Below, piece after piece: positions 1-34,360 of a stretch of DNA of 34,360 nt. The DNA comes from Gammaproteobacteria bacterium (GTDB lineage Bacteria > Pseudomonadota > Gammaproteobacteria > UBA6429 > Thiohalophilaceae), in NCBI GenBank assembly GCA_024275915.1, contig JAJRYG010000070.1:1-34360 (forward strand), given 5' to 3'. Within the stretch, counting starts at the first letter, position 1, and every line of letters begins with the position of its first letter. The position numbers and the translations under genes were made by a program. The notes beneath the pieces were generated by a model that was given only the letters and a program-made list of their open reading frames with translations, ran no database searches and was not told the origin of the DNA.

Positions 1-103
1 GCGCATCGATCGCGTTCGAAGCCAAAAGGCATCCCCGCGACCGATGGCCAGGCCGGTTCCGGGGTTCGTTGCCTCGGTGGCATGGGACAAATGACGGACT
101 CCT

Positions 104-166
104 CGCCACTTGTCACTCGCCACTTGTCACTTGTCACTCGTCACTCGTCACTCGTCACTCGCCCCT
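104..166. repeat. Short tandem repeat, 7-bp unit (C/T)G(T/C)CACT
   Basis: Eight consecutive heptamers of the form CGTCACT, TGTCACT or CGCCACT, then a ninth degenerate unit (CGCCCCT), run up to 8 bases before the end of the aminotransferase gene that is read towards it. Two more units with the same trailing CACCCCT occur just after the nrdA stop codon. The unit length is not a multiple of three in a way that suggests coding, so the open frames through it are taken as chance. Upstream (positions 1-94) a plus-strand frame ends in TGA at 92-94 and could be the tail of an unseen gene; nothing recognisable is encoded there. Confidence 0.85.
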
Positions 167-174
167 GTGCCGCC

Positions 175-1341
175 TCATGGCGGCACCAGAGCGGCAGCAA
201 GCCGGGCCACGCCTTCCTCGAGCTGTTCCATGGACGTGGTGTAGGCGAAACGCAGGTGCTTTTCCGGCCGGTTGTGGCCAAAGTCCAGCCCCGGGGTGAT
301 GGCCACGCCTGCTTCTTCGAGCAGGCGGCGGGCAAAGTCGAAGCTGTCGTCGCAGAAGCGTTCACAGTTGGCGTACAGGTAGAAGGCGCCCTGCGGGGTC
401 ACCGGGATGTCGAAACCCAGTTCCCGCAAGGACGGCAGCAGGTAGTCGCGACGGCGGTGAAATTCCTCGCGACGCTGTTCGAGGATGGCCAGGGTTTCCG
501 GCTGCAGGGCCGCCAGGGCGGCATGCTGAGCCGGAGTGGGCGCGGCAAGAAACAGGTTCTGCGCCAGCCGGTCGATGTCCGGCAACAGTGACGCTGGCAC
601 CACCAGCCAGCCAGCCCGCCAGCCGGTAAGACCAAAATACTTGGAAAAACTGTTGATGACGATAACGTCCTCGGCGATGGCCAGGGCCGAGCGGGAAGCA
701 CCATCATAGATCAGCCCGTGGTAGATCTCGTCGACGATGAGGCAGCCACCGCGCTGTTTCACCATCTGGTAGATGGCCTGCAGCTCGGCCTCACCGATCA
801 GGGTTCCGGTGGGGTTGGAGGGCGAGGCCACCAGCACCGCCGTGGTATTGGCCTGCCAGTGTCGATCGATGAGTTCGGCGGTCAACTGGTAGCCTGTGGT
901 GCTGTCTACCTCCACCAGTTGGCTCTGGCCTTCGAGAAATCGCACGAAATTGCGGTTACAGGGGTAACCCGGATCGGCCATCATCACTGCCTGACCGGGA
1001 TCCAGCAGCACCCCCAGCACCAGCAGCAGCGCCCCTGAGGCACCGGGGGTGACTACGATGCGCCCGGCCTCCACCTCGACCCCCTGGTCGGCATACCATG
1101 CCGAAATAGCCTCACGCAGGGCCACCAGGCCAGTGGCTGGCGTGTAATGCACGTCGCCTTCGGCAATGGCCCGGGTCACCGCCCGGATCACCGGCTCCGG
1201 GGTGGGGAAATCCGGTTCGCCGATTTCCATGTGCACGATACTGCGACCTGCCGCTTCCAGTTCCCGCGCCCGCGCCAGCAGGGCCATGACATGAAATGGC
1301 TGGATGGCCCGGGCTCGCTCGGTGGCGCTGCAGCGGGTCAC
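175..1341 (-). CDS. Pyridoxal-phosphate-dependent aminotransferase, class I/II (fold type I)
   Basis: Cytosolic aminotransferase of 388 residues, a normal length for the AspC/AlaA-like superfamily. The order of motifs is typical: EIGEPDF near residue 40, a glycine-rich PLP-phosphate stretch around 97-104 (VTPGASGA), SNPTG at 175-179 with the pyridine-contacting Asn, DEIYHG at 204-209, and the Schiff-base lysine K234 in SFSKYFGLTGWR, followed by the Arg-containing GWRAGW. The start codon is GTG, placed five bases after the stop of the upstream CbbY-type gene, so the two are very likely co-transcribed and translationally coupled; no strong Shine-Dalgarno is seen. The substrate amino acid cannot be read from sequence. 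The pairing with a sugar-phosphate phosphatase does not obviously define a pathway. Confidence 0.93.
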   Translation of the reverse strand: MTRCSATERARAIQPFHVMALLARARELEAAGRSIVHMEIGEPDFPTPEPVIRAVTRAIAEGDVHYTPATGLVALREAISAWYADQGVEVEAGRIVVTPGASGALLLVLGVLLDPGQAVMMADPGYPCNRNFVRFLEGQSQLVEVDSTTGYQLTAELIDRHWQANTTAVLVASPSNPTGTLIGEAELQAIYQMVKQRGGCLIVDEIYHGLIYDGASRSALAIAEDVIVINSFSKYFGLTGWRAGWLVVPASLLPDIDRLAQNLFLAAPTPAQHAALAALQPETLAILEQRREEFHRRRDYLLPSLRELGFDIPVTPQGAFYLYANCERFCDDSFDFARRLLEEAGVAITPGLDFGHNRPEKHLRFAYTTSMEQLEEGVARLAAALVPP

Positions 1342-1346
1342 CGGGA

Positions 1347-2123
1347 TCAGGCCTGATGGATGTGCTTGAGATTATCCAGGTTCAGCCAGGGCTGGCCATT
1401 GAGGAGACGTTCATCCCCCTGCAGCACCCGGCAGGCCGAATCGGGCTCACCGAGCTGATCCAGCACGATGGCGGCACCGCTGAAATCATGGTCCTTGGTG
1501 TAATCGTTGATGGTGATGACAGTTTTCAGATCGGCACCCAGCGAGGAAAGAATGCCATTGTAGGAATCCTCGAAAGCCAAGCCGGCGGCTGGATCGAGCT
1601 GCATTTCCTTGAGTGCATACTGATAGATGTCTGCGGCCGGTTTCTTGGCCGGTACGATGTCACCCGCGGCGATCACCTCGAACCAGTTCAGGGAATCCTC
1701 CCCCAGGGTGTGCCGTAACAGGGCATCCACGTTGGCCGGGGTGGTGGTGGTGGCAATGGCCAGGCGCAGCCCCGCGTCACGGGCCTCGTTGATCAGACGC
1801 TCCACACCGGGACGCAGGGGAATGCTGCCGCGAGAAAGCAGCTCGGTGTAATGGGCGGTTTTCGACTTGTGCAGCTCGGCAATGAAATCATCGAGATTTT
1901 CCGGCTTTTCGAAGTCGGTATTGTATTTGTCCAGATACAGCTTCATGCGCTCCTTGCCACCGGTGACTTCCAGCAGCTCGCCATACAGGGCGACGTCCCA
2001 GTGCCAGTCCAGACCGGCTTGTTCGAAGGCCAGGTTGAAGGCCACGCGATGGCCGTCTTTTTCCGTATCCGCCAGGGTACCGTCCACATCGAACAACAGA
2101 GCCTGCAAGGTTTCTTTACTCAT
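1347..2123 (-). CDS. cbbY: HAD-superfamily phosphatase of the CbbY type (probable xylulose-1,5-bisphosphate phosphatase)
   Basis: 258-residue HAD hydrolase with a cap domain. Motif I is FDVDGTLADTE with nucleophile D12 and acid/base D14; motif II lies in AIATTTTPAN; motif III is the lysine of KKPAAD; motif IV is AFEDSYNG. The segment around GLDWHWD and VTGGKERM is characteristic of CbbY proteins, which in autotrophs remove xylulose-1,5-bisphosphate, a misfire product that inhibits RuBisCO. I chose the ATG at 2123 because the protein begins directly with the HAD motif there; a longer frame adds 16 unconserved residues. It is the first gene of a two-gene unit with the aminotransferase. No RuBisCO gene lies in the window, so the Calvin-cycle role is inferred from family resemblance. 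Confidence 0.85.
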   Translation of the reverse strand: MSKETLQALLFDVDGTLADTEKDGHRVAFNLAFEQAGLDWHWDVALYGELLEVTGGKERMKLYLDKYNTDFEKPENLDDFIAELHKSKTAHYTELLSRGSIPLRPGVERLINEARDAGLRLAIATTTTPANVDALLRHTLGEDSLNWFEVIAAGDIVPAKKPAADIYQYALKEMQLDPAAGLAFEDSYNGILSSLGADLKTVITINDYTKDHDFSGAAIVLDQLGEPDSACRVLQGDERLLNGQPWLNLDNLKHIHQA

Positions 2124-2418
2124 GATAGATAAGCGTCTTTCAGTTGATAACCAAGCGTATAGGGTACCCAAATTTGTCTGCCATCACCATGCAGCGAGGG
2201 GAAAATTCAGCCCGAACCGTCGCGTCGGCCCATGGCGTGGCGTGGCCTTGAGGTGTGAGTGATTTTGCATCAAATAACACCAAAAATGGCAAATCCCGGC
2301 CAAAACAGGCAAATCCAGCCTGATTTGATTGCACCGCCATGGGGTTTCTGGTATTAAAGCTCGTTGTTTTTATTTAGGCGAGGAAGCACGACCGCTTCCC
2401 GGTAGGAGACCCAGATTA
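2124..2418. promoter_or_regulatory. Divergent intergenic region between cbbY and dksA
   Basis: This 295-bp gap separates two genes read in opposite directions, so it must hold promoters for both. It is AT-richer than its flanks near 2260-2300 and 2340-2375. I could not pick a pair of -35/-10 boxes with confidence. A TAGGAG Shine-Dalgarno at 2403-2408 sits ten bases before the chosen dksA ATG and decides that start. Confidence 0.5.
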
Positions 2419-3054
2419 ATGCCTGCTAAGAAAAAAACCGCTGCGAAAAAGAAGGTAGCGAAAAAGACACCCGTGAAAAAGAAAGCCGTTAGCAAGAAAA
2501 AAACTGCTGCCAAGACCAGCCCGAAAAAGAAAACGGCAACCAGCAAGAAGAAAACCGGCAAAGCCACCGCCAGTAAACCCAAGGTAGCCACGAAAGCCAA
2601 GGCAACATCCAAAAAGGCTCAGGCTCCACGAAAGTCCCAAGGCAGTGACTTCAAGTCATATACACCCTATACGATGAAAAAGGGTGAGGAGTACATGAAT
2701 GACAAGCAGGTTGCCCATTTCACCGAAATCCTCACCAACTGGAAAAAAGAGTTGATGGAAGAAGTGGATCGCACCGTGCATCACATGCAGGATGAAGCGG
2801 CCAACTTCCCCGATCCCAATGACCGGGCCACTCAGGAATCGGAATTCGCCATGGAACTGCGCACCCGGGATCGTGAGCGCAAGCTGATCAAGAAAATCGA
2901 TGAGTCCCTGAACAAGATCGAAAACGGTGACTATGGCTACTGCGAACAGTGCGGCATCGAAATCGGCATTCGCCGCCTCGAAGCCCGTCCTACCGCGACC
3001 TTGTGTATCGACTGCAAGAGCCTGGACGAGATTCTGGAAAAAACCCGCGCCTGA
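2419..3054 (+). CDS. dksA: RNA polymerase-binding transcription factor DksA with a lysine-rich N-terminal extension
   Basis: 211-residue protein. Residues from about 93 onward form an ordinary DksA: a coiled coil carrying the tip motif FPDPNDRA with the conserved acidic residues that enter the RNA polymerase secondary channel, then [13 protein letters not shown], then a C4 zinc finger (CEQC ... CIDC) near the C terminus. DksA works with ppGpp to reset transcription of stable RNA and biosynthetic genes. Residues 1-80 are very unusual: almost only K, A, T, S and P in AAKKK/SKKK-type repeats, like the tail of histone H1. The ATG at 2419 has a good Shine-Dalgarno. A second in-frame ATG at 2695 (residue 93) is preceded by GGTGAGGAG and would give a tail-less DksA of 119 residues. 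A strong terminator follows. Confidence 0.95.
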
Positions 3055-3076
3055 TTTCGGCATCCGGACAAAAAAC

Positions 3077-3100
3077 AAGGAAGCTTCGGCTTCCTTTTTT
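3077..3100 (+). terminator. Rho-independent terminator, shared by dksA and the convergent DUF3579 gene
   Basis: Perfect 8-bp stem AAGGAAGC / GCTTCCTT closed by a TTCG tetraloop and followed by a run of T. On the opposite strand the same stem is followed by TTGTTTTTT, so it can stop transcription from both sides. Confidence 0.93.
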
Positions 3101-3133
3101 GCTTATTGAAACACCGGCACCTGAGCCACTGAC

Positions 3134-3442
3134 TCAGTCATGGGCGGGTTGCAGGGAACGTTCACCAAAGCGCCGATCTTTCTGGATACACAGGCGGTTA
3201 CTTCGGGCAAAATCCAGGATATAGGCATACGCCGTGGGATCAGAGATTTCCAGACCACGCGCCACCACCAGGCACTTCTCGCCCCCGATGACACAGGGCT
3301 GGACACTTTCCGAGTATCGGAGGCGATGATCCTGGCCAAAACTGGCCAGCGTAGATGAAATGCGCTCGATCCAGTCACTGGGCCTGAGCTTGCCACCATC
3401 TTCCCGAATACCCTGTATTACCAGATGTTCCTGTTCACTCAC
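3134..3442 (-). CDS. DUF3579 family protein, function unknown
   Basis: 102-residue soluble protein matching my recollection of the DUF3579 family: an N-terminal VIQGIREDGGKLRPSDW block, a central tyrosine/valine-rich part (RLRYSESVQPCVIGGEKCLVV), and a C-terminal FARSNRLCI helix. The family is small and found mainly in beta- and gammaproteobacteria; no reaction is known to me. Translation starts at GTG with GAGAGG eight bases upstream. The gene is convergent with dksA across a shared terminator and has a dispersed repeat upstream, so it is probably a single-gene transcript. Confidence 0.8.
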   Translation of the reverse strand: MSEQEHLVIQGIREDGGKLRPSDWIERISSTLASFGQDHRLRYSESVQPCVIGGEKCLVVARGLEISDPTAYAYILDFARSNRLCIQKDRRFGERSLQPAHD

Positions 3443-3484
3443 CGTATGTGCCTCTCATGGATCATTCAATAGCGCCTCTGATTT

Positions 3485-3643
3485 CAGAATGTTGAAAAAC
3501 CCTTCTTGGACGTTTCAACGCCGCAAACGGAAAATCCCGTTTCCTGTTTTCTCCCGTTTTCAGTGACCTGTGGTCATTGAAACTGGCCATGCCTCCCTGC
3601 ATCGCTCCCGGCTTGTCGAAAAATGCGCTTATTCAACAGCCTG
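3485..3643 (+). repeat. Dispersed intergenic element, copy A (159 bp)
   Basis: Begins CAGAATGTTGAAAAACCC and ends TTCAACAGCCTG. Inside are the blocks shared with the copies at 12233 and 20801: CGGAAAA then CCCGTTT, the central palindrome TTTTCAGTGAC / GTCATTGAAA with a five-base loop at 3557-3582, a TCCCTGCA block, and a second terminal hairpin starting TTGTCGAAAAA. No open reading frame is credible. It lies between the starts of two divergently read genes (DUF3579 and nitroreductase), so at this site it does not follow a stop codon. Confidence 0.85.
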
Positions 3644-3916
3644 TCAACAATGTCCTTTTCTTTCCCCGCCATGCACCCACGCCGCACGCTGCGGAAAAAA
3701 ATCACTGTTTTTTGTGTCCGTCTTAAGTGTTATCTTTAAACAACCACTGACTATGGAACCCTGATGACTTCATCCTGACATTCAGAAGGGAATAATCAGT
3801 GCTTGCTTGCCCGTCGCGCGGAAATTCCGAACATTTCAACCGGAGCTACTCTAAACTATCGGTAAGCACTGTGTTTTCTTTAGGTTACGCTTCAAGGCAC
3901 CACTGGGAGCTGAAAC
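3644..3916. other. Intergenic sequence upstream of the nitroreductase gene
   Basis: No gene or RNA is recognisable here. The stretch is AT-rich around 3700-3745 and presumably carries the promoter of the nitroreductase unit, but I cannot assign boxes. GGGAGC lies seven bases before the ATG as a ribosome-binding site. Confidence 0.4.
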
Positions 3917-4582
3917 ATGGATATCCTGCAAGCCATAGAACAACGTCATTGTGTCCGCGCCTACCTGGACAAGGCACCCGACCGCCAGGTCATCCGCCAG
4001 ATCCTCGACGTGGCACGCTGGGCCCCTTCGGGGGCCAATATCCAGCCCTGGCAGGTGGCGGTGGTGACCGGCAACACCCAACGGCAGATTGGCGAGGCCA
4101 TCATTGCCGCCCGCGAGGCCAAACAGGCCGAAAACCCCGATTACCCTTATTATCCCGCCGACTGGCGCAACCCCTACAAGAAACGCCGCAGTGAATGTGG
4201 CCTGGCCCTGTACAAGGCCCAGGACATCGGCCGTCACGATGAACAGAAGCGCCTTGAGGCCTGGTACCGCAATTACCGCTTCTTCGATGCCCCGGTGGGT
4301 CTGATCTTCTACATCGACGACATCATGCAGACCGGCACCTGGCTGGACATGGGCATGTTTTTGCAGAACATCATGCTGGCGGCCCGCCATTTTGGCCTAG
4401 CCACCTGCCCGCAGGCCTCACTGGCCGAATACCCCGACCTAATCCGCGAAATCCTCGGCCTCGAAGCCGACAAGCTGATCCTCTGCGGCATGGCACTGGG
4501 TTACGAGGACACGCAAGCGCCGGTCAACCAGTACCGTCTGCCACGTGAAGAAGTGGACAGTTTCACCCACTGGTACGAATAA
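3917..4582 (+). CDS. Nitroreductase-family FMN flavoprotein
   Basis: 221-residue flavin reductase. The N terminus has the family signature RHCVRAYLDKAPD (FMN phosphate-binding Arg), followed by ARWAPSGANIQPWQV, which contributes to the FMN pocket and dimer interface. The C-terminal half has MGMFLQNIMLAARHFGLATCPQ and the closing LILCGMALGY strand. Members use NAD(P)H to reduce nitro compounds, quinones or flavins as cytosolic homodimers. The tyrosine/aspartate-rich insertion around residues 70-110 varies between subfamilies, and the physiological substrate is not predictable. The gene ends eight bases before gluQRS, so the two probably share a transcript. Confidence 0.92.
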   Translation: MDILQAIEQRHCVRAYLDKAPDRQVIRQILDVARWAPSGANIQPWQVAVVTGNTQRQIGEAIIAAREAKQAENPDYPYYPADWRNPYKKRRSECGLALYKAQDIGRHDEQKRLEAWYRNYRFFDAPVGLIFYIDDIMQTGTWLDMGMFLQNIMLAARHFGLATCPQASLAEYPDLIREILGLEADKLILCGMALGYEDTQAPVNQYRLPREEVDSFTHWYE

Positions 4583-4590
4583 CACCGCCC

Positions 4591-5532
4591 ATGAACAAAA
4601 ACAGGATCTATCGCGGCCGTTTTGCCCCCTCCCCCACGGGGCCATTGCATTTTGGCTCGATGATCGCAGCCATCGGCAGCTACCTCGAAGCCCGCAGCCG
4701 GCAGGGTGAATGGCTGTTGCGCATCGAAAACATCGATCCGCCCCGCGAGCCCAGCGGCGCCATCAGCCAGATCCTGCGCACTCTCGAAGCCTTCGATATG
4801 CAGTGGGACGGTCCGGTTTACTATCAGCATGAACGCCTGGAACGCTATCAGCAGGCCATCGAAACCCTGTTCGAACAGGGCCAGCTGTACAGCTGTCAGT
4901 GCAGCCGCAAGCAGATTGCCATGCTCAACGAACCGGACAGCCCCACCCTGGTATACCCGGGAACCTGCCGCGACAGGCATCTCCCTCCCAGCGAAAACCA
5001 TGCCCTGCGGGTCGTCACCGACGGTTCGGTGATCCTGTTCGAGGACCGCATCCAGGGTCGTCAGGCCTTTTTATTGCAGAAGGAAAGCGGTGATTTCGTG
5101 CTGCGCCGGGCCGATGGCCTGTTTTCCTACCAGCTGGCCGTGGCCATCGACGATGCCGAGCAACAGATCACCGAAGTGGTGCGTGGCTGCGACCTGCTGG
5201 GCTCCAGCGCCCGCCAGATGCATATCCAGCACCTGCTTGGCCTGAACTCGCCCGACTACGCCCACCTGCCGGTGGCACAGGATCCGCAAACCGGCAAGAA
5301 ACTCAGCAAGCAGAACTTCGCCCGCCCCGTCGATGATCGGCACCCGGCCATTACCCTTTGGCAGGTACTGGACTTTCTCGGCCAGAATCCGCCTCCCGCC
5401 TTGCAGAGCGCCAGCCTGTCCACCCTCTGGCAATGGGCTTTGAGTCACTGGCAGCTCAAGTTTGTTCCCCGCACGGCCGCTATTGATGTTATCCAGAATG
5501 AGACGAAAGATGCCCAAGTGCTTGATACATGA
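4591..5532 (+). CDS. gluQ: Glutamyl-Q tRNA(Asp) synthetase GluQRS
   Basis: 313-residue paralogue of the glutamyl-tRNA synthetase catalytic domain lacking the anticodon-binding part. It activates glutamate without tRNA and transfers it to queuosine-34 of tRNA(Asp). The HIGH-like motif is PTGPLHFGSM at 15-24; the KMSKS equivalent is KLSKQN at 237-242. The GluQRS-type zinc site is intact: C102, C104, Y122 and C126 (SCQC ... VYPGTC). Length matches the family. In Escherichia coli and many relatives this gene follows dksA directly; here the two are 1.5 kb apart, separated by the DUF3579 gene, a dispersed repeat and the nitroreductase. Confidence 0.95.
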   Translation: MNKNRIYRGRFAPSPTGPLHFGSMIAAIGSYLEARSRQGEWLLRIENIDPPREPSGAISQILRTLEAFDMQWDGPVYYQHERLERYQQAIETLFEQGQLYSCQCSRKQIAMLNEPDSPTLVYPGTCRDRHLPPSENHALRVVTDGSVILFEDRIQGRQAFLLQKESGDFVLRRADGLFSYQLAVAIDDAEQQITEVVRGCDLLGSSARQMHIQHLLGLNSPDYAHLPVAQDPQTGKKLSKQNFARPVDDRHPAITLWQVLDFLGQNPPPALQSASLSTLWQWALSHWQLKFVPRTAAIDVIQNETKDAQVLDT

Positions 5533-5562
5533 TAGGATTTGCCAAACCCGGGGAGAATATCC

Positions 5563-6006
5563 GTGACAGAATTGCATCCTTTCGTCCAGAAATTTCGTGG
5601 CGGCTTTACCGGCATCCTGCGCTGGCCCCAGCTCGACGAACTCTGGGCTACCCTGCGCCAACAAGCAGACAAGCAATGGTATATCTATGCCATCGGCGAA
5701 ACCCCGCCCGAATCCACCAGTTCGGCGCAGCAACTGGACACTTTTTTACAGGAAATCGATACACTGTTACGCAGTGAACACAGCGAAGATTATTGCGGCA
5801 TCGTTTACGTGGACAAACGTGACGATCCCGGTTTTATCAAGATCTACGATCCCAATAACCTGGGGGTCGTCTGTGGTTTCAGTGACAACCCGCCCTTGCC
5901 CGGCTGGATACTGAGTCTCGAAGCCCCGGTCGATCTGCAAGTGGCACTGCCACCGACTGGCAATCGCCGCCGCTGGTGGCAGAAACTCATCGGTGCACAT
6001 GCCTGA
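5563..6006 (+). CDS. Uncharacterised soluble protein, 147 residues
   Basis: I do not recognise a family. The protein has an N-terminal segment with conserved-looking FRGGFTGILRWPQLDELW, a middle part rich in D and E ending in YCGIVYVDKRDDPGFIKIYDP, and a basic RRRWWQKL C terminus. No signal peptide or membrane segment is visible. I prefer the GTG at 5563 because GGGGAG sits seven bases before it; a TTG eight codons upstream is possible but has no ribosome-binding site. It starts 30 bases after gluQRS and ends 34 bases before the PilZ gene, so it is probably an internal member of that transcript. Confidence 0.7.
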   Translation: MTELHPFVQKFRGGFTGILRWPQLDELWATLRQQADKQWYIYAIGETPPESTSSAQQLDTFLQEIDTLLRSEHSEDYCGIVYVDKRDDPGFIKIYDPNNLGVVCGFSDNPPLPGWILSLEAPVDLQVALPPTGNRRRWWQKLIGAHA

Positions 6007-6040
6007 GCCATTACCCAAAATGACAAGCTGACTGACCCCT

Positions 6041-6811
6041 ATGCAAGAAGAACAAAAAAACCCTGCCAGTACTGACGACCCGCAGGGAGAAAAAATCGAC
6101 AACTACGAAAAGTACCTGCTGCAGGGCCGGGGTGCGATCATCCAGAAACTCCGTCAGCTGGAAAAAAGCAAGAGCATGATCACCGCACATTTCGGTGGCG
6201 GCAAATATTCCATGCTCACCGCCGTGGTCGATGTGATGCCAGATCGGGATCTGCTGGTGCTGGACTATGGCGCCAACGAAACACTGAACAAGAAGATCCT
6301 CGAAGCCAAGCGTATCATCTTCAAGACCCGGCACCAGGGCATTACCGCCCAGTTTACTGCGGATCGATTACAGCGGGCCAAACGTCAGGGCAAGACCGCA
6401 TTTGCCTGCGCCCTGCCAGACAGCCTGCTATGGGTCCAGCGTCGTGAGTTTTACCGCATCCGTGTGCCCATGAGCGAGCACCTCAATGTGGAATTCGTCG
6501 ACAGAAACAACCAGCCCGTCAGTTACGAAATCCTCGATCTGAGCATCGGTGGCCTGTGCATCCACCGTACCGACAACCGGATTGCCTTCGAAGAGGAACA
6601 GCTGTTCATCAACACCAAGATCAATCTGTCTCCCACCCAGTCGGGTTACGTCAACCTGCAGGTACGCAACATCATCCCTGTCAAGGCCGATGATCCGTCC
6701 GCCGGTGTGCGTGTCGGTTGTCAGTTTATCGATCTGAGCATGGAAATGAGTGGCCACATCCAGCGCTATATCCACACCATCGAAGCCCTTACCCGACACC
6801 TGGAAAAATAA
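6041..6811 (+). CDS. PilZ-domain protein with YcgR-like N-terminal domain (c-di-GMP effector)
   Basis: 256 residues in two parts. The first ~125 residues resemble the YcgR N-terminal beta-barrel; the second is a PilZ domain with both c-di-GMP motifs: RREFYR at 134-139 (RxxxR) and DLSIGG at 166-171 (D/NxSxxG). YcgR-type proteins slow flagellar rotation when c-di-GMP binds. No flagellar genes are nearby, so the output could be something else. The start is supported by closeness to the preceding gene rather than by a clear Shine-Dalgarno. After the stop, about 245 bases carry no gene and lead to the symporter. Confidence 0.9.
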   Translation: MQEEQKNPASTDDPQGEKIDNYEKYLLQGRGAIIQKLRQLEKSKSMITAHFGGGKYSMLTAVVDVMPDRDLLVLDYGANETLNKKILEAKRIIFKTRHQGITAQFTADRLQRAKRQGKTAFACALPDSLLWVQRREFYRIRVPMSEHLNVEFVDRNNQPVSYEILDLSIGGLCIHRTDNRIAFEEEQLFINTKINLSPTQSGYVNLQVRNIIPVKADDPSAGVRVGCQFIDLSMEMSGHIQRYIHTIEALTRHLEK

Positions 6812-7057
6812 CCCCGCTTCCGCATGCCTTCCTGTTTCCGTCCCGATGAATGGCTCGGGATCCTCTCCCTGTTCCACCTGCTTGCCACGCCGGTCAATGA
6901 TTAGAATATCCAGATACACGAATATATCCCTGATTTTTGTTGGCCTATTGTATTTGTTCCCCATGTGAGTAAAGATAGGTGGCAATAACAATTCACAGTC
7001 GTCGCGGGAGGAAGGGATACAACCGATCACGACAATAACAAAAAGAGAGAAACAACT

Positions 7058-9007
7058 ATGGATGCAAAAATCATCTGGTTATTCATATTTGTCGCGTTGT
7101 ACTGGAGTTATTGTATATTTTGGGGCATCAAGGGGGCGATGACGGCCAAAACGGCCTCTGACTACTTCATTGCCGGGCGCAGTATCTCGGTGTGGGTCTT
7201 CGTTCTTGCCGCAACCGCAACCTCCTTTTCCGGCTGGACCTTCATGGGGCATCCGGGACTGCTGTACCGCGATGGCTTTCAGTATGCGTATGCGTCGTTC
7301 TACGCCATTACCATTCCCTTTACCGGGGTCATCTTCCTCAAACGCCAGTGGATGCTGGGCAAACGCTATGGCTTTGTCACCCCGGGCGAAATGTTGTCCA
7401 CCTACTTCAAATCGGACAGTATCCGTCTGCTGGTGGTGCTGGTAGCCCTGATCTTCTCCATTCCCTACCTTGGCCTGCAACTGCGCGCTTCCGGATTCCT
7501 TTTTAATGTACTGACCGATGGCCTGCTGGATGTTGAAACCGGCATGTGGCTGTTGTCAGCCGTGGTGATCATCTATGTCGCCTCCGGTGGTCTGCGTGCA
7601 GTGGCCTATGTGGATACCATGCAGGCCATTCTGCTGGCGCTGGGTATCGTGGCGATTGGCATCATCGCCGTCAACTTCGTCGGCGGCTGGGACAAGCTCA
7701 ACGAAGGCATTGCGGCGCTTGCCCAGTTCGATACCAAACGCACACCCGATGACTTCAGTCACTATATCGCCATTCCCGGGGTTATCCAGTTCGTCAGTAA
7801 CGGTCCCTCGGCCGTGGGGGGCGCTTGGACCGGTATCATGATCCTCACCTACATGTTTGCCCTGATGGGCATTCAGTCTGCACCGGCCTTTTCCATGTGG
7901 GCCTTTGCCAATAACAATCCCAAACCCTTTGCTCCGCAACAGGTCTGGGCCTCCAGTTTTGGTATCGGCTTCATCCTCATGGTGTTCACCGCCATGCAGG
8001 GCCTCGGGGGGCACTTCCTCGGCGCCGATGCAGCCTTCATGGCCGCCCACCCGGATCTGGTCAATAACGTCATGGCCGGTGGCCTCGGCGGCAAGGACCT
8101 GATGGAGTCAGCGGGCAAACAGGGCATGCTGGTGCCGCAACTGATTCGACTGATGGCCGATGCCGCCCCCTGGCTGGTCGGCCTGCTGTCGGTGTGTGCT
8201 CTGGCCGCCATGCAGTCCACCGGTGCCGCCTACATGTCCACCGCCGGTGGCATGCTGACCCGTGACCTGCTCAAGCGTTACATCATGCCAGAAGCCAGTC
8301 ATGGCCAGCAGAAACTGTGGGGCCGCATCGGTGTCGGCATCATCGTCCTCGCCGCGCTGATGGTTGCCACTCATGCCACCGACGCTCTGGTGCTACTCGG
8401 CGGCCTGGCCGTGGCCTATGGTTTCCAGATGTGGCCAGCCCTGATCGCCATCTGCTGGTGGCCCTGGCTGACCCGTCAGGGCGTGGTACTCGGCCTGGTT
8501 GCCGGATTGATTGCCGTCACCATGACGGAAAAAATTGGCGCCCAGTACATGCCCTGGGGACGCTGGCCTTGGACCATTCACTCGGCAGGCTGGGGGATCA
8601 TCTTCAACTTCGGCATCGCCATTGTTGTTTCCTACTTCACCCAGAACCGTGAAGACACCGAACACCGCATGAGTTTCCATAACTTCCTGCGGGAACATGC
8701 CACCCTGGATGCGGCGAAGAAAAAACTCATACCGGTCGCTTGGATCATCACCCTGGTATGGTTCTTCTTTGGTATCGGACCGGGGGCCGTGATTGGCAAC
8801 ACCATCTTTGGCAACCCCAATGATGCCACCACATGGACCTTTGGCATCCCCTCCATCTGGGCCTGGCAGCTGCTGTGGTGGGCCATTGGTGTATTCATGA
8901 TGTGGTTCCTGGCCTACAAGATGGAAATGTCCCTGGTTCCCACCAAGGAAGTCGAGGCTCTGCAGGAAGACATTGGCGACCTGCATCTCGACGTCGACAA
9001 ACCCTGA
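7058..9007 (+). CDS. Sodium:solute symporter family (SSS/SLC5) transporter
   Basis: 649-residue inner-membrane protein with roughly thirteen hydrophobic segments. It opens with a first helix and then SDYFIAGRSISVWV, the SSS-family signature region, followed by ATATSFSGWTF, whose serines match the sodium-site part of these transporters. The C-terminal tail (about 25 residues, acidic) is cytoplasmic-looking. The substrate is not readable. Being upstream of a DUF294 regulator, a DnaQ-like exonuclease and acetyl-CoA synthetase, as in many gammaproteobacterial acetate-uptake clusters, it is likely to carry acetate or another small monocarboxylate; that is inference. The gene has a GAGAGA ribosome-binding site and its own terminator. 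Confidence 0.92.
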   Translation: MDAKIIWLFIFVALYWSYCIFWGIKGAMTAKTASDYFIAGRSISVWVFVLAATATSFSGWTFMGHPGLLYRDGFQYAYASFYAITIPFTGVIFLKRQWMLGKRYGFVTPGEMLSTYFKSDSIRLLVVLVALIFSIPYLGLQLRASGFLFNVLTDGLLDVETGMWLLSAVVIIYVASGGLRAVAYVDTMQAILLALGIVAIGIIAVNFVGGWDKLNEGIAALAQFDTKRTPDDFSHYIAIPGVIQFVSNGPSAVGGAWTGIMILTYMFALMGIQSAPAFSMWAFANNNPKPFAPQQVWASSFGIGFILMVFTAMQGLGGHFLGADAAFMAAHPDLVNNVMAGGLGGKDLMESAGKQGMLVPQLIRLMADAAPWLVGLLSVCALAAMQSTGAAYMSTAGGMLTRDLLKRYIMPEASHGQQKLWGRIGVGIIVLAALMVATHATDALVLLGGLAVAYGFQMWPALIAICWWPWLTRQGVVLGLVAGLIAVTMTEKIGAQYMPWGRWPWTIHSAGWGIIFNFGIAIVVSYFTQNREDTEHRMSFHNFLREHATLDAAKKKLIPVAWIITLVWFFFGIGPGAVIGNTIFGNPNDATTWTFGIPSIWAWQLLWWAIGVFMMWFLAYKMEMSLVPTKEVEALQEDIGDLHLDVDKP

Positions 9008-9024
9008 TAGCCTCTGGCTAGGCG

Positions 9025-9058
9025 GCGGGGAGGTTCCAGCCTCCCCGCTTTTTGTTTT
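9025..9058 (+). terminator. Rho-independent terminator after the symporter gene
   Basis: Nine-bp GC-rich stem GCGGGGAGG / CCTCCCCGC with a six-base loop, followed by TTTTTGTTTT. It separates the symporter from the small gene that follows. Confidence 0.95.
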
Positions 9059-9084
9059 CAGACAGATTCATTCCGTAAGGTTGT

Positions 9085-9318
9085 ATGTTCTATTTTCTTG
9101 TTTCCGTCCTCGTACTTGCCCTGCTGCTGTTTTTTCCCATGAGCAAGCTTATCTGGGTACTGAGTGTTCGTCGTCTGCAGCGCAAGACCGGTAACACCCT
9201 GACGACCGAGGAAATCCAGGGCCAGATGATCCGCGCCCGTTTCGTTGCCATCTTTGTCAGTCTGATTTTTTCCCTGCTGTTCAATATCCAGTTGCTGGGG
9301 CTACCCACCCATGTCTGA
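9085..9318 (+). CDS. Small two-helix membrane protein, unknown function
   Basis: 77 residues: a first hydrophobic helix (residues 1-25), a basic cytoplasmic-type linker with VRRLQRKTGNTLTTEEIQGQMIRARF, and a second helix near the C terminus (VAIFVSLIFSLLFNIQLLGL). I know no named family. TAAGG upstream of the ATG is a plausible ribosome-binding site. Its stop overlaps the start of the TPR gene by eight bases, so translation of the two is likely coupled and they may work together at the membrane. Confidence 0.75.
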   Translation: MFYFLVSVLVLALLLFFPMSKLIWVLSVRRLQRKTGNTLTTEEIQGQMIRARFVAIFVSLIFSLLFNIQLLGLPTHV

Positions 9319-9889
9319 TCCCGTTTACCGTCTGCTCGTGGCCACCGCCATCATCCTGACACTCGCCTGGGTTGGCTGGTCTTTCTATGACGGCATGTTG
9401 AAAAACAGCCAGCCCGGTGACAGCGATTACCATGCGGCCAACCGCGCCTTCGAGGATGGCCAGTATGCACAGGCCCTGCAGGACTATGAACAAGCACTGC
9501 AAACAGACAGTGACAATATCCATGCCTTGCGTGGCAAGGCCCGCAGCCTGATGCAACTGGGCCGCAACCAGGAAGCCCTGGAAGCATTTACCGATGCCAT
9601 CGAACAGGAACCGGACTTTGCCGCCAGCTACGCCAACCGCGGCATCCTGCTGGACCGCATGGGTCACTACCGCGACGCCATCAGGGACTATGAAAAGGCC
9701 ATCGAACTGGATGATAAAATCACCGAAGGCCCCGGCTGGCTGACACGGTTTTTACGCCTGCAACCGGAGAAACCAACCAGCATTGCCGACCGTGCCCGCT
9801 ACCTGCGCCAGCAACTGGCCAAACCCGAATCAGAACGCCTGCTGAGGGTACCGGAAGTCGATGAGCAGCAACGTAGCTACAAGATGTGA
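9311..9889 (+). CDS. Membrane-anchored TPR-repeat protein
   Basis: 192 residues. An N-terminal hydrophobic helix (about residues 7-25) acts as an uncleaved anchor, and the rest is about three tetratricopeptide repeats: AANRAFEDGQYAQALQDYEQ, then LMQLGRNQEALEAFTDAIEQ, then LDRMGHYRDAIRDYEKAIEL, each with the W/L-G-Y-A-P spacing of TPRs. TPRs are protein-interaction scaffolds. The start ATG lies inside the end of the previous small membrane gene. No partner is identifiable beyond that neighbour. Confidence 0.87.
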   Translation: MSDPVYRLLVATAIILTLAWVGWSFYDGMLKNSQPGDSDYHAANRAFEDGQYAQALQDYEQALQTDSDNIHALRGKARSLMQLGRNQEALEAFTDAIEQEPDFAASYANRGILLDRMGHYRDAIRDYEKAIELDDKITEGPGWLTRFLRLQPEKPTSIADRARYLRQQLAKPESERLLRVPEVDEQQRSYKM

Positions 9890-9988
9890 GAAAGACCGAG
9901 AAAGGTCATGGAATCTGATTTATTCGGTTTCCAGCGGCACAGGAAAGTGCCGCCAAAATCGAGCGCGACAATCGATTGATTTTGTGAG

Positions 9989-10016
9989 AAAAACGAAAAC
10001 CGCACTTTTCGTTTTT
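9989..10016. terminator. AT-rich perfect hairpin, possible bidirectional terminator
   Basis: Eleven-bp perfect inverted repeat AAAAACGAAAA / TTTTCGTTTTT with a six-base loop, lying between the convergent TPR gene and the 54-residue membrane gene. The stem has only two G-C-type pairs, so it is weaker than the other terminators in the window, but its place between convergent genes fits that role. Confidence 0.5.
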
Positions 10017-10057
10017 CGTGCGCTGAGAATTCAGGGATGAATTATTCAGCTTCCTTA

Positions 10058-10222
10058 TCAAACCAGTTCGAGTATGTCCACCAGCAACACCCTGAAGAAG
10101 AACAACAGGGCAATGGCACCAAATAGCAGATGGCCGATTTCCGACTCCCCTTCCTCGTCTCGATAGGTCAGGCCATGCCAGGCAATGATGCCGGTCAGAA
10201 GAATAAAGATATAATCAGTCAT
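10058..10222 (-). CDS. Small two-helix membrane protein, 54 residues
   Basis: Begins MTDYIFILLTGIIAWHGLTY (helix 1), then a short charged stretch DEEGESEIG, then a second helix GHLLFGAIALLFFFRVLLV. The charge pattern and the two compact helices look like a real small membrane protein rather than chance. An in-frame extension of 26 residues upstream is possible but has no support. No clear ribosome-binding site is seen. It is divergent from the DUF294 regulator, sharing about 150 bases of upstream sequence. I do not recognise a family. Confidence 0.6.
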   Translation of the reverse strand: MTDYIFILLTGIIAWHGLTYRDEEGESEIGHLLFGAIALLFFFRVLLVDILELV

Positions 10223-10375
10223 ACAGGGGTTCAGCTTCGATAAAATGACAAGTTCAAAATAACACCCAACACCCACCCACATCAAGCGAAGCCGAGGCAA
10301 TAAAAAACCTGATCCCGCTTGTCGACTATAGCCGTCTGATTCAGGTTTTTGTCAGGATTGCGCTATTATCAAACC

Positions 10376-12232
10376 ATGGACAACAGAAACGACATCACGC
10401 TATTGTCATCGACCCCGACCTTTGCGGGAATCGATGCACGACTGATCTCCAGCCTGACTGCCCGCAGCCAGCCCCTGTGGCTCAATAAAGGTGACATTCT
10501 GTTCAATGCCGGAGAGGCGTTTCGCCAACAACTGTTCATTCTTCTGTCCGGTCACATCCTCCTGCAGCGAAAACAGTATACCCGGCAGATTCCGCCCGGT
10601 GAAGTCCTCGGCCTTGCCGCCTGGCTGGACCAGGCGCCCTATCAGGCTACCGCCATTGCCGACACGGACTGCCGCCTGCTGCAAATCGCGGCAAGCGACT
10701 TTGCCGAACTGGAAACCACCTTCCCCGAGCTTGGCCGGCTGGTGGATCAGATCCTTGGCCAGCGGATCCGCAGCCGCACCACTCAGCAGCCACCGATCAG
10801 TGGCAGTCTGGCCCTGCCGGTCTACCAGCTGATGACCTCCCCGCTGGCCAGCTGTGACAGCCAGACGAGCATTCGTCAGGCTTATCAGCTCATGCAACAA
10901 AGGAAAATAGGCAGCCTGGGAGTGGAAGATAAAAAAGACGGGCTGATGGGCATGCTGACCTTTGCCGGCCTGTGCGGTGCCCTGCTGGAAGCCGATGTCA
11001 CTCCCGAAACACCGGTACGCAACGCCGCGTGTGAAACGCCGATCACCATCCGTGATACCGCCCTGCTCTGGCAGGCTGAAGATATGCTGCACCAGCACCA
11101 TGTCAAGTACCTCGTCGTGACCCGTGATGGCAAACCCGTTGGCCTGCTGTCACAGACGGATCTGTACAAGGCCCGCCTGAAACAGCAGTCGGGGCTGGTC
11201 AATATCATCCAGTCTGCCAACTCGCTGCAGACACTGCGCCATCATTATGAGCACATGTACGAAACCGCCAGCGACATTCTGCAGCAACACCGTCATGCCA
11301 GTCAGGCGGTACAGCAGATCAGCCGGCTGCATCTCGCCATCCAGCAACGTTGCGTGGAACTGACCCTGGAGGAAATGGACAGTCCCCCCCCCTGTGCCTA
11401 CAGCCTGATCATCATGGGCTCGGGTGGGCGCGGTGAAATGCTGCTCAACCCGGATCAGGACAATGGCCTGATCATCGATGATCGGCAACATGCCCCCGAT
11501 GATAAAACCCGGCAGTGGTTCCAGGATTTCAGCCAACGGCTCAATGTCAATCTCGACAAGGCCGGTTACATCCTCTGCCCCGGTGAGATCATGGCCCGCA
11601 ACCCCATGTACCACAAAACCCTCAGTGAATGGAAACAGCAGATTGGCCACATCTTGCAAAACCCCAACATGAAAGCCGCCCGCTGGGCCAATATCGTCTT
11701 CGACTTCGATACCCTGTACGGCGACGATCTACTCACCCAGAGCTTGCGCAAACATCTGCTCGCCGCCATCCACCAGGAACCTGCCATGCTGGATTACATG
11801 GTGGATGATGATGCCGAAGGCCGGCCACCACTGGGCCTGTTCAACCGCCTGCTGACCCTGGATGATGAATCCCACAAGGGCACCATCGACATCAAACGCA
11901 ACGGCCTGCGCCTGGTGGCCGATGCTGCACGTGTCTATGCCCTGCAAGCCGGCATTGCCGAAACAGCCACCCGCGAAAGGCTCAATCGTCTGGTACATCT
12001 GGGCACCCTGGATCGTGACCTGGTGGACTCGGTCACCGCCGCATTCGATGAATTACTGGACATTCTCCTGCAGCACCAGATCAACCAGATCCGTGAGGGC
12101 CAGCTCCCCAACAAGTACATCAACCCGGACAACCTGTCGTGGCAAACCCGCTCCGTCCTGCAGCTCTCCATGCGGGCCATACGGCGGCTGCAGGACAAGC
12201 TACAAGGTCGGTTTGGCCGCGATGCCTTCTAG
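10376..12232 (+). CDS. cNMP-binding / CBS / DUF294 nucleotidyltransferase-like regulator
   Basis: 618 residues, soluble. Order: a cyclic-nucleotide-binding-like beta-barrel (about 20-135), two CBS motifs (about 150-270; adenine-nucleotide sensing), then the DUF294 nucleotidyltransferase domain with GSGGRGEMLLNPDQDNG, the GS-R-E-D-D pattern shared with GlnD uridylyltransferases, and a helical DUF294 C-terminal domain. The architecture suggests an energy- or nucleotide-sensing enzyme that modifies a partner. The family often accompanies an acetate-type symporter and acs, as here. I choose the ATG at 10376; a TTG nine codons upstream is also open. The stop codon is directly followed by dispersed element copy B. 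Confidence 0.9.
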   Translation: MDNRNDITLLSSTPTFAGIDARLISSLTARSQPLWLNKGDILFNAGEAFRQQLFILLSGHILLQRKQYTRQIPPGEVLGLAAWLDQAPYQATAIADTDCRLLQIAASDFAELETTFPELGRLVDQILGQRIRSRTTQQPPISGSLALPVYQLMTSPLASCDSQTSIRQAYQLMQQRKIGSLGVEDKKDGLMGMLTFAGLCGALLEADVTPETPVRNAACETPITIRDTALLWQAEDMLHQHHVKYLVVTRDGKPVGLLSQTDLYKARLKQQSGLVNIIQSANSLQTLRHHYEHMYETASDILQQHRHASQAVQQISRLHLAIQQRCVELTLEEMDSPPPCAYSLIIMGSGGRGEMLLNPDQDNGLIIDDRQHAPDDKTRQWFQDFSQRLNVNLDKAGYILCPGEIMARNPMYHKTLSEWKQQIGHILQNPNMKAARWANIVFDFDTLYGDDLLTQSLRKHLLAAIHQEPAMLDYMVDDDAEGRPPLGLFNRLLTLDDESHKGTIDIKRNGLRLVADAARVYALQAGIAETATRERLNRLVHLGTLDRDLVDSVTAAFDELLDILLQHQINQIREGQLPNKYINPDNLSWQTRSVLQLSMRAIRRLQDKLQGRFGRDAF

Positions 12233-12393
12233 CAGGATGTTGAATAAGCCCTTCCCTGGCCTTTTTCAACCCGGGAACGGAAAACGCGGTTTGCCGCTCC
12301 CTCACATTTTCAATGACTTGTGGTCATTGAAAATGGCGGTGCGTCCCTGCACCGCACACAGGCTGTCGAATAACGGCGTTTTTCAACAACCTG
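12233..12393 (+). repeat. Dispersed intergenic element, copy B (161 bp, best preserved)
   Basis: Starts CAGGATGTTGAATAAGCC immediately after the TAG of the DUF294 gene and ends TTTTTCAACAACCTG. Three hairpins can be drawn: a left arm GTTGAA (12239) with TTTTTCAAC (12262-12270), a central palindrome TTTTCAATGAC / GTCATTGAAAA (12307-12333), and a right arm TGTCGAA (12364) with TTTTTCAACA (12379-12388). The whole is flanked by the inverted ends CAGG and CCTG. The flanks CTAG and CTAA could be a 3-base target duplication. It lies inside the apparent operon, 19 bases before the exonuclease ATG. Confidence 0.9.
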
Positions 12394-12412
12394 CTAACGG
12401 GGTTCGTGGACA

Positions 12413-13126
12413 ATGCCTCTGAAGCAGACCTTCCAGCGCATGCTGCTACAGTACCGGATGATTGCCACAAAACCGGGCTCGACGGACATGGCGGAGATAA
12501 AGGCCGCCTGCCGCCACTATCCACGCAAACAAATTCTTGCTCAAACCGTCGAACAGACCCGCTTTGTCGTCATCGACACGGAAACCACCGGATTTGGTGT
12601 CTATGCCGGGGATGAAATCATCTCCGTGGCCCTGCTGGAATATCAGGGTCTTCAGGCCACCGGCAGGATCTACAAGCAATTGATCAACCCCAGGCGACCC
12701 ATTCCCGAAACCTCCAGCCGAGTACATGGCATCCATGACGAGGATGTGGCCGAGCAACCGGATCTGGCAACCGTTCTGCCGGCCATCATGGCTTTCATCG
12801 GTGATGCCGTGCTGGTAGGCCACCACATCAATTTCGATATCCGTTTTCTCAACAGGTATCTGCAGCAGCATGCCGCCTGCAAGCTCAACAACCTGTGGCT
12901 CGATACCATGCTGCTGTTTACCAGCCATACGGGGCACATGGGCCAGTACAGCCTCGAGGATATGGCCCGCTACTGCAAGGTCCAGATCGTGGACCGGCAC
13001 AGTGCGCTGGGGGATGCCCGGGCTGCCGCCGCCATTTTCGAGACGCTGCTGCCTCAGCTGACAGAGACTTCAGCCACGATCAAACAGCTTTACAATCAAC
13101 AATTTAGTCATGACGCCGATTTCTGA
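12413..13126 (+). CDS. DnaQ-like 3'-5' exonuclease (DEDDh family)
   Basis: 237 residues. The exonuclease domain starts near residue 50 with FVVIDTETTGF (D55 and E57), continues with the NFD motif (D142) in LVGHHINFDIRFLN, and closes with H196 and D201 in HSALGDA, so all five catalytic DEDDh positions are present. The family removes nucleotides from 3' ends of DNA, or RNA in some members; it resembles the epsilon subunit of polymerase III but is a separate accessory protein. In many gammaproteobacteria such a gene sits next to a DUF294 regulator and acs, exactly as here. The role in acetate metabolism is unknown. The first 50 residues are helical and unconserved; a start at residue 10 is possible. 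Confidence 0.9.
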   Translation: MPLKQTFQRMLLQYRMIATKPGSTDMAEIKAACRHYPRKQILAQTVEQTRFVVIDTETTGFGVYAGDEIISVALLEYQGLQATGRIYKQLINPRRPIPETSSRVHGIHDEDVAEQPDLATVLPAIMAFIGDAVLVGHHINFDIRFLNRYLQQHAACKLNNLWLDTMLLFTSHTGHMGQYSLEDMARYCKVQIVDRHSALGDARAAAAIFETLLPQLTETSATIKQLYNQQFSHDADF

Positions 13127-13179
13127 AAAAATCATCCCCAGTGCTTGCGGGATGGGCCGTGATTGTTAACAATAGCCCT

Positions 13180-13485
13180 ATGAAACCCTTTCCCGGCCAG
13201 GCATTCCTGACTTCCGCGGCAGGCCGTCGTTTGCTGTGGTTTGGCTTTGCTGCCATTTTCTACATGTCGGGTCAGGCCACCACCATCTGGTTGCTGGAGC
13301 CGGAACACTTTGCCGGCGGCATGGACTGGTTCTGGCTGCTCCTGTTCCCCATCCTGCTGCCCCTGTTTTTTGTCATTCAACGTCGTAGCGGCTGTGCCAG
13401 TGGCCAGTGCCAGCTGCCTGCCGACAAACGGAAAAAGAAACCGGGACCGCACGATATCATCTATCCCCGGATCCCCATGGATTAA
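13180..13485 (+). CDS. Small membrane protein, 101 residues, between the exonuclease and acs
   Basis: Two hydrophobic helices, LLWFGFAAIFYMSGQATTIW and a longer one WFWLLLFPILLPLFFVIQ, then a basic tail rich in K, R and P with two cysteines (CASGQC). I prefer the ATG at 13180, which gives MKPFPGQAF and puts helix 1 near the N terminus. The frame lies in the same direction as its neighbours with 53 and 42 bases on either side, consistent with an operon member. No family is recognised; a role next to the acetate genes is only inferred from position. Confidence 0.65.
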   Translation: MKPFPGQAFLTSAAGRRLLWFGFAAIFYMSGQATTIWLLEPEHFAGGMDWFWLLLFPILLPLFFVIQRRSGCASGQCQLPADKRKKKPGPHDIIYPRIPMD

Positions 13486-13527
13486 AGCCATCACAGTACC
13501 GGTAACGAAATAATAAGGAGACATTCC

Positions 13528-15474
<1,947 letters not shown>

Positions 15475-15510
15475 ATCCAGATGTATTCATGGCATGCCGG
15501 CGTTATCCGG

Positions 15511-15603
15511 GCAGGATGCGCCGACGCAAGGAGGCGCATCGGTCGCTGGAGCCCTGCCGGTTTCGGTGTTCGATGCGCTTCGCCTTGTTCAGCGGCATCC
15601 TGC
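15511..15603. repeat. Palindromic intergenic repeat with GCAGGATGC ends
   Basis: Outer ends GCAGGATGCGCC and GGCATCCTGC are inverted copies of each other. Inside, GATGCGCC (15515) pairs with GGCGCATC (15533-15540), and a second arm CGATGCGCTTCGCC follows. Such GATGCGC-rich palindromes are common between proteobacterial genes. It lies about 35 bases after acs and may help end that transcript, although no U-tract follows. From 15604 to 15728 I see no gene; a GTGCAATGC block there faintly recalls the dispersed element family. Confidence 0.65.
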
Positions 15604-15728
15604 ATTCGAGACGGTGTTCCCTGATTTCACAGAGGTCGCAGCGGTGCAATGCGTTGTGCTTATTGAAGATACAATGGGGATCTTACCAGGAGCGTCGGCG
15701 TCTCGCCGGCAACCCGCTCGACAACAAG

Positions 15729-15773
15729 CAGGCTGTCTTGAAAATGTGAGGGAACGGCTTTTTCAACATCCTG
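15729..15773 (-). repeat. Dispersed intergenic element, single-hairpin form (copy G, 45 bp)
   Basis: On the minus strand it begins CAGGATGTTGAAAAAGCC directly after the TGA of the lipoprotein gene, and ends TTTTCAAGACAGCCTG. The middle GTTCCCTCACATTTTCAA resembles the start of the central palindrome of copy B, so it looks like an internal-deletion derivative with both ends kept. Confidence 0.75.
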
Positions 15774-16328
15774 TCAGATACGCAACTCCCGCAGGCGCCG
15801 ATCGATCCAGGCCTGCCAGCTCCTGTCCTGGGTCTTTTTATGCAGGCGTCGAAGAATTTCCCGCTCACTCGGCAGCATCACCTTGGCATAATAGAATTCA
15901 TCCTTATCCGCCGTCTTGTCCCGGGCACGCCGACCCGTGATCCGGTATGAACCGGCATAGACCATCTTGCCGGGCTTGACCTTGTAGACATCCTGGTAGG
16001 AATGCAGCTTGATGGCATTGAGGGTAAAACGGGTATTCTGCTTCGAAACATAGTAGGACACATAATAATCTGCCGGCTTCAGGTTGACGGCAATAAAGTC
16101 TCCATTGGGATAAATATAGACCTTGGGCGGAATGGAAAATGGCGGAAAATAGGATCGGCCATATTCGCGTATTTCCACCTTGGTCATCATGTCGTATGAC
16201 TCGATGTGGCCAAAAATCATTCCCATGTTTTCATCGATGATATTCAGTGGTGGTGCAGGCGCACCCGCACAGGCACTCAGCAGTCCGAGTACAAGGCCAC
16301 TCAAACCCAGCCTGAATATTTTAGTCAT
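15774..16328 (-). CDS. Putative lipoprotein, 184 residues, unknown function
   Basis: N terminus MTKIFRLGLSGLVLGLLSAC: basic start, hydrophobic core and a lipobox LSAC with the lipidated cysteine C20. The mature part begins AGAPAPP and contains beta-rich segments with many aromatic residues (YIYPNGDFIAVNLKPADYYV), as in carbohydrate-binding or PEGA-like sandwich folds; the second half is basic, ending RRLRELRI. The ATG at 16328 is chosen because GGAG lies six bases upstream; an in-frame ATG five codons earlier is less likely. It stands alone, and its stop is joined to a dispersed hairpin element that may be its terminator. I do not recognise a named family. Confidence 0.82.
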   Translation of the reverse strand: MTKIFRLGLSGLVLGLLSACAGAPAPPLNIIDENMGMIFGHIESYDMMTKVEIREYGRSYFPPFSIPPKVYIYPNGDFIAVNLKPADYYVSYYVSKQNTRFTLNAIKLHSYQDVYKVKPGKMVYAGSYRITGRRARDKTADKDEFYYAKVMLPSEREILRRLHKKTQDRSWQAWIDRRLRELRI

Positions 16329-16591
16329 GACAGTCTCCAGCATGGCCGATTTTCCCTCAGTTCAGTTGTTCTGCTGTTGAATATTCACTATTCGTGCCAG
16401 ACCTTGCTTTTCCAGACCGGCAGAATCCACAAAATAATAATAATCATGATTAACAATGACTTGGAACAATATATTTCATCCTGATCATGCCGCGCACTAA
16501 AGTTACGGCAACTTGTTGCCGCTATTACCTTCAGGCGCTTGCCTGTCTCTGTCGGCCTATACACGGGCCGCAGTTTTGTATTTGTAACGAA
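16329..16591. other. Intergenic sequence without a recognised gene
   Basis: The part next to the lipoprotein must contain its promoter. The remainder is AT-rich (a run of ATAATAATAATC near 16435-16446) and holds only short, unconvincing frames. Together with element D it forms a 559-bp gap. Confidence 0.4.
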
Positions 16592-16755
16592 CAGGCTGTA
16601 CATGGAAAAGGGAAAGGCTCCGTCAGGAGTTTTTCAAGGGGGAACCCGGTTTTCTCCCTTACCTCATCGTCTCAATACCTTGTTGCGATTGAAAAACAGC
16701 AATGCCTCGCCGTATTGCACTCACGCTGTCGAAAACATCATGTTTCAACAGTCTG
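16592..16755 (+). repeat. Dispersed intergenic element, copy D (164 bp, degenerate)
   Basis: Opens CAGGCTGTACATGGAAAAGG and closes TGTTTCAACAGTCTG. Between are GAGTTTTTCAA, a CCCGGTTTTCTCCCTTACCTC block, a weakened central palindrome around TCAATACC ... CGATTGAAAA, and a second hairpin CGCTGTCGAAAACATCATG. The order and spacing match copies A and B, but many bases differ. Confidence 0.65.
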
Positions 16756-16802
16756 ATTAACGACCGTTACAGGTCATGTTTTTTTCACAACCGGTATTTT
16801 CC

Positions 16803-16832
16803 TTGATAACTGTCAAGGCAATTTCTCATATT
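16803..16832 (+). promoter_or_regulatory. Candidate sigma70 promoter for ppk2
   Basis: TTGATA, an 18-base spacer, and CATATT lie about 55 bases before the ppk2 start. The -35 box matches four of six consensus bases and the -10 box is moderate. This is read by eye only. Confidence 0.4.
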
Positions 16833-16887
16833 TGGACCATAGTTGAATGAAACAGTGGTCAGAACAACGCGTACAGGATAAAAAAAC

Positions 16888-17802
16888 ATGTCAAGCAACC
16901 CTCTGGAAATACTCGAGACCCCCGCGGCCAACCGTTCACTGGACAGTGTGGGTATCGACAGGAAACTGACGCGCAAGGATATCTTCAAAAATGGCGCCTA
17001 TCCCTACAAGAAACCCATATCGGTAGCTGAGTACGAACGCAGCAAACAGGAACTGCAGATTGAACTTCTCAAGCTGCAAAACTGGGTGAAGGAAAAAGGC
17101 GAGAAAATCATGATCCTGTTCGAAGGCCGGGATGCGGCGGGCAAAGGGGGGACCATCAAGCGATTCATGGAACACCTCAATCCGCGTGGTGCCCGGGTCG
17201 TGGCACTGGAAAAACCCAACGAACAGGAAAAGGGCCAGTGGTACTACCAGCGTTATCTCAAGCACCTGCCTACGGCCGGTGAAATCGTCATGTTCGACCG
17301 TTCATGGTACAACCGCGCCGGAGTCGAGAAGGTCATGAACTTCTGTACACCAGCCGAATACCTGGAGTTCATGCGTCAGACACCGGAGCTGGAGCGCATG
17401 CTGGCTCGCAGTGGCATTCACCTTTTCAAGTTGTGGTTCTCCGTCAGCCGCGAAGAGCAGTTCCGGCGCTTTCAGAAACGCCGCAAGGATCCACTCAAGC
17501 AATGGAAACTCAGCCCCATCGACATGGCCTCACTGGACAAATGGGATCAGTACACCGAAGCCAAGGAATCCATGTTCTTCTACACGGATACCAAAGATGC
17601 CCCCTGGACGGTGATCAAGTCTGATGACAAGAAACGGGCCCGCATCAATGCCATGCGGCACATCCTCGCCAGTCTTCCGTATGACAACAAGGATCCCAGT
17701 GTGGTGACGGCGCCTGATCCGCTGATAGTCGGTTGCACCGCAAACATTTTCGAAGTGGCAGAAAAACACATCCACAATGCCCATACCGGCAGCGGCAACT
17801 AG
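16888..17802 (+). CDS. ppk2: Polyphosphate kinase 2 (PPK2) family
   Basis: 304 residues, single-domain PPK2 (class I-like length). Walker A is EGRDAAGKGG at 79-88, the Walker B region FDRSWYNRAG at 136-145, and a basic lid (FQKRRKDPLKQWKLS) follows at about 195-210. PPK2 enzymes move phosphate between polyphosphate and nucleoside mono- or diphosphates, usually making ATP or GTP from polyphosphate. Class I enzymes act mainly on diphosphates; substrate preference cannot be settled from sequence alone. An 81-residue protein gene follows after 24 bases with a strong ribosome-binding site, so the two form a small operon. Polyphosphate would provide an energy reserve. Confidence 0.95.
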   Translation: MSSNPLEILETPAANRSLDSVGIDRKLTRKDIFKNGAYPYKKPISVAEYERSKQELQIELLKLQNWVKEKGEKIMILFEGRDAAGKGGTIKRFMEHLNPRGARVVALEKPNEQEKGQWYYQRYLKHLPTAGEIVMFDRSWYNRAGVEKVMNFCTPAEYLEFMRQTPELERMLARSGIHLFKLWFSVSREEQFRRFQKRRKDPLKQWKLSPIDMASLDKWDQYTEAKESMFFYTDTKDAPWTVIKSDDKKRARINAMRHILASLPYDNKDPSVVTAPDPLIVGCTANIFEVAEKHIHNAHTGSGN

Positions 17803-17826
17803 ACCTCACCGAACCAGGAGGAAATC

Positions 17827-18072
17827 ATGGCACACCGTCACACCGAACACGCCAAGCAGGTGGTGGAACGTTTCAAGGAAATGCTCAGTGAGAGTGGCCG
17901 CCAGCACATTGGCCAGCGACACTTTGATGAACTGGCGCTGCTCATCGAATCAGCAATGAGCAGTGCAGTACTCGAAGAGCTGGAAATTGCCGCCGACAAG
18001 ATGGATGCCCTGGCACACCAGTTGCGCAACTATGCCGAACACTTTGACAAACCGAACCGAATAGCAGGTTAG
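17827..18072 (+). CDS. Small helical protein encoded after ppk2, unknown function
   Basis: 81 residues, soluble and almost wholly helical, with histidine- and glutamate-rich stretches (AHRHTEHAKQVVERFKEML, HFDELALLIESAM, LEELEIAADKMDALAHQL). AGGAGGAAATC before the ATG is the best Shine-Dalgarno in this part of the window, arguing that it is a real, well-translated gene. The pattern of alternating hydrophobic positions suggests a short coiled-coil or helical-hairpin dimer. Its tight linkage to ppk2 hints at a role in polyphosphate metabolism, for which there is no direct evidence. Confidence 0.75.
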   Translation: MAHRHTEHAKQVVERFKEMLSESGRQHIGQRHFDELALLIESAMSSAVLEELEIAADKMDALAHQLRNYAEHFDKPNRIAG

Positions 18073-18325
18073 ACCCGGCATATCCGCAAAAAAAGCCTCG
18101 TTAGAAAAGTTTAGGGGTGGAGATAGTCGAGTTTCTGTTTCAAGTTGTTGATATCGTGATAATTATAATGGCGAAATGTGACCTGTTTTTCTTGAGGGCA
18201 ACCTGGTTTGAGCGTTTGGAATGCAGTGGGTGTGTTTCATGGACGAAACCATAACGAAGGGTTCCCTCTCCCAGAGGGAGAGGGAGTTAGCACAGAGGCC
18301 ATCCACAAATTCTTCTGAAGAGCCA
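18073..18325. other. Intergenic region between the ppk2 unit and pnp, with a GA-rich hairpin
   Basis: No gene is apparent. At 18264-18284 a perfect nine-base stem CCCTCTCCC / GGGAGAGGG closes on an AGA loop; this purine/pyrimidine palindrome is of a kind widely scattered in proteobacterial genomes and has no U-tract after it. The rest is AT-rich around 18145-18175. Confidence 0.6.
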
Positions 18326-18330
18326 AAAAA

Positions 18331-18358
18331 AAGGGCCGTTATCAAACGGCCCTTTTTA
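18331..18358 (-). terminator. Bidirectional rho-independent terminator after pnp
   Basis: Perfect ten-bp stem AAGGGCCGTT / AACGGCCCTT with an ATCA loop, about 25 bases beyond the pnp stop. Read on the minus strand the stem is followed by eight T residues in total; on the plus strand by TTTATTT. It ends the rpsO-pnp transcript and can also stop read-through from ppk2. Confidence 0.93.
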
Positions 18359-18381
18359 TTTCGCAGAACGAAAAGATCGGA

Positions 18382-20460
18382 TCAGGAAACAACCGCTTTC
18401 ATGCTCAGACGAATACGTCCCTGCTTGTCGATTTCCAGTACCTTGACCTTGACCATTTCACCTTCGCTCAGTTTGTCACTGACATTCTCGACACGTTCTT
18501 CACAGATCTGGGAAACATGAACCAGACCATCCTTGCCTGGCAGAATGTTGACGAAAGCACCAAAGTCCATCAGCTTGGCCACCTTGCCTTCGTAGACCTG
18601 ACCCACTTCGACATCGGCGGTCAACTGCTCTACACGACGACGGGCTTCGTTGGCCGCTTCAGAATCGGCTGAAGCAATCTTGATCATGCCATCATCGCTG
18701 ATATCGATGGTGGTGCCGGTTTCTTCGGTCAGGGCACGGATGGTCGCACCGCCCTTGCCGATCACGTCACGGATCTTGTCCGGGTTGATCTTGAAGGTCA
18801 CGTAGCGCGGTGCATGGGCTGACATTTCTTCACGAGGCTTGTCGATTACGGCGTTCATCTTCTCGAGAATGAACAGGCGGCCTTCTTTGGCCTGATCCAG
18901 GGCGATTTCCATGATTTCTTTGGTAATGCCTTCGATCTTGATGTCCATCTGCAGGGCGGTGATACCGTCCTTGCTGCCGGCAACCTTGAAATCCATGTCG
19001 CCGAGGTGGTCCTCGTCACCGAGGATGTCGGTGAGAACGGCAAACTTGTCGCCTTCCTTGATGAGGCCCATGGCAATACCGGCGACGGGGGCTTTCAGAG
19101 GTACACCGGCATGCATCATGGACAGGCTGCTGCCACAGACCGAGGCCATGGAGCTGGAGCCGTTGGATTCGGTGATTTCGGAGACGACGCGCAGGGAATA
19201 GGGATACTCTTCCATGTCGGGCATCACTCCCAGGACACCACGTTTGGCCAGACGGCCGTGACCGATTTCACGACGCTTGGGCGTACCCACGCGACCGGTT
19301 TCACCAACAGAATAAGGCGGGAAGTTGTACTGCAGCATGAAGGGTTCACGGTAGGAACCGGTCAGGGCATCGATGATCTGGGAATCGCGTTCGGTACCCA
19401 GCGTGGTAACGACCAGCGCCTGGGTTTCACCACGGGTAAACAGGGCGGAACCATGGGTGCGGGGCAAAACACCCACCTTGACGGTGATATCGCGAACGGT
19501 GCGGGTATCACGGCCATCGATGCGGGGTTCACCACCGAGGATCTTGCTGCGCACGACTTTCTTTTCCAGCTTTTCGATGACTTCACGGACTTCTTCTTCC
19601 GTGTAGGCTTCGTTGCTGGCCAGCTTGTCGTGGATTTCGCTACGAATTTCTTTCAGACGCGTATAACGCGGCATTTTCTCGCGAATGGTATAGGCTTCCT
19701 GGAAAGCCTCTTCGCCAACAGCGGCCACTTCCGAGTGTAGGGCCTGATTGATTTCAGGTGGCTGCCAGTCCCAGGACTCGACACCGGCTTCTGCAGCAAA
19801 TTCACGAATCGCCTTGATGGCAACCTGGAAGGCATCATGACCGAAGGTCACGGCACCGAGCATGATTTCTTCGGAAAGCAGTTTGGCTTCCGATTCCACC
19901 ATCAGCACAGCGCTTTCCGTACCGGCAACGATCAGATCAAGTTCCGATTCCTTGATCACGTCGGCAGAAGGATTGAGCAGGTACTGCCCATCCTTGTAGC
20001 CTACCCGGCTGACGCCGATGGGGCCATTGAACGGGACACCTGACAGCATCAGTGCGGCAGAGGCACCCAGCATGGCAGGGATATCAGGGCTGATGTCCGG
20101 ATCCAGCGAAACAACGGTACAGATGATCTGCACTTCATTGGTAAAGCCTTCAGGAAACAGCGGACGGATGGGACGGTCAATCAACCGGGCGGTGAGGGTT
20201 TCGTTCTCGCTGGGGCGACCTTCACGCTTGAGGAAACCACCGGGAATCTTGCCGGCGGCATAGGTCTTCTCGATGTAATCGACGGTCAAGGGGAAGAAAT
20301 CCCGACCCTCGACTTCCTTCTTGTCGGCAACCACAGTCACAAGTACGACTGTTTCACCCATACTGATCATGACCGCGCCTGAAGCCTGTCGTGCTATCTC
20401 TCCTGTTTCAAGAGTGACAGTATGATCACCAAATTCAAATTGTTTTTTTACCGGGGTCAT
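18382..20460 (-). CDS. pnp: Polyribonucleotide nucleotidyltransferase (PNPase)
   Basis: 692 residues. Two RNase PH-like domains (about 5-215 and 310-540) are joined by a helical linker; then come a KH domain with [20 protein letters not shown] and an S1 domain with [20 protein letters not shown]. The enzyme degrades RNA 3' to 5' with phosphate, releasing nucleoside diphosphates, as a trimer that can join RNase E in the degradosome. Catalytic-site residues of the second PH domain lie in the [18 protein letters not shown] region. It starts at ATG with AGAGGAAG upstream, 26 bases after rpsO, the standard order. That spacer is too short to hold the RNase III-cut hairpin known from the E. coli pnp leader. 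Confidence 0.98.
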
Positions 20461-20486
20461 GATCTTCCTCTTTCTCAGCAGCCGGA

Positions 20487-20756
20487 TTACTTACGCAGAC
20501 CTAAACGCGAAATCAGTTCGCGATAACGATCCAGGTCTTTCTTCTTCAGGTAGTCGAGCAGTTTACGACGCTGACTGACCATGCGCAGCAGCCCCTGACG
20601 TGAATGATGATCATGGATGTGTTCTTTGAAATGTCCTGACAGCTCATTGATGTTGGCAGACAGTAAGGCAACCTGAACTTCCGGTGAACCGGTGTCGCCA
20701 GTACCACGCTGGTAGTCTGACACGATTGCTGATTTTTGATCGGCGCTAAGGGCCAT
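20487..20756 (-). CDS. rpsO: 30S ribosomal protein S15
   Basis: 89 residues, the exact family length. The sequence starts [20 protein letters not shown] and includes [20 protein letters not shown] and the conserved [20 protein letters not shown] block that binds the 16S rRNA central domain, ending [13 protein letters not shown]15 is an early assembly protein of the 30S platform. The ATG at 20756 has CAGGAG upstream; a longer open frame into the dispersed element is spurious. The AT-rich leader between element copy C and the gene (20765-20800) is unusually low in G and C and may include the promoter. The gene is followed closely by pnp. Confidence 0.98.
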
Positions 20757-20800
20757 ATCGCAAGCTCCTGTAAATAAATAAAAAAATAAACAAAATTTGA

Positions 20801-20958
20801 CAGGCCGTTGAAAAACATCTTTCAACAGCCTGTTTGCAATGCAAGGATGCAATGCCATTTCAATGACATGGGGTCACTGGAAATGGGCAAGAAACGGGAA
20901 ACCGTGTTTTCCGCATCCCGGTTGAAAACCTCCCGGGAAGGGCTTTTTCAACATCCTG
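20801..20958 (-). repeat. Dispersed intergenic element, copy C (158 bp, inverted)
   Basis: Read on the minus strand it starts CAGGATGTTGAAAAAGCC, keeps CTTCCCGGG, GCGGAAAACACGGTTTCC, the central CAGTGAC / GTCATTGAAA palindrome (one arm changed), a TTGCATCCTTGCA block, and ends TTTTTCAACGGCCTG. This is the closest match to copy B in the window. It lies directly upstream of rpsO and could contribute promoter or terminator activity between truB and rpsO. Confidence 0.87.
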
Positions 20959-21030
20959 ATTAATGGCGCGTATTTTACCCGCCCCGTCGCTGAAGAAACA
21001 AGTAAAATGGTGGAAAAATCGCCGATTTAA

Positions 21031-21157
21031 CGGGATGTTGAGGAAAAATCACCTTTTTCGACACCCCGCCCCCGGGGCGGCCCCACCCTGTCCTTTTCAT
21101 CGACTTCAAGTAATTGAAAATCAAGAAAAAAAGCGACAACCCGTTTCAACATTCGAG
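21031..21157. repeat. Dispersed intergenic element, copy E (127 bp, degenerate)
   Basis: One end is GGGATGTTGAGGAAAAATC followed by CCTTTTTCGACA; the other, CGTTTCAACATTCGAG, abuts the stop codon of truB on the opposite strand, so that truB reads TGA then CTCGAATGTTGAAAC. The middle has a GC palindrome CCCCGCCCCCGGGGCGG and a worn copy of the central block (CTTTTCATCGACTT ... AATTGAAAAT). Its membership is inferred from ends and order of parts, not from close identity. Confidence 0.55.
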
Positions 21158-22072
21158 TCAACTGCGGATCAGCCGCTTTGGTGCCACCCGCCCATCCTCG
21201 AGAATCTGTCCGAGCCCCAGAAAGGCGCCATTCTCCTTGTGTATCCTTACCCAGCCCGCCGTCGGGGCCCGGGGCACCTGCACGGCCTGTCCCTGCAACA
21301 GGTAGTAGGCCGAATTTTCGGTCAGCTGCACTTCCGGCCAGCTGTCCAGGGCCCGTTCGACAGGCAGCAACAGCGGATCGAGCGTGTGTGCACCATCTTC
21401 GGCCATGTGCTGGATTTCCTCCAGACTAACGGCCTCGTCGAGGCGAAATGGCCCGGAGCGGCTGCGCCGCAGGGCCGAGACATGGGCGCCACAACCCAGG
21501 GCTTCGCCAATGTCTTCGGCCAGGGTGCGGATGTAGGTGCCTTTGGAGCAATGTACCTCGATGTCCAGCTCATCCCCTTCGAGGCGAAGGATTTCCAGTT
21601 TGTGGATGGTCACCCGTCGGGACGCACGTTCGATTTCCTCACCCTGGTGAGCCAGCTTGTACAAGGGGGTGCCATTGACCTTGAGGGCCGAATGCATCGG
21701 CGGAACCTGTTCGATTTCGCCAGCAAAATCGTTCAGCACCTGCCTGACCTGGCTTTCGTCCAGCTCCGGCACGGGCCGGGTTTCCAGCACCTCGCCTTCG
21801 GCATCGGCCGAGCGGGTGGTGACACCCAGCTTGCAGGTGGCCAGATAGGCCTTGTCCGAATCGAGCAAAAAACCGGAAACCTTGGTGGCCTCGCCCAGGC
21901 AGATGGGCAACAGACCTGTGGCCAGCGGATCGAGACTGCCCGTATGGCCCGCCTTGTTGGCGTTGAAAGCCCGTTTTACCATTTGCAAGGCGGCATTGGA
22001 TGTCATGCCGGAAGGCTTGTCGAGCAGCAGAATGCCACTGATGTCCCGACCACGGGCACGCCGGCGAGCCAT
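21158..22072 (-). CDS. truB: tRNA pseudouridine(55) synthase TruB
   Basis: 304 residues. It makes pseudouridine-55 in the T-loop of nearly all tRNAs and also acts as an RNA chaperone. The N-terminal GILLLDKPSGMTSN motif is followed by GHTGSLDPLATGLLPICLGEATK with catalytic D48. The SKGTYIRTLAEDIG motif near residue 180 and a small C-terminal PUA-like part complete it. It starts two bases after the rbfA stop, implying translational coupling, and is the last gene of the rimP-nusA-infB-rbfA-truB run. The stop codon is directly joined to a degenerate dispersed element. Confidence 0.98.
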   Translation of the reverse strand: MARRRARGRDISGILLLDKPSGMTSNAALQMVKRAFNANKAGHTGSLDPLATGLLPICLGEATKVSGFLLDSDKAYLATCKLGVTTRSADAEGEVLETRPVPELDESQVRQVLNDFAGEIEQVPPMHSALKVNGTPLYKLAHQGEEIERASRRVTIHKLEILRLEGDELDIEVHCSKGTYIRTLAEDIGEALGCGAHVSALRRSRSGPFRLDEAVSLEEIQHMAEDGAHTLDPLLLPVERALDSWPEVQLTENSAYYLLQGQAVQVPRAPTAGWVRIHKENGAFLGLGQILEDGRVAPKRLIRS

Positions 22073-22074
22073 GA

Positions 22075-22452
22075 TCAGTCGGAATCCTTGTGCTTCTTCT
22101 CATCGTCAGCAATCACCTGATCGATGAGATTGGTCAGTTCGGTACCCTTGACCAGGGTTTCGTCGTAAATGAATCGTAGTTGCGGAAGCACTCGCATCAG
22201 CATGTGTTCACCGAGAGCATGGCGCAGGAAACCCGAGGCCTTTTCCAGCACCTGTTTGGCTTCCCTGGGGTTGGCGTCATCGGACAGCAGGGTAAAATAC
22301 ACCTTGGCCAGCGACAGATCGCGGGTCACATCGACGCTGGAGATGGTCACCCCGCTGATGCGGGGATCACGCATTTCACGTTGCAGCAGCAGAGCCAGTT
22401 CACGCTGGATCTGTTCGGCGACGCGACGGGTTCTGGAAAAATCCTTTGGCAT
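22075..22452 (-). CDS. rbfA: 30S ribosome-binding factor RbfA
   Basis: 125 residues with a KH-type fold. Conserved parts are RRVAEQIQRELALLLQREMRDPRI at the start, the strand VTISSVDVTRDLSLAKVYFT, and the end RVLPQLRFIYDETLVKGTEL. RbfA binds the immature 30S subunit near the 5' end of 16S rRNA and is needed for late maturation and cold growth. It lies 33 bases after infB and two bases before truB in the usual operon order. Confidence 0.97.
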   Translation of the reverse strand: MPKDFSRTRRVAEQIQRELALLLQREMRDPRISGVTISSVDVTRDLSLAKVYFTLLSDDANPREAKQVLEKASGFLRHALGEHMLMRVLPQLRFIYDETLVKGTELTNLIDQVIADDEKKHKDSD

Positions 22453-22485
22453 AAGGCGTTATATGAACGTATCAGTCAGTGAGCC

Positions 22486-25008
22486 TCACAGCTCACGTTT
22501 GACTTCGACACGTTCATAGACCTCGATCTGGTCTCCCACCTTGACGTCGTTGTAGTTCTTCACGCCAATACCACATTCCATGCCCTGCTTGACCTCGTTC
22601 ATGTCTTCCTTGAAACGGCGCAGGGATTCCAGCTCCCCTTCATAAATCACCACATTGTCGCGCAGCACACGGATGGGATTGTTGCGCTTGACCACGCCTT
22701 CCACCACCATGCAGCCGGCAATCGAGCCCAGCTTGGGCGAACGGAACACATCGCGAACCTCGGCCAGACCGATGATCTGTTCCTTGAATTCCGGTGCCAG
22801 CATGCCACTCATGGCCGCCTTGACCTCGTCGATGAGGTCGTAGATGACGCTGTAGTAACGCAGGTCCAGCTCTTCCTCGTCGATAAGACGCTTGGCAACA
22901 CTGTCGGCACGCACGTTGAAGCCGATAATGATGGCACTGGACGCCACCGCCAGGTTGGCATCCGACTCGGTGATCCCACCTACGCCACTGGAAACAATCT
23001 TGACCCGCACTTCATCGGTGGACAGCTTGGTCAGGGCATCGGAAATGGCTTCCACCGAACCCTGTACATCGGCCTTGAGGACGATGTTCAGGGTCGAGAC
23101 TTCGCCCTCTTCCATGCGGTTGAACATGTTTTCCAGCTTGGCCGCCTGCTGACGGGCCAGTTTCACGTCGCGGTACTTGCCCTGACGGAACATGGCCACT
23201 TCACGGGCCTTGCGTTCATTGGGTACCACGGTGGCTTCATCACCGGCGGTGGGTGTGCCGGACAGGCCCAGCACTTCGACCGGAATCGAAGGCCCGGCTT
23301 CGCTCAGCTGTTCACCGTGATCATTGAGCATGGCACGCACACGGCCATATTCCAGGCCGGCCAGCAGGATGTCACCCTTCTTCAGGATGCCCTTCTGAAC
23401 GAGCACCGTGGCGACCGGGCCACGGCCCTTGTCGAGACGGGATTCGACCACCGCGCCACGCGCAGGGCCTTCACGGCTGGCCTTGAGCTCCAGCACTTCG
23501 GCCTGCAGCAGAATGTTTTCCAGCAGCTCGTCGACGCCTTCACCCGTATGGGCCGAAACGTTGACAAAAATCGTGTCACCACCCCAGTCTTCCGGGATGA
23601 CATTTTCCTGGGCCAGCTCGTTCTTGACTCGATCCGGGTCCGCTTCGGGCTTGTCGATCTTGTTGACCGCGATGATCAGGGGAACTTCTGCTGCCTTGGC
23701 ATGCTGGATGGCTTCGCGAGTCTGCGGCATGACCCCGTCATCGGCCGCGACTACCAGTACCACGATATCGGTCACCTTGGCACCGCGGGCACGCATGGCG
23801 GTGAAGGCCTCATGACCGGGGGTGTCGAGGAAGGTGATCTTGCCACCTTTGGTTTCGACGTGATAGGCGCCAATGTGCTGGGTAATCCCCCCGGCTTCAC
23901 CCGAGGTGACCTTGGATTCGCGAATGTAATCCAGCAGGGAGGTCTTGCCGTGATCCACGTGACCCATGATGGTCACCACCGGAGCACGGGGCAGAGCTTC
24001 CTCTTCACCACTATCCTCGATTATTTCCGCCTCCAGCGCATCTTCCTTGATCAGTTTGACGGTATGCCCCATCTCTTCGACGACGATACTTGCGGTTTCC
24101 TGATCGAGCACCTGGTTGATGGTCACCATGCTGCCCATGTTCATCATCACCTTGATGACTTCAGCGGCCTTGACGGACATCTTCTGTGCCAGCTCGGCAA
24201 TGGTAATGGTTTCAGGCAGGCTGACTTCACGCACAACCGGAGCAGTCGGCCGGGTAAAACCGTGATCGCCTGTTGCGGTACTGGTCGTCGGTTGGGGTCT
24301 GGCCTTTTTCTTGCGGCGGCCAGACTTGTCACCTGTAACATGCAGTTCGGCACGGCCGTAGCGGGTCTTTTCCTTGGCGCCTTTCTTACCACGGCGGCTG
24401 TCGGCTTCCTTGGGCTTGGGTGCTTCACGAACCGGAGGTGCCGGTGCAGGTTCTGCCTTTTTGGCGGCCTGGGTTTCGGCCTGCTTGCGAGCCTCTTCTT
24501 CCGCTCTGGCCTGCTCTTCGGCCTTCTTCGCATCTTCAATCGCTTTCTGACGGGCTTCTTCTTCCGCCTTGCGTTGCGCTTCATGCTCGGCCAGCTTGCG
24601 TTGGGCTTCTTCTTCCTGGGCCCGCTTTTCGGCTTCGAGTTTTTCCTGCTCCTCGCGCGCCTTTTGCAATTCATCCTGTTCCTTTTCGACCAGGGTACTG
24701 CGCTTGACGTAGGTCCGCTTCTTGCGCACCTCGACGGTGACTTTTTTCACCTTGCCCTGGGATGAGATGGTTTTCAGCTCACTGACGGTCTTGCGCTTGA
24801 GGGAAATCTTGCTCGTTTCGGGCTTTTTCTTCTCCTCACCGGCTTCGTGCTTGTTACGCAGGAAACCCAGCAGTTCCATCTTTTCTTGGTCGGTAATGGT
24901 TGCATCGGCACCACTGACGGGCACACCCGCTTCTTTCAGCTGTTCCAGAAGGCGGCCGACTTCAATACCGACGACTTCAGCAAATTGTTTGACAGTTACG
25001 TCTGCCAT
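22486..25008 (-). CDS. infB: Translation initiation factor IF-2
   Basis: 840 residues. IF-2 is the GTPase that brings initiator fMet-tRNA to the 30S subunit and promotes joining of the 50S. There is a short N-terminal IF2_N domain ([20 protein letters not shown]), a long charged E/K/A/Q-rich coiled segment (about 110-215), a second IF2_N-like domain (about 260-310), then the G domain with the P-loop GHVDHGKTS near residue 350, DTPGHEAF (G3) and NKID (G4), then beta-barrel domain 2, domain 3 and the C-terminal fMet-tRNA-binding domain. It lies between nusA (37 bases upstream) and rbfA. Internal starts giving shorter isoforms are known in E. coli; none is obvious here. Confidence 0.98.
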
Positions 25009-25045
25009 AGATTATTTCTCCTGCCCCTCAGTCAATTCTCAACGT

Positions 25046-26542
25046 TCACTCAGACTGTTCCGCAAACCAGGGCTCGCGTGCCTTCATAATTAATTTTGCA
25101 GCCTCTTCTTCACTCAGTTCATCATCAATACCAAGAAGTTCATCGACTGACTGTTCTGCCAGATCTTCCATACTTATGACACCGTTATGTGCCAGTTTGT
25201 AGGCCAGATCCATGTTCATGCCTTCCATTTCCTTCAGATCATCGGCCGGTTCGACACTGGTCAGATCCTCTTCACTGCTGATGGCCCGGGTCAGCAGTAT
25301 ATCACGCGCCCGGCCACGCAGTTCCTCGATGATGTTTTCATCGAACTCTTCGATATTGAGCATTTCCGATGCAGGCACATAGGCCACTTCATCAATGGTC
25401 GAGAAGCCTTCCTGCACCAGGATGACCGCCACTTCCTCGTCAACATCGAGCTGTTCCATGAACATTTTGACATTTTGTTCGGCTTCGGCTTCGCTCTTTT
25501 CATCGGCTTCCGATTCGGACATGACGTTCAGTGTCCAGCCGGTCAGGTCACTGGCCAATTTGACGTTCTGGCCGCCGCGGCCGATGGCCTGGGAGAGCTG
25601 ATCCTCGGCCACAGCCACATCCATTACATGGGTATCTTCATCGACGACGATAGATGCCACTTCGGCCGGTGACATGGCATTGATGACGAACTGGGCCGGT
25701 TCCTCGTCCCACAGCACGATGTCCACCCGTTCGCCGGACAGCTCGTTGGAGACGGCCTGTACGCGGGAACCGCGCATGCCCACACACGCCCCTACCGGGT
25801 CGATGCGATCTTCGTTGCTCTTGACCGCAATCTTGGCACGCAGGCCCGGATCACGGGCGGCGCTGACGATTTCGATCAGTCCCTCGCCCACTTCAGGCAC
25901 TTCCAGCTTGAACAGCTCGATGAGGAACTGGGGATCGGTACGGCTGACGAACAGCTGCGGGCCACGCACTTCGGTATTGATTTCCTTGAGCATGCCACGT
26001 ACCCGGTCTCCGGCACGAATGGGCTCCCGCGGGATCATCTGGTCGCGGGGAATGATGGCATCGGCATTGTTGCCCAGATCCAGGTAGACATTGCCCCGTT
26101 CCACGCGCTTGACCACGCCCATCACCAGCTCACCGATACGATCCTGATACTGTTCGACTACCTGGGCGCGTTCTGCTTCGCGCACTTTCTGCACGATGAC
26201 CTGCTTGGCGGTCTGCGCGGCAATGCGACCAAATTCGATGGACTCCACTTCCTCTTCGACAAAATCGCCGATCTGGATGTTCGGATCTTCATACTGGGCA
26301 GCCGACAGGGTGGTCTGGCGTTCCGGATGTTCCATTTCATCATCGGCCACCACTTCCCAGCGACGAAACGTCTCATAGCCACCTGTCGCAGGATCGATGC
26401 TCACACGGATGTCCACATCCGTTTCATAGCGTTTCTTGGTGGCGGTCGCCAGCGCAATTTCAATGGCTTCAAAGATGATGCTCTTGTCAACGCCCTTCTC
26501 ATTGGAAACTGCATCAACAACCAGCAGGATCTCTTTGTTCAT
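25046..26542 (-). CDS. nusA: Transcription termination/antitermination factor NusA
   Basis: 498 residues. Domain order: N-terminal RNA polymerase-binding domain ([20 protein letters not shown]), S1 domain (about 135-200, with [20 protein letters not shown]), KH1 and KH2 ([19 protein letters not shown] and [18 protein letters not shown]), and two C-terminal acidic repeats (about 365-425 and 440-495), as in E. coli, where they bind the alpha subunit and lambda N. NusA promotes pausing and hairpin folding and is reported to regulate its own operon through leader terminators. It follows rimP after 82 bases. Confidence 0.98.
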
Positions 26543-26624
26543 CGTTCGGCCTCTGTCAGTCTACTCATATTGATATTGTCCGGATATTGGCTCCGGTTCC
26601 TTAAAATAAAATACGGCTGCCCGT

Positions 26625-27086
26625 CTAGAATTCGGGGATCAGGTTCGCTTTCTCGATATTGTCCAGCGATACCCGCCATTGCTCATCGGAGTCCAGCGAA
26701 CCGATGATGATTTCATCGCCTTCCACCGCCTTGATCAGCGCGTTGAATTTGCGCCGGCCATCGATGGCGGTGTAAAGCCGTAGCCTGACCTTGTGGCCAG
26801 TGAACTGCTCGAAATGTTCGCGGGTAAACAGCGGGCGGTCCAGTCCCGGTGAGGACATCTCCAGGCTGTACTGGCCACGGATGGGATCTTCCACATCCAG
26901 CACCGCACTGACCTGACGGCTGGCCCGTTCACAGTCCTCGAGCATGATGCCATCGGGCGAGTCGATGAAGATGCGCAGGATCGAGTGCTTGCCCTGGGGG
27001 AGATACTCCACGCCCAGCAGTTCGTAACCCAGCGGTTCCACCGCCGAGGCCACCAGTTCTATCAATCTGTCCTGCACCCGCGCCAA
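26625..27086 (-). CDS. rimP: Ribosome maturation factor RimP
   Basis: 153 residues from the TTG start chosen here. The order is IELVASAVEPLGYELLGVEY, SILRIFIDSPDGI, DCERASRQVSAVLDVEDPI, SLEMSSPGLDRPLFT and a C-terminal SH3-like barrel ending NIEKANLIPEF. RimP helps assemble the 30S subunit. There is no ATG in a sensible place; the TTG at 27086 sits seven bases after a GGGTG sequence and gives the normal length, whereas a GTG three codons later is the alternative. A longer open frame upstream runs through the leader hairpin and is not credible. It is the first gene of the nusA operon. Confidence 0.93.
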   Translation of the reverse strand: MARVQDRLIELVASAVEPLGYELLGVEYLPQGKHSILRIFIDSPDGIMLEDCERASRQVSAVLDVEDPIRGQYSLEMSSPGLDRPLFTREHFEQFTGHKVRLRLYTAIDGRRKFNALIKAVEGDEIIIGSLDSDEQWRVSLDNIEKANLIPEF

Positions 27087-27106
27087 ATTAAAACACCCGT
27101 AAACAA

Positions 27107-27129
27107 AAAGTGGGCGCAAGGCCCACTTT
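27107..27129 (-). terminator. Leader hairpin upstream of rimP, probable attenuator
   Basis: Nine-bp perfect stem AAAGTGGGC / GCCCACTTT with a CTTGC loop (minus strand), followed by TTGTTT, only about 20 bases before the rimP start. It has the shape of a rho-independent terminator placed in a leader. A TACAAT sequence at 27158-27153 could be the -10 box of the operon promoter, with a poor -35 box, which would put the hairpin in the first 40 transcribed bases. Terminators in this leader are known in E. coli (metY-rimP-nusA-infB), where NusA is involved. Confidence 0.75.
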
Positions 27130-27290
27130 CTTAAATCGCTAAAAACGCGTGGATTGTACCACCAAGATCGGCATTCCGCCAGACCCTGGAGGGATTTTCC
27201 ACCCCCATCACTGGGAACCGGGATTCTATAGAATATTGGCGCCGATATCCATACTCTCACCTTAAATATATGGGTTCACCCTGCCGGGGC

Positions 27291-27490
27291 CAGGCTGTCG
27301 AAAAGGCCGATCCCTGCCTGTTTCACACACGGACCGGGGAAAAACGAGGGTGGAGGAAGCGCCGGCATCCCGCCGGCACTATGACCAGGAACAGGGCCAT
27401 ACAAGACCGCATCAGGCTCCGTGCACAGCCTGAGCAGATAGTCGGAATAGTTGGCTGGCTGTTGAAAAAAGCGTGTTTTTCAATAACCTG
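27291..27490. repeat. Dispersed intergenic element, copy F (200 bp, with foreign middle)
   Basis: The left end CAGGCTGTCGAAAAGG and a CGGGGAAAAACGAGGG block match the family. The right end is a clean hairpin, GGCTGTTGAAAAAAGCG then TTTTTCAATAACCTG, which abuts the TAG stop codon of nrdB on the opposite strand. The middle (about 27352-27455), including a CCGGCATCCCGCCGG palindrome, has no counterpart in the other copies and looks like an insertion or replacement. The hairpin at the nrdB side would serve well as its terminator. Confidence 0.72.
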
Positions 27491-28618
27491 CTACTCCCAG
27501 CTCAGGGCGCCGCCGGTCTGGTACTCGGTCACACGGGTCTCGAAGAAGTTCTTCTCCTTGCGCAGGTTGGCCTGCTCGTCCAGCCAGCTCAGCCGGCATT
27601 GGGCACCGGCAAAGGGCTCATTCATGCCCAGCTGGCGGGCGCGGCGGTTGGCGATGAAGCGGAACTGCTCCGTGTGATCCTCGACACTGTAACCGAGAAT
27701 GGGATCGCGCAGGATGTAGGCTGCATAGCTGGCCTCGGCGGCCTCGGCCTCCTCCCACATCTGCTGTACGGCCTGGGTATCGAGCACGATGTTTTCTTCC
27801 TGCAAAATGGTCTTGACCGCGCGGATACCAAAGGCGCAATGCAACACCTCGTCGCGCATGATGTACTGCAACTGCTCGGCGGTGCCCTTCATCAGCCCCC
27901 GGCGCTGCAGGGCGAAGATGGGCGAAAAACCGTTGTAGAACCAGCAGCCCTCGAACACCGCGGCAAAGAAGGTATAGGCCATGACGAAGTTCTGCAGCTC
28001 GTCGGGATCACTCAGATCCACATCGGGGCGCAGCACCGACTCGAGGCGCCGGTTGGCCATCTGGATCTTGCCATTGATGGCCGGCACCACCCGGTAGCGA
28101 TTGTAGATCTCGCCCTGATCCAGGCCGATGGTCTCGATGCAGTGCTGGTAGGTCCAGGTATGCAGGGCCTCCTCGTAGACCTGACGAGCCTGGTAGATCT
28201 GCATTTCCGGTGCGGTCATCTTTTCCATCACGGCCAGGCCCAGGTTGCGCATGGCAAGGATGTCCGAGGTGGTCAGATAGGCCAGCACGTTCTCGTAGAC
28301 ATGGCGTTCTTCCAGGGTCAGCTTGTGGTGATAGTCGTGCACATCCTGGGCCATGTTGATGTCCAGCGGTGTCCAGTGGTTCTTGTTGGCGTTGAGAAAG
28401 AACTCCCAGGCCCAGGGATACTTGAACGGTGCCAGCTGGTTGACGTCCGCCACCCCGTTGATGACCCGCTTGTCCTCCGCACACACCGGCGCCAGCGCTT
28501 CCGCCGGCACCACCGTCTCGGACATCTCCACCGCCGCGCCCTCCTCCGGCACGTCCTTCACCACCGGTGCCGCCGGTATCCCATTTGTTCCCGCCAGGGG
28601 ATCGTCCCAGTTCAACAT
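27491..28618 (-). CDS. nrdB: Ribonucleoside-diphosphate reductase class Ia, beta subunit (NrdB)
   Basis: 375 residues. This subunit holds the di-iron/tyrosyl-radical cofactor of aerobic ribonucleotide reductase. Candidate metal ligands fit the class Ia pattern: D119 in TTSDILAM, E150 and H153 in VYEEALHTWTY, and the radical tyrosine Y157 in the same motif; a second set lies around EGCWFYNGF and MRDEVLHCAFG. The C-terminal end, which docks on NrdA, is YQTGGALSWE. The gene is 273 bases downstream of nrdA, separated by an inverted repeat element, and presumably in the same B12-regulated transcript. The stop joins a dispersed element. Confidence 0.97.
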   Translation of the reverse strand: MLNWDDPLAGTNGIPAAPVVKDVPEEGAAVEMSETVVPAEALAPVCAEDKRVINGVADVNQLAPFKYPWAWEFFLNANKNHWTPLDINMAQDVHDYHHKLTLEERHVYENVLAYLTTSDILAMRNLGLAVMEKMTAPEMQIYQARQVYEEALHTWTYQHCIETIGLDQGEIYNRYRVVPAINGKIQMANRRLESVLRPDVDLSDPDELQNFVMAYTFFAAVFEGCWFYNGFSPIFALQRRGLMKGTAEQLQYIMRDEVLHCAFGIRAVKTILQEENIVLDTQAVQQMWEEAEAAEASYAAYILRDPILGYSVEDHTEQFRFIANRRARQLGMNEPFAGAQCRLSWLDEQANLRKEKNFFETRVTEYQTGGALSWE

Positions 28619-28692
28619 GTCATGTGTCCTCCAGTTCTGTTTTTTTCAATAGATTCATGCTTCTACACCTCGTACTCGTCATTACCCCGGCT

Positions 28693-28837
28693 CGTCATGC
28701 CTGCGAAGGCTGGCATCCAGGCAGGGGTGGTTATTAGAAACAAGGCCATTCGTTGCCACGAAAGTCCTTCCTGCTACCGACAGACACGCGCCATCCGCCC
28801 GAAGCCTCCCTGGATGCCGGCCTGTGCCGGAATGACG
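28693..28837. repeat. Inverted-repeat element between nrdA and nrdB
   Basis: Imperfect 29-base inverted ends: CGTCATGCCTGCGAAGGC ... GGCATCCAGG on the left, and CCTGGATGCCGGCC ... CCGGAATGACG on the right. Similar palindromes that translate as PAKAGIQ or MPACAGMT occur in many proteobacteria, so this is a known type of dispersed repeat. The ends can pair to a long hairpin within the nrdAB transcript. The 85-base middle shows no gene. Confidence 0.8.
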
Positions 28838-28867
28838 GCTGAGGGACAACGCAGAACCCTGGCTGCT

Positions 28868-28888
28868 CGTCACTCGTCACTCACCCCT
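28868..28888. repeat. Two-unit copy of the CGTCACT heptamer repeat after nrdA
   Basis: CGTCACT, CGTCACT, CACCCCT, ending three bases before the nrdA stop codon when read on the plus strand. It is the same unit and the same trailing CCCCT as the longer array beside the aminotransferase stop codon. Confidence 0.7.
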
Positions 28889-28891
28889 GCC

Positions 28892-31711
28892 CTACTGGCA
28901 GGCCTCGCAACCGGGATCGTCGATGGCGCAGGCCCTGGGTGCCGGTTCGCTGGTCTTTTCCATGGCGGTGGCGCCCATGGAGCGCAGGTAGTAGGTGGTC
29001 TTGAGGCCCCGTACCCAGGCCAGCTTGTAGAGGTTGTCCAGGGTCTTGCCCGAGGGCTCGGCCAGGTAGAGATTGAGACTCTGGGCCTGGTCGATCCATT
29101 TCTGCCGCCGCGAGGCGGCTTCGATCAGCCAGCGAGCATCCAGTTCGAAGGCACAGGTATAGAGCCGCTTGAGTTCGTCGGGAATGCGATCGATGGCCTG
29201 CACGCTGCCATCGTAGTACTTGAGATCGTTGACCATCACTTCGTCCCACAGGCCCAGGGCCTTGAGGTCTCGCACCAGGTAGGGGTTGACCACGGTAAAC
29301 TCGCCCGACAGGTTGGATTTGACGAACAGGTTCTGGTAGGTGGGTTCGATGGACTGGCTGACCCCACAGATGTTGGCGATGGTGGCGGTAGGGGCGATGG
29401 CCATGGTATTGGAGTTGCGCATGCCCACGCTCTGCACCCGCTGGCGCAGGCTGTCCCAGTCCAGGGTGGCACTGCGATCCTGCTGTAGGTAGCCGCCGCG
29501 GCCTTGCTCCAGCAGTTCGATGGAGTCGATGGGCAGGATCCCCCGGCTCCACAGGGAGCCGTCGAAGCTGGCATAGCGGCCGCGTTCCTCGGCCAGATCC
29601 GTGGAGGCCTTGATGGTAAACCAGGACACCGCTTCCATGGTCCGGTCGGCAAATTCCACCGCTTCCTCCGAGGCATAGGCGATGCGTTTTCTGTACAGGG
29701 CATCCTGAAAGGCCATGATCCCCAGGCCCACGGGCCGGTGTCTCAGGTTGGAACGGCGCGCCTGGGGCACGCTGTAGTAGTTGTATTCGATGACGTTGTC
29801 CAGCATGCGCATGGCCGTGCTCACCGTGTGTTGCAGCTGCGCCATGTCCAGATCACCGTTGTCGTCCAGATGTTGCACCAGATTGATGGAGCCCAGGTTG
29901 CACACGGCAATCTCGTCGTCGGAAGTGTTGAGAGTGATCTCGGTGCACAGATTGGAGGAATGCACCACGCCGGCATGTTGCTGGGGTGAGCGCAGGTTGC
30001 AAGGATCCTTGAAGGTGATCCAGGGATGGCCAGTCTCGAACACCATGCCGAGGATGCGCCGCCACAGATCCACGGCCTTGAGGGTCTTGTGGATGCGCAG
30101 CTCGCCACGGGCGGCCTTTTCCTCGCAGGCCAGGTACCTGTGCTCGAAGTCCTCACCGAAGCTGTCGTGCAGTTCAGGGGTCTCCTCAGGGGAGAACAGG
30201 GTCCAGTCGCCGTCCTCGGCCACGCGCTTAATGAACAGATCCGGGATCCAGTTGGCCGTGTTCATGTCGTGGGTGCGGCGGCGTTCGTCGCCTGTGTTCT
30301 TGCGCAGTTCCAGGAATTCCTCGATGTCGATGTGCCAGGTCTCCAGATAGGCGCACACCGCCCCCTTGCGCTTGCCGCCCTGGTTGACGGCCACGGCAGT
30401 GTCGTTGGCCACCTTGAGAAAGGGCACCACCCCCTGGGAGCTGCCATTGGTGCCCTTGATGTGGGCACCCAGGCCGCGTACCCGGGTCCAGTCGTTGCCA
30501 AGGCCGCCGGCAAACTTGGACAGCAGGGCGTTGTCGCGGATGGCGCTGTAGATGCCATCCAGGGCATCGGGCACGGTGGTCAGATAGCAGGAGGACAATT
30601 GTGGCCGGCGGGTGCCCGAATTGAACAGGGTGGGTGTGGAGCTCATGAAATCGAAGCTGGACAGCAGATCATAGAACTCGATGGCACGGGCTTCACGGTC
30701 GATCTCGTTGATGGCCAGGCCCATGGCCACCCGCATGAAGAAGGCCTGAGGCAGCTCGAAGCGGGTTCCTTCCTGGCTGTGCAGGAAGTAACGGTCGTAG
30801 AGGGTCTGCAGGCCCAGGTAGGTGAACTGCTGATCCCGTCCGGCATTCAGGGCCGCGCCCAGCCGGGCCAGATCGAAATGGCCCAGCTCGCCGTCCAGCA
30901 GTTCCAGCTCGATACCCCGGCGGATGTAGCTGGCAAAGTACTCACCATAGCCGCCCTGCCAGTCTTCCAGCAGCTCGCCTGGGCGGCACAGGCCGAGAAA
31001 GGCCCAGGCTTCCTGGGCCAGGTCGGAAAGCAGCAGGCGGGCGGCAACGAAACTGTAGTCGGGTTCCTGATCCAGCAGCTGGCGGGTGGTCATCAGCAGC
31101 ACGCTGATCACGTCGTTCTGGGGCATGCCCTCGTAGAGATGGCGCCAGCTCTCCTCGACGATGCGTTCCACGCTCACCGTGTCCAGCCCGGCACAGGCCT
31201 GTTCCACACAGCTCACCAGGGTGCTGCGCTGCAGGGTTACCGTGGTGCCATCGGCACTGCTGACCGGCAGGCTGAAATCGGCCAGATCCGCCTGGCTCTC
31301 CAGCGCCGCCTGCTCGGCGCGCTCGGCGGCGTGGCGTTCACGATACAGCACATAGGCTCGCACCACCTTGTGTTCTCCCGCACGCATCAGGGCCAGCTCA
31401 ACCTGATCCTGGATGTCCTCGATGTGCACGGTGCCCCCCTCGGGGCTGCGCCGGAACAGGCTGTCCTCGATCTGCCGTGCCAGTCTTTCCACGGTTTCGT
31501 GGATACGACTGGAAACAGCGGCGGACTGGCCTTCCACGGCAAGAAAGGCCTTGGTCATGGCCACGGCGATCTTGCTGCGATCGAAGGGTGTGAGCTTGCC
31601 GTTACGGCGGATGACGTTGAACGGGTTGCCGTGTGGGCGGCGAGTAGCGCTGGCGGCCGGGGCGATACTGCTCTCGGCGTTGCTGTCGTTGATGGTCTGG
31701 GTCGGTTCCAT
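28892..31711 (-). CDS. nrdA: Ribonucleoside-diphosphate reductase class Ia, alpha subunit (NrdA)
   Basis: 939 residues, long for the family because of an N-terminal regulatory part: an ATP-cone (about 25-120, VIRRNGKLTPFDRSKIAVAM ... VVRAYVLYRER), followed by a second, degenerate cone-like segment. The catalytic ten-stranded barrel has the cysteines in PQLSSCYL (substrate-site), NLCTEI (thiyl radical) and AVCNLGSIN (the redox partner), the radical-transfer tyrosines in TTYYLRSMG, and a C-terminal CAIDDPGCEACQ that carries electrons from thioredoxin or glutaredoxin. The ATG at 31711 has AAAGGGGA six bases upstream. The layout resembles Pseudomonas aeruginosa NrdA. The gene is controlled by a cobalamin riboswitch. 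Confidence 0.97.
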   Translation of the reverse strand: MEPTQTINDSNAESSIAPAASATRRPHGNPFNVIRRNGKLTPFDRSKIAVAMTKAFLAVEGQSAAVSSRIHETVERLARQIEDSLFRRSPEGGTVHIEDIQDQVELALMRAGEHKVVRAYVLYRERHAAERAEQAALESQADLADFSLPVSSADGTTVTLQRSTLVSCVEQACAGLDTVSVERIVEESWRHLYEGMPQNDVISVLLMTTRQLLDQEPDYSFVAARLLLSDLAQEAWAFLGLCRPGELLEDWQGGYGEYFASYIRRGIELELLDGELGHFDLARLGAALNAGRDQQFTYLGLQTLYDRYFLHSQEGTRFELPQAFFMRVAMGLAINEIDREARAIEFYDLLSSFDFMSSTPTLFNSGTRRPQLSSCYLTTVPDALDGIYSAIRDNALLSKFAGGLGNDWTRVRGLGAHIKGTNGSSQGVVPFLKVANDTAVAVNQGGKRKGAVCAYLETWHIDIEEFLELRKNTGDERRRTHDMNTANWIPDLFIKRVAEDGDWTLFSPEETPELHDSFGEDFEHRYLACEEKAARGELRIHKTLKAVDLWRRILGMVFETGHPWITFKDPCNLRSPQQHAGVVHSSNLCTEITLNTSDDEIAVCNLGSINLVQHLDDNGDLDMAQLQHTVSTAMRMLDNVIEYNYYSVPQARRSNLRHRPVGLGIMAFQDALYRKRIAYASEEAVEFADRTMEAVSWFTIKASTDLAEERGRYASFDGSLWSRGILPIDSIELLEQGRGGYLQQDRSATLDWDSLRQRVQSVGMRNSNTMAIAPTATIANICGVSQSIEPTYQNLFVKSNLSGEFTVVNPYLVRDLKALGLWDEVMVNDLKYYDGSVQAIDRIPDELKRLYTCAFELDARWLIEAASRRQKWIDQAQSLNLYLAEPSGKTLDNLYKLAWVRGLKTTYYLRSMGATAMEKTSEPAPRACAIDDPGCEACQ

Positions 31712-31717
31712 GGCATG

Positions 31718-31760
31718 TCCCCTTTGTCTGTTTATTGTTGTTGGGCAAAACAGACAGGGA
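31718..31760 (-). promoter_or_regulatory. nrdA: Hairpin that can sequester the nrdA ribosome-binding site
   Basis: In the mRNA, TGTCTGTTT (31756... read downward) pairs perfectly with AAACAGACA over nine bases, and the adjacent TCCC can pair with the GGGGA Shine-Dalgarno across a two-base bulge. Folding would block translation of nrdA. A nearby GTTGTT could pair instead with AACAAC in the loop and open it. It is the likely expression platform of the riboswitch upstream. Confidence 0.75.
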
Positions 31761-31858
31761 GAACAACCAGTACGAACGACCCGACAGGGAGGCACGAAGA
31801 CGATTCTCACCTGAGGCCTGTTTCGCGAAGGTCAGGTCGGATCAGCCTGTGGCTGACC

Positions 31859-32044
31859 GTCTCCGGCAGGTCTTCGGACTCAGGGGCGGGACAGTTGCCT
31901 GTCAAACCTTCGGTGATGACTTCCCATCCTCGTGTCGAGGACAGTGTCGGGCGATCACCGTCGTTCCCCAATACCGCTGCGCGTCAGTCCCAGATTCTCA
32001 CCGGGTTCCCATCAAACCCCATATTTGGGGTTTTGACCGGAGAC
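31859..32044 (-). ncRNA. Cobalamin (B12) riboswitch aptamer upstream of nrdAB
   Basis: Read on the minus strand, the closing helix P1 is GTCTCCGG (32044-32037) with CCGGAGAC (31866-31859). Inside, the conserved core is plain: GGGAACCCGGTGAGAATC, then GACTGACGCGCAGCGGTA, then GGGAAGTCATCACCGAAGG, and the B12 box AGTCCGAAGACCTGCC next to P1. A hairpin ATCAGCC / GGCTGAC follows immediately and could serve as the kissing-loop partner. Adenosyl- or other cobalamin binding would be expected to reduce nrdAB expression. Confidence 0.92.
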
Positions 32045-32050
32045 AGACAC

Positions 32051-32079
32051 AAGATAGTGTGCCAGAAGGGATTTGGCAA
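32051..32079 (-). promoter_or_regulatory. nrdA: Probable sigma70 promoter of nrdAB
   Basis: Minus strand: TTGCCA (32079-32074), a 17-base spacer, TATCTT (32056-32051). Transcription would start around 32044, right at the first strand of the riboswitch P1 helix. An ACAC ... GTGT palindrome overlaps the -10 box. Confidence 0.65.
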
Positions 32080-32240
32080 GGGACAAAGGCGGAATCTGCG
32101 AAAAAATGACCGGCTCAGCCATCGGGTTGGACAAACCTGCGCCACTCCCGGGTAACCGGCCCGAATCCCCCTGCACGCAAAATTTATGCCACAATTGGGG
32201 TGACCTTCTCTGGACAACAAACATGTAACAGGATCTTCAC

Positions 32241-32636
32241 ATGCATCGCTTCAAGCTGGCGAACGATGACTTGCAACCGGTGTATTTTGAAGCCGAGAAC
32301 TGCGATCTCAAGCTGCGGCTGAATTCGGCCTATCTCGATTTTGTGCACATGCACGAAGTGGACAAGGTGGTCTTGTATGTACATCACCCGCAACACGAAT
32401 GGTTGCAGGTTTGTGATCACGAGAACCGTTATTTGATCATCGGCAACCCCATGTTGGTGGACAACGGGATGCTGGCCCGGGCTGTTGCCCACACCCTGTG
32501 GCAGGCAAACGGCTTTCCGAGTGAACAGCAAATCCGCGAACGAAAAAGCAAGGCGCTAGAAAAGGAACACCAGCTCGAAGCCGAAAGGCGGCGCAACGCC
32601 TTTCGCGTGATAGAGTCCAATCCGGAAGAACACTGA
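32241..32636 (+). CDS. Uncharacterised protein, 131 residues
   Basis: No family recognised. The first ~95 residues look like a compact alpha/beta domain (FEAENCDLKLRLNSAYLDF, VVLYVHHPQHEWLQV, YLIIGNPMLVDNGMLARAVAH). The C-terminal 35 residues form a highly charged helix (QIRERKSKALEKEHQLEAER) typical of a coiled coil. There is no signal peptide. AGGATC before the ATG is a modest ribosome-binding site. It is divergent from nrdA; the roughly 160 bases between the nrdA promoter and this start must hold its own promoter. After the stop, about 200 bases contain nothing I can name. Confidence 0.75.
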   Translation: MHRFKLANDDLQPVYFEAENCDLKLRLNSAYLDFVHMHEVDKVVLYVHHPQHEWLQVCDHENRYLIIGNPMLVDNGMLARAVAHTLWQANGFPSEQQIRERKSKALEKEHQLEAERRRNAFRVIESNPEEH

Positions 32637-32842
32637 ATCCTCGCATCTCATCTCCATGTGGAGGCGGGACAGTTTTGTCCGAGAGCGCCATTTTTCGAGC
32701 TTGGTTTGAAGAAAAAATCTGATATTTTCGCCACCTGCTTGCAATTGAGGAGCTTGATTAGCCCGCCCCACACATCCTGTTTTTTGCGCTGTTTAGCCAA
32801 ACTGCAGCCAGGCGTCGTTCCGGCTGGTGAGGTCCGAGAGGC

Positions 32843-33280
32843 TCAGGCGCTCAGGTGCTCGTTGAGTACCAGCCAGTACACGCCGAGCTGGCGCACGGCC
32901 TCGATGAACTGGTCGAAGTCCACGGGCTTGCGGATGTAACTGTTGGCCCCCAGGCCGTAGCCATCGATGACGTCACGCTCTTCCAGGGAGGAAGTGAGGA
33001 TCACCACCGGCACCCGTCGGGTCGCCTCGTTGTTGCGCAATTCCTGGAGTACTTCCAGGCCATTGAGCTTGGGCAGCTTGAGATCCAGCAGGATCACCGT
33101 GGGCAGGTGGTGGCTGTTGCGGTCGGCATGGCGACCGCGGGCAAACATGAAATCCAGGGCCTCCTCGCCGTCACGCACCACCTGGATGTCGTTGACGATG
33201 TGGCTCATCTTCAGGGCACGCAGGGTCAGGGCTTCATCATCGGGATTGTCTTCGACCAGCAGGATGAAATCATCGTTCAA
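32843..33280 (-). CDS. Stand-alone response regulator (receiver domain only, Rcp1-like)
   Basis: 145 residues consisting of one CheY-like receiver domain with no output domain. Acidic pocket residues are E10 and D11 (LLVEDNPDDEAL), the phospho-acceptor is D66 in VILLDLKLPKLNG, T96 is in PVVILTSS, and K118 in YIRKPVDF. The insertion-containing start, the length and the NPDDEAL motif are those of the Rcp1 type, which receives phosphate from phytochrome-like or other hybrid histidine kinases encoded elsewhere. No kinase gene is next to it. A dispersed-element-like hairpin lies beyond its 5' side, near metR. Confidence 0.93.
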   Translation of the reverse strand: MNDDFILLVEDNPDDEALTLRALKMSHIVNDIQVVRDGEEALDFMFARGRHADRNSHHLPTVILLDLKLPKLNGLEVLQELRNNEATRRVPVVILTSSLEERDVIDGYGLGANSYIRKPVDFDQFIEAVRQLGVYWLVLNEHLSA

Positions 33281-33362
33281 GGGGGGATCCTCAACAGGGC
33301 TATCATCACAGTATAGTCACCCGCGAAATTCATGCAGAACAATCTTGTATTTACCGCCATCT

Positions 33363-33392
33363 TGTTGAAAACCCTGCTTGTTTCACCAGCCA
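33363..33392 (-). repeat. Possible degenerate single-hairpin element (copy H) after metR
   Basis: Minus strand, one base after the metR TGA: CTGGCTGGTGAAACAAGC then GGGTTTTCAACAAG, an imperfect hairpin with the TGAAA / TTTTCAACA arms of the family but without clear CAGG ends. It may simply be the metR terminator. Confidence 0.35.
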
Positions 33393-33393
33393 G

Positions 33394-34293
33394 TCAGGCC
33401 CTCGCGGCCATTTTTTCCCGGGCCAGCCGGACGAAGGACTGCATGAAGGGCAAGGCCCTGTCCTGCTCGCGGATGGCCGCGTACAGGGTACCGTGCAGGC
33501 CCGCCTCGCCCAGGGGCCGGGCGCACAGGCGGCCCTGCTGCAGGGGCTCGTCCAGCACCCAGTCGGGCAGCACCGCCACGCCGCGGCCGCTGACCACCAG
33601 TTGCAGCATCATGGCGGTCAGTTCCACGGGGCGCACCGCCGCCGGCTCCACGCCGGCCGGCTGCAGGAATCGGCTGAACACGTCCAGACGGCGCCGCTGC
33701 ACTGGGTAGGTCAGCAGGATCTGCTCTGCCAGATCGTCCGGCAGAACGCGGGGTTTGCCCGCCAGGTGATGGGCACAGGCCAGGGCCAGCAGGGCCTGGT
33801 AGTCGAACAGGGGCTCGAAGACGATGCCGCGTGCATCGACGGGATCGGAGCTGATCACCAGATCCACCTCACCACGGGCCATGGCAGGGATGGGCTCGAA
33901 GCTCATGCCCAGACGGATGTCCACCTCCACCTCGGGCCAGTGCTGGCGAAATTCGTCCAGCAGGGGCAGCAGCCAGTCGAAGCAGGCATGGCATTCGATG
34001 GTGATGTGCAGACGGCCCCGCTGGCCACTGGCCAGGCCGGCCAGTTCCCGTTCCATGCTCTCCAGTTCTGGCAGCAGACGCCGGGCCAGCGTCACCAGGC
34101 GCTGCCCGGCGGCGGTGAGGGTCAATGGCTTGCTGGTGCGCAGGAACAAGGGGGTGTCGAAGTGCTGCTCGATGGCCTTGATCTGGTGGGACAGGGCCGA
34201 CTGGGTGACGTGCAGGCGGCTGGCCGCCCGGGCAAGGCTGCCGGTCTCGGCGATGGACTGCATGCTGCGCAGATGACGAACGTCAAGGAACAT
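33394..34293 (-). CDS. metR: LysR-family regulator MetR
   Basis: 299 residues. A winged helix-turn-helix (about 1-60: VRHLRSMQSIAETGSLARAASRLHVTQSALSHQIKAIE) is followed by a LysR effector domain with the MetR hallmarks ECHACFDWLLPLLDEF and TYPVQRRRLDVFSRFLQPAGV. MetR senses homocysteine and activates metE, metH and other methionine genes while repressing itself. The start is the ATG at 34293. A perfect MetR operator lies 34 bases upstream. The regulated gene is probably metE or another methionine gene, just outside the window. Confidence 0.92.
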   Translation of the reverse strand: MFLDVRHLRSMQSIAETGSLARAASRLHVTQSALSHQIKAIEQHFDTPLFLRTSKPLTLTAAGQRLVTLARRLLPELESMERELAGLASGQRGRLHITIECHACFDWLLPLLDEFRQHWPEVEVDIRLGMSFEPIPAMARGEVDLVISSDPVDARGIVFEPLFDYQALLALACAHHLAGKPRVLPDDLAEQILLTYPVQRRRLDVFSRFLQPAGVEPAAVRPVELTAMMLQLVVSGRGVAVLPDWVLDEPLQQGRLCARPLGEAGLHGTLYAAIREQDRALPFMQSFVRLAREKMAARA

Positions 34294-34326
34294 GTTTAGT
34301 TTTACTCATGTTGTTGTTGAATTTTA

Positions 34327-34339
34327 TGAAGTTGATTCA
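34327..34339. promoter_or_regulatory. metR: MetR operator, TGAANNTNNTTCA
   Basis: TGAAGTTGATTCA matches the MetR consensus TGAANN(T/A)NNTTCA exactly, with the usual thirteen-base length, 34 bases before the metR start. It fits autorepression and activation of a divergent neighbour. Confidence 0.8.
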
Positions 34340-34360
34340 ATTCTAGACGCCTCCCATACT

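Follow-up and report, generated by a model that had tools for sequence, protein, structure and literature searches.

Overlap of a candidate NrdR operator with the cobalamin riboswitch in the leader of a gammaproteobacterial class Ia nrdAB operon

The DNA analyzed here (the window, 34,360 nucleotides) comes from contig C53 in a gammaproteobacterial draft genome of 2.34 Mb that is 77% complete (G000); G001 denotes the sister species in the same genus, and L numbers denote fetched loci. Profile matches identify nrdA at 28892–31711 on the minus strand, encoding a 939-residue class I ribonucleotide reductase alpha subunit with an ATP-cone (NF005544, 1649 bits; ATP-cone PF03477, PF00317, PF02867). 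Its start is the ATG at 31711, the first in frame after the Shine-Dalgarno sequence AGGGGA (31718–31723). Downstream on the same strand, nrdB (27491–28618; NF005550, 347.6 bits) encodes a 375-residue class Ia beta subunit with the tyrosyl-radical motif; the segment VYEEALHTWTYQH, read from the DNA and containing EALHTWTY, retains the E-x2-H-x3-Y spacing of the class I metal site together with the radical tyrosine. Because NrdB keeps this spacing, the original assignment of the operon as oxygen-dependent class Ia appears reasonable, and a class Ic enzyme, which is without the radical tyrosine, was ruled out by the NrdB sequence. The gap between nrdA and nrdB contains an imperfect inverted repeat (28693–28837; 33-nt arms, 82%) that resembles a small dispersed palindromic element.

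Upstream of nrdA, a metR-like LysR regulator gene (33394–34293, minus strand, profile match) is divergent from metE, which lies just outside the window (L048:400-2676). A response-regulator receiver protein gene (32843–33280, minus strand, profile match) is located between metR and nrdA, and a 131-residue open reading frame without a family match (32241–32636, plus strand, ORF call) lies between metR and the riboswitch. These two genes (32241–33280) occupy this place in G000 but not in the relatives inspected.

Positions 32056–31848 of the minus strand match all 189 positions of the Rfam Cobalamin model RF00174 (92.8 bits, E 5e-22), at three times the gathering cut-off of 31.5 bits; this is the sole Rfam match in the window. 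The original prediction had placed a B12 aptamer at 31859–32044, in front of nrdAB, and named the Rfam model as its check. The model finds the same element, with ends extending slightly beyond those first given and on the minus strand, and nrdA is the next gene downstream on that strand, about 333 nt separating the predicted start site (∼32044) from the ATG at 31711. The window leader is thus a member of RF00174 and, judged by its sequence, would be expected to bind adenosylcobalamin. It is highly improbable that the aptamer is instead a relic, or senses something other than B12, leaving nrdA indifferent to B12: reduced aptamers do occur in the relatives G029, G014, G025, and G027, but the window aptamer fits the full model, and alignment places the nrd aptamers in a conserved sequence group across genera, apart from the btuB/cob group. 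RF01482 (AdoCbl riboswitch) fits the nrdA leaders in G014, G025, and G027 better than RF00174 does, and in the G029 leader the conserved CACTG/GGGAAG arm is gone, while core letters and position are alike throughout. Among related genera, the nrdA aptamers at L052, L053, L057, and L056 range from full RF00174 to short RF01482-like forms, with the G029 form, which is missing the CACTG arm, in between, all at a constant gene position; read from the alignments, the series appears to reflect a peripheral domain lost step by step at a fixed locus.

The 5′ end of the aptamer overlaps a sigma-70-like promoter, TTGCCA-17-TATCTT (32051–32079, minus strand; a pattern match with 0.2–0.3 expected per region). 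An identical promoter sequence precedes the riboswitch in G001 (at nrdD) and in G007 (at nrdA), and TTGCCA-17-TATCTT-GTG is a conserved 5′ flank of the nrd aptamer group. Two palindromes here resemble NrdR boxes: one contains TATCTTGTG, and the other is the aptamer's P2 stem-loop. The consensus of the NrdR box is acaCwAtATaTwGtgt, and scanning with it yielded two candidate boxes on the minus strand: box 1, GCACACTATCTTGTGT (32047–32062, 18 of 22), overlaps the −10 element, and box 2, ACCCCAAATATGGGGT (32016–32031, 17 of 22), coincides with P2. The pair scores 35 of 44 with a 15 bp spacer (p=0.003). Box pairs with 14–17 bp spacers are what NrdR proteins bind (PMC12051234), and an nrdR gene is present in G000 (TIGR00244, 220.8 bits). 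With two boxes at such spacing near a promoter and nrdR in the genome, this arrangement has the features of an NrdR operator, to which NrdR would be expected to bind. The original prediction was silent on an operator inside the aptamer and on the metE-metR neighborhood.

NrdR-type pairs with 15–16 bp spacers were found in all 12 nrd riboswitch leaders of relatives (p 0.003–0.007 each), as compared with 2 of 27 btuB/cob riboswitch leaders in the same consensus scan. In nine leaders (G000, G008, G007, G017, G037, G029, G001, G012, and L139) box 2 is P2, with 5–11 nt between its end and the GGGAA motif in the aptamer core; among 18 btuB/cob aptamers used as controls, none has a box at this position. 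The letters C4, A6, A8, T9, T11, and G13 (C..A.AT.T..G) are identical in all nine copies, and four of these six lie at the apical end of the hairpin, where base pairing in the RNA would not require them. An alternative is that the leader is a plain B12 riboswitch of the Streptomyces type, with the likeness of P2 to an NrdR box reflecting an AT-rich hairpin loop and NrdR acting through box 1 or other sites. P2 is by nature a hairpin and hence palindromic, and box 2 of G000 matches 17 of 22 weighted positions rather than all. Against this, P2 scores 16–20 in the nine nrd leaders and 9–12 in the 18 btuB/cob aptamers (Mann-Whitney p=1.4e-5), box 1 stands 15–16 bp away in all nine leaders, and nrdA promoters that share this layout but have no riboswitch, such as that of G038, have box 2 at the same place. 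We therefore regard a plain riboswitch as improbable.

NrdR boxes at nrdA are themselves to be expected, since a pair was found at 19 of the 20 nrdA genes tested that have no riboswitch, some in the same layout (G038); only the overlap with the aptamer is special. Because riboswitch-less nrdA promoters carry the pair as well, the simplest history is that the aptamer was built around a pre-existing box 2. In the alphaproteobacterial leaders checked outside Bradyrhizobium and Afipia the pair lies upstream of P2, so that a clear overlap of box and aptamer characterizes the present gammaproteobacterial group. Separately, btuB riboswitch leaders of the genus (L006/L098 in G019, L012/L110 in G002) have an NrdR-type pair at the promoter (p=0.003); NrdJ is the only reductase seen in G019 and G002, and NrdR control of B12 uptake is conceivable there.

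Two hairpins follow the aptamer. The first, P13-like (CCTGACC TTCGCGAAACA GGCCTCAGG; 31810–31836, minus strand), is conserved in nrd leaders of the family, as is its loop UCGCG..A; this loop may contact loop L5 through GUGA:UCGC pairing, an interaction seen in other B12 riboswitches. The second, a predicted fold at 31709–31771 on the minus strand, pairs the nrdA Shine-Dalgarno sequence and start codon. The downstream leader as a whole has a folding energy 3.2 standard deviations below shuffled sequences (z −3.2), and Shine-Dalgarno pairing taken alone in the window leader is within chance (p=0.17 versus shuffles); most nrd leaders of the family have the Shine-Dalgarno sequence in a stem, beyond shuffles in only 3 of 11. 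The switch might instead act through transcription termination in the leader, for which Streptomyces nrdABS is the precedent and the G007 leader, with a terminator-like hairpin followed by TTTTT, an example among relatives. Downstream of the aptamer, however, no terminator-like site was found by pattern scan in the window, nor in G001, and a strong predicted hairpin covers the nrdA Shine-Dalgarno sequence, making termination unlikely here. Because the window leader has this hairpin and no terminator-like site, translational control under an NrdR-gated promoter is favored over transcriptional control, with moderate confidence. Given the G007 hairpin and Shine-Dalgarno pairing beyond shuffles in 3 of 11 leaders, the mode of output may differ among relatives.

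A switch of this kind was predicted to be accompanied by nrdJ and a B12 supply elsewhere in the genome, and family searches of G000 recovered both. The class II reductase gene nrdJ is at G000:C33:1766-5239 (TIGR02504, 564 bits over two pieces). For supply, the B12 uptake gene btuB lies behind a second B12 riboswitch, the only other one found in the genome, and cobB fragments occur at contig ends; metH is present as well. No class III NrdD was found by family search of this 77% complete draft. The gene parts for turning class I off with B12 while class II takes over are thus present in G000, and the response itself would be expected from them. An intein of 440 residues, bearing LAGLIDADG-type motifs and an HN/C junction at its C-terminal end, splits the nrdJ gene (L043, minus strand) after TIGR02504 position 108. 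G001 and G014 have an intein at this site as well; another site, at model position ∼282, is occupied in G002, G007, G008, G012, G019, G020, and others, and the G014 nrdJ (a 1543-residue frame) seems to hold both inteins. A single near-perfect NrdR box is located ∼300 bp upstream of nrdJ in G000:C33, far from its start (ACACAACATATTGTGT; CCACAATATATTGTGT in G001).

The pairing of an nrdA riboswitch with nrdJ was also surveyed across genomes. Of 31 known aptamers, 28 escaped a hand-written regular expression, and a covariance model (R1) built from 23 aptamers was used in its place; it detects a riboswitch before nrdA in 18 of 80 named nrdA loci. Calling nrdJ from a match well above class I alpha scores elsewhere in the genome, or from a clear partial match, nrdJ is present in 16 of 17 named genomes with a riboswitch before nrdA and in 12 of 33 without (50 genomes; Fisher p=8e-5, uncorrected for kinship). 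The one exception with a riboswitch is a small Bradyrhizobium draft, and P. aeruginosa and Thioalkalivibrio have nrdJ and no nrdA riboswitch. Within 58 relatives alone the association is borderline (p=0.057), and an order-wide search added almost no sample, the order comprising only 30 genomes at that completeness.

In the family, the order metE (divergent), metR, riboswitch, nrdA recurs in G007, G008, G014, G017, G025, G027, and G029, and G000 has it with the two extra genes. The order in G001 and G012 is metR, riboswitch, nrdD, nrdG, with metE adjoining in G001, so that class III nrdDG occupies the cluster of the sister species in place of nrdAB; no nrdA was found in G001 (97% completeness). 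Of 37 family genomes, 9 have both metE and a B12-independent reductase, 3 have metE only, 1 has the reductase only, and 24 have neither (p=1.6e-5); the lone genome with a reductase and no metE is G012, whose contig stops before metE. The metE/metR/nrd cluster with its NrdR boxes and riboswitch is thus conserved, yet present in only some family genomes. Its patchy presence within one family, together with a reductase that can be of class I or of class III, suggests that B12 independence is acquired and lost as a unit.

One history considered and set aside is that nrdAB and nrdDG were simply exchanged within the genus beneath a single, unchanged aptamer. Because the G001 segment is nearer to that of G012 (MetR 85%, NrdD 88%, aptamer core 89%) than to that of G000 (MetR 63%, aptamer 72%), it appears at least as likely that the entire block was exchanged, or that the binning of G001 is in error. 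Elsewhere, an Acidobacteria draft (L169 6270-6796), Bradyrhizobium, and Afipia (L143, L150) have metE and nrdA divergently arranged, each with its own B12 riboswitch.

Taken together, the aptamer, promoter match, box pair, identity of P2 with box 2, the nrdA, nrdB, nrdJ, and nrdR genes, and conservation across genera, all read from sequence, make it probable that the leader of this class Ia nrdAB operon works as a two-signal gate combining NrdR and the aptamer. In the gate that we infer, transcription would initiate from the TTGCCA-17-TATCTT promoter, whose −10 element lies inside box 1, and NrdR with dATP and ATP would bind boxes 1 and 2, 15 bp apart, blocking initiation when deoxynucleotides suffice. 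With NrdR off, the transcript would fold into the adenosylcobalamin aptamer, in which box 2, copied into RNA, forms the P2 stem-loop. Binding of the ligand would then favor the hairpin that sequesters the Shine-Dalgarno sequence before the nrdA start codon, and translation would stop. The response would run such that the cell relies on class II NrdJ when B12 is present and on NrdAB when it is absent, nrdAB being made only when dATP (through NrdR) and adenosylcobalamin (through the riboswitch) are both low, with the second signal read at translation rather than transcription. With somewhat less assurance, we think that the same DNA serves as NrdR box 2 and, as RNA, as aptamer P2, and that this unit travels with the metE-metR-nrd cluster for B12 independence, whether its reductase is class I or III.

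Control of B12-independent reductases by B12 is established in Streptomyces, P. acnes, delta-proteobacteria, and Chlorobium. The B12 riboswitch of Streptomyces coelicolor nrdABS (Borovok et al., 2006, J Bacteriol 188:2512; cited in PMC5962746 and PMC8620254) likewise precedes class Ia nrdAB, with NrdR boxes at the promoter and NrdJ in the genome. The parallel with Streptomyces drawn in the original prediction therefore holds for the aptamer before nrdAB and the presence of nrdJ, but control there is transcriptional, whereas translational control looks likelier here; as far as the citing literature describes that system, it is outside a metE-metR neighborhood and no overlap of NrdR box and aptamer is mentioned. 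Propionibacterium acnes has Cobalamin riboswitches before both nrdAB and nrdDG, with a riboswitch and NrdR box at the nrdAB promoter and nrdRJ elsewhere, as here; it differs in having a single nrd-box before nrdAB, apparent leader termination, and another phylum and gene context (PMC3848588). B12 elements precede nrdDG in delta-proteobacteria (PMC545781), where NrdJ is present, and nrdD in Chlorobium (PMC8620254), placing a class III reductase under a B12 riboswitch as in G001 and G012; no one-locus exchange with nrdAB and no shared NrdR/aptamer leader is reported for these. Within RF00174 and RF01482, the window subgroup is distinguished by a P2 that matches the NrdR consensus and a 5′ end that overlaps the promoter, and a literature search conducted mostly outside subscription papers found no description of an NrdR box inside a B12 aptamer. 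An aptamer before nrdAB by itself adds one genus to the known B12-controlled reductases; the NrdR boxes overlapping the aptamer, the metE-metR-nrd cluster, and nrdDG in place of nrdAB in the sister species go beyond the known systems. Should the overlap be real, the locus would be a compact example of a repressor operator sharing bases with a riboswitch aptamer, each limiting change in the other; it would illustrate how an NrdR promoter already in place can acquire a riboswitch, and would offer a ready system in which to test joint sensing of dATP and B12.
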